From positions 1 through 40,478 of the IMG/VR virus record IMGVR_UViG_3300042691_007097: 40,478 nt of DNA; one strand, written 5' to 3'. The position numbers and the translations under genes were made by a program. Under the pieces are notes generated by a model that did no database searches, was not told where the DNA came from, and was given only the letters and a program-made list of their open reading frames with translations. Shown piece by piece: positions 1-40,478 of this stretch; position 1 is the first letter of the stretch, and every line of letters starts with the position of its first letter. This stretch comes from a virus.

Positions 1-2155
1 CAATTTCTCCACTTACAAGAGCAGCAATTAGTGGCTTAAATCTGTCGTCTTGTGCAATAGGCTCTGGAATAACTGCTTCACCTGGTGTGAGCATTGCTGG
101 TACTGAATCAGTTCCTTTTGCATACCCTGGAACTTTATTAGTTCCTTTGCTAAATCCTTTTACTGGAGCCTTAAACCCTGGAATCATCATTCCTGGATTT
201 GCAGCAGCAAACCTTAATGCTGCGGTTGTAGCACCAACATATGCATTTCTCAATTGATTTACAGCAGAAGCCTCTAGAACAAACTGTTGTGTTAAACGTG
301 TATGTGCTTGATTTAGTGAGGCAGCAACAATAGCAGCCTCTTGCTGCTCTGTTGTCATATATTGTGTTTGTGCTGCTAGATTTGTACTATTACCTGCTAA
401 CTTTAAAAATCCTTGTCTCATTAATATAAACATTTTGATAATATTTGCAGCACCGTTTGCTACTAAACCAAATGTCATTAATAATGTTGGACCTATTAGA
501 CCTACTAGACTTGTTAAAATTACTATAAATTTCTTTGTACCGTCGCCAAGATTATTAAATTTATCAAATAGTTTTCCTAAAAATTCTACAACTGGAGTAA
601 TTGCTTTTAAGAATTCTTTACCAATTGGAGCAATAGATATTTTAAGTTGTTCAACTGCCTCTTTAAAGTTTGTACCAATAGCATCTTCTACTGCTTTTAA
701 TTCTCGCTCTGATAAGATAGCAAGTTCTTCAACAGATGCCGTTGCTAGTTGTAAAACCTTTGCTGCCTGAGTTCCATCTTTTGTAACATTTTGGAACAAT
801 GTTGATAAACGAGCAAACTGGAACTTACCAAATAGTTGTTCAATTGCTCTTGATCTTTCTAATGGTGCAAGAGTGTCAAGCGCTAAAGCAAAATCAATTA
901 CTGTTCTTTTTAGATCTCCTTGATTTCTTTCAACAATATCTTTAATATTAATTCCCATATCGGCAAGCATTTGAGATGCTTTTTTAGTTGGGTTAATTAA
1001 TGATGCAAGACCAGACTTGAGTGCGTTAGCACCTTCTGATGCATTAATGCCACCTTCACGCATTGCAGTTAAGAAGAATGCCAAATCTTCTACGCTACCA
1101 CCTAATTGCTGTACAACTGGTCCAGCCTTTGGAATAGCAATAGTTAAATCTTCAATAGCAGTTACTGTTTGGTTTTCTACAGAGTTTAGGAAGTTAATCT
1201 TATTTGCTAGATCTTCCGCTGCAATTCCAAAAGCGTTTGTTAAAGATATTGTTGTTTCTAATGCTTGTTCTTGCTCTACGTTACCAAGAACTGCTAGTCG
1301 TGTAGCATTTGCTACCTGTGCGGTTAACTCTGCACCAGTCTTACCCATAGCAGCAGCAGAGGCTGCCATTTCCATAGTTTTTGTAACTGCTACACCATAT
1401 TTAGTAAATTCTTCTGCTAGTGCACGAATTTCTCCAAGTGCTTTTTCTGTTTCAGCAGTAGTAGTAAACATATCTCCATAAACACGACGAAACTTAAGGG
1501 CTTGAGCCTCTAAATCCATAAATGTTTTGGCTGCTGCTGTACCAAAATATGCAAGCGGTATTGTAAAACCAACCATTAACTGACGGCCAGCCCACTGTGT
1601 ATTTTTACCAAAGTTTAATAGATTAGTTGAACCTTGCTTTAATAATTGATTTAAAAGTGCTTGTTTTTGTGCTGCTACTGCTACTTGATTTCCATACTCT
1701 TTCATATTTAAACTTGTAGGAGTTATGGAAATTGCCTTCATGGCTCCAGATGCATCACGACCCAATTTAATATATTGAGTCTGCATTCTCTTGACACGTT
1801 CTTCGGCTACCTTGCCAATTGTGTCAAATTCTGATTTAAATAATTTTCCAAATGTTCTTGTAGATCCGCCAGCAAAACGGAAATACTCACGCATAGAGAG
1901 TTTATTTTTCTCTAGTGCGTGAGTAAATGATTCCGTACTTGTTCGGATTGTGCCCATCTGGGCATAGAACTTACCACCAGCATTGATGGTGTTCATTAAG
2001 TTAGTAGCAAGACCCTTTTGGGCTGCTGCGGCTGCAGCACTACCTTTGTTTATGCTTGTATATAGTTGTGCTAATTGTCGCTGGAGATTTTTAATCTCTG
2101 CTAAAGACTGAGACGTATCTATATTTATGCCAATATTAGCATTTACGTCAGCCAC
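1..2155 (-). CDS. Tail tape measure protein, TP901 type (partial, C-terminus beyond window)
   Basis: The minus-strand reading frame stays open from 2155 to the window edge, giving the first 718 residues. It begins MADVNANIGI on a GTG codon, with an AGAGGTG ribosome site six bases upstream. The Ala/Gln-rich, largely helical N-terminal half is followed by a TP901-like core containing KTMEMAASAAAMGKTG and LTAMREGGINASEGANALKS. A strongly hydrophobic stretch (FIVILTSLVGLIGPTLLMTF) comes later and could enter the host membrane. In siphophages this protein sets tail length and is packed inside the tube with the chaperones encoded just upstream. Family assignment is firm; the length cannot be known from this window. 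Confidence 0.93.
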   Translation of the reverse strand, partial: MADVNANIGINIDTSQSLAEIKNLQRQLAQLYTSINKGSAAAAAAQKGLATNLMNTINAGGKFYAQMGTIRTSTESFTHALEKNKLSMREYFRFAGGSTRTFGKLFKSEFDTIGKVAEERVKRMQTQYIKLGRDASGAMKAISITPTSLNMKEYGNQVAVAAQKQALLNQLLKQGSTNLLNFGKNTQWAGRQLMVGFTIPLAYFGTAAAKTFMDLEAQALKFRRVYGDMFTTTAETEKALGEIRALAEEFTKYGVAVTKTMEMAASAAAMGKTGAELTAQVANATRLAVLGNVEQEQALETTISLTNAFGIAAEDLANKINFLNSVENQTVTAIEDLTIAIPKAGPVVQQLGGSVEDLAFFLTAMREGGINASEGANALKSGLASLINPTKKASQMLADMGINIKDIVERNQGDLKRTVIDFALALDTLAPLERSRAIEQLFGKFQFARLSTLFQNVTKDGTQAAKVLQLATASVEELAILSERELKAVEDAIGTNFKEAVEQLKISIAPIGKEFLKAITPVVEFLGKLFDKFNNLGDGTKKFIVILTSLVGLIGPTLLMTFGLVANGAANIIKMFILMRQGFLKLAGNSTNLAAQTQYMTTEQQEAAIVAASLNQAHTRLTQQFVLEASAVNQLRNAYVGATTAALRFAAANPGMMIPGFKAPVKGFSKGTNKVPGYAKGTDSVPAMLTPGEAVIPEPIAQDDRFKPLIAALVSGEI

Positions 2156-2173
2156 TTATAGCACCTCTAACTT

Positions 2174-2503
2174 TTAGTTGTTTGCAAGCACTGTATTCAA
2201 CAGAGCATTAGCGTCTTGGAGTTTAACCCCCGAAGCAGCCTCAATGATCTTATAAACTGTTGGAAGGTCTAAGACCTCTTCAAGTTTTTCGACACTAGCC
2301 AATTCTGGCTTGAACTGCTTCATAGCAATTTCTACACATTCAATAAGTAGAGTCATTGACTTCTCATTATTGTCTGCCACCTCTGCTACCTTTTCAAACT
2401 TGCTCATAAATGGACGAAGTAGTGAAATTTTTAATGGTCTCACTGCGATTTTTGTTCCATCCATAAGAGTAAGTTCTTGGCTCTCATACGTTGTTGTTGC
2501 CAT
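2174..2503 (-). CDS. Short tail assembly chaperone (G-like)
   Basis: This 109-residue acidic protein sits between the long chaperone and the tape measure gene, the usual place of a gpG-type chaperone. It is clearly paralogous to the N-terminal ~115 residues of the next upstream gene: both start MAT, carry DGT(K/E)I, PLKI and LR.FM, and share LPT.YKI near the end. It lacks the second domain of the longer protein. A strong AGGAGG site precedes the ATG. In lambda-like phages the short form normally comes from the same gene as the long form; here it is a separate gene with its own promoter. Confidence 0.82.
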   Translation of the reverse strand: MATTTYESQELTLMDGTKIAVRPLKISLLRPFMSKFEKVAEVADNNEKSMTLLIECVEIAMKQFKPELASVEKLEEVLDLPTVYKIIEAASGVKLQDANALLNTVLANN

Positions 2504-2529
2504 TTATCCTCCTATATAGGTTAAATGTA

Positions 2530-2538
2530 ATTATAGCA
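2530..2538 (-). promoter_or_regulatory. Extended -10 promoter of short chaperone gene
   Basis: Minus-strand TGCTATAAT, a full extended -10 element, ends 26 bases before the start codon; no good -35 was seen. Confidence 0.6.
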
Positions 2539-2561
2539 CAAAACGGCTATTTTCAATATTA

Positions 2562-3272
2562 TTACTTCATTATTGAAGGGTCACGCATGTCTTCATAATC
2601 TAAGCCCATGCCAATACCAAACCCTGCTTTTTCAGCAGCGGGACCCTGAAGAGCAAGAATATCATTTCCATCTTTTGCTTTACCACCACTAAATACTCTT
2701 GCTTTGAGATCTTCCCATTCTTGCTGCCCTCTTCTACTACCACTATTTTTATCTAAATCAACACCCTGTATTGCTGCCAAAAACTTCTTTTCCTCATAAT
2801 CTAATTCTCTTTTACTTGATATTGTTGCAATTAGTTCTGCCATAGATAGAGATTGTTCTAATTCTTGATAATCTTTCCAAATACCGAGCAAAAATGCCTC
2901 AGTTTCTAGTTTGGCTAAATCAAGAGAATCCCATGAAGATCCACTTTCTGTAGCCTGTTCTTTTACTGGCTGTTCAGATTTTTTATCAATTTTAATTGAA
3001 GCAGCAATATTTAATATTTTGTATATTGTTGGCAAGTCTACGTGATCTTCAACATCTTCTATGCTCTTTGATATTTCTGGATAATATTGTTTCATACATA
3101 TTCTTGTGCATTCAGATAAAACTAATATCGCTTCTTGATCAGTTCTGGTAGCACGAATAGCATCAAAAGCATTCATAAACTCTCTAAGGTACTTTATCTT
3201 TAATGGAATAATTTCTATTTCGGTACCGTCAACAAGTTCAATTATTTCTGTTTTATATATTTCTGTAGCCAT
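2562..3272 (-). CDS. Long tail assembly chaperone (G-T-like, single frame)
   Basis: This 236-residue protein has an N-terminal G-like domain (residues 1-115) paralogous to the following gene. A linker (KKSEQPVKEQATESG) leads to a second, charged helical domain with ETEAFLLGIWKDYQELEQ, a kind of segment typical of the T portion in actinophage and PBSX-like chaperones. In most siphophages this G-T fusion is made by programmed frameshifting. Here it is one uninterrupted frame, and the short form is encoded separately downstream. It lies between the tube protein and the tape measure, as expected. No ribosome site is visible and the -10-like element is 7 bases from the ATG, so the mRNA may be leaderless. 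Confidence 0.78.
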   Translation of the reverse strand: MATEIYKTEIIELVDGTEIEIIPLKIKYLREFMNAFDAIRATRTDQEAILVLSECTRICMKQYYPEISKSIEDVEDHVDLPTIYKILNIAASIKIDKKSEQPVKEQATESGSSWDSLDLAKLETEAFLLGIWKDYQELEQSLSMAELIATISSKRELDYEEKKFLAAIQGVDLDKNSGSRRGQQEWEDLKARVFSGGKAKDGNDILALQGPAAEKAGFGIGMGLDYEDMRDPSIMK

Positions 3273-3279
3273 TTAAACC

Positions 3280-3288
3280 ATTTTACCA
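3280..3288 (-). promoter_or_regulatory. Extended -10-like element of long chaperone gene
   Basis: Minus-strand TGGTAAAAT differs by one base from the recurrent TGnTATAAT. The gap to the ATG is 7 bases, which puts the expected transcript start at the start codon. Confidence 0.45.
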
Positions 3289-3293
3289 TAAAC

Positions 3294-3327
3294 AACGAAC
3301 CCACCCCCATGTAGGGAGTGGGTCGTT
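3294..3327 (-). terminator. Hairpin after tail tube gene
   Basis: A long imperfect stem (AACG-ACCCAC-CCC against GGG-GTGGGT-CGTT, loop ATGTA) lies just after the stop codon of the tube gene. The T tract after it on the minus strand is poor, so it may be a weak terminator or a 3' end that stabilises an abundant mRNA. Confidence 0.5.
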
Positions 3328-3345
3328 ATTAATCTTATTTTAAGA

Positions 3346-3987
3346 TTATGATGCGGTATGAGTACGATCTACGATCTTACCATATGCGCCAGAAGCGTCT
3401 TCTGGAAGTAGACGGAATGAAACTTCAAACATTGAAGGTTCATCACGCTTTGCCGATACTGTTACGTTTTCAATTGAAAGCGCACGATATCCGACATAGA
3501 CACGTTCTACGTTACCAGAGTTGTCGCAGTCGCCAGTACCAGGACCGACTGCTGCGATACCACGCTCAACTGGACACTCACCGAGTTCGCCTGCTGAAAG
3601 GTTCAGACGACGACCTGATGAAGTGCTCTTTGAGCCAGTTAGTTCTGTATCTGCAAATGCAAGAGCATAGAGTAGATTCTCAAGAGTTGCCTCAGCGAAT
3701 GCTGTAGCAACATTTACCTGCATACCTTGCTTGTAAAGTTTAGCAACATCAAGTACTTGGTCAACTGCAACCTCACCGAAGTCAGGCTGGAATTGCATTT
3801 CAAGACCGTTCATTGTATAACCAACGTTTGTCCAGTTAGTATTTGCAGACAGAGTAGACTTGTATGACTCTGTGCTTACAAATGCATAGTCTGTAAAAAC
3901 GTCAGCATCAAGAGTAGTATCGCAGAGAAAGAACGCTGCGGCACCGACGATGATGTTGTTAGACGTACCACGGGTATATGCTGGCAT
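3346..3987 (-). CDS. Major tail tube protein
   Basis: A 213-residue protein located upstream of the chaperones and tape measure, the standard place for the tube subunit. It contains FGEVAVDQVLDVAKLYKQG, a pattern often seen in tube proteins, and alternating beta-rich segments. Its ribosome site GAGGTGAAACAATATG closely matches that of the capsid gene, as expected for a second very abundant structural protein. It has its own promoter with a leader of about 50 bases and is followed by a hairpin. There is no sign of a fused C-terminal Ig-like domain. Confidence 0.85.
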   Translation of the reverse strand: MPAYTRGTSNNIIVGAAAFFLCDTTLDADVFTDYAFVSTESYKSTLSANTNWTNVGYTMNGLEMQFQPDFGEVAVDQVLDVAKLYKQGMQVNVATAFAEATLENLLYALAFADTELTGSKSTSSGRRLNLSAGELGECPVERGIAAVGPGTGDCDNSGNVERVYVGYRALSIENVTVSAKRDEPSMFEVSFRLLPEDASGAYGKIVDRTHTAS

Positions 3988-4042
3988 ATTGTTTCACCTC
4001 TTTTTTCCTTGTTGAATAAGTGGGCGTGTTTCCTCAGTTATA

Positions 4043-4051
4043 AGTATAACA
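4043..4051 (-). promoter_or_regulatory. Extended -10 promoter of tail tube gene
   Basis: Minus-strand TGTTATACT lies in the only gap upstream of the tube gene, 55 bases before its start codon. Confidence 0.55.
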
Positions 4052-4057
4052 GTATTT

Positions 4058-4648
4058 TTAAGAGTATGGATTGGTGTAATTTGTACCATTTATAGAAATG
4101 GTATCTTTAATATGATAGTCATATTCCACAATAACCTTATTTACAAATAGGGTCCTAGCCGAGGCTAGTTCTGCAACGTCTCTGCTTTCGTCTACCTGAT
4201 AGACCCTTATATTATGAAAATATACATTGGCTGGATTTGAGGCTGTTGCATTTTCTGCTGAAAAGGCATTAACATCTTGGGCTGCTGCGTCTTCACGATC
4301 TAAGGCATCTGTAATGATTCTTACTGAGTTTATTAGTTTTGCTACATCTGATGAATATATAAAATAAATCAACTGCTCTCTTTTACGACGGTAAAAAGGA
4401 GTTGGTCTAAATCTCATCATTCTGTCATAAACAATTAAAATAGGTGATTCAACTTGCTGAATAGATATAGTATCGTTATAAAGATCTTCTATGCTAGTTG
4501 GATATTGTGCAGGAACCATAGGATTGAATCCAGCCTGGTTTGGCTCTGTAGGACCAGTAGCAATTAAGCCAAATAATGAAAGTTGCTCATTGACATAGTT
4601 ATTGATATATGTTGGAGCAAAACCTGTTGTTTTTATCTCGTAGGTCAT
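4058..4648 (-). CDS. Tail terminator-like protein
   Basis: A 196-residue protein directly upstream of the tube gene and downstream of a gp10-like gene, the usual position of the tail terminator that caps the tube and joins it to the head. It starts MTYEIKTTGFAPTYINNYVN and has the segment RKREQLIYFIYSSDVAKLI, reminiscent of tail-completion proteins of this type. The role rests mainly on gene order. A minus-strand TAGAAT six bases before the ATG (4655-4660) could allow leaderless expression in addition to read-through from upstream. Confidence 0.6.
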   Translation of the reverse strand: MTYEIKTTGFAPTYINNYVNEQLSLFGLIATGPTEPNQAGFNPMVPAQYPTSIEDLYNDTISIQQVESPILIVYDRMMRFRPTPFYRRKREQLIYFIYSSDVAKLINSVRIITDALDREDAAAQDVNAFSAENATASNPANVYFHNIRVYQVDESRDVAELASARTLFVNKVIVEYDYHIKDTISINGTNYTNPYS

Positions 4649-4652
4649 TTTA

Positions 4653-5330
4653 CTATTCTACCCCAATTCTTGCATTTGCTATCCAACTAAAGCCAGTGCT
4701 AACGCCTTTTGGTCTACCAACCTTAGATCCAGCACGAATATTCTTTTTAAATGCCGTTGGTTTTTTAATATAATCATATAAACCAGATGCACGAATAAAT
4801 GATTGTTTAAAATATTTTAACATAAATTCATCAAAGACTTGTTCAAATGAACCCTGAACTTCGTCTCCACCTGGATCTCTAACTGTTACAGGCTTTTTAG
4901 TAAATACGGTATCTCCACCAGACTGAAAAGCCAAGACAGATCCGCTTTTTGGTTTTATTACAACAGTCTTACCCTGTTCCATTATTTTTGCTTTATCAAA
5001 AAATGGTTCGCTTGCATCATTTGACATTGAGCGTGATTGTCTAAAATTAGAAAATAATGCCAAACCATTTTTGTTAACAATAAAATCTATATCATATAAT
5101 CTTGCTGCTGGACTACCAACACGATACCACTCATATACATGGTGAAGGGCTTTAGGGTTTGCTTTAGCATTTATGTCTATATATTGACTTAATGCTGCTA
5201 TTACTTCCCTGCCCAATTTTTCTAAAAATACCTTTTTGCCTTTATGAACACCATCAATAAATCCATAAGAATAATCTATAATATTATCCATTGTTCTTTT
5301 AAAATGACGGGTATTAGTAGTTACTATCAC
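4653..5330 (-). CDS. HK97 gp10-like neck / tail completion protein
   Basis: A 225-residue basic protein starting on GTG (MIVTTNTRHFKR), which overlaps the upstream stop codon as TAGTG and has an AGGTG ribosome site. Its N-terminal helical part (KVFLEKLGREVIAALSQYID), a hydrophobic middle and a basic C-terminus ending in RPKGVSTGFSWIANARIG are compatible with HK97-gp10-type proteins. It lies between a head-closure candidate and the tail terminator candidate. Function is from order and general character only. Confidence 0.55.
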   Translation of the reverse strand: MIVTTNTRHFKRTMDNIIDYSYGFIDGVHKGKKVFLEKLGREVIAALSQYIDINAKANPKALHHVYEWYRVGSPAARLYDIDFIVNKNGLALFSNFRQSRSMSNDASEPFFDKAKIMEQGKTVVIKPKSGSVLAFQSGGDTVFTKKPVTVRDPGGDEVQGSFEQVFDEFMLKYFKQSFIRASGLYDYIKKPTAFKKNIRAGSKVGRPKGVSTGFSWIANARIGVE

Positions 5331-5779
5331 TAGTCACCTACAGTCTGATTTTCAGCCCTACGCCAAATCATCTTATAATATTCTGTAGTTCTGAATGGAC
5401 CAACAAAAGGTTGTACTGTAGCAACTTCATATATTGTTGCACGACCAGATCTAACTCCAGCAGTTTCTTTATATATTAACTCATCGTTTGAGTGTCTAAT
5501 ATTTGTTATAAGAATATTAGTGACAGCATTGTTTTCTTTTTGAGAAGATACTCTTGGATCATTTTTTGTTCTTACCATAAGTTTATTTTGCAACTGCAAA
5601 AATGATTCTGCTTTAATGTTTTCAGTACCATCTCCACCTACTGGCTCTGCATTGCAGGCAATGGTTTTATCAAAAACCCAATCTTTTTTTGGCTGACCAT
5701 ACCCACCTTGTGTGATTATTGGATAATAAACATCAGCCTTCATTGGATATATAAAATCTGTATCTTCGCAGAGCACCAT
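5330..5779 (-). CDS. Head closure (stopper) protein candidate
   Basis: A 149-residue beta-rich protein following the adaptor gene. In siphophages this slot holds the head-closure protein (SPP1 gp16 / HK97 gp7 type). The features KADVYYPIITQGGYGQPKKDW and a C-terminal YYKMIWRRAEN fit small beta-barrel connector proteins of this class. The start codon overlaps the upstream TAA stop (TAATG), so translation is coupled; the ribosome site is GGAG. Confidence 0.6.
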   Translation of the reverse strand: MVLCEDTDFIYPMKADVYYPIITQGGYGQPKKDWVFDKTIACNAEPVGGDGTENIKAESFLQLQNKLMVRTKNDPRVSSQKENNAVTNILITNIRHSNDELIYKETAGVRSGRATIYEVATVQPFVGPFRTTEYYKMIWRRAENQTVGD

Positions 5780-6750
5780 TATAATACTCCAGGCCGAGTT
5801 ACCACATTTACATATTTATCTAAAATTTTATCTACTAAAAGATTTCCAGTTCCTTCTAGCATGACTTTATTATATTTAACATTAAACTGATCTGTTCTGT
5901 ATGATTCAACATATCTCTTATAATAGTCAAGTCTGCCACACTTAATATCATCAATTAACATATTTGTAGCATCTTTAATATCGTTAGGTACTACTTTATA
6001 TCCCGCTTCAATATAAAACATATAGTCAGCGCCTTCTGGAAAACTTACTCCACCTCTAAATGTTTGAATATTTGCACTGTCTCCAGTATCATACCAATCA
6101 AAAGAGTCTGATGCTGCCATTGCCATTCTTGCTGGTTTACGCTCATCTCTGTTCCAGTTATCTACACCAGCGACTGGATCTTTTATAATAGCCGTCTTAT
6201 CTTTTGTAATGCTATAGTCATATTCATCAAGTGCTGGACCGTCAGCATCATCAACATCATATACTTTTTCAGCATTCTCATAAACCTTAAGAATCTTATA
6301 CCCACGCATCCAAAGTGGCATATAGTCTGTGCCTTGACCTACATTTTGAACCCATTCTGTAGTAAAATAGAATCCATCTGGAACATAGGCATCTATAATT
6401 TGACGAGCCAGTGCTTCATGCTCTGTATACTCTGCAATTTCTGTAGCCGTAGTCCCAAGAGTATTTGGATCAACATAAGGACGAACAATTTCTAAATTAT
6501 CTTCTACAACAACATCTCCACGAGCAGCACCCACTTTTTCATAAATCGTTAAAGCATAGTATTCATCATATTTTGAAAAGGTATCAGAAAGGGTATATGT
6601 CACAACTGAACTTGCGCTAGATGTAACCGCTACATCTATTAATTCTTCGTTTCTATCATTGCTCTCTATAACAAGAAAGTATGATGTGCTTGCAGATGGC
6701 ACTGTGTATGTGACCTCAAGCGGGTATGGGGGAATCCTTAAAATCTCCAT
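5779..6750 (-). CDS. Head-tail adaptor protein candidate with N-terminal beta domain
   Basis: A 323-residue protein placed two genes after the capsid gene. Residues 1-90 are beta-rich and Ig/fibronectin-like by eye (TYTVPSASTSYFLVIESNDR). The C-terminal part is helical with DIKDATNMLIDDIKCGRLDYYKRYV, resembling the helical bundle of gp6/gp15-type adaptors that bind the portal. It is translationally coupled to both neighbours. The adaptor role is inferred; the extra N-terminal domain makes it longer than simple adaptors (~100-200 residues). Confidence 0.55.
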   Translation of the reverse strand: MEILRIPPYPLEVTYTVPSASTSYFLVIESNDRNEELIDVAVTSSASSVVTYTLSDTFSKYDEYYALTIYEKVGAARGDVVVEDNLEIVRPYVDPNTLGTTATEIAEYTEHEALARQIIDAYVPDGFYFTTEWVQNVGQGTDYMPLWMRGYKILKVYENAEKVYDVDDADGPALDEYDYSITKDKTAIIKDPVAGVDNWNRDERKPARMAMAASDSFDWYDTGDSANIQTFRGGVSFPEGADYMFYIEAGYKVVPNDIKDATNMLIDDIKCGRLDYYKRYVESYRTDQFNVKYNKVMLEGTGNLLVDKILDKYVNVVTRPGVL

Positions 6751-7082
6751 TAGTCTATGCCGTAGTGCCTTGCCAACTCTTGAGGCGTTGCTAACCTAAC
6801 ACCTTTACGAGAAAGCCACCAGTCGGCTGCCTCCTTAGTAACTATATTATAACCGACTTTGAGCGATCCAATTTTTTTATTTGTATTGTGTTTGTTACGC
6901 TCTGAATATAGAGCAATCTTATCTGGTGTTTCTTTTTTTGCTATCTTGACGACCTCTTTGCCTTCAAGAATGTTAAGCATTTCTATTTTTGTTCTTGCAT
7001 CAAGAAGGTCTATGTTATTTTGTTTAGCAAATGATTTTATTTCAAAAACACTTTTTGTTTTTAATTCTTCAATATTTAACAT
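6750..7082 (-). CDS. Small protein after capsid gene, SAP/Rho-N-like N-terminus
   Basis: A 110-residue basic protein. Its first ~45 residues (LKTKSVFEIKSFAKQNNIDL followed by a helix) resemble the helix-extended-helix seen in Rho-N and SAP-like domains. The C-terminus reads GVRLATPQELARHYG, a pattern I associate with small actinophage proteins located between capsid and adaptor genes. The role is unknown: connector accessory or capsid-associated protein. It has its own promoter and a very good GGAGG ribosome site. Confidence 0.5.
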   Translation of the reverse strand: MLNIEELKTKSVFEIKSFAKQNNIDLLDARTKIEMLNILEGKEVVKIAKKETPDKIALYSERNKHNTNKKIGSLKVGYNIVTKEAADWWLSRKGVRLATPQELARHYGID

Positions 7083-7099
7083 TTTATTCCTCCACTGTC

Positions 7100-7108
7100 A
7101 TTATACCA
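7100..7108 (-). promoter_or_regulatory. Extended -10 promoter of connector genes
   Basis: Minus-strand TGGTATAAT, 17 bases before the start codon at 7082. It lies immediately after the capsid terminator hairpin, so it can restart transcription for the connector genes. Confidence 0.62.
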
Positions 7109-7116
7109 GAAATGCT

Positions 7117-7145
7117 AAAAGGGAGCGGTTTTTTAGACCGCTCCC
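7117..7145 (-). terminator. Terminator-like hairpin after major capsid gene
   Basis: A perfect 9-base-pair GC-rich stem (GGGAGCGGT with ACCGCTCCC, 7-base loop) is followed on the minus strand by TTTT. The T tract is short, so partial termination is likely. Confidence 0.68.
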
Positions 7146-7167
7146 CTCTAATCCTGCTTATTTAATT

Positions 7168-8286
7168 TTAGGAATCTGCGCTGTCTGCGTCGCCATAAGC
7201 AACTGCATCCAACTCTTCCCATGCAATACCAAAGCGAACGAATACTGTATATTCTACAGTGTCCTTCTTTGGCTTGTACTCACGGTTTACCGTGATATCA
7301 CGTTGGAAGCCCCAGACACGGTTCTCAGGGAATGTAAGGTCTACGTATCCTGCTGGATAGTAAGGAACCTCAAGTACATCCACTCCGAGTACACGGGTGG
7401 TACGAGAACCACCGAATGTCTGACCTAGACCATCAAGATATGATTGACGGTTAGCCTGTGTGCTACCTGGTGTTTGTCCAGCAATCGCTTCAGCAATAGC
7501 ATCTGCGAGTGTACCGTTGTTCTTAACGATACCCTGGAATGCGTCAGTACCTGCATAGAACTTAAGATTGCTCTTAAGTGCACGATACTTACGTGGCATT
7601 GCAAGAATAATATCCTGCATTACCTGTGGAGTCCACTCGTTGTCAGATACGGTAACATCTGCTTCATGAGCAGCGTTGCCTACTGTGCCACGAGTTTGCT
7701 TAATAAAGCCAGACATGATTGAAAGGAATGAGCCTGTAGCACCATCACCGTTAATCGCTAGATCTTCAATGTCATTTGCGAATGCATTGGTCATCAAGCG
7801 AACGAGACGATCCTCAAGGGCCGCTCCTTCAATATTGTCTTCTAGAGACTCTGTAGAAACTTCCCAGTCAAGACGAATCTTTTTGGTTGTTAGTTCTACT
7901 TTTGTAAATGTTGCGCCTGCGTTTGTGTATGCGTCATCTGCTTGTGCAGCAGCACGGATTACACGCTCACCAACGTTGACCTTTTCGATCTCCATGGTGT
8001 TTGCTCGCATTGTAACTCTACGACCATCCTTGGCGAGAACTGTTGCATCCCACACGTAGTCGATAAAGCGGCGAGCCTGCTCAGGGTTTAGAATACCACT
8101 GTTACTTCCTGTTGGATTTACTGCGTTTGCTCCAGTTGTGACACCGAAAGTTCCGCCAGTAACGTTACCAAGGGAAGTAGCAGGAGATACGTTACCGTCA
8201 GCATCGGTTGCTGTTGCAGATCCGATACCGCCAGAAACGAAAGCACCCGCTTCAGCAGCCTTAATTAGTTTTTCTTGTTCCGACAT
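7168..8286 (-). CDS. Major capsid protein, HK97 fold
   Basis: The start chosen is the ATG at 8286 (MSEQEKLIKAAEAG), because GGAGGTG stands directly upstream; an in-frame ATG at 8331 would lie inside the protease gene. The 372-residue product has a flexible, Gly/Ser/Thr-rich N-terminus to about residue 65. It then shows HK97-type features: WDATVLAKDGRRVTM, an acidic helix with ESLEDNIEGAALEDRLVRL and AINGDGATGSFLSIMSGF. The C-terminal part includes VWGFQRDITVNREY and FVRFGIAWEEL. It follows the protease/scaffold gene and precedes a terminator hairpin, as expected for the most abundant virion protein. Confidence 0.93.
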   Translation of the reverse strand: MSEQEKLIKAAEAGAFVSGGIGSATATDADGNVSPATSLGNVTGGTFGVTTGANAVNPTGSNSGILNPEQARRFIDYVWDATVLAKDGRRVTMRANTMEIEKVNVGERVIRAAAQADDAYTNAGATFTKVELTTKKIRLDWEVSTESLEDNIEGAALEDRLVRLMTNAFANDIEDLAINGDGATGSFLSIMSGFIKQTRGTVGNAAHEADVTVSDNEWTPQVMQDIILAMPRKYRALKSNLKFYAGTDAFQGIVKNNGTLADAIAEAIAGQTPGSTQANRQSYLDGLGQTFGGSRTTRVLGVDVLEVPYYPAGYVDLTFPENRVWGFQRDITVNREYKPKKDTVEYTVFVRFGIAWEELDAVAYGDADSADS

Positions 8287-8311
8287 ATTGTTCACCTCCA
8301 TTTGGTTTTTA

Positions 8312-8857
8312 CTAGTTAAATAGGTCGGCATTTGTGAGGAAACGTCCGCCCCATAGGGATTTTTGAGTCTTCATTTCTGAAAACTCCTGCACGATCTCGC
8401 CTAGATCGCCAGACTTGCGGAAAGCGGTATCTGCTTCTACTGCATCAACTCGCTTGCCAAACTCATCGAAAGAACCCTTTACATCTTTAACCTCACTTGC
8501 TACAGACTTAACTTCTCCTGTAACTGTTTCAAGGGACTTTGTAATTGCATCAACGTTAGCCTGAAGTGACTTAACGGTTTCTGCTAGACTGCTCAAGGCA
8601 TTAGTTAGAGAATCTTTAATGTCTGTTACATCTTTAGCGATATCTGTAACAACATCTTCTTTTTTCTCTACAACTTCTTCTGTAGAAGTAGCAACCTCGT
8701 CAGTTTTTGCAATTGCTGTTTCTTCAACTGCATCTGCGACGACTGCTTCTGCTTCTGCTACGACTTCTGCTGTAGCCTCTGGAGCAACCTCAACATTTTC
8801 CACAACTGGTGCTGCTTCGACTGGTGTCTCTGCTGCTACTGATGTTTCTTCTGTCAT
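8312..8857 (-). CDS. Nested in-frame scaffold protein (internal start in protease gene)
   Basis: Within the protease gene an ATG at 8857 (MTEETSVAAETPVEAAP) is preceded by AAGGAGG with an 8-base spacer, the best ribosome site in this part of the window. Initiation here would give a 181-residue acidic coiled-coil protein lacking the protease domain. This is the arrangement of lambda C/Nu3, where free scaffold is made from the 3' part of the protease gene. The signal is seen in the sequence; expression is inferred. Confidence 0.7.
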   Translation of the reverse strand: MTEETSVAAETPVEAAPVVENVEVAPEATAEVVAEAEAVVADAVEETAIAKTDEVATSTEEVVEKKEDVVTDIAKDVTDIKDSLTNALSSLAETVKSLQANVDAITKSLETVTGEVKSVASEVKDVKGSFDEFGKRVDAVEADTAFRKSGDLGEIVQEFSEMKTQKSLWGGRFLTNADLFN

Positions 8858-9601
8858 AGGATTATCCTCCTTAGTCATCTTAATTGTCCTAATGCCTTTT
8901 GCACTATCAACTAAGAACTTTAATGTTTCAATATTGTCATCTCCATGCTCAACAAAACCAATGTTTGACATTGAAGTATCGCAAGTAGGACATGCTTCCT
9001 TATCTTCAGGAGATAGACGAACAATATCGTCTTGTTTACACCAATAAACTGTATCGACTACTGCTTTTGCCAAATACCCGCCAAGTTGTCCCTTTTCAAT
9101 AGAGATAACATTTGCGAATTGGTTAGCAGGATTATCGACAAGCGACAATTCGTGCAAATCGTACTCCTTAATTATACGCACTGATTTATCAAGGTCTGCA
9201 TTAAATTCATCATCAAACTTTTTGATATTTCCACCAATAGAAAAACCAGTCAAGGTACCATCAAGAACCTTTTCCCATGTATCTTGTGCACCCTTAGAAA
9301 CATATGCTGAAACATAAACACCACTGTAAAAATTCTTTGTTTCGGGATCAAAGTAACGATCCTCTTTAAAAGATACAACCTTACCAACAGCACTGGGTTG
9401 ATGCATTTCTCTAAGGTTGCCACGGAATTTTTTGAAAGCATTCATGCTTGCTTCCGTAGTTACAATGTCATTTTGTTTGTCAATATTATCTAAGGTTGCA
9501 AAACCAGAAACAATGCGACGTTCTTGATCGATCTTGCCAATGGGCATGGAAAAACGAACGCTGTCGCCTTCCGTAACCCAGTGTGCTTTGTTTATAATCA
9601 T
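8312..9601 (-). CDS. Prohead protease (XkdF-like) fused to scaffold domain
   Basis: This 429-residue protein has an N-terminal protease domain (about 15-175). It contains RIVSGFATLDNIDKQNDIV, a His candidate in LREMHQPSAVG and a Ser candidate in GTLTGFSIGGN, as in S78/XkdF-type prohead proteases. Residues ~185-225 carry one cysteine in YWCKQDD and a later CPTC, a possible zinc ribbon. Residues ~249-429 form an acidic Ala/Glu/Val-rich segment and then a long coiled coil, typical of scaffolds. The start codon is only 9 bases from a TGATATAAT element, so it may be leaderless. An internal start can yield free scaffold. Confidence 0.85.
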   Translation of the reverse strand: MIINKAHWVTEGDSVRFSMPIGKIDQERRIVSGFATLDNIDKQNDIVTTEASMNAFKKFRGNLREMHQPSAVGKVVSFKEDRYFDPETKNFYSGVYVSAYVSKGAQDTWEKVLDGTLTGFSIGGNIKKFDDEFNADLDKSVRIIKEYDLHELSLVDNPANQFANVISIEKGQLGGYLAKAVVDTVYWCKQDDIVRLSPEDKEACPTCDTSMSNIGFVEHGDDNIETLKFLVDSAKGIRTIKMTKEDNPMTEETSVAAETPVEAAPVVENVEVAPEATAEVVAEAEAVVADAVEETAIAKTDEVATSTEEVVEKKEDVVTDIAKDVTDIKDSLTNALSSLAETVKSLQANVDAITKSLETVTGEVKSVASEVKDVKGSFDEFGKRVDAVEADTAFRKSGDLGEIVQEFSEMKTQKSLWGGRFLTNADLFN

Positions 9602-9610
9602 TGCAGGTTA

Positions 9611-9619
9611 ATTATATCA
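9611..9619 (-). promoter_or_regulatory. Extended -10 promoter of protease/scaffold gene
   Basis: Minus-strand TGATATAAT, 9 bases before the ATG at 9601. No ribosome site is seen, so a leaderless or nearly leaderless mRNA is predicted. Confidence 0.58.
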
Positions 9620-9643
9620 CCCGTTTATATCACAATGTGGATA

Positions 9644-11266
9644 TTATGTGGATGAACGCCCCTCGCCCTGTGGATTTCTTCCAGAAATTGTGGATGAAGA
9701 ATCTGAATTATTATTGGTTCTTTCAGTGTCTCTTTGTCTGTTCCCCGCCAAATCTGCTCTAGAGTCTGCAGCCTGTCGTGGACTCATAACAAATGGACTA
9801 TCCCCATCTGTACGTTGTGGAAGATCTAATTTTTCACGAGCCTCGTTAGGTGTCATAACCTGAGTTTTAACATAGCGCTCTAGAATCTGAGACTGTGCAA
9901 TTTCATCTGTTAGGGTTAACTCGTTGAATCTCAACTCAAGAACATCAGTCTTCTCTTTAACAATCTTATTAACCATTTTCTCTAGATACCTTTGTGCTGG
10001 ACGAGAAACCTGCTCTTTAAAAGTACGGTCTTGAGAAATAGCAGCAGCAATGGCTGCAGAGTCAGATCCACCAAGTTTAGAAATTGGAACTTGATGTGCA
10101 ATCAAAATATCATCACGGTTTTGTTTACGATACTCTTTGAATGATCCTTCTTGAATACCGTTCTCAATAGGCTCCATCTTAAATTCAACTTTGTTATTTT
10201 CAGTATCGCCTGGAAGCGGGATATATAAAGTTCTATGAGACTGAGATTTTAATCCTGTCTGCAAGAATCTAAACATCTTGTCTTCAGCGTCTGCAGATAA
10301 CTTAGCACCTTTAACTGTAATCACATATCGTGGCACAGCCTTATTTTCAAAGTAGTCAATATTATATTGTGATGCTAACTGGTCTCCAATTAACGATGGC
10401 AGTGCTGCCAAAATATCTGGAATACCATAAAAGGTATTTAATGGAGAGTATTGCTTTAAATGGATAATCTCATTTGGTCGTCTATCTGAGGTTACTGGGT
10501 TTGCATTTGTTGCACCAAAGTTACGGAAGTAAACAATCTTGTTGCCAATAATTTGCAAAAAGCCATCTTTTAAACGACGAACACGAACAGTGGTTGCTGG
10601 AATATGTCCAACATATCCAATCTCACCATTTACTTTACGACCAACCTCAAGAAATCCATTACCTGTAGCCTGTAGATCAGTGTAAACTTTTTCCATTGTA
10701 GTTGTAAATGAGTCATCATCGTTAAGGCCTTCAATCCAATCACGAAGCATAATCTTTGCTCGTTCAATTCTATTTCTTGCTCTATCTACCTTGCCTTCGT
10801 CGTCACTCATTTCAAAACTAAGCATTGTACGATCTGTAATATCAAAACGATATCCCAAACCAACAACATTTTCTACCTTGGCATCAATAGCGGCATGGTT
10901 AGCAAAATTTGTATCATAGAAGTTAGCCAACTCATACATGTTATATGGTGGTGTAATTACATCAAATAGTCCATAGCCATTTCTGTATACCGTGCCAGGA
11001 TTTAATTGTTTTGACCCACTACCATCTCCCATTGGAGTTGCACCAGATGATACAAGATATGCAGGATCTTCAGAAGCAACCTTGGTAAGGTTTCTAGTTG
11101 TTCTACGACGAAAGTTATTATCAATTCCATTTAAACTTTTAAGATCGTCCCAAGACTTTGCAAAAGGATCTAGCCCTGCAAATTGATTAGGTTCTTTTTG
11201 TTGTGTATTCAGACCTGCCTGAATATATTCAAAATTTTCACTCACTGTCGTAGGCATCCTTTCCAT
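9644..11266 (-). CDS. Portal protein, PBSX/HK97-like
   Basis: A portal of about 540 residues. Diagnostic segments include YELANFYDTNFANHAAIDAK, ATGNGFLEVGRK, VIYFENK-type DYFENKAVPRYVI, PIENGIQEGSFKEYRKQN and VPISKLGGSDSAAIAAAIS. These match PBSX-family portals, consistent with the XkdF-like protease next door. The C-terminal ~60 residues are polar and disordered (Ser/Asn/Gly-rich). The start is uncertain: ATG 11266, ATG 11257 or GTG 11245 are all possible and overlap the preceding gene. The portal forms the dodecameric DNA channel at one capsid vertex. Confidence 0.92.
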   Translation of the reverse strand: MERMPTTVSENFEYIQAGLNTQQKEPNQFAGLDPFAKSWDDLKSLNGIDNNFRRRTTRNLTKVASEDPAYLVSSGATPMGDGSGSKQLNPGTVYRNGYGLFDVITPPYNMYELANFYDTNFANHAAIDAKVENVVGLGYRFDITDRTMLSFEMSDDEGKVDRARNRIERAKIMLRDWIEGLNDDDSFTTTMEKVYTDLQATGNGFLEVGRKVNGEIGYVGHIPATTVRVRRLKDGFLQIIGNKIVYFRNFGATNANPVTSDRRPNEIIHLKQYSPLNTFYGIPDILAALPSLIGDQLASQYNIDYFENKAVPRYVITVKGAKLSADAEDKMFRFLQTGLKSQSHRTLYIPLPGDTENNKVEFKMEPIENGIQEGSFKEYRKQNRDDILIAHQVPISKLGGSDSAAIAAAISQDRTFKEQVSRPAQRYLEKMVNKIVKEKTDVLELRFNELTLTDEIAQSQILERYVKTQVMTPNEAREKLDLPQRTDGDSPFVMSPRQAADSRADLAGNRQRDTERTNNNSDSSSTISGRNPQGEGRSST

Positions 11267-11621
11267 GTTTTCTTAAAGTTTGTTGAGCATCATAGACTGC
11301 ACCTAGATCATTAACGTTTGGAATAAGACCCTGTTTCATTCTGTCTACCATTTCTGAATACTGTTCTTCACTTACCCGATTTAAACCAGGTACAAAAACA
11401 CACTGTCCATCACCATCATCACCATAATACATGGCGGCTTTCTTTAATTCTGCAATCTTTGATAGATCTCCACGCATTGCAGGAATGTTTAAAACGCTAC
11501 CCTGGCCATCAGTAAACCACTTACCATTGGCTTTTTTGTACACATAAAGACCCCAGGCATAGTTTTTTTCTATGACTTTGCGCCTGACGTTACCAACTTT
11601 TGGCAATTTTCCACTACTCAT
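11238..11621 (-). CDS. Conserved-type small protein upstream of portal, function unknown
   Basis: I do not recognise the family. The 127-residue product starting MSSGKLPKVGNVRRK is basic at the N-terminus and has FVPGLNRVSEEQYSEMVDRM near the middle. I prefer the ATG at 11621 over 11627, because TATACT ends just 1 base before the latter but 7 bases before the former, which fits a leaderless mRNA. The gene overlaps the portal gene, so a head-assembly or packaging role is possible but unproven. Confidence 0.55.
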   Translation of the reverse strand: MSSGKLPKVGNVRRKVIEKNYAWGLYVYKKANGKWFTDGQGSVLNIPAMRGDLSKIAELKKAAMYYGDDGDGQCVFVPGLNRVSEEQYSEMVDRMKQGLIPNVNDLGAVYDAQQTLRKHGKDAYDSE

Positions 11622-11628
11622 ATCCATA

Positions 11629-11637
11629 AGTATAGCA
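11629..11637 (-). promoter_or_regulatory. Extended -10 promoter upstream of portal operon
   Basis: Minus-strand TGCTATACT touches the stop codon of the upstream LamG-like gene. It is placed for a transcript starting at the ATG at 11621. Confidence 0.55.
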
Positions 11638-11639
11638 GA

Positions 11640-14600
11640 TTATACTGGTGTACCGACGTTAACCGTCCATGTTGTATTAGTATAAACCTTCAATTTATCA
11701 GCGTCTACGGTCAATCCCTCTTCATCGTCAAAGATAATCTTATTAGTTCCTATATAGGTTTCATAAACATCTACTGGGTTTACGCCATATAAATCTGATG
11801 AGCCAATAATAAGAACACCTTCCCATGTTGAAGAGTTTAGCCAGTATTCCCAATCAAAATTTGTAATACCGTCTGTTATTACCTGCTGCCATGGACGAGT
11901 AAGGGTACTCTGAGCCTGTTGCAAATTATTAGCCTGATAGAAAGCAATATTATTAAATACAAACTGACCATTGAGATTAATAGCACCGAGGAATAAATCA
12001 AAGTTTAAAGCATTTGAAAATCCTATGCCAAGAACACCCCATTCATTTCTTGTTGCAACTGGCTCTCTTACCAGTGCACCATTCCAATAATATGATAAGC
12101 CGTTGTAGTCTGCTCCCGTCTCTAAACTTTTTGCATATATTCTGGCACGATCTCCAGTTTCGCTATCCGCAACAAAATAAAATTTAATAGTATCTGATCG
12201 ATACTTGATTTCAAAAAGTTCTACTGGAGTTTCTGGGAATTGTCTATCATCATATTTCATCCACATCTGCAATGCACTGACACGATAATTATCTGCTGTA
12301 TTTTTATTAACTGGAATAGACAAGCCCCTATTTACCAGTGGGTCATAATCTCCACGAACCTTAATACCAGTGCTCTTGTTTAGATATAAATATGGTGTGC
12401 TTCCCTTGTATATGCTGAATGGATTTTTTGCTTTGTAGTCATAATAAATACCCGCTTTTTTGTATGGGAATATATCAACACCAAACCTTGTTCCAACTGG
12501 GTTAAATGAGTTATCGTTTAATGCTTGTGAGGCAAGTTCAAGTCTACGAAGTCTTAATGGCTTTCTTAAAATACCACGAATATTAAAGTCAAGATGAGTT
12601 ACTATTGCAAGATCATTAAAATCTATTGACTTAGATGGATATATGAGTGTATTGTCTACTACCTCAAACTTTGTTGTTGACCAAGCAGGAAAGTCTGCTA
12701 TATCAATAATAGATCCTTCTCTTGCAGTTCTAGTAGTTGTAAAGTTTGATCTTGGAGCGTTTGCACCATCGGCAACATACTGAACTGTTACATAACTTCT
12801 AATTGAAGCATCTTCGGTATCATACTCATAGTATTTATCTGTTTGCCCCGCCATCTGAGCATAATCTTCCCAACCTGTAAATAGATAATTATCTAGTTGA
12901 TTATATGTTCTTTGAACTGGAAACTCATATGTATCTTTTAATTCCTGATATGTCCATGTGCTAGTAGATGCCTGTTCAATTAAATCTGATGGTGCTGGAT
13001 AGCCAATATTAAACTGCAAGAAATCTAAATCATAAAACGTATTTCCTAAATCATTTTTTACATATTGACCAAAATATGAAAGCGGTAGGTAATCTTCCCA
13101 ATATCCAGCAACTCCAATATCCAAAAAGTATGAATCATATGCCTCTGTTGGTAAAAGGGTGTAACTAGCGGTAAAAGCAATTAATGATTGTCCAGATGTG
13201 GCTATTGCAAATCCATTACTAAAATAATCAGAAGACTCGTCTGCATTTACTGCTGTAGATAATCCAAATGAGTATATTTTTCCTTCAAATGTATTTGATG
13301 CTGTACTATCTCCAGCAACATACAACTCTAGTCCGTTTCTATTTCCAAAGAATGAGGCAATGTTGCCTCCAAACCTAGCAGTAAGATCTGGAATATTAAC
13401 TCCAACGGCAAAGACCTGATCTACTGATATAGTATTATATGTGTATAAAGATGTGCTTGCCCCATTATAGTAAAGATTATAAATAAGTTGATTATCATCT
13501 TGAACTGCTTCAAAATAATTTCCGTTAACCTTGTTATAAATCTTAAAGAGTGTTTGATTTATGGATGTAATATCATTATTGCTAAATACACCATATACAG
13601 ATTTTACCTCTTCGGCTAAAACATTAAAGTTTGGGAAGTTAAAATATGAATGTACTGAGTTCCAACTTGTGGTTGGTCTAAATGTTAAGAACTTGTTGGC
13701 TCCAGCCTGAATTGTTTGATTGTCATCATATAGGTCTTGTATTGCTTCTCCATCTATAAATACCGTCGGAAGTTGATAGTCTGGGGTTCCAATATATGTA
13801 GGTGTTGTTGAAAGGTTATCAAATGAGCCTTGATTCCAATTTGCAAAATCTGGATATGTATAGTTTGCTGTGTAATCTGCAAAAGAGTAATCTATAAAAG
13901 CCGATGTTCCACCATATGCTGAGTTAATTCCTTCTGGAGAAAGAACTCCTTGGCCATATACCCATCTACGTTTTGCTACTGGAATTGGTACTTGGTATGG
14001 ATAAACAGCAATACAATCAATCTCTACTGGTGTTACGTCTGCGTAGGCATAAAAACCTAGCCAATCTTGTTGATCATTTGAGTTATCCAATATCTCTGGC
14101 AAGGTTAATGAGTCTGTTGTGATATTTAAACTAATTACTTCTTCTCCATTTACAAGAACTGTTGCATTGTTTCTAATAATTCTAATGTGAATAAGCATAG
14201 GCCTGAACCATTCACCAACGAAGTGTGAAGCAAAAGTTTTACCTATAACTAATGTTAGAAAACCGCTTTCAACATATAATCCATCTGATGAAGCAATGGG
14301 TCCAAATATTCTTTTTGGAGTAGTTGCACTTGAATTTATTTTTGCCCAAAACTCTACAGTATATTCTTTGTGTCTTCCAGCCTCATTTAAAAATCCTTTT
14401 CCTGGAATTATTAATGATGGTTCTCCAGAAACATTTGGTCTTAATATTGTTACACCGCTTGCTCCATAAACCATCGGAATGCCAGAGTTTCTAGCAACAA
14501 GAGCATTGTCGTTAACTAAATAATATCCATGATCTCCACCAAGACCGTAAGGTTCTGCCTCAATTCCTTCTGTTGTGGCCATAGCAATATTTGAAGTAAT

Positions 14601-15218
14601 TGAAATGGTTTGAATTCCAAGTGACTCAGTATTATGCTCTTCTGACCACTGTCCAGCACTAATGCCGTTAAAATAAATAAATGTACTTGATGTTGAAGCA
14701 CCGCCTTGAAATGTTGCTTTAACAACTGCTCTCATTGTTGTATTTTCATTAGGCGTTTCAAATGTTCCAGAAACAAATCCCCAGGCGGCATTTAGGTTTG
14801 TATCAAAAGTATTTACATTTTGAACATCTAGGGCTGTAGTTGTATCTGTATATTCATATCCAATTGAGACAGACTGAAGCAATGCGCTAGAGTCAAAGAA
14901 ATAACCACCAATAGAAAATGTACCAAGGTCAGCATTAAGATCGGAAAAGTTTACAAGATCAGTACTAATACAAGTTACAGTAAAACTGGTATTTGCTGGA
15001 ATAGTAATAGCAAGCCTATTTACTACGCTATTTTCAAATGGTTCTGTGGTTGGAGCACTTGTTACTGCTGCCGTGGCATTTGTTAGAGTCCAACTTGTAA
15101 AAGTGCGTTCTGCTTCAGTAATTAAACTTATATAATCTGCTTGATCATCCAAAGCCCACAAGGCCGTAGGGTGTTCTGCGAACACTTTCTCTGCGTATAA
15201 ATTCGATGGGTTGGACAT
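11640..15218 (-). CDS. Large LamG/concanavalin-like minor tail or adhesion protein
   Basis: A 1192-residue beta-rich protein. The N-terminus (NLYAEKVFAEHPTALWALDD) is a pattern I associate with large actinophage minor tail proteins. Around residues 285-410 the segment RHKEYTVEFWAKI, the phrase ATVLVNGEEVISL and DWLGFYAYADV look like a LamG/concanavalin A jelly-roll that binds glycans. Further LamG-like stretches follow, and the C-terminus continues beta-rich. It is a likely virion surface protein binding host polysaccharide. It has its own promoter, sits between the B12 operon and the head genes, and is followed at once by the portal operon promoter. Confidence 0.7.
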   Translation of the reverse strand: MSNPSNLYAEKVFAEHPTALWALDDQADYISLITEAERTFTSWTLTNATAAVTSAPTTEPFENSVVNRLAITIPANTSFTVTCISTDLVNFSDLNADLGTFSIGGYFFDSSALLQSVSIGYEYTDTTTALDVQNVNTFDTNLNAAWGFVSGTFETPNENTTMRAVVKATFQGGASTSSTFIYFNGISAGQWSEEHNTESLGIQTISITSNIAMATTEGIEAEPYGLGGDHGYYLVNDNALVARNSGIPMVYGASGVTILRPNVSGEPSLIIPGKGFLNEAGRHKEYTVEFWAKINSSATTPKRIFGPIASSDGLYVESGFLTLVIGKTFASHFVGEWFRPMLIHIRIIRNNATVLVNGEEVISLNITTDSLTLPEILDNSNDQQDWLGFYAYADVTPVEIDCIAVYPYQVPIPVAKRRWVYGQGVLSPEGINSAYGGTSAFIDYSFADYTANYTYPDFANWNQGSFDNLSTTPTYIGTPDYQLPTVFIDGEAIQDLYDDNQTIQAGANKFLTFRPTTSWNSVHSYFNFPNFNVLAEEVKSVYGVFSNNDITSINQTLFKIYNKVNGNYFEAVQDDNQLIYNLYYNGASTSLYTYNTISVDQVFAVGVNIPDLTARFGGNIASFFGNRNGLELYVAGDSTASNTFEGKIYSFGLSTAVNADESSDYFSNGFAIATSGQSLIAFTASYTLLPTEAYDSYFLDIGVAGYWEDYLPLSYFGQYVKNDLGNTFYDLDFLQFNIGYPAPSDLIEQASTSTWTYQELKDTYEFPVQRTYNQLDNYLFTGWEDYAQMAGQTDKYYEYDTEDASIRSYVTVQYVADGANAPRSNFTTTRTAREGSIIDIADFPAWSTTKFEVVDNTLIYPSKSIDFNDLAIVTHLDFNIRGILRKPLRLRRLELASQALNDNSFNPVGTRFGVDIFPYKKAGIYYDYKAKNPFSIYKGSTPYLYLNKSTGIKVRGDYDPLVNRGLSIPVNKNTADNYRVSALQMWMKYDDRQFPETPVELFEIKYRSDTIKFYFVADSETGDRARIYAKSLETGADYNGLSYYWNGALVREPVATRNEWGVLGIGFSNALNFDLFLGAINLNGQFVFNNIAFYQANNLQQAQSTLTRPWQQVITDGITNFDWEYWLNSSTWEGVLIIGSSDLYGVNPVDVYETYIGTNKIIFDDEEGLTVDADKLKVYTNTTWTVNVGTPV

Positions 15219-15235
15219 ATTGCTCCTATCGTCTT

Positions 15236-15244
15236 ATTATAGCA
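15236..15244 (-). promoter_or_regulatory. Extended -10 promoter of LamG-like gene
   Basis: Minus-strand TGCTATAAT, 17 bases before the start codon at 15218, with a GGAG ribosome site in between. Confidence 0.6.
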
Positions 15245-15253
15245 GGGCAGAGA

Positions 15254-15748
15254 TTAATTTCTAGGAACCCACATTTTTTCATTATCCTTGTTATGATACC
15301 TTGCCATAACAAAAAGTAAGTCTGAAAGCCTGTTTAAATACCTAGCAATATTTGGATTTATACCTTCGACCTTCCAAACCTCTCGTTCTGCTCTTCTGAC
15401 AACACTTCGTGCATTATGAAGAGGACCAGTAGGAAGAACAAAAGAATTAAGTGGCTCTAGGTATTCATTGTAATCATCAATTACATTTTCTAAATAAGAG
15501 ATTCTTTCTTCTGAAATTGTTATTGTTGGAGCACCAGCAAGTTCTGCACCTAAATCAAATAAATCACTTTGTATTGTATCAATAATGTCATTATGGTATT
15601 CGGTTGCCATGCCAATTGCAGAATTTGCTTCATCAACAGAGCCTATAGCCTCAATTATTGAACTGCTCTTGTCAACTCTTTCATTGATAGCAGTAGATGT
15701 TTGACCATCATCTCCAGTCTTAGTATAAATACGAGTTAAATGTACCAT
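15254..15748 (-). CDS. pduO: Cob(I)alamin adenosyltransferase, PduO type
   Basis: The enzyme transfers adenosyl from ATP to cob(I)alamin to give adenosylcobalamin. The 164-residue length fits the single-domain PduO family. Motifs: RIYTKTGDDGQTS (residues 6-18, ATP binding), IEAIGSVDEANSAIG (32-46), LFDLGAELAG (63-72), FVLPTGPLHNARSVVRRAER (103-122) and YLNRLSDLLFVMAR (137-150). The start is ATG 15748, whose bases overlap the upstream stop as TAATG; a TTG at 15772 would add eight residues without family support. It is the last gene of a coupled operon headed by a B12-dependent ribonucleotide reductase, so it probably supplies that enzyme's cofactor. Confidence 0.93.
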   Translation of the reverse strand: MVHLTRIYTKTGDDGQTSTAINERVDKSSSIIEAIGSVDEANSAIGMATEYHNDIIDTIQSDLFDLGAELAGAPTITISEERISYLENVIDDYNEYLEPLNSFVLPTGPLHNARSVVRRAEREVWKVEGINPNIARYLNRLSDLLFVMARYHNKDNEKMWVPRN

Positions 15749-15912
15749 TAGTGACCTGTCAAAGATCGCCAAACATTGATTGATAACTCGTTTGCTAGAT
15801 AAAGACCTGCTAAATTGATAACTAAATTAAAAATGCTTTTAACAGTTGATGGCTTCTTTTTTATTATTGAAATATATCTTATATTATTTAAATCTTGTTC
15901 AGCAAGTTTCAT
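15748..15912 (-). CDS. 54-residue protein in B12 operon, unknown
   Basis: A small frame between the DUF4430-like gene and the adenosyltransferase. Its ATG overlaps the upstream stop as ATGA and its TAA overlaps the next start as TAATG, so it is translationally coupled on both sides, strong support for a real gene. The product has a basic N-terminal part (YISIIKKKPSTVKS) and a hydrophobic stretch (IFNLVINLAGLYLANELSI) that could be a membrane or amphipathic helix. No family is recognised. Its place suggests a part in cobalamin handling, but nothing in the sequence proves this. Confidence 0.65.
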   Translation of the reverse strand: MKLAEQDLNNIRYISIIKKKPSTVKSIFNLVINLAGLYLANELSINVWRSLTGH

Positions 15913-16364
15913 GGAAATTTAATTTCTCCTTTATCAGCAAATACCAAGCCTAAAGAATCTCCTGGCTTTAAATACTGTTGATCAATAGCAAGTTGACCCC
16001 AACCCCATTCTTTTGTTGGAAATGGAAGAACTTGTTTTTCTTTAATAAGGATAGCCCAATATGCATTTTCTGGTGGCATTACATCACAAGACTCCATGTT
16101 TCTATTTGGCAGCCCATTTACTCTGCATACAACATCAAGTCCATATCTATTAGTTCCTTCTATTTTTATATTTGCTTCTTCTAATAAATCTAAAGCAATT
16201 ATTTTTGTAGATACATCTACACACTTATTTAATTTAGTTCCACTATCTAACGGACCATAATCAATGTATAAATTTATGCAATTATTATCGTTCTTATCTA
16301 TAAACTGCAAACCAGTAAAAGCCAAAACAAGAACTACTACTGATGCCAATATTCTATTAATCAT
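15909..16364 (-). CDS. Membrane-anchored DUF4430/transcobalamin C-domain-like protein
   Basis: A 151-residue protein with an N-terminal hydrophobic helix (ILASVVVLVLAFTGLQF, residues ~5-21) serving as signal or anchor. An extracytoplasmic domain with four cysteines (about 29, 48, 80 and 93) follows. The pattern VDVSTKIIALDLLEEANI, YGLDVVCRVNGLPN, PPENAYWAILI, WGQLAI, then QQYLKPGDSLGLVFA resembles DUF4430 domains, related to the cobalamin-binding C-terminal domain of transcobalamin. Lying between a B12-dependent reductase and a B12 adenosyltransferase, it may bind cobalamin at the cell surface. The homology call is by eye; the binding role is inference. ATG 16364 is preferred over TTG 16376. 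Confidence 0.6.
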   Translation of the reverse strand: MINRILASVVVLVLAFTGLQFIDKNDNNCINLYIDYGPLDSGTKLNKCVDVSTKIIALDLLEEANIKIEGTNRYGLDVVCRVNGLPNRNMESCDVMPPENAYWAILIKEKQVLPFPTKEWGWGQLAIDQQYLKPGDSLGLVFADKGEIKFP

Positions 16365-16368
16365 ATCC

Positions 16369-18399
16369 CTACCCAATCTTTATTTCACATACATCTGTTG
16401 TACAGTATGCTTCACCCATCGCTTCCAAGTTATCTACGCCATCATAAATAGCAGACCAATTAATTTTTTTGATCTTGCCTAAATATGCATTATATTCTTC
16501 CTGTGTAATCTGAGTATATGGTTGTTGTGGATATGTCATATTACCCATTGGTAAAAATGACACAGCCTTTAACTGCCCCTCGTACATATGAAGTGCTGGA
16601 GCAACATGTTTTGTTTCTGTTTCTTTATCAAATGATAAGGTTACAGAAACTCCATTGTCAGACCAATATTTTTGAGTTGTAGCAGCAAGCCCAATCTTTT
16701 CAAAAAGAGTTACATCTTTTTCAGAACGAGGGTGTCCTGAATGAACTGGGAAGTATACTACTGTTGTGTTAGCAGACACCAGATCGGCTTCCATTTTATA
16801 CCCTGCTGCTTTAAACAAATGAATCATCGGATCTGTATTGCCAAAACGAATTGCACGAAGGAAGTAATTTCCTCCTGGACCCCAGTGAACACCTGGAGTT
16901 GCACCAGATAACAAAGATACAGAACCAGATGGCTTGACAGTTGTTACACGAATTGACTCACGAACACATAGCCATTCGGAATATGCATGATCATATTTAC
17001 GAATTGTTTTATATCCTTCATCCATCCAATCACGAACGGTAGGCAAACCATACTCATCAGAAAATGATGCAATACCAGTTAATGATGTTCCGATACGACG
17101 GTTGCGTTGCATAATGCCATTTGTAATCTGCCAGTGTGTAGGCACAAGAGTTACAGTCTTACCATACAAATATGCAAACTTAAGTGTGCGTAAGAAATCT
17201 TCTTTATCTTTGTGCCTATTTAGATGAACCTCTACAAGAGTACAAAGTTCATATGACTCTAGTGGCTGCTCTGCACATGGATTAAAACCCATCACACGAT
17301 AATCTTTACCATCTGCAGGATCTGCAAGGCGACCATAGTTGCGAGCAACATCAAGCCAGATAAATCCTGGTTCTCCATTGTTTGCAATTAGATCAACATA
17401 GTCTTCATACTTAGTTCCTACCGAAGCAGAGATTGAGTTGTTGCTCATCCATGCCCAACCTGGATTTTCTGGATCAAAAGAGTTACGCTCTGGAAATACC
17501 TCTGAATTTTTTAGATTCATAAAGTCTTTATCTCCAGAACCACCAAGAGCAAGAGTTGCAGAACGACGAACATTTCCAGCAACTACACAAGTACCAATGA
17601 GATTAATAATGTCTACAATTGCACGACTATCCAAGTTATCTCCAGCACGATCACCAACAACTTTACGAATTGTTTCATGAAGTTTAATTAGTGGGGCTGG
17701 ACCAGAAGCGGTACCTCCAAAACCTTTAATTGGAGCACCTAAAGGTCTAATCTTAGAATAGTCAAAAATAATCTTTGCCTGATTAGGTTTTAGGTATGAG
17801 TTGAGAAGTAGCCTTACCGATTCTACCCATCCTTCACGAGTATCTGGAATTTCATATGTGATTTCTTCAGATACATTTTTATAAATCTCAAGTTCTTTAT
17901 CTTGACCTAGAGTATCAAACCCTACACCTACACCTAACATTAAGGCATCCATTACCCAAGCAAATAATGCACCTGGATCGTTACGGTCAATATCTCTTGT
18001 TGATACCATCGCACAATTCTGCAGGGAAGCAGAGTTTCTACGCTCCATAGTCATAGGAGTACCAAATGCCCATAGGCCACGTCCAGGAGGTGTCCATTTG
18101 AGGTTAAACATGCGATCATAGGCCTCTTGAGCAGACTTCTGTGCCTTATTATCATTCCATGGCAAACGGTTCTCTTTGGCGTGATTCTTCTGTACTGAGT
18201 ACATTCCTTCAATTACCCGCTTACAAACCTCATACCAGCGTTCTTTTCGTCCATCCTCCTTTACTCTGGAGTAAGTACGAATAAAAGTAATCTCGCCTAG
18301 GGAGTTATTTCCTGCATCGGCAAAGCCAAATGGAGGCTCTAATTCCTTGTATTTATTAACAAATTCGTCCAATAGGCGAAAAGAAAATACGTCTGACAT
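16369..18399 (-). CDS. Ribonucleoside-triphosphate reductase, adenosylcobalamin-dependent (class II, monomeric)
   Basis: A 676-residue enzyme reducing ribonucleotides to deoxyribonucleotides, with adenosylcobalamin as radical source. It has PPGRGLWAFGT (~104-113), the redox cysteine pair C129 (LQNCAMVST) and C386 (YELCTLVEV), the thiyl-radical cysteine and catalytic Glu in FNPCAEQ (C375, E377), VKPSGSVSLLSGATPGVHW, and a C-terminal CTTDVC pair (C666, C671) for re-reduction by thioredoxin. The features and single-subunit length match the Lactobacillus leichmannii type. It heads a four-gene coupled operon ending in a cobalamin adenosyltransferase. The leader is 63 bases or less, starts with a hairpin and is too short for a cobalamin riboswitch. 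Confidence 0.96.
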   Translation of the reverse strand: MSDVFSFRLLDEFVNKYKELEPPFGFADAGNNSLGEITFIRTYSRVKEDGRKERWYEVCKRVIEGMYSVQKNHAKENRLPWNDNKAQKSAQEAYDRMFNLKWTPPGRGLWAFGTPMTMERRNSASLQNCAMVSTRDIDRNDPGALFAWVMDALMLGVGVGFDTLGQDKELEIYKNVSEEITYEIPDTREGWVESVRLLLNSYLKPNQAKIIFDYSKIRPLGAPIKGFGGTASGPAPLIKLHETIRKVVGDRAGDNLDSRAIVDIINLIGTCVVAGNVRRSATLALGGSGDKDFMNLKNSEVFPERNSFDPENPGWAWMSNNSISASVGTKYEDYVDLIANNGEPGFIWLDVARNYGRLADPADGKDYRVMGFNPCAEQPLESYELCTLVEVHLNRHKDKEDFLRTLKFAYLYGKTVTLVPTHWQITNGIMQRNRRIGTSLTGIASFSDEYGLPTVRDWMDEGYKTIRKYDHAYSEWLCVRESIRVTTVKPSGSVSLLSGATPGVHWGPGGNYFLRAIRFGNTDPMIHLFKAAGYKMEADLVSANTTVVYFPVHSGHPRSEKDVTLFEKIGLAATTQKYWSDNGVSVTLSFDKETETKHVAPALHMYEGQLKAVSFLPMGNMTYPQQPYTQITQEEYNAYLGKIKKINWSAIYDGVDNLEAMGEAYCTTDVCEIKIG

Positions 18400-18436
18400 T
18401 TGTTTTTAACAACCTTTCCACAAAAATAATATGAGA

Positions 18437-18455
18437 ACTTTGCAAATCGCAAAGT
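18437..18455 (-). other. 5'-terminal hairpin of reductase mRNA
   Basis: Perfect 7-base-pair stem ACTTTGC/GCAAAGT with loop AAATC (plus-strand reading). Its outer edge falls at the transcript start expected from the -10 element at 18463-18468, so the mRNA would begin with a stem-loop. Confidence 0.5.
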
Positions 18456-18462
18456 AGTGTCT

Positions 18463-18471
18463 AGTATAGCA
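18463..18471 (-). promoter_or_regulatory. Extended -10 promoter of B12/reductase operon
   Basis: Minus-strand TGCTATACT. It is the only promoter-like element seen in the gap between the tail fibre gene and the reductase. Confidence 0.58.
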
Positions 18472-18563
18472 CAAAGTTTAAATAAAGAAAAGTTATAATT
18501 TATAGTGCTTTTATAAAGAATAAGTGTAAAGTAAAGGTTTAGTACTTTTAAATTTAAATAGTA

Positions 18564-19223
18564 CTAGGATGTTGAAACGGTAACTGCTCCACCATTTTTA
18601 ATCTGGCCCCATGTCAAAGATGGGAAGTTGCCAGCAGTAACTACTGTACCAGAAACGTTAGGCAGAGTAATTGTACGGTCTGCAGTAGGATCTGTTATTG
18701 TCAATGTTGTTTCATGATTATTAGCAGTACCCTCAAAAACAAACGAGTTAGTAATATTAATAGTGCTTGAATCAATAGTTGTTGTAGTGCCACTTACTGT
18801 TAGATTTCCTGAGATAGTTACATTTCCACTACCGTCGGCTAGAACTACAGTTCCAGTGGCATCTGGAAGTGTAATTGTACGATCTGCGGTAGGATCTGTT
18901 GCTGTAACTGTTAATTCAAAGTTATTAGTAGTAGCACCCTGTATTACAAGGCCAGTTCCAGGAATATATACATTTTGATTTGCATTTAGAGTAGCAACGC
19001 CGTTAGCAGCATCTTTTTCAGTTAATTCAATATAACTTCCAAGACTTGTAGTAAGGCTTGCATCATTAACAATATAATCTAGATCGTTCCAAAGGGTAGT
19101 TCCGTCACCGATCTTAAGTTGAGCGGTAGTTGTATTATAACCAAACTCACCAATATCAAGCGTAGGATTAGAAGTAGTCCATGCGGCACCTGTACCTCTA
19201 CGCACTTGAATTCTTGTTGCCAT
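18564..19223 (-). CDS. Tail fibre protein with RGT/KIGDG N-terminal domain
   Basis: A 219-residue protein. The N-terminus (ATRIQVRRGTGAAWTTSNPT, then GEFGYNTTTAQLKIGDGTTLW) is the common N-terminal module of phage tail fibres and hyaluronidase-like proteins. Two internal copies of TDPTADRTITLP with GTVV form a repeat. ISGNLTVSGTTTTIDSSTI is a fibre shaft pattern shared with the 624-residue fibre upstream. It is probably a virion fibre or fibre tip. It has its own promoter and a GAGGAGAGG ribosome site. Confidence 0.75.
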   Translation of the reverse strand: MATRIQVRRGTGAAWTTSNPTLDIGEFGYNTTTAQLKIGDGTTLWNDLDYIVNDASLTTSLGSYIELTEKDAANGVATLNANQNVYIPGTGLVIQGATTNNFELTVTATDPTADRTITLPDATGTVVLADGSGNVTISGNLTVSGTTTTIDSSTINITNSFVFEGTANNHETTLTITDPTADRTITLPNVSGTVVTAGNFPSLTWGQIKNGGAVTVSTS

Positions 19224-19247
19224 TGCTACCTCTCCTCGCTAAAAGCC

Positions 19248-19256
19248 ATTATATCA
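19248..19256 (-). promoter_or_regulatory. Extended -10 promoter of fibre gene
   Basis: Minus-strand TGATATAAT, 24 bases before the ATG at 19223. It overlaps the end of the preceding gene. Confidence 0.6.
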
Positions 19257-19619
19257 GAATTGTTCACTTGGGCTACCCCCATCGGCTGATGGAACAGCAT
19301 TAGTAAATGTAGTACTTGGAGTGCCACCATCTAGTTTTGCAAATAATGTTGGATATGTGATTCCGTTACCGTCATACTCTCTTTGAGCATCTAAATAAGT
19401 TGCAACTGGAATCCACTCGCTATTGTAATAAAAATAAATACGCTCTGTGGTTGTATATAAAAATAAATCACCATTACTTGGTGATCCTGGGAAAGAACTT
19501 CCTACAGTTAGTCCTCCGCCAGTAAAAGCGGTAGTTTGAACTGTATTGTCTGGGAAGGTAACTCCAGTAGCAACCTTAAGTCCTGCCTTGACGACAAAAT
19601 CTTTATTAGTGGTTGCCAC
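19254..19619 (-). CDS. Small tail fibre protein (GTG start)
   Basis: A 121-residue protein. The GTG start is supported by paralogy: MATTNKDFVVKAGLKV here matches MATVNKDFRIKNGLVV at the start of the next upstream gene. It continues with ATGVTFPDNTVQTTAF and SNGDLFLYTTTERIYFYYN, patterns found in trimeric fibre proteins. The ribosome site is weak (GAAGGG about 13 bases away), so translation may depend on coupling from the upstream gene 29 bases away. Confidence 0.62.
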   Translation of the reverse strand: MATTNKDFVVKAGLKVATGVTFPDNTVQTTAFTGGGLTVGSSFPGSPSNGDLFLYTTTERIYFYYNSEWIPVATYLDAQREYDGNGITYPTLFAKLDGGTPSTTFTNAVPSADGGSPSEQF

Positions 19620-19648
19620 TGAAGTTCACTTATCCCTTCGTGGTCACA

Positions 19649-21523
19649 TTACACTTCGATGAGTGTTTTGTGAACCTTTACTGAAACTGGATTACCTGTT
19701 GCAGTTACTTTGAGACGAACATCGCCTCCAGAATAATCTGCATCTGTAGTTCCAAGTTGAGTGTTGCTCTGAACATCTGCATATTCAGTTAGGTATACGT
19801 TATTGTTTCCATCTACAGTTATGAGAACTTCTAGAACCTCAATATCGTTACCATCAATCATTTGAACAATATACTTTGCGCTTCTCCACGCTGTTGCTGA
19901 CCATGAATCAATCACTGTTCCAGCAGTAGTTGCTGAAGCAACTGCAGCATCTCCAACAAAAGTATTTGCTAGATTAATTGCTGTTGTTTGCAATGCTCCA
20001 TTAAGTGTTAGCGAAGCAAATGTTGGGCTTGATGTAGTTGCAATACTTTGTGGCAAAGATAGTGTTACAGCACCAGTAGAGGCATTTGCAGAAATTTGAT
20101 CTGCAGTTCCTGCAATAGTTCTTACGCCATCGTTTGTAATTGTAACTGTGTCTGTGGATGTAGCAGCAGTAATGCTAATGCCAGTTCCAGCAGCAAAGTT
20201 TAAAGTATCGGTATTTGAATTTGCAACAAGGCTTTGAGATCCAGTTACAGCAACGGTCTTAAAGATATTCTGTGAAGAACCTTTGTCATCGTTGGTAATT
20301 GTTAGTGAATCTCCAGCGTCGCTTACTAATACTGTAATACCGCTTCCAGCACTAAATGTAAATGTGTCAGATGAAGAATCTGGAGTAGCAGTATTAGATC
20401 CATCTGTGAAATTTGCGAAGGTATTAAATGTTGCATCTCCAACCAAAGCAATTGCTTTAGAAGTAGTTGAATCATTTATATACCACTTGTCAACACTTTC
20501 ATCCCAGTATAGAGATGCATTTGTTGATGTACCACGCTCAACTTCAATACCTGCATTTGTTGACGGTGTACTTGTAACATTGCTATTAAGAACAATTAGA
20601 TTATCTTCAACAGCAAGTGTTTCTGTATTAAGAGTTGTAGATGTTCCGTTTACTGTCAAGTTTCCAGTAACTGTTAGGTTGCCTGCAACTGTTGGATTTG
20701 TAGCAAGACCAACTGTAATTGATCCTGTCGAACCAGAAACTGTAACTTCATTTGTTGTACCAGTAAGTTGTGTTACACCAGTATTATAAATTTCAATTGT
20801 ATCTGTAGATGTATTTGCAAGAACACCAACTCCGTTACTACCAACAATATTTAGAGTATCGTCATTTGAGTCTGCTACTACAGTTGCCGCACCAACAACG
20901 ATATTTTTGAAAATATTTTGGGAAGAACCTTTATCACTGTTTGTAACTGTAATTGTATCAGTTGAAGTTGCTGCTGCTAGTGTAATACCAGAACCTGCAG
21001 CAAATGTAAGAGTATCATCATTGCTATCTGCAACAACAGTTTCTCCACCAGAAACTGCTACATTTTTAAAAATATTTTGTGAGGAACCTTTGTCATCGTT
21101 TGTTACGGTGACTGCTCCACCTTCTGATGCAGAAGATGAAACTGTGATTCCTGAACCAGATGTAACAGATGCTACGTAGTTACCTGTTGTATCCGTGCCA
21201 AGTGCAACAGAGTCTGCTGCAATAGATGCGGTAAGAGTTGCGTTTGCAAGATCTGTAATTGTTACAGAACCTGTTAGATCTCCACCAAGTGTAATTGTAA
21301 AATCAGCAACATCAAAATCTAGTGTGTTATCTCCATCTTGGTAACTTACTGAAATACCAGATTCGGTGTTGCTTGATACCATTGCGCCGATGGTGTCTGC
21401 AACATACTCTGCTAGAAATGACGTTGATGCCTCAGTAAGTACGTTTTGACCATTGACGGTTGCTGTGCTTCCCTCAACGACTAAACCATTCTTAATTCGG
21501 AAGTCTTTATTGACTGTCGCCAT
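19649..21523 (-). CDS. Repetitive long tail fibre protein
   Basis: A 624-residue Ser/Thr/Val/Gly-rich, beta-rich fibre. DKGSSQNIFK occurs at residues 144, 197 and 413, each copy followed by VVADSNDDTLxxxxGSGI-like and TSTDT(I/V)xI(T/Y)N segments, so it is built from tandem ~50-residue repeats. A central NLTVTGNLTVNGTSTTLNTE followed by LAVEDNLIVLN is a shaft pattern seen in cyanophage-like fibres. The C-terminal ~90 residues (AWRSAKYIVQMIDGNDIEVL onward) are paralogous to the C-terminus of the next upstream gene. It is a likely trimeric receptor-binding fibre. The ribosome site AAGGAG is good. Confidence 0.78.
   Translation of the reverse strand: MATVNKDFRIKNGLVVEGSTATVNGQNVLTEASTSFLAEYVADTIGAMVSSNTESGISVSYQDGDNTLDFDVADFTITLGGDLTGSVTITDLANATLTASIAADSVALGTDTTGNYVASVTSGSGITVSSSASEGGAVTVTNDDKGSSQNIFKNVAVSGGETVVADSNDDTLTFAAGSGITLAAATSTDTITVTNSDKGSSQNIFKNIVVGAATVVADSNDDTLNIVGSNGVGVLANTSTDTIEIYNTGVTQLTGTTNEVTVSGSTGSITVGLATNPTVAGNLTVTGNLTVNGTSTTLNTETLAVEDNLIVLNSNVTSTPSTNAGIEVERGTSTNASLYWDESVDKWYINDSTTSKAIALVGDATFNTFANFTDGSNTATPDSSSDTFTFSAGSGITVLVSDAGDSLTITNDDKGSSQNIFKTVAVTGSQSLVANSNTDTLNFAAGTGISITAATSTDTVTITNDGVRTIAGTADQISANASTGAVTLSLPQSIATTSSPTFASLTLNGALQTTAINLANTFVGDAAVASATTAGTVIDSWSATAWRSAKYIVQMIDGNDIEVLEVLITVDGNNNVYLTEYADVQSNTQLGTTDADYSGGDVRLKVTATGNPVSVKVHKTLIEV
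20129..21094 (-). repeat. Three coding repeats with GSSQNIFK signature in fibre gene
   Basis: Repeat units begin near 21094, 20935 and 20287 (minus-strand reading). They are conserved at both protein and DNA level, around AAGATATTCTGTGAAGAACC-type segments on the plus strand. They are possible sites for homologous recombination that would change fibre length. Confidence 0.7.
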
Positions 21524-21541
21524 TGTTTCTCCTTATAAGGG

Positions 21542-21979
21542 TCAGGCCTTCAAACCTGTTCGATAATACCGAATGGTCATAGGGCTTAAGACGGGGGTAA
21601 CCGTCATGCTAATTGTACCAGAATTTAGCGCTGCTGAAATAGTTCCAACTTCGCTAGCATTGTTCTTTACAGAGCCGTACTCTGATATATTTTGATTGGT
21701 ACCATCAAAAACCAAGTTTAATTCAAGACTTCTATATGAAGAAGATCCAGCATGTGATAGTTGAACCAAATACTTAATTGTTCTCCAAACAGAAGTATCT
21801 ATTGTGTCAAATACTGTTGCTGATTCTATGCCATTGATCGTTACGCTGTTGTTTCCATCCCCGCCCAAAGAATCTGCACGGTATGAAGTAGTATCAATTA
21901 AGTCTATAAAGTCTGATTGTGTTGGTATATCACCAGTCTCAAATTTTGTTTTTAGAGTGTTGATAGGAACAATAGCCAT
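21542..21979 (-). CDS. Fibre-associated protein with shared C-terminal domain
   Basis: A 145-residue protein. The N-terminus (MAIVPINTLKTKFETGDIPT, then QSDFIDLIDT) is typical of small fibre-attachment proteins. The C-terminal ~85 residues (VWRTIKYLVQLSHAGSSSYR, then SEYGSV and ISMTVTPV) are paralogous to the end of the 624-residue fibre next to it. The two may share a fold used for assembly or receptor binding. The start codon lies 8 bases after a TGATATAAT element with no ribosome site, so a leaderless mRNA is likely. Confidence 0.68.
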   Translation of the reverse strand: MAIVPINTLKTKFETGDIPTQSDFIDLIDTTSYRADSLGGDGNNSVTINGIESATVFDTIDTSVWRTIKYLVQLSHAGSSSYRSLELNLVFDGTNQNISEYGSVKNNASEVGTISAALNSGTISMTVTPVLSPMTIRYYRTGLKA

Positions 21980-21987
21980 AATAAATG

Positions 21988-21996
21988 ATTATATCA
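21988..21996 (-). promoter_or_regulatory. Extended -10 promoter of fibre-associated gene
   Basis: Minus-strand TGATATAAT, overlapping the stop codon of the upstream gene. The 8-base gap to the ATG at 21979 predicts a leaderless mRNA. Confidence 0.58.
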
Positions 21997-22209
21997 TAAA
22001 ATGATAAATGTGCTACCAATGACCGCAACGCCAATTCCTTGAGATGCGGGTATAGAAACACCAATATTTTCAAACCTTACCCTAAAAGGATAGATGCCTT
22101 TTACCTCTGCTACATAAGATCCTATTTTAGAAGGTTTGGCTTTTGCGTAGTTTGTTTCTTTTACAAATACCCTGCGACCTTGAATATCTTCAATCTTGGC
22201 AACAGGCAT
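21994..22209 (-). CDS. 71-residue hypothetical protein in fibre cluster
   Basis: A small basic then hydrophobic protein (MPVAKIEDIQGRRVFVKETN, later FRVRFENIGVSIPASQGIGV). It is beta-rich by eye, ends in a hydrophobic strand, and has no cysteine. No family is recognised. It is packed between a VRGDT-type protein and a fibre-associated protein in the same direction, with only 2 bases to the upstream gene, so it is probably a small virion or assembly component. Confidence 0.5.
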   Translation of the reverse strand: MPVAKIEDIQGRRVFVKETNYAKAKPSKIGSYVAEVKGIYPFRVRFENIGVSIPASQGIGVAVIGSTFIIL

Positions 22210-22211
22210 GA

Positions 22212-22607
22212 TTAACTCTCAGAAGGGCCAGTTACGTCTTCAATAACGGTTATAGTGCCTTTACAGATAGTCCAGGTTCTTGTAGCGTCTGATAGTTGAA
22301 TATCAAAAATATCATCTGTTTCTAAAAGATCTGATTGGTTGGCAGTTAGGGATACAGTAAATTCTCCCTCATCATCGTCTGCAGTAACTCCTGGAGTTAG
22401 GGCTACAATAACTGTGCTACTAGTTGTTGTTTCTCTAACAATATCCATAGCAATATCCCAATCAGCAATGGTTAAAGGATTGCGATCTTCGTCTGTTACA
22501 TAAACTCTAAATGCTGCTGTGTCACCACGAACAAGTGTCCATGAAATGTTTGGCGGGGTAGTACCGATTGAAAAAGAATCAGATCCCGCTCCTCTATAAT
22601 TTGTCAT
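22212..22607 (-). CDS. Ig-like baseplate/fibre-base protein with VRGDT motif
   Basis: A 131-residue protein with ISWTLVRGDTAAFRVYVTDE, then LTIADWDIAMDIV and a C-terminal TWTICKGTITVIEDVT. The same plan (RGDT near residue 30, beta strands, G(T)I(T/R)V at the end) recurs in the genes at 35011 and, in part, 34572. This resembles the N-terminal domain of BppU-type baseplate proteins, which anchor receptor-binding proteins. The start overlaps the upstream stop (ATGA). The baseplate role is inferred. Confidence 0.6.
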   Translation of the reverse strand: MTNYRGAGSDSFSIGTTPPNISWTLVRGDTAAFRVYVTDEDRNPLTIADWDIAMDIVRETTTSSTVIVALTPGVTADDDEGEFTVSLTANQSDLLETDDIFDIQLSDATRTWTICKGTITVIEDVTGPSES

Positions 22608-23143
22608 GATAGTCCATCCTTAAGTGCTTGCCATGTTCCATTGCCTTTATTTGCACCAACAATAATTGTACCTGATGTTGCTGCTTTTGCTACCACGCCA
22701 ATTACGCCACCACCACTTGCTGGCTTAGTTGCAGTTAAGCCTCCACCAGAAGCGGTATATAATTTATTTCCAATAGAAAATGAAGAAGTATTTACACCAG
22801 TAAATACACCAGTTAAAATTACAACACCATCAGAGCCAGCAGAAATATTTGCTTGTGCTAAACCAATTGTAGGAAATGTTGATGCTGTATCTGCATCTGA
22901 TTTTGCAATTCTTGGTTTTGTTGCACCAAAGCCATTAATATAAACTGGATCACCTTTTGTGATATTTGTTCCACCAGTACTTGTTGTTGCAGTTGTAACT
23001 TCTAATGTATGATATGGAAGTCCGAGGGTAGGTAAAATCGCATCAATTGCTTCTGCTAATGATTGTATATCTTCGTGTACATTAACAGGATCAGATGCGA
23101 CTGGATAAGGTAAATCGTACGTTGCTGTTTCGCCAGATGCCAT
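22604..23143 (-). CDS. Tail fibre / decoration-like protein
   Basis: A 179-residue protein. The N-terminus (TYDLPYPVASDPVNVHEDIQ, then LAEAIDAILP) is a recognisable phage tail fibre start. The rest is Gly/Ser/Thr-rich beta structure with KGDPVYING and IGVVAKAATSGTIIVGAN, resembling capsid- or tail-decoration domains (DUF2190-like). The start codon is 9 bases after TGCTATAAT, so the mRNA is probably leaderless. It is the first minus-strand gene past the divergent lysozyme promoter. Confidence 0.65.
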   Translation of the reverse strand: MASGETATYDLPYPVASDPVNVHEDIQSLAEAIDAILPTLGLPYHTLEVTTATTSTGGTNITKGDPVYINGFGATKPRIAKSDADTASTFPTIGLAQANISAGSDGVVILTGVFTGVNTSSFSIGNKLYTASGGGLTATKPASGGGVIGVVAKAATSGTIIVGANKGNGTWQALKDGLS

Positions 23144-23152
23144 AGTTCTTAT

Positions 23153-23161
23153 ATTATAGCA
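23153..23161 (-). promoter_or_regulatory. Extended -10 promoter, divergent from lysozyme promoter
   Basis: Minus-strand TGCTATAAT, 9 bases before the ATG at 23143. Its upstream side faces the plus-strand lysozyme promoter only 11 bases away. Confidence 0.6.
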
Positions 23162-23171
23162 CTTCCCTAAC

Positions 23172-23201
23172 TTGACTAAATACTATTTTTTGTGTTATAC
23201 T
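23172..23201 (+). promoter_or_regulatory. Lysozyme promoter
   Basis: Plus-strand TTGACT, 18-base spacer, then TATACT preceded by TGT (extended -10). This promoter also has a recognisable -35. Confidence 0.7.
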
Positions 23202-23207
23202 AGGTGC

Positions 23208-23230
23208 ATAGCACCGTAAAATGGTGCTAT
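23208..23230 (+). other. 5'-terminal hairpin of lysozyme mRNA
   Basis: An 8-base-pair stem (ATAGCACC with GGTGCTAT, loop GTAAAAT) begins where transcription from the promoter at 23172-23201 should start. It may stabilise the mRNA or serve as a binding site. Confidence 0.55.
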
Positions 23231-23251
23231 TGCGTTTCTAGGAGGAAAAAC

Positions 23252-23809
23252 TTGAGAGACAACAAAATACTATCGGGGGTTCTTACAACTGTGTTTGGAT
23301 TGGCTATAATTTTAGCGCCAATGGCAAATGCTTTTAATGAGAATAACTTATCTAAACGGGAGAATAAAGTTGACGATGCCGCCCACAAAGCGGCAATTTT
23401 GCTTTATTTACCCACTAAGAGCGAGGTACTTGAGAAATATGAAAATGCTCACAGTTTGACTGACAGCCAGTTGGTTGAATTACTTAAGGCGGTAGGGTTC
23501 AAAGGGCAAGGTTTAAAAACTGCTTGGGCAGTTGCTAAAGCCGAATCTAATGGTCGCCCATTTGCATTTAATGGAAACACCAAAACTGGAGATTCCTCTT
23601 ATGGGATTTTTCAGATTAACATGCTTGGTACTTTAGGTCCAGACAGACGAAATAAGTTTGATCTTGATTTAAATGCCGAGTTATTTAGCCCTGTCAAAAA
23701 CGCTGAGGTTGTGTTTTACATGACCAAGGGCGGTACTGACTGGAGTTCATGGTCATCAATTAATAATGGTGCCATACACAAATGGCTAGATAAATTTCCT
23801 AATCATTAA
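23252..23809 (+). CDS. Exported lysozyme-like endolysin (TTG start)
   Basis: I place the start at TTG 23252, because AGGAGG lies six bases upstream; earlier in-frame GTG codons have no ribosome site and would spoil the signal. The 185-residue product has a Sec-type signal (residues 1-27, RDNK then a hydrophobic core, cleavage after MANA). A lysozyme-like domain follows, with catalytic Glu98 in AWAVAKAESNGRP and SSYGIFQINM, then WSSWSSINNGAIHKWL near the end. Cell wall cleavage at lysis is the likely role, with export through Sec rather than a holin pore. It is the only plus-strand gene between 1 and 36 kb, with its own promoter and terminator. Confidence 0.82.
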   Translation: MRDNKILSGVLTTVFGLAIILAPMANAFNENNLSKRENKVDDAAHKAAILLYLPTKSEVLEKYENAHSLTDSQLVELLKAVGFKGQGLKTAWAVAKAESNGRPFAFNGNTKTGDSSYGIFQINMLGTLGPDRRNKFDLDLNAELFSPVKNAEVVFYMTKGGTDWSSWSSINNGAIHKWLDKFPNH

Positions 23810-23826
23810 TATTTAGGAATAAAAAT

Positions 23827-23857
23827 ACCCCGCTGTAAAAGGCGGGGTTATTTTTTT
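23827..23857 (+). terminator. Bidirectional intrinsic terminator after lysozyme
   Basis: A GC-rich stem (ACCCCGC with GCGGGGT, 8-base loop) is followed by TATTTTTTT on the plus strand. On the minus strand it is followed by ATTTTTATT, so it can also stop the converging glycine-rich fibre transcript. Confidence 0.88.
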
Positions 23858-23862
23858 ATATA

Positions 23863-24735
23863 TTACATTAAATATCTAATAATTACAATACCGCTTCCAC
23901 CTGAGCCGCCTGCTCTATAGCCAGAGTTTTGTGATCCTCCGCCACCTCCACCTCCAGTATTTGCTGTACCTGAAGTTGCTACTGAAGAATTAGATCCACC
24001 ATTTCCTCCACCACCAGTTCCACCTGTTCCAACTGTTGTTCCAATATATCCAACGGAACCACCACCACCTCCGCCATAATTAACTGAAGAGCCTGAAATT
24101 GAATTTGATACTCCTGCTCCACCATTTCCACCAGTTGTGCTTCCACCAGCAGTTCCAGCAGCGCCTGCTCCTCCGCCACCACCAGCGGTTCCATAGTTAG
24201 CACCACTACCACCTGCTCCCTGATTTCCTTGACCAACTGTTCCAGTTCCTGGAGCACCGCCAGAGTAGCCACATCCACCACCAGATCCTCCAGAATTAGC
24301 ATTTAAAACTGATGGCGATCCTCCTCCACCACCAAAAGAAATTATTCCAGCAAAAGAAGAATCTGATCCGTTTGCACCAATATTTGAAGAAGCAAGTCCT
24401 CCCGCTCCAACCACAACTCTATATTCTGTATTTGCTAAAAGTGATAATTGTGCTTCTAAAGATCCACCGCCACCAGTTGAAGAAACTGTAGACCTAACAC
24501 CTCCTGCTCCTCCACCACCTTTCACATCTGCGCTTGTTCCACCACCACCTGCTCCTCCTCCTCCAACAATTAAATAATCTACTAAATCTAAATTTCTTTT
24601 TGGTATAAAAGTTCCACTTGAAGTAAATGTATGTATTACATAAGAACCAGAAATTGTAACTGTACCACCATGTGCTTGAACAACAGTTAATAAATTATCG
24701 CTTTGAGTTCCGTATTTTAAAGATGATATTGTCAT
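23863..24735 (-). CDS. Glycine-rich adhesin, single module
   Basis: A 290-residue protein with a short N-terminal beta segment ending YVIHTFTSSGTFIPK, then DYLIVGGGGAGGGG and a long polyglycine domain. It ends GGSGGSGIVIIRY, the signature shared by all glycine-rich proteins in this cluster. Such domains resemble the polyglycine receptor-recognition tips of T-even gp38-type adhesins. The ATG overlaps the stop of the upstream paralogue. The adhesin role is inferred from composition and location. Confidence 0.75.
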   Translation of the reverse strand: MTISSLKYGTQSDNLLTVVQAHGGTVTISGSYVIHTFTSSGTFIPKRNLDLVDYLIVGGGGAGGGGTSADVKGGGGAGGVRSTVSSTGGGGSLEAQLSLLANTEYRVVVGAGGLASSNIGANGSDSSFAGIISFGGGGGSPSVLNANSGGSGGGCGYSGGAPGTGTVGQGNQGAGGSGANYGTAGGGGGAGAAGTAGGSTTGGNGGAGVSNSISGSSVNYGGGGGGSVGYIGTTVGTGGTGGGGNGGSNSSVATSGTANTGGGGGGGSQNSGYRAGGSGGSGIVIIRYLM

Positions 24736-25649
24736 TAGAAAGTTATGCTTCCGCTAGAAGTAAAAGTGTATATATGAAAACCACTTGTAGTGGCTTGTGT
24801 AGGAGATCCTGTAGTTGATGCTGCAAGTTTATAATTACTTGGATATCTAATAATAACTATTCCTGAGCCACCTGCTTTGCCAGTATAATCAGAACCAAAA
24901 CTATCTCCAGCACCACCGCCGCCTCCACCTCCTGTATTAACAGAACCAGCGGTTGCAGCAGAATTATATCCACCACTACCTCCTCCACCAGTACCACCTG
25001 ATTTAGTAGAGCCATTACTACCACCTCCACCTCCACCAGCATAAGTAGTTGAAGTACCAGAAATAGATGTTGTTACACCGTCTCCACCTTCACCAACACC
25101 ATCTGTGCCACCTGCTTCTCCAGCACCACCACCTCCACCACCATATTGTGGAGCGCTACTGCTTCCATTTTGTCCAGCGTATCCTTGATTTGATCTGCCA
25201 GTTCCAGCAGTTTCAGATGTTTCAGCAAAACCACCACCACCAGAGCCTCCATCAAAACCATCATTAAATGGTGGAGATCCATATCCTCCAGAACCATATC
25301 CACCACCAAGAGAGATTATGTTATCAAATGATGAATTTGTACCATTTGTTCCATCACAAAGTGGAGGAACATTATTTACTCCACCAGTACCACCTGCACC
25401 GACTACAACAGTATATGACTTTCCACTAACTACAGGAAATCTTGATTCTACTGATGCACCGCCACCAGTCGCATCAACGGTACAACGTAATCCTCCAGCG
25501 CCACCGCCACCGCCTTTATACCTACCACTACCACCGCCACCAGCAACTACAAGAAAATCAACATCATATGGAATACTTATAGATAGTGCTGGATTAGTTA
25601 ATGATAAACCTCTATCTCTAATACCTGTTTTTAAACTTTTAAGTGTCAT
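24735..25649 (-). CDS. Glycine-rich adhesin, single module
   Basis: A 304-residue paralogue of its neighbours: it starts MTLKSLKTGIRDRG like MTLSSIKTGATGNS in the upstream gene, then DVDFLVVAGGGGSG, a glycine-rich body and SGIVIIRYPSNYKL. It differs in carrying a small extra C-terminal beta segment (QATTSGFHIYTFTSSGSITF). In other members that segment leads into a second module, so this protein looks like a two-module protein truncated after the linker. Transcription is probably from upstream. Confidence 0.75.
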   Translation of the reverse strand: MTLKSLKTGIRDRGLSLTNPALSISIPYDVDFLVVAGGGGSGRYKGGGGGAGGLRCTVDATGGGASVESRFPVVSGKSYTVVVGAGGTGGVNNVPPLCDGTNGTNSSFDNIISLGGGYGSGGYGSPPFNDGFDGGSGGGGFAETSETAGTGRSNQGYAGQNGSSSAPQYGGGGGGAGEAGGTDGVGEGGDGVTTSISGTSTTYAGGGGGGSNGSTKSGGTGGGGSGGYNSAATAGSVNTGGGGGGGAGDSFGSDYTGKAGGSGIVIIRYPSNYKLAASTTGSPTQATTSGFHIYTFTSSGSITF

Positions 25650-25656
25650 GTTTTTC

Positions 25657-27393
25657 CTATGCCGCCAAATATCTAACTATTACTATACCTGAACCGCCTG
25701 CTTCTCCTTGTATATTATTGGCAGTTCCATCTCCACCACCACCACCACCGCCTGTATTGGCTGTTCCAGCCACACTAGCAATACTTGGCGTTGCGCCGTT
25801 ACCACCGCCACCTTTTTCAGAAGTTGTAGATGTACCACCACCTAGACCAACAGTATCGCCACTTGCGCTATTAGTTCCCCCTCCACCGCCACCTGCGTAA
25901 TAAACAGCGCTTCCACTAATAGAGTTAGAGGTAGCGATACCACCATTACCTCCATTATATTTATTGCTGTTATTATCACCAGTAGCACCAATTCCGCCTG
26001 AGCCACCACCGCCACCTGAACCACTAGAACCTGTAGTAGAACCACCTGCATATCCTTCTACTGGTGAATAACTGCCTTCATTTCCACTTCCACCCGATGT
26101 ATTTGTATTTGAACGAGAGCCACCACCTGAGCCACCTGCTTGACCTGAATAAATAGAAACTGTGGCAGAACCACCTCCACCACCGCCAGTTGATGTAGTA
26201 GAACCAAATACTGAATTAGAGCCTTTACCACCTCTTGATGAAATATTAGGTGGGCGAGAACCACCCGCTCCTACAGTAACTGTATAGTTTGTTCCAGATG
26301 TTAAACTTTGTGAAGTCAAGTAACGATAGCCACCAGCACCTCCGCCACCGCCTGCTTCATATCCACCAGCGCCACCACCAGCGACTACTAAGTAATCAGC
26401 GGTTAAATTAGCAGTAGGTGTAAAAGTATCTGATGAAGTAAATGTATGAATGATATAACTACCACTAGAAGTTACAGTTCCACCAGTTGCTTTTTGACCA
26501 ATAATAAATGGAATAAAATTTCCAGAAGAATTAAAAGTATGTATTGTATAACCACTTGTTGTGCTTATTGTACCGCCGCTTGCTTGTTGAGATCCATCAT
26601 AACGAACAACAACTTTTCCTGATCCACCAGAACCACCAGCCCTATTATTTCCTGAACCTCCACCGCCTCCACCGCCAAGATTTGTAGTACCAGCAGTTCC
26701 AGTTTCAGTTCCAAATCCACCACCAGCACCGCCACCGCCACTACCACCAGCACCGCCAGCAACAATATTTTGTGAACCACCGCCTCCACCGCCTGCGTAG
26801 GTAACAGATGAACCAGTAATTGAAACTGCTACACCAGCACCACCTGCTCCTGCGGCTCCAGCACCTCCACCGATAACATTTGCGGCTTGCGCTCCAGCGC
26901 CGCCACCACCAGCACCTCTTTGAGGTTCAGCATTGTTGGATCCATTTCCACCTGAATATCCTTGATTTGGAATAGCAAGTCCTCCATTTGGACCTGAAAC
27001 ACTATCTGAATAAGAACAACCTCCACCGCCTGAACCACCATTACCAGCACTAACAGTTACTGGCTGTTGACCATTACCACCACCTAATGATGTAATATTT
27101 GAAAATACAGAAGAATTACCATTTGTATTGCTGCTTCCACCTGCTCCAACAGTAACTGTATAAGATGTTCCTCTTTTTAATGATAACGGAGATTCTAAGG
27201 GACCTCCTCCACCAGTAGCAGTTACAGTTGAGCGAAGTCCACCTGCACCTCCACCACCACCATGATTATATCCACCACCGCCACCACCTGCAACTACTAA
27301 GTAGTCAACATTTTGAAGATGAGTGTTTAAACTTAAATTGCTTACAAGTAAACTGTTACCAGTAGCACCAGTCTTAATGCTGCTTAATGTCAT
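25657..27393 (-). CDS. Glycine-rich adhesin, two tandem modules
   Basis: A 578-residue protein with two complete polyglycine modules. Each begins DYLVVAGGGxGG and ends GGSGxV(V/I)VRY. The linker between them (about residues 270-335) has two ATGGT/ASGGT...YxIHTFxSSGxF units. The start MTLSSIKTGATGNSL matches the following paralogue. The duplicated structure suggests unequal recombination between modules. It is likely a host-recognition protein. Cysteine is nearly absent. The opposite strand looks open only because GGN codons read as proline. Confidence 0.77.
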   Translation of the reverse strand: MTLSSIKTGATGNSLLVSNLSLNTHLQNVDYLVVAGGGGGGYNHGGGGGAGGLRSTVTATGGGGPLESPLSLKRGTSYTVTVGAGGSSNTNGNSSVFSNITSLGGGNGQQPVTVSAGNGGSGGGGCSYSDSVSGPNGGLAIPNQGYSGGNGSNNAEPQRGAGGGGAGAQAANVIGGGAGAAGAGGAGVAVSITGSSVTYAGGGGGGSQNIVAGGAGGSGGGGAGGGFGTETGTAGTTNLGGGGGGGSGNNRAGGSGGSGKVVVRYDGSQQASGGTISTTSGYTIHTFNSSGNFIPFIIGQKATGGTVTSSGSYIIHTFTSSDTFTPTANLTADYLVVAGGGAGGYEAGGGGGAGGYRYLTSQSLTSGTNYTVTVGAGGSRPPNISSRGGKGSNSVFGSTTSTGGGGGGSATVSIYSGQAGGSGGGSRSNTNTSGGSGNEGSYSPVEGYAGGSTTGSSGSGGGGGSGGIGATGDNNSNKYNGGNGGIATSNSISGSAVYYAGGGGGGTNSASGDTVGLGGGTSTTSEKGGGGNGATPSIASVAGTANTGGGGGGGDGTANNIQGEAGGSGIVIVRYLAA

Positions 27394-27411
27394 TTAGTGC
27401 AGCCCCCTAAA

Positions 27412-27747
27412 TTATGAGATTTCAGTTCCGAAGGCTTGGAATACTAGGTTAGCGTTAGATGCATAAACAGAAACAACATCTGAAGCATCAAGAGTAATAC
27501 CAGCAGTAATAACTGTTGTATCAGATGCTCCTAATGTAACATCATATGCAAAATAGTGTTTATTTGCAAGTGATTCACCATCAGGACGAACTGCAATACG
27601 ATATGTTGCAGATGTTGCTGCAATATTAGCAACAGAAATTGTTGATATTACAGCCTGTGTACCAGATGTTGATGGAACGGTATACAGAGTTGTTGATGTT
27701 GTAGCAGCAGGATTTAACTGTCCTAGTACCTTATACGTTGTTGCCAT
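27412..27747 (-). CDS. Small virion-type protein (fibre cluster)
   Basis: A 111-residue beta-rich protein, MATTYKVLGQLNPAATTSTT followed by LYTVPSTSGTQAVISTISVA and GITLDASDVVSVYAS. This start and pattern are familiar from small structural proteins encoded near tail fibres in marine and freshwater phages, and it is probably a beta-sandwich head or tail decoration protein. It has its own promoter and an AAGGAG ribosome site. Exact function unknown. Confidence 0.6.
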   Translation of the reverse strand: MATTYKVLGQLNPAATTSTTLYTVPSTSGTQAVISTISVANIAATSATYRIAVRPDGESLANKHYFAYDVTLGASDTTVITAGITLDASDVVSVYASNANLVFQAFGTEIS

Positions 27748-27767
27748 TATATTTTCTCCTTATTCCT

Positions 27768-27776
27768 ATTCTACCA
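27768..27776 (-). promoter_or_regulatory. Extended -10-like element
   Basis: Minus-strand TGGTAGAAT, one base from the recurrent motif, 20 bases before the ATG at 27747. Confidence 0.5.
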
Positions 27777-27779
27777 CAC

Positions 27780-28289
27780 CTATGCACCCATTAGCATAAA
27801 TGGATGGAATGATTCTCCAGTAATTGTTACGCTACCGCCGAGGGAAACAGAAGAACCGTTAATGGTAATGCTATTTGATGTTAGTGCAATAGTTGGATTT
27901 GGTCCTGCACCATTTGTTACTGTGATTCCTGTACCTGCAGAAACTGCTGTAATGTCTCCACCAGCCTGCCAGGTTGAACCATCATAAAATTGTATTTGAT
28001 TTAGTGCTGATCCACCAGCATCTTGACGAACAAAACAAATTGTTCCACGAACTGGTGTAGCAAGTGCTGCGTCACGAGCAGCGGGATTTAAAAAATTATT
28101 AAACCCATAATTCATTGTTGCATAATCATCAAATTCGACGGTATTTAAAAATGTCTGTGCTGCTGTAAATTCATATGCAACAGAAGTATCCATCTTTCCA
28201 GCAACTGCATACCATACACCATCTGTAGAGGTTGCCCCCTGTTTGAACATGTAGGCTGGTCTGCCCTCATTATCGAATGTAATTGCCAT
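27780..28289 (-). CDS. Tail fibre protein
   Basis: A 169-residue protein beginning MAITFDNEGRPAYMFKQGAT. It has a helical shaft part (NYGFNNFLNPAARDAALATP), FYDGSTWQAGGD, and the phrase ITAVSAGTGITVTNGAGPNP shared with the fibres at 30180 and 32835. It ends SFHPFMLMGA. The shared phrase marks a family of fibre segments in this phage. Own promoter and AAGGAG ribosome site. Confidence 0.68.
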   Translation of the reverse strand: MAITFDNEGRPAYMFKQGATSTDGVWYAVAGKMDTSVAYEFTAAQTFLNTVEFDDYATMNYGFNNFLNPAARDAALATPVRGTICFVRQDAGGSALNQIQFYDGSTWQAGGDITAVSAGTGITVTNGAGPNPTIALTSNSITINGSSVSLGGSVTITGESFHPFMLMGA

Positions 28290-28309
28290 CTATGTACTCC
28301 TTCTGTGTA

Positions 28310-28318
28310 ATTATAGCA
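28310..28318 (-). promoter_or_regulatory. Extended -10 promoter of fibre gene
   Basis: Minus-strand TGCTATAAT, 20 bases before the ATG at 28289. Confidence 0.6.
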
Positions 28319-28366
28319 GATATTGTTTTTATAAATACCCGCTTGTTGGAAATGTGGTTTGTCATT

Positions 28367-30172
28367 TTATATTGCATATCTAATAATAACTACTCCTGAG
28401 CCACCGTTACCGCCAGGATAAAGTCTTGTATTTGGTTCTCCACCACCACCAGATCCAGTATTTTGCAATCCTGCAGTTGGTCCATCTTTAATTGCATGAC
28501 CTCTACCTTTACCGCCACCACCAGATCCTCCGCTAGCACCGTTAGTTGCAGAACCGCTACCTGAACCACCGCCACCGCCTGCTCTAGTTATAGATGTGCC
28601 AGTTATAGAGTTAGCAAGACCATTACCGCCTGTTCCTGCAATAGTAGAAACTGTAGAAGTCATACCAACAGCGCCAGCACCGCCTCCGCCACCACCTGCG
28701 CCAGAACCACCACCGTTATAACCTTGAACTGGCGAGGCTGTTCTAGTTCCACCGCCACCACCGTCAGAACCTCCACCACCTGAACCACCAGCACCGCCAG
28801 TTTGTGCATTTCTACAACCACCGCCGCCTCCACCTGTTGCAGTAATAGTTGAAAATACAGAGTTAGAGCCTGCTCCACCTGTTATATTACTTTGTTCTGA
28901 ACCAGCACCTCCAGCACCTACAGTAACTGTGTAGGCTTGAGAAGTAACAGATAATGCTGAACCAGCACTTCCACCACCACCTTGAGTTCCAGTGCTTGTA
29001 AGGTATCCACCTGCTCCACCACCTGCGCCAATATCATGACCACCAGCACCGCCACCTGCAATAACTAAATAATCAACAGTTAAAGATTGATTTGGAGTAA
29101 AGGTTCCTGATGTGTTAAATGTATGAATCCAATAAGTACCATCGGTTGTAATATATCCACCTGTTGCTTTTGGACTTTCAGCAGACAGAGTAGTTGTAAA
29201 AGTGCCACTTGATCTAAAAGTATGTATCATATTTGTGCCGTCTGTAGTAATCTCACCACCAGTTGCTTTTTGTACTGTTCCAGAATATCTAATAATTACA
29301 ATGCCAGATCCACCAGATCCTCCATCACCTTCTGTACCACCTTGTGGAACGCCACTCGATCCATAACCACCACCTCCGCCACCACCACTACTTTCTGAAC
29401 CTGAGTGTCCGTAGTATCCAGAACCTGGAAGATTACCATTTCCACCGCCACCTTTTTGTTGACCAGAAGCAACTCCACCACCATATCCACCTCTACCAGT
29501 TTGTGCACCACCTCCGCCACCACCAGCGTAATAAAGAGAAGAACCACTAATTTCAACTGCTAATGCAACACCGCCTTCTCCACCACGAGTTGAAATACCA
29601 ACTGAGCCAGCACCTCCAGCACCGCCACCGCCACCTCCTGCTTCATTTGTAGTTACACCAGCAGCACCACCATACCCCTGTCCACTTGGATCTGCAGCAC
29701 CACCACTTCCATTATAAGCACCACTTGCTCCTCCACCACCTGAACCACCTGCTCTACCATCTCTTGAACCACTACTCGAATCATTATCAACACCTCCACC
29801 ACCACCGCCACCTGTTGAAGTTACGGTTGTGATACCTGTACCTGAGATAGATGAATTACTGCCATTACTACCAGGGGTATCAACTGTAGTAGCACCAGAA
29901 CCACCGCTGCCAACTGTTATAGTGTACGCTGTGCTTGGTAACAAAGTTATTTTTGATTCTAAAGATCCACCGCCACCAGTTGCAGTTACAGTGGAACGAA
30001 GTCCACCAGCACCGCCACCACCTGCGCCATACGAACCAGGAGGATTATCATCACGACCATAACCACCGCCGCCACCTCCAGCGACAATCAAATAATCAAT
30101 AATAAATCCACTAGCAGCATTACCCCACCCAAAAACCTTTGCTCCACCGATCTGAGTTCTAATTGGACTCAT
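28367..30172 (-). CDS. Glycine-rich adhesin, two tandem modules
   Basis: The largest of the glycine-rich proteins (601 residues). It starts MSPIRTQIGGAKVFGWGNAA, related to the start of the propeller-like gene at 32822, then DYLIVAGGGGGGYG. It has two polyglycine modules, each ending GGSG(I/V)VIIRY, with a linker holding two KATGG(E/Y)ITTDGT...IHTF units. The different N-terminus from the MTLSS-type paralogues suggests module shuffling onto another anchor. The ribosome site is weak, so coupling to the gene 8 bases upstream is likely. Confidence 0.77.
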   Translation of the reverse strand: MSPIRTQIGGAKVFGWGNAASGFIIDYLIVAGGGGGGYGRDDNPPGSYGAGGGGAGGLRSTVTATGGGGSLESKITLLPSTAYTITVGSGGSGATTVDTPGSNGSNSSISGTGITTVTSTGGGGGGGVDNDSSSGSRDGRAGGSGGGGASGAYNGSGGAADPSGQGYGGAAGVTTNEAGGGGGGAGGAGSVGISTRGGEGGVALAVEISGSSLYYAGGGGGGAQTGRGGYGGGVASGQQKGGGGNGNLPGSGYYGHSGSESSGGGGGGGYGSSGVPQGGTEGDGGSGGSGIVIIRYSGTVQKATGGEITTDGTNMIHTFRSSGTFTTTLSAESPKATGGYITTDGTYWIHTFNTSGTFTPNQSLTVDYLVIAGGGAGGHDIGAGGGAGGYLTSTGTQGGGGSAGSALSVTSQAYTVTVGAGGAGSEQSNITGGAGSNSVFSTITATGGGGGGCRNAQTGGAGGSGGGGSDGGGGGTRTASPVQGYNGGGSGAGGGGGGAGAVGMTSTVSTIAGTGGNGLANSITGTSITRAGGGGGSGSGSATNGASGGSGGGGKGRGHAIKDGPTAGLQNTGSGGGGEPNTRLYPGGNGGSGVVIIRYAI

Positions 30173-30179
30173 AGGTTAC

Positions 30180-30926
30180 CTACGCAAATTTTGTTTGAGA
30201 TGCTAGAACTGTAAAGGCAGCAGATCCTGTTTTGATTATGTTAAAGACGTAAGAATCGATGCTTGATGCATTCCCCGATGATGGCGCAGTGCCACCTTGC
30301 CATTTAATGCTAACTCCGCTTGTTGCACCGTCTACTTGAATTAGATTTGGATAATATGCTGTTGAACCATTTGTATTTAACCAAACAGCGGTAATTGAAT
30401 CACCTGTTGTTAATACGTTATTTAAAGAAGTTGAAGATCCAAAACGGAAATTTAATGTATGATTTGCACCAGCGTTTGAAGTATAATACCAAACCGCAGA
30501 AGTTGCAAGATCAATAGCAATTGTTCCAGTAGCAGCAGATGCAACAATGTTCATACGCTCTTCTGGTGCAATCAAAACTGGATAATTTAATGTAGGGGAT
30601 GTAATAGTTTTATTGGTTAAAGTTTGAGCGGTAGACAAATCAACAACTGTAGCAGTATCAACAGCAATAGATGGAATTGGACCAGCACCACTGGTAATTG
30701 TTATTCCTGTACCCGCTGAAACAGCAGATACATCGCCAGCCTCGGCGGTATTTACCCAATTTGTTCCATTATAAATAAGAGTTTGACCAGAGGCAGCAGA
30801 AGAAATGACAACATCTGTTAATCCATCAAGGGTTTGTGTTGCAATACCTGCTAGAGGATACCAAGTATCATCTCCTGCATCGTATACATACCCTGGTTTT
30901 GGATCTGTGGTATTTACTGTTGGCAT
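30180..30926 (-). CDS. Tail fibre protein with SQTKFA C-terminus
   Basis: A 248-residue fibre. The N-terminus (PKPGYVYDAGDDTWYPLAG) is a fibre anchor-like segment. The middle has AVSAGTGITITSGAGPIPSI and DLSTAQTLTNKTITSPTLN, a common fibre shaft phrase. The C-terminal ~110 residues (YYTSNAGANHTLNFR, WQGGTAPSSGNASS, ending SQTKFA) are paralogous to those of the gene at 32835. It is a likely receptor-binding or assembly domain. Confidence 0.72.
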   Translation of the reverse strand: MPTVNTTDPKPGYVYDAGDDTWYPLAGIATQTLDGLTDVVISSAASGQTLIYNGTNWVNTAEAGDVSAVSAGTGITITSGAGPIPSIAVDTATVVDLSTAQTLTNKTITSPTLNYPVLIAPEERMNIVASAATGTIAIDLATSAVWYYTSNAGANHTLNFRFGSSTSLNNVLTTGDSITAVWLNTNGSTAYYPNLIQVDGATSGVSIKWQGGTAPSSGNASSIDSYVFNIIKTGSAAFTVLASQTKFA

Positions 30927-30944
30927 TATCTACTCCTCTGGTTT

Positions 30945-30953
30945 ATTATATCA
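30945..30953 (-). promoter_or_regulatory. Extended -10 promoter of fibre gene
   Basis: Minus-strand TGATATAAT, 18 bases before the ATG at 30926, with GAGGAG in between. Confidence 0.6.
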
Positions 30954-30959
30954 GATTTG

Positions 30960-31319
30960 TTATGGGAGTTCTACTAAATCCCAGGTCAAATCTGCTTCGT
31001 TCCAAGTATACATTTCTCCATCTGTTGGATATGGTACTGGTGCTTCCCACAAATATGTGTCTGCGTCCTTTGTCCAAGATGGATATGGTTGAGGAGGATA
31101 AAATCCTGTACCATCCCAGGAATAACCGATACCAGCGTAGTTCTTATTAAGTGCTACACCGCCATCTGGATTTCCGTCTTGATCATAGTGTACGTTGCCA
31201 CGGGTATTGTAAGAAGTCTGAATCCATGTACCGCCCAAATTATTCTCGCACCACTCTTTTGAGTCTGCAACAATAACTTGATCAACGATGCCGTCTACTA
31301 CTTTAGCAAAGTGTGCCAT
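30960..31319 (-). CDS. Conserved MAHFAKV-type phage protein
   Basis: A 119-residue Trp/Tyr/Pro-rich protein. MAHFAKVVDGIVDQVIVADS, then WCENNLGGTWIQTSYNT, KNYAGIGYSWD, YPPQPYPSWT and W.APVPYPTDG form a well-known pattern of a small protein encoded next to tail fibres in T4-like cyanophages and other aquatic phages. Its molecular function is not known to me. The family's presence in a siphophage points to exchange of fibre-cluster genes among aquatic phages. Coupled to the gene 3 bases upstream. Confidence 0.75.
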   Translation of the reverse strand: MAHFAKVVDGIVDQVIVADSKEWCENNLGGTWIQTSYNTRGNVHYDQDGNPDGGVALNKNYAGIGYSWDGTGFYPPQPYPSWTKDADTYLWEAPVPYPTDGEMYTWNEADLTWDLVELP

Positions 31320-31322
31320 TGG

Positions 31323-31517
31323 TTATTCTCCTTTTCCGTTGAATAGTTTAATTGAATCTTTTAGGTTTACTACTCTTGATGTTACATACCCGCCCTGAGC
31401 ATCAAGTTGTTCTTTTGCTTTTTTCTCATCTTCGGCGAGTACTTGAATAATCATATTAACCTCATATGTATATGCATATGTGTCAAGAACATTTTTTTCT
31501 TTATCTTTTGCTGTCAT
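31323..31517 (-). CDS. 64-residue hypothetical protein
   Basis: A small charged protein (MTAKDKEKNVLDTYAYTYEV, then MIIQVLAEDEKKAKEQLDAQ). It looks like a short alpha/beta domain with a charged helix. No family is recognised. It starts a transcription unit with the MAHFAKV gene and has an AAAGGA ribosome site and its own promoter. Confidence 0.55.
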   Translation of the reverse strand: MTAKDKEKNVLDTYAYTYEVNMIIQVLAEDEKKAKEQLDAQGGYVTSRVVNLKDSIKLFNGKGE

Positions 31518-31544
31518 TGTTTTCCTTTGTTAGTTTGTATATTC

Positions 31545-31553
31545 ATTATATCA
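31545..31553 (-). promoter_or_regulatory. Extended -10 promoter
   Basis: Minus-strand TGATATAAT, 27 bases before the ATG at 31517. Confidence 0.58.
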
Positions 31554-31563
31554 GGTTTAATAT

Positions 31564-31839
31564 TTATTTTATAATCTTTAAAATTTCTTCTTCTGAAAAT
31601 CCAGCATTTCTTAACTGTGTTATTGCACTTTGTCTTTTTTCTTCAGCCTCTAAAGATTTTTGCATTTCTATATGCCAATTTGCAATCCAAGTCTCTGCCC
31701 AGTCTTCTGCACTCTGTCTGTTTGCAAAAGAAGTTCCATCTGGGTGCGTTGGTTGTATAATAAGTGGACCATCATTATTAACCCCATCCCATATTCTAAT
31801 TATATTTTCATCATCTACTGTATATGTAAAGTTTACCAT
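31564..31839 (-). CDS. Small fibre-cluster protein (IRIWD...QPTHPDG type)
   Basis: A 91-residue protein. NIIRIWDGVNNDGPLIIQPT, then HPDGTSFANRQSAEDWAETW is a pattern I associate with small proteins lying beside fibre genes in aquatic phages. The C-terminus is a charged helix (EEKRQSAITQLRNAGFSEEE). Possible fibre assembly factor; function not established. Coupled to the propeller-like gene 8 bases upstream. Confidence 0.58.
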   Translation of the reverse strand: MVNFTYTVDDENIIRIWDGVNNDGPLIIQPTHPDGTSFANRQSAEDWAETWIANWHIEMQKSLEAEEKRQSAITQLRNAGFSEEEILKIIK

Positions 31840-31847
31840 TTTTTCTC

Positions 31848-32822
31848 CTATGTCGCACTTGCATAACTAACATTATACCCATCCCAGCCAGGAAGTACAA
31901 TTCTATTTGATCCAACAAAACTATTTGCAGCCATTTGATAAGTAAAACCAGCATTAGATTCTTTACTATTTGTAGCACTTGTCCAAGTTATTGCATCTAA
32001 ACTATGATAACTTGATGTGCCACCTGCTTGAGTTGCAATCCAACGAGTGCCTGTCCAACCAAAATTATAAGTTCCAGAAACTGGAAATGAACGAGAGGTC
32101 CAACTTGAGCCATTTGTTGAAGTATAATAAGTAGTTCCAGCAGTACCCGATCTAAATATGAAAAGACCATTACCACCAAAAACATATCCTGAATTACCAG
32201 ATGGCGTAGATACTCTTGAAAAATTTGTTCCATCAGAAGAATAACCTAATTGATTTAATTCACCGCTATAAGCCCACAGGTTGGAGCCAGCGTAAGCAAT
32301 TTGAACACCATTAAAATCCGAGGCACCAGACAAAGAAGAACCACTCCAAGTATCTCCTCCATTTGTTGTTTTTGCATATTGAAGAGCATTAACATTTACA
32401 GACTGTAAAGCAACAGTGCTACTGCCTGTTGTTCCGTCAGTTGTTAATGGTCCAGAAAAACGTCCATTTTGTACACCGCCTGAAACGGTTCCACTTGTCC
32501 AACTTATTCCATCAGTAGATTTATAAAAAGTGCTTGTTCCAAATAAGAAATAAACAAAATAAGCACCAGCCCAACCACCAGGCTCAATATCAGCAGGTCT
32601 TGTTCTTGTCGTCCAATTTATACCGTTTGAACTTGTATAGTAATTTACACCATTTGTGCGAGGACCACATAAAAAAACATTATTTCCATAACCAATAGTG
32701 TAACCTAAAACTGGACCACCTGAAACAGTTGCAGTAGACCATGTTAAATTAAAGCCTGATGAAGCAGTTAATCCAAACCCTTTAGCCGATCCTGCACCAC
32801 GAGTTGATAACATTGGTGACAA
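31848..32822 (-). CDS. Propeller-like (BNR/sialidase-repeat) adhesin, TTG start
   Basis: A 324-residue protein with about five to six repeats of the form (Y)YTS(T/S)(N/D)G(x)(S/N)W(T), for example YYTSSNGINWTTRTRP, YKSTDGISWTSG and YYTSTNGSSWTSRSFP. This is typical of bacterial and phage beta-propellers built from BNR/Asp-box-like blades, and suggests a carbohydrate-binding fibre tip. A TTG start at 32822 gives MSPMLSTRGAGSAKGFG, matching MSPIRTQIGGAKVFG in the glycine-rich gene at 30172; a GGGGG site is 7 bases upstream. The later ATG at 32813 is the alternative. Confidence 0.68.
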   Translation of the reverse strand: MSPMLSTRGAGSAKGFGLTASSGFNLTWSTATVSGGPVLGYTIGYGNNVFLCGPRTNGVNYYTSSNGINWTTRTRPADIEPGGWAGAYFVYFLFGTSTFYKSTDGISWTSGTVSGGVQNGRFSGPLTTDGTTGSSTVALQSVNVNALQYAKTTNGGDTWSGSSLSGASDFNGVQIAYAGSNLWAYSGELNQLGYSSDGTNFSRVSTPSGNSGYVFGGNGLFIFRSGTAGTTYYTSTNGSSWTSRSFPVSGTYNFGWTGTRWIATQAGGTSSYHSLDAITWTSATNSKESNAGFTYQMAANSFVGSNRIVLPGWDGYNVSYASAT

Positions 32823-32834
32823 TTTTATTCCCCC

Positions 32835-33971
32835 TTATGCAAACTTAGTTTGTGATCCGAATGCTGTAAATGCAGATGCTACAGTCGAAGTTGTTGCAAC
32901 CTTTACAATTGTCATTGAATAAATATCTACGCTTGATGCGTTACCCGATGTTGGTGCAGTACCACCCTGCCATTTAGGTGTAATTGAAGTTCCGTCTACC
33001 TGGAATCCTGATTGATAATAAGCAGTAGATCCTTGTGTTACCAAGAATGCAATTGTTAATGATTGGCCTGTTGTCATCAAGTTAAGAAGTGATGTATTTG
33101 AATTCCCTCGCACATTTAATGTCCAGTTAGCACCAGCATTTGATGTGTAATATGTAACAGCACCATTTGTAGTTAAGTCATAGTTAATTGTTCCTGTTGC
33201 TGCAGTTGCAGAAACGGTAGCAGACTCAAGAATTTGTGAAATTGTTGTAGTTCCATTAATAATTGGAGATGTTAAAGTTTTATTTGTAAGTGTTTGTGCA
33301 GTAGATAAATCTACAACAGTTGCTGTATCAATTGCAACTGATGGAATCGGACCAGTTCCACTTGTAACTGTAATACCAGTACCAGCAGAAACTGCAGTTA
33401 GATCTCCTGGATCTCCCCATGTAAGTCCACTTGCTGTGCTTGAGTCAGCCTTTAAATATTGTCCATTGCTTCCAACTGTTAAAACTGTTACAGTATCGTT
33501 TGCACTACCCGCTAGCAAATCTCCTTTTGCTGCGATAATTGCTTGTGGAATAAATGGATTGCTTACTGCAGATGTTGCATCTTTATCAACCCAAATTGTT
33601 CCAGTTGTAAGAGAAGTTGTAGGTGATGAGTTTGTAAATACGGCGGTAGCAGAAACTGGTAGTCCAGTAACTGCACCATCTTGATCTACCCAAATAAATC
33701 CATCTGGAATTTCTGCAGGAGTAAAGTCACCTGCTACAGGAGATGTTGCATCAACCTCACCACCAGAAGATGGTCGGTTTTCAAGATCAACAATGTCTGC
33801 TTCAATGGCTTTAAGAATAGAAGCCATAGAAGGAGTAATAATAGCAGCAGTAGTTGCAATAGAAGTATATGCGCCGTAGTGATAGGCGTAAAATGCTGCT
33901 TGAATGTCAGCAGCGTCTGCTAAACCTGGAATTTTGGTTTCGTAAATCGGACCAATTGATTCAACTGCCAT
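32835..33971 (-). CDS. Tail fibre protein with SQTKFA C-terminus
   Basis: A 378-residue fibre. The N-terminal domain (MAVESIGPIYETKIPGLADA, then AAFYAYHYG and IEADIVDLENRPS) has a short coiled coil probably driving trimerisation. The phrases TDQDG-like VDQDGAVTG, AVSAGTGITVTSGTGPIPSV and AQTLTNKTLTSPII follow. The last ~110 residues are paralogous to the 248-residue fibre (WQGGTAPTSGNASS, ending SQTKFA). It probably attaches to the tail tip through the N-terminus. Own promoter and GAGAGGTGA ribosome site. Confidence 0.74.
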   Translation of the reverse strand: MAVESIGPIYETKIPGLADAADIQAAFYAYHYGAYTSIATTAAIITPSMASILKAIEADIVDLENRPSSGGEVDATSPVAGDFTPAEIPDGFIWVDQDGAVTGLPVSATAVFTNSSPTTSLTTGTIWVDKDATSAVSNPFIPQAIIAAKGDLLAGSANDTVTVLTVGSNGQYLKADSSTASGLTWGDPGDLTAVSAGTGITVTSGTGPIPSVAIDTATVVDLSTAQTLTNKTLTSPIINGTTTISQILESATVSATAATGTINYDLTTNGAVTYYTSNAGANWTLNVRGNSNTSLLNLMTTGQSLTIAFLVTQGSTAYYQSGFQVDGTSITPKWQGGTAPTSGNASSVDIYSMTIVKVATTSTVASAFTAFGSQTKFA

Positions 33972-33990
33972 TATGGATCACCTCTCGAAA

Positions 33991-33999
33991 ATTATACCA
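33991..33999 (-). promoter_or_regulatory. Extended -10 promoter of fibre gene
   Basis: Minus-strand TGGTATAAT, 19 bases before the ATG at 33971. Confidence 0.62.
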
Positions 34000-34005
34000 C
34001 AAATA

Positions 34006-34572
34006 TTAACTCTCGCCTGCTTCGACGATTGTAATAAATACATGCACCACTACCTCTTCGTCCAACGCAGACCAAGTGCTACTGGCATATTCTACTGCTT
34101 CCAAGTTAATCGTTAGGTTGCTACCTGCGATTGCTGGAATGGCCATAGAAGAGGCTGTAGGGTTGGTATGAGCGATGCTATATTGAACGCTAAAGTTATC
34201 TGCTACAAAAGCAGTTTCTGCTGCTGTAATGTCATCAATCGGGATTACGACGCTTCCACTACCGCTAGTAAATGTTACAGAGTAATTCTTAGAAAATATC
34301 ACAGGATTCATCTTTAAAACTGGAGTCCATGTGTTTCCACCTGGTTCAGATACATATTGATATAAATATGCATAGTCAGCACCTGGCGAGGTATTTATAA
34401 ATAAATCATTTAAATTTACAGTCTGTCCTATTTCAATGCTGTTAGGATTACCTGTACCAACAAATGTTTGACTACCACGAGTTCCTTGTGGTCCAATATC
34501 AACTAACAATTCAATTGTTGATGGTGGTCCTAAAACCGTAATGTCATCGTTTGATACAAGTACCTCTGGCAT
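34006..34572 (-). CDS. Minor tail protein with collagen-like start
   Basis: A 188-residue protein beginning MPEVLVSNDDITVLGPPSTI, then DIGPQGTRGSQTFVGTG, a short GxxGxxG collagen-like segment found near the N-terminus of many phage tail-tip proteins. A beta-rich part with YAYLYQYVSEPGGNTWTPVL follows. The C-terminal domain looks like a small beta sandwich (EVVVHVFITIVEAG). Its ATG overlaps the stop of the preceding gene (TAATG). Likely part of the fibre base. Confidence 0.6.
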   Translation of the reverse strand: MPEVLVSNDDITVLGPPSTIELLVDIGPQGTRGSQTFVGTGNPNSIEIGQTVNLNDLFINTSPGADYAYLYQYVSEPGGNTWTPVLKMNPVIFSKNYSVTFTSGSGSVVIPIDDITAAETAFVADNFSVQYSIAHTNPTASSMAIPAIAGSNLTINLEAVEYASSTWSALDEEVVVHVFITIVEAGES

Positions 34573-34919
34573 TAGACAGCACCTGTAATGTGATCCGTTA
34601 CAGTAATTGTGCCAGTTAGAAGAGTGTAGACAAGAGATGCGCCAGAATCAATTTGCACATCATAAACATAACTTCCTGCAGTAAGAGTTGAACCAACACC
34701 TGGCAGAATTGTACATGTAACTATATTGCTTGTTGCATTAACAACTGCTTGTGCTTCAAATTGTGTTACGCTTGTAGATCCACGGGCGGTAGCAATAGTA
34801 TAATCCGCACTATAACCAGTTAGAGCAAATGCAGAACCATCAGAGTTCTTTGGACGAATTACAAATTGGTTTGTATCGCCTTTGTAATAATTAAAATTAT
34901 ATGTTCCTGGAAATGCCAT
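34572..34919 (-). CDS. Ig-like fibre-base protein (GDT type)
   Basis: A 115-residue protein with YNFNYYKGDTNQFVIRP, then GYSADYTIATARG and a C-terminal LLTGTITVTDHITG. This is the same plan as the VRGDT proteins at 22212 and 35011 but without the extended N-terminus. A BppU-like Ig domain anchoring fibres is plausible. Coupled by TAATG to the 31-residue gene upstream. Confidence 0.58.
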   Translation of the reverse strand: MAFPGTYNFNYYKGDTNQFVIRPKNSDGSAFALTGYSADYTIATARGSTSVTQFEAQAVVNATSNIVTCTILPGVGSTLTAGSYVYDVQIDSGASLVYTLLTGTITVTDHITGAV

Positions 34920-35014
34920 TAGCGTGACACCTTATAAATCTTTCCGTCTACTTTAATAACAGGCGGAAGATCAGTGCGTGTATCACTGATTTTTACGACG
35001 GTAGGCAAAGTCAT
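34919..35014 (-). CDS. 31-residue coupled protein
   Basis: A tiny frame missed by length cut-offs: MTLPTVVKISDTRTDLPPVI, then KVDGKIYKVSR. It is supported by an AGGAGG ribosome site six bases from the ATG, by overlap with the upstream stop (ATGA) and by overlap of its TAA with the next ATG (TAATG). The pattern looks like a short beta hairpin peptide. Function unknown; probably translated with the tail-base genes on either side. Confidence 0.62.
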   Translation of the reverse strand: MTLPTVVKISDTRTDLPPVIKVDGKIYKVSR

Positions 35015-35421
35015 AATGATCCTCCTGGAGTTACATCACCCAATACTCTAATTGTACCAACAACTGGAGTCCAAACTGTATCTTCTCCTGCTAATTCCAT
35101 TTGAACTTGTAGGTCAAAAGGTAGTTCGGCTACTATGGTTTTATAGGCACTTCCCCAAGATAATGTCATAGAGGCGGGGGCAGTAATAGTCACCGATCCA
35201 GTAGTAGCAGTTATTAATAGTTCGTCTAGCACATCGCCAACAGGATCATAAGCGGTAGCCTTATAAGACCAAGTAGTAGTACTCCACTTTGTTATTTCAT
35301 CATCTTCTAAAAAATCTACCTTTAGCGTAGCAGTATCGCCACGAACAACATTCCATTGAATAGTGGCTGGATTCGCTCCGAATTTAGATGTGTCAGATAC
35401 AATAAAAGATTTTTCAGCCAT
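35011..35421 (-). CDS. Ig-like fibre-base protein with VRGDT motif
   Basis: A 136-residue protein with FGANPATIQWNVVRGDTATL and a C-terminal VWTPVVGTIRVLGDVTPGG. It is paralogous in plan to the gene at 22212 (ISWTLVRGDTAAF). It is the first gene of the long minus-strand fibre region. A TGGTATAAT element lies 8 bases before the ATG and no ribosome site is present, so a leaderless mRNA is predicted. Likely baseplate or fibre-anchor protein. Confidence 0.62.
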   Translation of the reverse strand: MAEKSFIVSDTSKFGANPATIQWNVVRGDTATLKVDFLEDDEITKWSTTTWSYKATAYDPVGDVLDELLITATTGSVTITAPASMTLSWGSAYKTIVAELPFDLQVQMELAGEDTVWTPVVGTIRVLGDVTPGGSL

Positions 35422-35429
35422 AATGTTTG

Positions 35430-35438
35430 ATTATACCA
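35430..35438 (-). promoter_or_regulatory. Extended -10 promoter, first of the fibre region
   Basis: Minus-strand TGGTATAAT with an 8-base gap to the ATG at 35421. Confidence 0.62.
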
Positions 35439-35447
35439 TAAAAAGGC

Positions 35448-35506
35448 TGAACGCTCCAGGGGCAGTGGGGGTGGGTAGAGAGCAACCTGGAGCGCCAGCA
35501 CGTTCA
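35448..35506 (-). terminator. GC-rich hairpin after holin gene
   Basis: Inverted repeats CGCTCCAGG/CCTGGAGCG and TGAACG/CGTTCA form a long stem with a one-sided bulge. On the minus strand it is followed six bases later by TTTTT. It is strikingly G-rich in an AT-rich surround. It could end the holin transcript just before the next promoter. Confidence 0.5.
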
Positions 35507-35572
35507 TTTTAACATTATTTACTATCGATTGTAACGATTTGGTAAAACTTTTAAGAAAAGTATCGTTTTGAC

Positions 35573-35601
35573 TTGACAAGTAAAAAGTATGTGTGTATAA
35601 T
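35573..35601 (+). promoter_or_regulatory. Consensus sigma-70-type promoter, orphan
   Basis: Plus-strand TTGACA, 17-base spacer, TATAAT: a perfect vegetative promoter. No plus-strand gene follows for about 420 bases, and the transcript would first run antisense through the holin gene. The 232-base gap 35422-35653 holds this promoter, the hairpin above, the -10 at 35430 and AT-rich sequence, but no gene that I can see. Confidence 0.7.
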
Positions 35602-35653
35602 AATTAATTAAGAGAGAAAATAGTTAAAAGAATATAATATATATAATATATAG

Positions 35654-35881
35654 TTACTTATTAGCGTGATCTTCAAGATGAACCAAAATAGCGTCGTATA
35701 GTTTATCTACTTTTGCTTCAAGCCGAGTTACTTGATCTTTCATGCTAGATCCACTGTTTGGCTTTAGTTCAACCATTATTTCTTCGACGTATTTCTTCAA
35801 GATCCACCTCAAAACAATCCCCACGGAGCCGACGATTCCAATTATCGTTGCAATCAATCCAGCCCATTCCTGTGGTGTCAT
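35654..35881 (-). CDS. Holin-like single-span membrane protein
   Basis: The 75-residue form starting MTPQEWAGLIATIIGIVGSV at ATG 35881 is chosen. A TGATATAAT element ends 10 bases upstream, and the longer frame from 35920 would overlap that promoter. One transmembrane helix (residues ~7-27) is followed by a basic KK and a charged coiled coil (KDQVTRLEAKVDKLYDAILV). This plan occurs in small phage holins and holin partners. A lysis role is inferred; the lysozyme is 12 kb away on the other strand. Confidence 0.5.
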   Translation of the reverse strand: MTPQEWAGLIATIIGIVGSVGIVLRWILKKYVEEIMVELKPNSGSSMKDQVTRLEAKVDKLYDAILVHLEDHANK

Positions 35882-35891
35882 AATAAACCAA

Positions 35892-35900
35892 ATTATATCA
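35892..35900 (-). promoter_or_regulatory. Extended -10 promoter of holin-like gene
   Basis: Minus-strand TGATATAAT, 10 bases before the ATG at 35881; nearly leaderless. Confidence 0.55.
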
Positions 35901-35985
35901 CGTATTTTCGGCGGGCGCAAAAGAATAACAAACCATCATATGACAACTACGAATCAAAGATACGATAAGCGTCAAGAATATGGTT

Positions 35986-36015
35986 TTGTATTCTATACGG
36001 CCAATAGTATATAAT
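35986..36015 (+). promoter_or_regulatory. Promoter of zinc microprotein gene
   Basis: Plus-strand TTGTAT, 18-base spacer, TATAAT. The 12-mer ATAGTATATAAT is identical to that of the speD promoter at 36439-36450. The expected start falls on the ATG at 36023. Confidence 0.65.
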
Positions 36016-36022
36016 GGCTAGT

Positions 36023-36223
36023 ATGGATAAAGATGTTAAACCTTGGGATCTACTAAATCCAAATCAGCCAAGGTCTGCTGCCGAATTAAAGGAATCCCGA
36101 TTAGCCATATGTCGGACATGTGAGTATTTTAAACCAAGATTAGAGAAATGTGGTAAGTGTGGGTGTTTTATGAGATTAAAGACAGAGTTAGAGAATGCTA
36201 AGTGTCCGATTGGGAAATGGTAA
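36023..36223 (+). CDS. Cysteine-rich zinc-binding microprotein (CxxC...CxxCxC)
   Basis: The ATG at 36014 overlaps the -10 box, so the second ATG (36023, MDKDVKPWDLLNPNQPRSAA) is the start, 7 bases after TATAAT; a leaderless mRNA is predicted. The 66-residue product has CRTC, then CGKCGC, MRLKTEL and CPIGKW. This matches a conserved small phage protein family (DUF6171-like by memory) with a likely structural zinc. Such proteins occur in cyanophages and other aquatic phages; function unknown. Confidence 0.72.
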   Translation: MDKDVKPWDLLNPNQPRSAAELKESRLAICRTCEYFKPRLEKCGKCGCFMRLKTELENAKCPIGKW

Positions 36224-36242
36224 TTTTTATACCCGCTGATTT

Positions 36243-36419
36243 TTAAATACTCCACCATCCGCCATATTTAGCAGCATCGGGATTTTGTTCTTTCCATTCC
36301 CTGGCTTTTTTGTTTTCATATTCCCAATCTATTTCATGAGTATCCAAACCACAATATGGGCATATCCAAAGTCCGATGTTTTCATATACATGGCGACATG
36401 GTGGTTTTTGGTTTGTCAT
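36243..36419 (-). CDS. 58-residue zinc-finger-like microprotein
   Basis: Frame too short for usual cut-offs: MTNQKPPCRHVYENIGLWIC, then PYCGLDTHEIDWEYENKKAR, ending KYGGWWSI. C8 and H10 with the CPYC pair form a likely CxH...CxxC zinc site. The C-terminal part is a charged helix. The ATG lies 6 bases after TGATATAAT and there is no ribosome site, which is exactly leaderless geometry. It converges with the previous gene and diverges from speD. Related Zn microproteins are common in phage accessory regions. Confidence 0.65.
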   Translation of the reverse strand: MTNQKPPCRHVYENIGLWICPYCGLDTHEIDWEYENKKAREWKEQNPDAAKYGGWWSI

Positions 36420-36421
36420 TC

Positions 36422-36450
36422 TTGAATTATATCAAACCATAGTATATAAT
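36422..36450 (+). promoter_or_regulatory. speD promoter
   Basis: Plus-strand TTGAAT, 17-base spacer, TATAAT. Its -35 overlaps the divergent -10 at 36426-36434, so the two promoters probably compete for polymerase. Confidence 0.72.
36426..36434 (-). promoter_or_regulatory. Divergent extended -10 promoter
   Basis: Minus-strand TGATATAAT, 6 bases from the ATG at 36419, overlapping the speD -35. Confidence 0.6.
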
Positions 36451-36475
36451 TGACTTCTATCTTTAAGGAGAAAAA

Positions 36476-36886
36476 ATGTTATTTCATAAACACCTATTGG
36501 TTAATGCTAAGGTTAAACAGCCTATTAAGAATGAGAATGAGGCGATTGATTTTCTTACCCGCTTGGTTGAGCGAATTGATATGAAGATCATTAAGGGACC
36601 TTTTGCTTCTTATGTTGACAAACCAGGAAATAGGGGTTTGACGGCTATTGTGATGATTGAGACAAGTCATATTGCTTTTCATATTTGGGATGAAGCAGAT
36701 CCGTCATTGTTGCAGTTTGATTTGTATACCTGCGGAAAATTGGATCTAGCACAAGTATTGCTTGCTCTTGGAGAAACCTTTGAAGTTGTAGAGATGGATT
36801 ATAATTTGTTTGATAGAGAGACTGGGTTTGTTCTTGAGGCTAGTGGAACTTTTCCAGATCCGTATCAAATGTTAATCGAACTTTAA
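36476..36886 (+). CDS. speD: S-adenosylmethionine decarboxylase family protein (SpeD-like)
   Basis: A 136-residue protein of the bacterial short SpeD class. These self-cleave at a serine to form a pyruvoyl cofactor and decarboxylate S-adenosylmethionine for spermidine synthesis. GLTAIVMIETSHIAFHIWDE (residues 53-72) holds the processing serine S64 and catalytic H69. FDLYTCG holds C86. The H-to-C distance is two residues longer than usual, and the usual Pro-Glu after the Trp is Asp-Glu. Members of this family with altered substrate (ornithine or arginine) are known, so the substrate is open. AAGGAG lies five bases from the ATG; the promoter is its own. Confidence 0.88.
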   Translation: MLFHKHLLVNAKVKQPIKNENEAIDFLTRLVERIDMKIIKGPFASYVDKPGNRGLTAIVMIETSHIAFHIWDEADPSLLQFDLYTCGKLDLAQVLLALGETFEVVEMDYNLFDRETGFVLEASGTFPDPYQMLIEL

Positions 36887-36895
36887 AATTTCATT

Positions 36896-36925
36896 TTGAC
36901 AAAAATCTGAATATTTTTCTAAAAT
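36896..36925 (+). promoter_or_regulatory. Possible promoter after speD, antisense to early minus genes
   Basis: Plus-strand TTGACA, 18-base spacer, TAAAAT. The transcript would carry the hairpin at 36963-36992 and then run antisense to the minus-strand early genes. No plus-strand gene follows until 38016. Confidence 0.4.
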
Positions 36926-36954
36926 GTATGATGCATGATTTTGAAAAAAAATAC

Positions 36955-36992
36955 AAAAAAAATAGTGCGACCACACTCAGGAGATCGCACTA
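36955..36992 (-). terminator. Intrinsic terminator of early minus-strand genes
   Basis: Perfect 8-base-pair stem TAGTGCGA/TCGCACTA with a 14-base loop, followed on the minus strand by eight T. It sits just after the last minus-strand early gene. Confidence 0.85.
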
Positions 36993-37002
36993 GATAAGTT
37001 AT

Positions 37003-37185
37003 TTATCTAATCGGAGCAGTGCCCTGTAAATAACCATCAATGCCAAGTAAATCACAAGTAATCTTTACTCGTTGATTTTTCTTTAGAGATTTTTTATACA
37101 AATCAATAAAGTAATAAACATTTTCTTTTGTAGGCAAATCCATTGATGATGTATTGCCTGCCATGCTAGTTATTGTTAGTTTCAT
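37003..37185 (-). CDS. 60-residue early protein, unknown
   Basis: MKLTITSMAGNTSSMDLPTK, then VYYFIDLYKKSLKKNQRVKI and LGIDGYLQG. A small beta-alpha-beta-like basic protein with a GAGG ribosome site. It overlaps the upstream gene by 20 bases in another frame. Last gene before the terminator. No family recognised. Confidence 0.6.
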   Translation of the reverse strand: MKLTITSMAGNTSSMDLPTKENVYYFIDLYKKSLKKNQRVKITCDLLGIDGYLQGTAPIR

Positions 37186-37294
37186 TTTCTACCTCGTCTT
37201 TCTGCGGATAATGTGAGCGGTCATAGTTGGCAAGTGTCCCACCATTTTCTAAGTGGGCTTTCCTGCGTAGTTGTTCCTCTGAGTAGTTAGCCAT
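37166..37294 (-). CDS. 42-residue early protein, unknown
   Basis: Short frame MANYSEEQLRRKAHLENGGT, then LANYDRSHYPQKDEVENETN. It is charged and hydrophilic, probably a helix plus tail. It overlaps the zinc-ribbon gene upstream (8 bases) and the next gene downstream (20 bases), typical of compact early phage operons. The ribosome site is poor, so coupling is likely. Confidence 0.5.
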   Translation of the reverse strand: MANYSEEQLRRKAHLENGGTLANYDRSHYPQKDEVENETNNN

Positions 37295-37403
37295 TTGCTA
37301 CACACTCGCAAGGCTCAATGTAGTAATCGTTTTCATCACCGATAAAAACTAAGCCCTCACCATAACAAGATGAGCAATCTATAATCTGAACTGCGTTTAT
37401 CAT
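37287..37403 (-). CDS. 38-residue CxxCxGxG mini zinc-ribbon protein
   Basis: MINAVQIIDCSSCYGEGLVF, then IGDENDYYIEPCECVANG. CSSCYGEG is a single DnaJ-type CxxCxGxG element; with PCEC later it makes one complete four-cysteine zinc site, half of what DnaJ carries. An AGAAAGGATAACTAAATG leader identical to that of the next upstream gene supports the start. It is one of several tiny zinc proteins in this early region. It may be a protein-binding or host-takeover factor; function unknown. Confidence 0.65.
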   Translation of the reverse strand: MINAVQIIDCSSCYGEGLVFIGDENDYYIEPCECVANG

Positions 37404-37429
37404 TTAGTTATCCTTTCTTTAGTGTTGTA

Positions 37430-37451
37430 ATCTTAGCAGGTAGCACTGACA
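37430..37451 (-). promoter_or_regulatory. Early promoter TGTCAG-N10-TAAGAT
   Basis: Minus-strand TGTCAG, ten bases, TAAGAT with TGC before the -10. Same spacing as three other early promoters. Confidence 0.55.
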
Positions 37452-37455
37452 AGGA

Positions 37456-37632
37456 CTAGCCTTGCCAATGTGGAGAGTAATCTCCGTCCTCTACTCTTGT
37501 AGAGTTGATAGTGTAGCCACTCGCTACTAAACTATCTAGCAAGTCATTTATTTGATACTCGCTAACCATGAGGCGATTTAGCACCTCTATTTCAATGCCG
37601 TTTTTTTCGGCTGTATAACTTAGAGTTTTCAT
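37456..37632 (-). CDS. 58-residue early protein, unknown
   Basis: MKTLSYTAEKNGIEIEVLNR, then MVSEYQINDLLDSLVASGYT and VEDGDYSPHWQG. It is acidic, looks alpha/beta, and has no cysteine. The AGAAAGGATAACTAAATG leader matches that of the downstream gene. First gene of the minus-strand early set, driven from the repeat-rich regulatory zone. No family recognised. Confidence 0.6.
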   Translation of the reverse strand: MKTLSYTAEKNGIEIEVLNRLMVSEYQINDLLDSLVASGYTINSTRVEDGDYSPHWQG

Positions 37633-37659
37633 TTAGTTATCCTTTCTTTTGATAATCTT

Positions 37660-37681
37660 ATTCTATAACCTACCACTGACA
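37660..37681 (-). promoter_or_regulatory. Early promoter TGTCAG-N10-TAGAAT
   Basis: Minus-strand TGTCAG, ten bases, TAGAAT, 27 bases before the start codon at 37632 and ten bases from the repeat-operator element. Confidence 0.55.
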
Positions 37682-37690
37682 TTTTGGGCT

Positions 37691-37744
37691 ACTTATTCGC
37701 TAGGCTCATTGTGATTTGTATCACACTTATTTGCTAGGCTCATT
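37691..37744. repeat. 54-base element: direct repeat - operator - direct repeat
   Basis: Two 20-base copies of ACTTATTYGCTAGGCTCATT (one difference, C/T) at 37691-37710 and 37725-37744 flank, without a single spare base, the inverted repeat GTGATTTGTATCAC at 37711-37724. Likely a compound protein-binding site controlling the minus-strand early promoters. Confidence 0.75.
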
Positions 37745-37775
37745 AGCGTAATGTCTATTTAGTTTTGATAGGAGT

Positions 37776-37804
37776 ATCCTATAACAAAAAAGTCAAAAAG
37801 TCAA
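37776..37804 (-). promoter_or_regulatory. Early minus-strand promoter TTGACT-N17-TAGGAT
   Basis: A minus-strand -35/-10 pair with an ideal 17-base spacer. A second TTGACT sits eight bases inside the spacer. The transcript would run through the 54-base repeat element. The 383-base gap 37633-38015 holds these control elements and no gene. Confidence 0.6.
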
Positions 37805-37813
37805 GTTATTTCT

Positions 37814-37896
37814 CGGCGTGTCGCATGTGTTTCTAATCACACTTTTTCCCACCCCCGAGGTCGGGCGTGTCGGAACCCGGCGCACTCGGGCGTGTC
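37814..37896. promoter_or_regulatory. Three GGCGTGTC boxes and an operator in early control zone
   Basis: GGCGTGTC occurs at 37815-37822, 37864-37871 and again in CGGGCGTGTC around 37887-37896. An operator-like GTGTTTCTAATCAC lies at 37827-37840. The same box stands two bases before the -35 of the promoters near 38730, 38975 and 40111. Confidence 0.55.
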
Positions 37897-37905
37897 TAAA
37901 TAAAT

Positions 37906-37940
37906 GTGTTGTAAATCACAAAACGAAATGTCCGATTTGT
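37906..37940. promoter_or_regulatory. Operator GTGTTGTAAATCAC plus 17-base repeat
   Basis: An operator-like site at 37906-37919 is followed by CGAAATGTCCGATTTGT at 37924-37940. The same 17-mer recurs exactly at 38675-38691, again beside an operator. Confidence 0.58.
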
Positions 37941-37960
37941 ACGCATACTGGTCAGTAGAA

Positions 37961-37982
37961 TGTCAGACCCCCCTGCTAGAAT
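37961..37982 (+). promoter_or_regulatory. Early promoter TGTCAG-N10-TAGAAT of plus-strand genes
   Basis: Plus-strand TGTCAG, ten bases, then TGC-TAGAAT (extended -10), 33 bases before the ATG at 38016. Confidence 0.6.
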
Positions 37983-38015
37983 ACTTGTATTAGATAAAAA
38001 AGAAAGGTGGTCAAA

Positions 38016-38195
38016 ATGACTACACTAAGAGAAATAGAAAATCTAGGATTTTCACTTCAAGATAATATCTGCGTATTTTGCTTACGCACTATGGATAGAT
38101 GGGATAAGTATTGTGTATCCTGTAATGAATATAAAGGCGTGATGAATATTGTTTCCGCCGTTTCCTACTATGGAAAGGATATTCTAAATGGCTAA
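38016..38195 (+). CDS. 59-residue zinc-ribbon early protein
   Basis: The ATG at 38016 (MTTLREIENLGFSLQDNICV) is chosen over an in-frame GTG at 38007, which lies inside the ribosome site GAAAGGTGG. CVFC and CVSC, 11 residues apart, make a small zinc ribbon. First plus-strand early gene; its end overlaps the next gene by eight bases. Possible DNA- or protein-binding regulator. Confidence 0.68.
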   Translation: MTTLREIENLGFSLQDNICVFCLRTMDRWDKYCVSCNEYKGVMNIVSAVSYYGKDILNG

Positions 38196-38481
38196 GTTAG
38201 AAATATTTGAAATGAATAATAGTGGTGCTGGTTGGGTATCACTAGAAAATGCTTCTGCTTCTACCAAACTAGATTTAGAGTGGGCATTAGCAGACTATAA
38301 AAATGTTGAAATCAAAGTGCGTAGATTAGATACTCCTAAAGTTAGGACTTGTCAGATTTGCGAACTAGCACATGAAGGTCTATACTGCTTCAACTGTTTC
38401 ACAGGTGAGCGTGTTCGTTTAGGTAAAACTAAATTCGCTTCAGTAATTCGTCTACATGAAATCAGAAAGGATAATAACTAA
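38188..38481 (+). CDS. 97-residue early protein with CxxC...CxxC zinc ribbon
   Basis: Alpha/beta N-terminal half (MAKLEIFEMNNSGAGWVSLE, then LDLEWALADYKNVEIKVRRL), then a zinc ribbon CQIC...CFNC at about residues 54-70, and a basic tail. The ribosome site AAAGGA lies in the previous gene, and the TAA overlaps the next ATG. It shares the zinc-ribbon theme with the preceding gene. No function can be named. Confidence 0.65.
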   Translation: MAKLEIFEMNNSGAGWVSLENASASTKLDLEWALADYKNVEIKVRRLDTPKVRTCQICELAHEGLYCFNCFTGERVRLGKTKFASVIRLHEIRKDNN

Positions 38482-38627
38482 TGAAAAAGAATGTTCTAAT
38501 CAGTTTCGTAACTGATGCTGATACAGATTTAGAAGCGATCTTTGCTTTGAATAAAGTAATGTATAAACTTCCTGAATCTGATGTTGTAAAGTTTGACGCA
38601 TTTGAAGTTTTAGATGTTGTTGAATAA
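38481..38627 (+). CDS. 48-residue acidic early protein
   Basis: MKKNVLISFVTDADTDLEAI, then FALNKVMYKLPESDVVKFDA, FEVLDVVE. Highly acidic C-terminal half and a beta-alpha-beta look, suggesting a DNA-mimic or protein inhibitor, though this is speculation. The AGAAAGGATAATAACTA leader matches the other early genes, and its ATG shares a base with the preceding TAA. Confidence 0.6.
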   Translation: MKKNVLISFVTDADTDLEAIFALNKVMYKLPESDVVKFDAFEVLDVVE

Positions 38628-38632
38628 AAAAA

Positions 38633-38661
38633 TTGCTAAGTGAAAATACTTAGCAAAAAAA
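38633..38661 (-). terminator. Intrinsic terminator facing the minus strand
   Basis: Stem TTGCTAAGT/ACTTAGCAA (9 pairs, 6-base loop) followed on the minus strand by seven T. On the plus strand it is followed by A, so it should stop only leftward transcription, although no leftward gene lies upstream of it in view. Confidence 0.6.
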
Positions 38662-38674
38662 TCCCGGGTCCGTC

Positions 38675-38758
38675 CGAAATGTCCGATTTGTCTGTGGTAT
38701 AAATCACATAAGATCTACGGCGTGTCGCCTTGACTTTTTGAGATATGTGTGCTAAGAT
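38675..38758 (+). promoter_or_regulatory. Compound early control region and promoter
   Basis: In order: the 17-mer repeat (38675-38691), operator GTGGTATAAATCAC (38694-38707), GGCGTGTC box (38719-38726), -35 TTGACT (38730-38735), 17-base spacer, and TGC-TAAGAT -10 (38750-38758). Confidence 0.65.
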
Positions 38759-38790
38759 TACAGAGTAATAAAATAAAGAAAGGAGCAAAA

Positions 38791-38961
38791 ATGCTCACTG
38801 AAAATACACTAAATAAAATCGTGTTCGAATATCAACACGGGGGTGTGAAACAATATCACCCTGAAATCTCTATGGTAGAGCGTAAGGCTTTGCTAAAGTA
38901 TCTATTCTCAATTCCGAACACTTGTTCGAATGAAAAATGTGAGGCAACTCACACCGCCTGA
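38791..38961 (+). CDS. 56-residue early protein, unknown
   Basis: The start at ATG 38791 has an AAAGGAG site; an earlier in-frame ATG at 38749 lies inside the promoter. MLTENTLNKIVFEYQHGGVK, then HPEISMVERKALLKYLFSIP and CSNEKCEATHTA. A short helical protein whose C-terminus holds two cysteines and a histidine that could bind zinc weakly. It stands alone with its own promoter. Confidence 0.58.
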   Translation: MLTENTLNKIVFEYQHGGVKQYHPEISMVERKALLKYLFSIPNTCSNEKCEATHTA

Positions 38962-38962
38962 A

Positions 38963-39003
38963 CGGCGTGTCGTTTTGACTTTTTACCCAAAAAATGAAAT
39001 AAT
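38963..39003 (+). promoter_or_regulatory. Early promoter with GGCGTGTC box
   Basis: CGGCGTGTCG at 38963-38972, two bases, TTGACT (38975-38980), 17-base spacer, AATAAT with TGA before it. Same layout as the promoter at 38718-38758. Confidence 0.6.
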
Positions 39004-39038
39004 AGACTTATTAGAAACTAAAGAAAGGACAACTAAAA

Positions 39039-39242
39039 ATGTCAGCAAATATCTATTCTATCGAAAACCTACTTGTAGGAAAAACTTATCGCTCACGCAC
39101 TCTAACAGGTGAAATCGTGTCAGCAGAAAAACACCCTAAAGCCGTATGGTATGAAAATGCCGAAGCGTATCTTGTAGAGGTTAGAGATAATCTAAAAGGT
39201 GGCTACACCTATCGCACACTAGCAGTTAGGACTAATGACTAA
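39039..39242 (+). CDS. 67-residue early protein, paralogue A
   Basis: MSANIYSIENLLVGKTYRSR, then GEIVSAEKHPKAVWYENAEA and GGYTYRTLAVRTND. Paralogous to the gene at 40170: both share YSI..LLV...Y, an AEK, an aromatic-rich middle and a T(V/L)AV....D end. It looks like a small beta barrel (SH3-like). Ribosome site AGAAAGGACAACTAAAAATG. Function unknown. Confidence 0.62.
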   Translation: MSANIYSIENLLVGKTYRSRTLTGEIVSAEKHPKAVWYENAEAYLVEVRDNLKGGYTYRTLAVRTND

Positions 39243-39361
39243 TGAAACTTGACGAATTCAAGAAACTAATCGAGGCGCAACGCCAAGAAATAAAATTGAC
39301 AAACTTAGAGAAAATCGCTAAAATTGTATCAACAACAAACACCAAGAAAGGTAATAACTAA
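39242..39361 (+). CDS. 39-residue basic early peptide
   Basis: MKLDEFKKLIEAQRQEIKLT, then NLEKIAKIVSTTNTKKGNN. An amphipathic, basic helix. The ATG overlaps the TAA before it (TAATG). It resembles a short coiled-coil adaptor. The ribosome site of the next gene (AGAAAGG) lies inside its last codons. Confidence 0.52.
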   Translation: MKLDEFKKLIEAQRQEIKLTNLEKIAKIVSTTNTKKGNN

Positions 39362-39362
39362 A

Positions 39363-39620
39363 ATGAATACAAACTATAAAGACTATCCATTCGTAGTTAA
39401 TGGCGTAAAGTTTATTTCACGCATTAACGCTAACTCTCCATTTGCAGGCTCACTTGCGAAACTACCGCCTGAAATTGTAGCAGGCATGAACATTCAAGCA
39501 GTAACAGAAATGATAGGTGATGCTTCACTCTTTACTCGTGATGAATTGTTAAATGAATTGGCTCGTGTAAATGACGGCGGAACTCATGCTTTCATTCTAC
39601 TAGATGAGGAGAATAACTAA
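39363..39620 (+). CDS. 85-residue early protein, unknown
   Basis: The start at ATG 39363 (MNTNYKDYPFVVNGVKFISR) follows AGAAAGG; a start at 39324 would lie in the preceding gene. A beta N-terminus precedes a helical part (PPEIVAGMNIQAVTEMIGDA, then SLFTRDELLNELARVNDG) and a final strand (HAFILLDEENN). No family recognised. Confidence 0.58.
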   Translation: MNTNYKDYPFVVNGVKFISRINANSPFAGSLAKLPPEIVAGMNIQAVTEMIGDASLFTRDELLNELARVNDGGTHAFILLDEENN

Positions 39621-39811
39621 TGATGACTAGAAAAGACTACGTTGAAACCGCTAACATTCTAAACGGATTTAGCGGAGAAATCCACCCACAAGTTTTTGAA
39701 GATTTAGTGGAGGAATTCGCTCAATTCTTTCAGAGTGATAATGAAAGATTTGATAAAGCACGATTTGAAAAAGCGTGTGGCGTTGATGAGATAGGACTAA
39801 TTCCCGTATGA
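39620..39811 (+). CDS. Small conserved-type actinophage protein (MTRKDY family)
   Basis: A 63-residue acidic helical protein: MMTRKDYVETANILNGFSGE, then VEEFAQFFQSDNERFDKARF and EKACGVDEIG. The pattern MTRKDY...DN.RFD..RF..ACG is one I recognise from many actinobacteriophage early regions, which supports an actinobacterial host. Function is not known. TAA overlaps the start; its own end overlaps the next ATG (ATGA). Confidence 0.68.
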   Translation: MMTRKDYVETANILNGFSGEIHPQVFEDLVEEFAQFFQSDNERFDKARFEKACGVDEIGLIPV

Positions 39812-39969
39812 CACTTTTAACAACTGACATACTCGCAATAATTATTGCTCTCGCTGGTTTAATGGGAGTAACTTTTCACGGACTAGTTACACTTAGAAAA
39901 TTAGAAAATGAAAATAGAAATTTGCGAAAACAACTTTTAGAATCTGAATGGAATCAAATCAAGATCTAA
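39808..39969 (+). CDS. 53-residue single-span membrane protein with coiled coil
   Basis: MTLLTTDILAIIIALAGLMG, then VTFHGLVTLRKLENENRNLR and KQLLESEWNQIKI. One transmembrane helix (residues ~7-27) followed by a basic stop-transfer (RK) and a Leu/Asn/Glu coiled coil. Coupled to the preceding gene by ATGA. The layout resembles small phage membrane proteins such as holin partners or anti-superinfection factors; role unknown. Confidence 0.6.
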   Translation: MTLLTTDILAIIIALAGLMGVTFHGLVTLRKLENENRNLRKQLLESEWNQIKI

Positions 39970-39977
39970 ATTAAATG

Positions 39978-40012
39978 GTTGAAACTTTGACTAAATAGGT
40001 TGAAGTTTCAAC
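39978..40012 (+). other. Stem-loop with 10-base perfect arms
   Basis: GTTGAAACTT (39978-39987) pairs with AAGTTTCAAC (40003-40012), loop 15 bases. The two halves also read as a near-direct repeat (GGTTGAA...CTAAA). No T tract follows on the plus strand, so it is not a standard terminator. Confidence 0.55.
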
Positions 40013-40029
40013 TAAAAATCCCCGGGGGG

Positions 40030-40050
40030 TTTTCCACAGGGTTATCCACA
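40030..40050 (+). other. Two DnaA-box-like 9-mers (candidate origin or DnaA control site)
   Basis: TTTTCCACA (40030-40038) and TTATCCACA (40042-40050) lie in the same orientation with 3 bases between them. The second is an exact match to the E. coli DnaA box. They follow a GC run (CCCCGGGGGG) in an AT-rich gap and precede a perfect palindromic operator. Confidence 0.5.
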
Positions 40051-40063
40051 AGGTGTTTATGAT

Positions 40064-40077
40064 GTGATTATAATCAC
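40064..40077. promoter_or_regulatory. Perfect palindromic operator GTGATTATAATCAC
   Basis: A 14-base perfect palindrome; half-sites GTGAT/ATCAC with four bases between, as in the other early operators. Confidence 0.65.
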
Positions 40078-40098
40078 TCCCAAAATTTTCCCGAAACT

Positions 40099-40139
40099 CG
40101 GCGTGTCGATTTGAAAATGTCAGTAGAAAATGATAGGCT
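40099..40139 (+). promoter_or_regulatory. Early promoter with GGCGTGTC and TGTCAG elements
   Basis: CGGCGTGTCG (40099-40108), two bases, TTGAAA (40111-40116), 17-base spacer containing TGTCAG (40118-40123), then TGA-TAGGCT -10 (40131-40139). Both early-promoter signatures occur together here. Confidence 0.6.
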
Positions 40140-40169
40140 GGAAGCCTGAATGATTAGAAAGGAAAACTA

Positions 40170-40385
40170 ATGAGACATTATTCTATCGTAGATTTGCTAG
40201 TAGATACTTACTACGCACCTACTTCACTACGCCGCCGTTTCAATGGCGGTATCATAAACTTCGCTGAAAAGCGTGAGGACACTTATCCACCTGAAGGGTG
40301 GGAACACTTTTCTGTTCGCTATAGACCTACGGGTTCTTTGCGTGATGAATGGGCAACTGTTGCCGTAAAAGTTTCAGACTACTAA
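40170..40385 (+). CDS. 71-residue early protein, paralogue B
   Basis: MRHYSIVDLLVDTYYAPTSL, then FNGGIINFAEKREDTYPPEG and FSVRYRPTGS, WATVAVKVSDY. Paralogue of the protein at 39039, with an extra basic RRR turn. Ribosome site AGAAAGG. It heads the transcript of the promoter at 40099-40139. Confidence 0.62.
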   Translation: MRHYSIVDLLVDTYYAPTSLRRRFNGGIINFAEKREDTYPPEGWEHFSVRYRPTGSLRDEWATVAVKVSDY

Positions 40386-40402
40386 GAAAGAAGGAAAAAT
40401 AA

Positions 40403-40478
40403 ATGGGATTAGATATGTATCTCCACGCTAAAAAGTATGTGGAAAAAGTAAATTGGCAGGCTCTAAAGGATAATGATG
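40403..40478 (+). CDS. MGLDMYL-type phage protein (partial, cut by window end)
   Basis: Only the first 25 residues are visible: MGLDMYLHAKKYVEKVNWQA, LKDND. The MGLDMYL start is a familiar one for a conserved phage and bacterial hypothetical family of roughly 150-200 residues. GAAGGAAAAATAA precedes the ATG. Function not established. Confidence 0.65.
   Translation, partial: MGLDMYLHAKKYVEKVNWQALKDND

Follow-up and report, generated by a model that had tools for sequence, protein, structure and literature searches.

Many environmental phages use a B12-dependent ribonucleotide reductase (RNR), and it has been raised as an open possibility that such phages 'regulate or enhance B12 uptake' (PMC10547690). 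In a literature search that did not extend to preprints or most subscription journals, we found no paper describing phage genes for B12 uptake. An arrangement with the same logic, and nearly the same gene order, as the one described here is bacterial: the nrdJ-cbrS-cbrT-pduO genes of Lactobacillus delbrueckii combine a class II RNR, B12 uptake component(s) and PduO (PMC5997447). There, the uptake part is the ECF S component CbrT, which needs an ECF module (PMC5997447), whereas the phage has a transcobalamin-beta-like anchored protein and a 54-residue membrane protein. BtuM, a candidate for B12 uptake by a single protein, is likewise small and ECF-free, and coordinates cobalt by a cysteine (PMC6072759), as the terminal His or Cys of the homologues of the 54-residue protein (P0002) might also do.

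The window analysed here is a viral stretch of 40,478 nucleotides (IMG/VR record IMGVR_UViG_3300042691_007097), probably from a freshwater phage that infects the dominant lake actinobacteria. A host-type B12 pair and a PduO gene lie beside a B12-dependent RNR gene in this phage, which thus seems equipped with a B12 supply line of its own.

A four-gene cassette and its recurrence in phages

The four genes are real and intact (Table 1), and rechecking of coordinates and overlaps bore out the order given by an earlier, sequence-only reading. Four nucleotides separate the RNR stop from the P0003 start, the P0002 start overlaps the P0003 end by ATGA, and the PduO start overlaps the P0002 end as TAATG. 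The claim that all four genes stand behind one promoter fared less well. An extended -10 element does lie upstream of RNR, and a single promoter is plausible, but it is undemonstrated; a scan of the region returned 15 promoter-like sites against 14.0 in shuffled sequences, which is not above chance. Another extended -10 element, ahead of the next gene, suggests that the operon ends after PduO, in the stretch 15236-15253.

Table 1. Positions of the cassette genes and nearby sequence elements in the window
Feature	Position	Strand	Basis
Class II monomeric adenosylcobalamin-dependent ribonucleoside-triphosphate reductase (RTPR/NrdJ), 676 aa	16369-18399	-	TIGR02505, PF17975, PF21995, PDB 1l1l
P0003, 151 aa from ATG; N-terminal TM/signal anchor and exported beta domain, 4 cysteines	15909-16364	-	Transcobalamin-beta/DUF4430-like
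P0002, 54-aa single-pass membrane protein, C-terminal WRSLTGH	15748-15912	-	Host homologue (53-56 aa) encoded after P0003
PduO-type ATP:cob(I)alamin adenosyltransferase, 164 aa	15254-15748	-	TIGR00636, PF01923, PDB 2g2d/6wgs
Candidate promoter region upstream of RNR; extended -10 TGCTATACT (18471-18463)	18438-18471	-	Read from sequence; putative
Inverted repeat CTTTGC-GATTT-GCAAAG, inside the candidate promoter region	18454-18438	-	Read from sequence
Putative boundary after PduO; extended -10 TGCTATAAT ahead of the next (tail-region) gene	15236-15253	-	Inference

The identities proposed earlier for the two enzymes were likewise correct. RNR scored 361.8 bits against TIGR02505 (RTPR; cut-off, 340.05), and it matched PDB 1l1l (8e-103), the RTPR of Lactobacillus leichmannii, with which the cysteines of QNCA, NPCAE, ELC and CTTDVCEI align; both the active-site and the C-terminal redox cysteines are conserved. 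Judged by score and alignment, the protein is a class II adenosylcobalamin (AdoCbl)-dependent RTPR. PduO scored 152.8 bits against TIGR00636 (cut-off, 108.45), and its ATP/cobalamin-site motifs (TKTGDDG, VDEANS, SFVLPTG, HNAR, RRAER and YLNRLSD; aligned with 2g2d/6wgs) are intact. The closest bacterial relatives of the phage PduO are from Nanopelagicales. Matches to PduO in INPHARED were mostly short unannotated records with less than 41% identity, and were set aside as probably bacterial DNA.

The RNR is of a type well known in phages (PMC10547690): class II RTPR was matched in 1198 INPHARED records, and the nearest deposited phage relatives are 62% identical. None of the phages in INPHARED carried P0003 at E<=0.01; the Actinomycetia phage DSL-LC01 has no cassette after its RNR.

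The sequence-only reading had made its operon depend on neighbours conserved in related phages, and such conservation was found among 87 non-redundant IMG/VR phage loci, of which 74 had enough upstream sequence and 80 could be scored for a downstream PduO. A class II RNR adjoins P0003 (within 350 bp) in 50/74 loci, and PduO lies downstream in 77/80. Among phage copies the P0002 start lies at -4 or -10, counted from the P0003 stop, and the PduO start is TAATG in 75/75 scored copies. Recurrence of these junctions is far beyond chance. The order is kept even where RNR is only 28% identical (locus L007), and is also present in other, unrelated phage contexts. Counting against a fixed unit, 24/74 loci have no adjacent RNR, and PduO is missing after P0002 in some loci (L067, L068, L132 and L140). 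Two large contigs without an adjacent RNR, G001 (104 kb) and G003 (91 kb), encode a class II RNR elsewhere. Median pN/pS was 0.33 for P0003, 0.38 for P0002 and 0.10 for PduO; all three genes are under purifying selection. Phage P0003 sequences form one clade, sister to a host clade. The 54-residue P0002 had been listed earlier, but not recognised as the protein that consistently accompanies P0003, in phages as in hosts.

Relationship of P0003 to the transcobalamin beta domain

Direct searches with P0003 (Pfam, PHROGs, NCBIfam and, by sequence, PDB) returned nothing meaningful, and weak matches to RimP and CDC14B were discarded as chance. Since the Pfam DUF4430 model (PF14478) gave no match even at E<=10, the relation to DUF4430 rests on profile-profile and fold comparison. 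With hhalign, the P0003 and DUF4430 profiles aligned colinearly (P 2.1e-5; score 35.8), while the best of 100 shuffles scored 25.7 and reversed profiles 13.7 and 11.2. AF2 reached only pLDDT 55 from 8 sequences, which was too low to use, and gave a model of pLDDT 83 from a 47-sequence alignment. The 17 best Foldseek matches of this model in PDB were all beta domains of transcobalamin, intrinsic factor or DUF4430 proteins (probability 0.98-1.00), including 5np4, a transcobalamin beta domain with cyanocobalamin. However, the best E-value was 3e-3 and the TM-score by query only 0.39-0.46; by isolated-domain targets it was 0.54-0.66. No informative fold match was found in BFVD.

On these model-based comparisons, P0003 belongs to the DUF4430/transcobalamin beta-domain superfamily. 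Thus, the resemblance noticed earlier holds at the level of profile and predicted fold, and the protein is predicted to be structurally similar to domains of the cobalamin-binding type, though not by a search against the DUF4430 model itself. In contrast to transcobalamin and intrinsic factor, P0003 has no alpha6/alpha6 barrel; sequence identity to the family is 12-15%.

Riboswitch-controlled relatives in lake actinobacteria

A whole-genome profile search found P0003 and P0002 as a two-gene unit in ten Nanopelagicales (acI) genomes; a P0003 scan of genome contigs gave no host copies. The host unit, a P0003 homologue followed by a small WR..GH/AC membrane protein, matches the phage arrangement. 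An AdoCbl riboswitch, usually the only one found in the genome, lies 52-74 bp upstream of the pair in 10/10 genomes; the locus is orthologous in all ten hosts, which therefore do not represent ten independent associations. These genomes also encode NrdJ (9/10) and PduO (10/10), both away from the pair. A search for cobalamin riboswitches gave none in the window (E<=1) and none in ten phage loci (gathering score). The phage pair is the host-type riboswitch-controlled pair, sharing ancestry with the Nanopelagicales operon, with the riboswitch absent.

Among these hosts, FecCD/BtuC was found in none of 8 tested and CbiQ/EcfT was not found in 5/8; in particular, G322, searched at full length with trimmed EcfS sequences, gave no EcfS, EcfT or BtuC, and G320 no CbiQ or FecCD. 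Actinobacterial ECF loci with cobalamin riboswitches and SCO2321/SCO2322-family surface proteins provide a comparison. Distant P0003-like genes adjoin ECF ATPase and S-component homologues in 9/9 loci of other Actinomycetota, three of them with cobalamin riboswitches, and in Planktophila the chromosomal slot that corresponds to the Nanopelagicales pair holds a riboswitch, an SCO2322-family secreted protein and an ECF transporter. The S component at these loci matches weakly, and to a riboflavin-type model, which counts against a B12 link; its B12 specificity rests on the riboswitches. Riboflavin specificity of the Planktophila S component was rejected on account of the weakness of this match and of the riboswitch, which points to B12. 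In contrast to those loci, neither the phage nor the P0003-bearing Nanopelagicales locus has ECF genes (Planktophila EcfT, EcfA and EcfS gave no tblastn match in the window or phage loci), and no P0002 was noticed at ECF loci. In the position taken by an ECF transporter in relatives, these hosts have the P0003-P0002 pair. Predicted fold, host AdoCbl riboswitch, ECF linkage and host gene content (NrdJ and PduO, without BtuC) link P0003 to B12 more strongly than the sequence-only reading could know.

Proposed function and alternatives

The cassette is quite likely a phage-borne module that acquires and activates B12 for the phage's own class II RNR. P0003, tethered by its N-terminal anchor, would display its transcobalamin-beta-like domain outside the cell and capture cobalamin; P0002, a single-pass protein whose invariant WR-x-x-x-G-H end is probably extracytoplasmic, would help P0003 pass the corrinoid across the membrane. 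Against this, a protein of 54 residues with one membrane span offers no obvious pore. PduO would adenosylate the imported cobalamin, and RTPR would use the resulting AdoCbl to make dNTPs for phage replication, which would be of benefit in infection. As the phage pair has no riboswitch, high AdoCbl should not turn off its expression. The earlier claim that the operon frees the phage from the host's B12 pool was overstated. No B12 biosynthesis gene was recognised in the phage, which therefore cannot be independent of external B12; it cannot make B12, and at most boosts B12 capture and adenosylation.

A variant of this explanation, differing in the transport step, falls somewhat short of an even chance: the pair may be an accessory to a host ECF or other ABC importer, binding B12 outside and docking on host membrane machinery, such that the phage supplies only the rate-limiting capture part. 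The nine loci with a P0003-like gene beside ECF genes, the Planktophila slot and the many ABC ATPases of the hosts agree with such a role; the importer genes missing from G322 and G320, and the lack of a P0002 counterpart at ECF loci, do not. More tentatively, P0003 and P0002 alone might form a minimal importer independent of ECF and BtuCDF, made of an anchored transcobalamin-beta-like receptor and a single-pass protein of about 50 residues. The latter may coordinate the corrinoid cobalt through its terminal residue outside the cytoplasm, a His that is Cys in some hosts. In streamlined lake actinobacteria the pair would then have taken the place of the ECF transporter behind the same riboswitch, and many phages would have captured it to supply their own RNR with B12. 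BtuM, by comparison, is a larger membrane protein with several helices.

It is improbable that P0003 binds another ligand (a metal, glycan or other small molecule) or serves to exclude other phages at the cell surface, its proximity to RNR and PduO being incidental. Many actinobacterial proteins, differing in size, do contain DUF4430 domains, and about a third of the loci scored lack an adjacent RNR, but host riboswitch control, ECF linkage and near-constant linkage to PduO across unrelated phage contexts argue otherwise, as does the unlinked class II RNR on the two large contigs. That the pair, though clearly related to the host operon, is a fragment acquired by chance and functionless in infection is very improbable, given its purifying selection and constant junctions over 87 non-redundant loci (neither pN/pS near 1 nor frequent disruption was seen), the lost riboswitch, the single diverged phage clade, and the location of PduO and NrdJ elsewhere in host genomes, which means that the phage cassette was assembled.

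The module proposed here provides a concrete and widespread gene set with which phage influence on B12 uptake can be tested. Moreover, it draws attention to a candidate B12-acquisition pair, not previously described, in B12-dependent Nanopelagicales genomes where no known B12 importer was found, and thereby bears on B12 limitation of both host and phage in lakes.

The operon and its conservation among phages

The sequence-only reading had placed four minus-strand genes in a single operon, and the follow-up, computational throughout, found all four as arranged there: the class II, adenosylcobalamin (AdoCbl)-dependent ribonucleotide reductase (RNR), P0003 (an anchored, exported protein), P0002 (a single-pass membrane protein), and the adenosyltransferase PduO. 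In family-model searches, RNR and PduO scored above the RTPR and PduO cut-offs, and alignment with 1l1l and 2g2d, respectively, showed their active-site residues to be intact. The 40.5-kb IMG/VR virus record also contains head, portal, tape-measure and tail genes. The operon promoter is an unproven candidate; an inverted repeat between its -10 and the RNR start is a possible operator. Elsewhere, where GC skew is strong, lie ORFs matching one family of unknown function, phrog_2295, likely an expanded tail or adhesin gene set.

Positions of features in the window
Feature	Position	Strand	Remark
RNR stop	16371-16369	-	P0003 start 4 nt further, at 16364
P0003/P0002 overlap	15909-15912	-	ATGA
P0002/PduO overlap	15748	-	TAATG
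Inverted repeat	18438-18454		perfect, 6 bp; CTTTGC-GATTT-GCAAAG
phrog_2295 ORFs	23863-30172		4 ORFs

Three viral scans yielded 9, 123 and 150 P0003-encoding stretches in overlapping sets; removing redundancy left 87 loci. Of these, 74 include at least 600 bp upstream of the gene, and 50 of the 74 have a class II RNR within 350 bp of P0003; 80 include at least 700 bp on the downstream side, and 77 of them have PduO there. P0002 comes after P0003 in 79 of the 81 copies scored and ends in D[IVL]WR[SA]x[TRK]GH (79/79); the start of PduO is TAATG in 75/75 scored copies. All three genes are under purifying selection. Because L067 (263-4397)/L068 and L132 (5998-6920)/L140 have P0003-P0002 without PduO directly downstream, this pair is the core of the cassette.

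The surroundings of the cassette are unrelated among phages; some have close RNRs, and that of L007 is only 28% identical. As read from the ORFs by eye, the neighbours are recA/ssb-like in L075-L088, L147 and L155 and AdoMetDC-like in L073 and L142. An S-adenosylmethionine decarboxylase-like ORF occurs near the cassette in L073, L137 and L142 (e.g. L142:7342-7782). The cassette of L169 is on a 136-kb contig. Two large contigs without an adjacent RNR (G001 and G003) encode a class II RNR elsewhere; none was found on the smaller contigs of these types, which are fragments.

Fold of P0003

P0003 by itself had no match in a family search. Its AF2 model, built from a 47-sequence alignment, has a mean pLDDT of 83, with most core blocks above 90. 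The top 17 matches in the PDB comprise only transcobalamin, intrinsic factor and 3u7z (prob 0.98-1.00), among them 5np4, a transcobalamin beta domain on its own with cyanocobalamin; matches beyond these have a prob of at most about 0.5. A profile comparison with actinobacterial DUF4430 members was colinear over 105 columns and beat 100 shuffles; DUF4430 corresponds in position to the C-terminus of transcobalamins (PMC4350170). P0003 has four invariant cysteines, and the hydrophobic segment at its N-terminus is consistent with a membrane anchor.

Bacterial relatives and ancestry

The nearest bacterial relatives of phage PduO (49-51%) are in Nanopelagicales (acI), an order in which P0003 has homologues in 10 of 201 genomes (E 1e-41 to 1e-46). 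These ten represent one orthologous locus, and in 10/10 the start codon follows an AdoCbl/cobalamin riboswitch at a distance of 52-74 bp. Five of the ten genomes were scanned with RF01482, and in four of them this riboswitch was the sole match. Eight nucleotides downstream of P0003 is a P0002-like membrane protein of 53-56 aa, ending in WR-x-W-G-G-H(Y) or WR-x-W-[GA]-A-C. The surrounding genes are chromosomal and syntenic, and the locus is therefore not a prophage. That chromosomal slot is occupied in Planktophila by a riboswitch, a SCO2322-family secreted protein, and the ECF importer genes EcfT, fused EcfA and S component. The P0003-bearing hosts encode class II NrdJ (9/10) and PduO (10/10). 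No FecCD was found in 8/8 of those tested and no CbiQ in 5/8, nor were S and T components found in the full length of G322 (1,238,108 bp).

The Nanopelagicales genome G328 has a second AdoCbl riboswitch-like site (L316, C1:253658-253798). ORFs of ZIP-like permease, glutaredoxin-like, NrdH-like and NrdI-like type follow it, and immediately past them comes a second RNR-type match; B12 may determine which RNR class is used there.

P0003-like genes occur in 11 of 397 Actinomycetota genomes; ECF S-component and ATPase homologues adjoin them in 9/9 loci read, and a cobalamin riboswitch is present in three of the nine. L355 further encodes a SCO2321/prenyltransferase-like surface protein, whose fold class is that of transcobalamin's other half. 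In the four actinobacterial loci L351-L354, homologies to the ECF ATPase and S component fall within one ORF of about 1000 codons, which suggests a fused transporter.

In the tree, phage P0003 sequences form the sister clade of the host ones (support 97/94), consistent with a single acquisition, the direction of which we infer. The host of the window's phage is presumed from gene affinities only; the window contains no tRNA, and Nanopelagicales lack CRISPR (PMC10202952). The nrdJ - uptake - pduO logic is already known from L. delbrueckii (PMC5997447); neither a phage version of it nor P0003-P0002 as an uptake pair was found in the literature searched or INPHARED. PduO matches in INPHARED records labelled phage (e.g. 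OR846747.1 and CAKLQH020000002.1) look like bacterial DNA.

A proposed route for cobalamin

Most likely, P0003 would capture a corrinoid outside the cell, P0002 would help its transfer, and PduO would adenosylate it, the resulting AdoCbl being used by RTPR. As His and Cys alternate at the C-terminal end of P0002 homologues, cobalt ligation by this end is suggested, by analogy with base-off enzymes, which use His, and BtuM, which uses Cys (PMC6072759). The scheme includes no multi-span transporter to carry B12 through the membrane; recruitment of a host importer is possible. No riboswitch was found in phage copies of P0003-P0002, and their expression would therefore escape AdoCbl repression.
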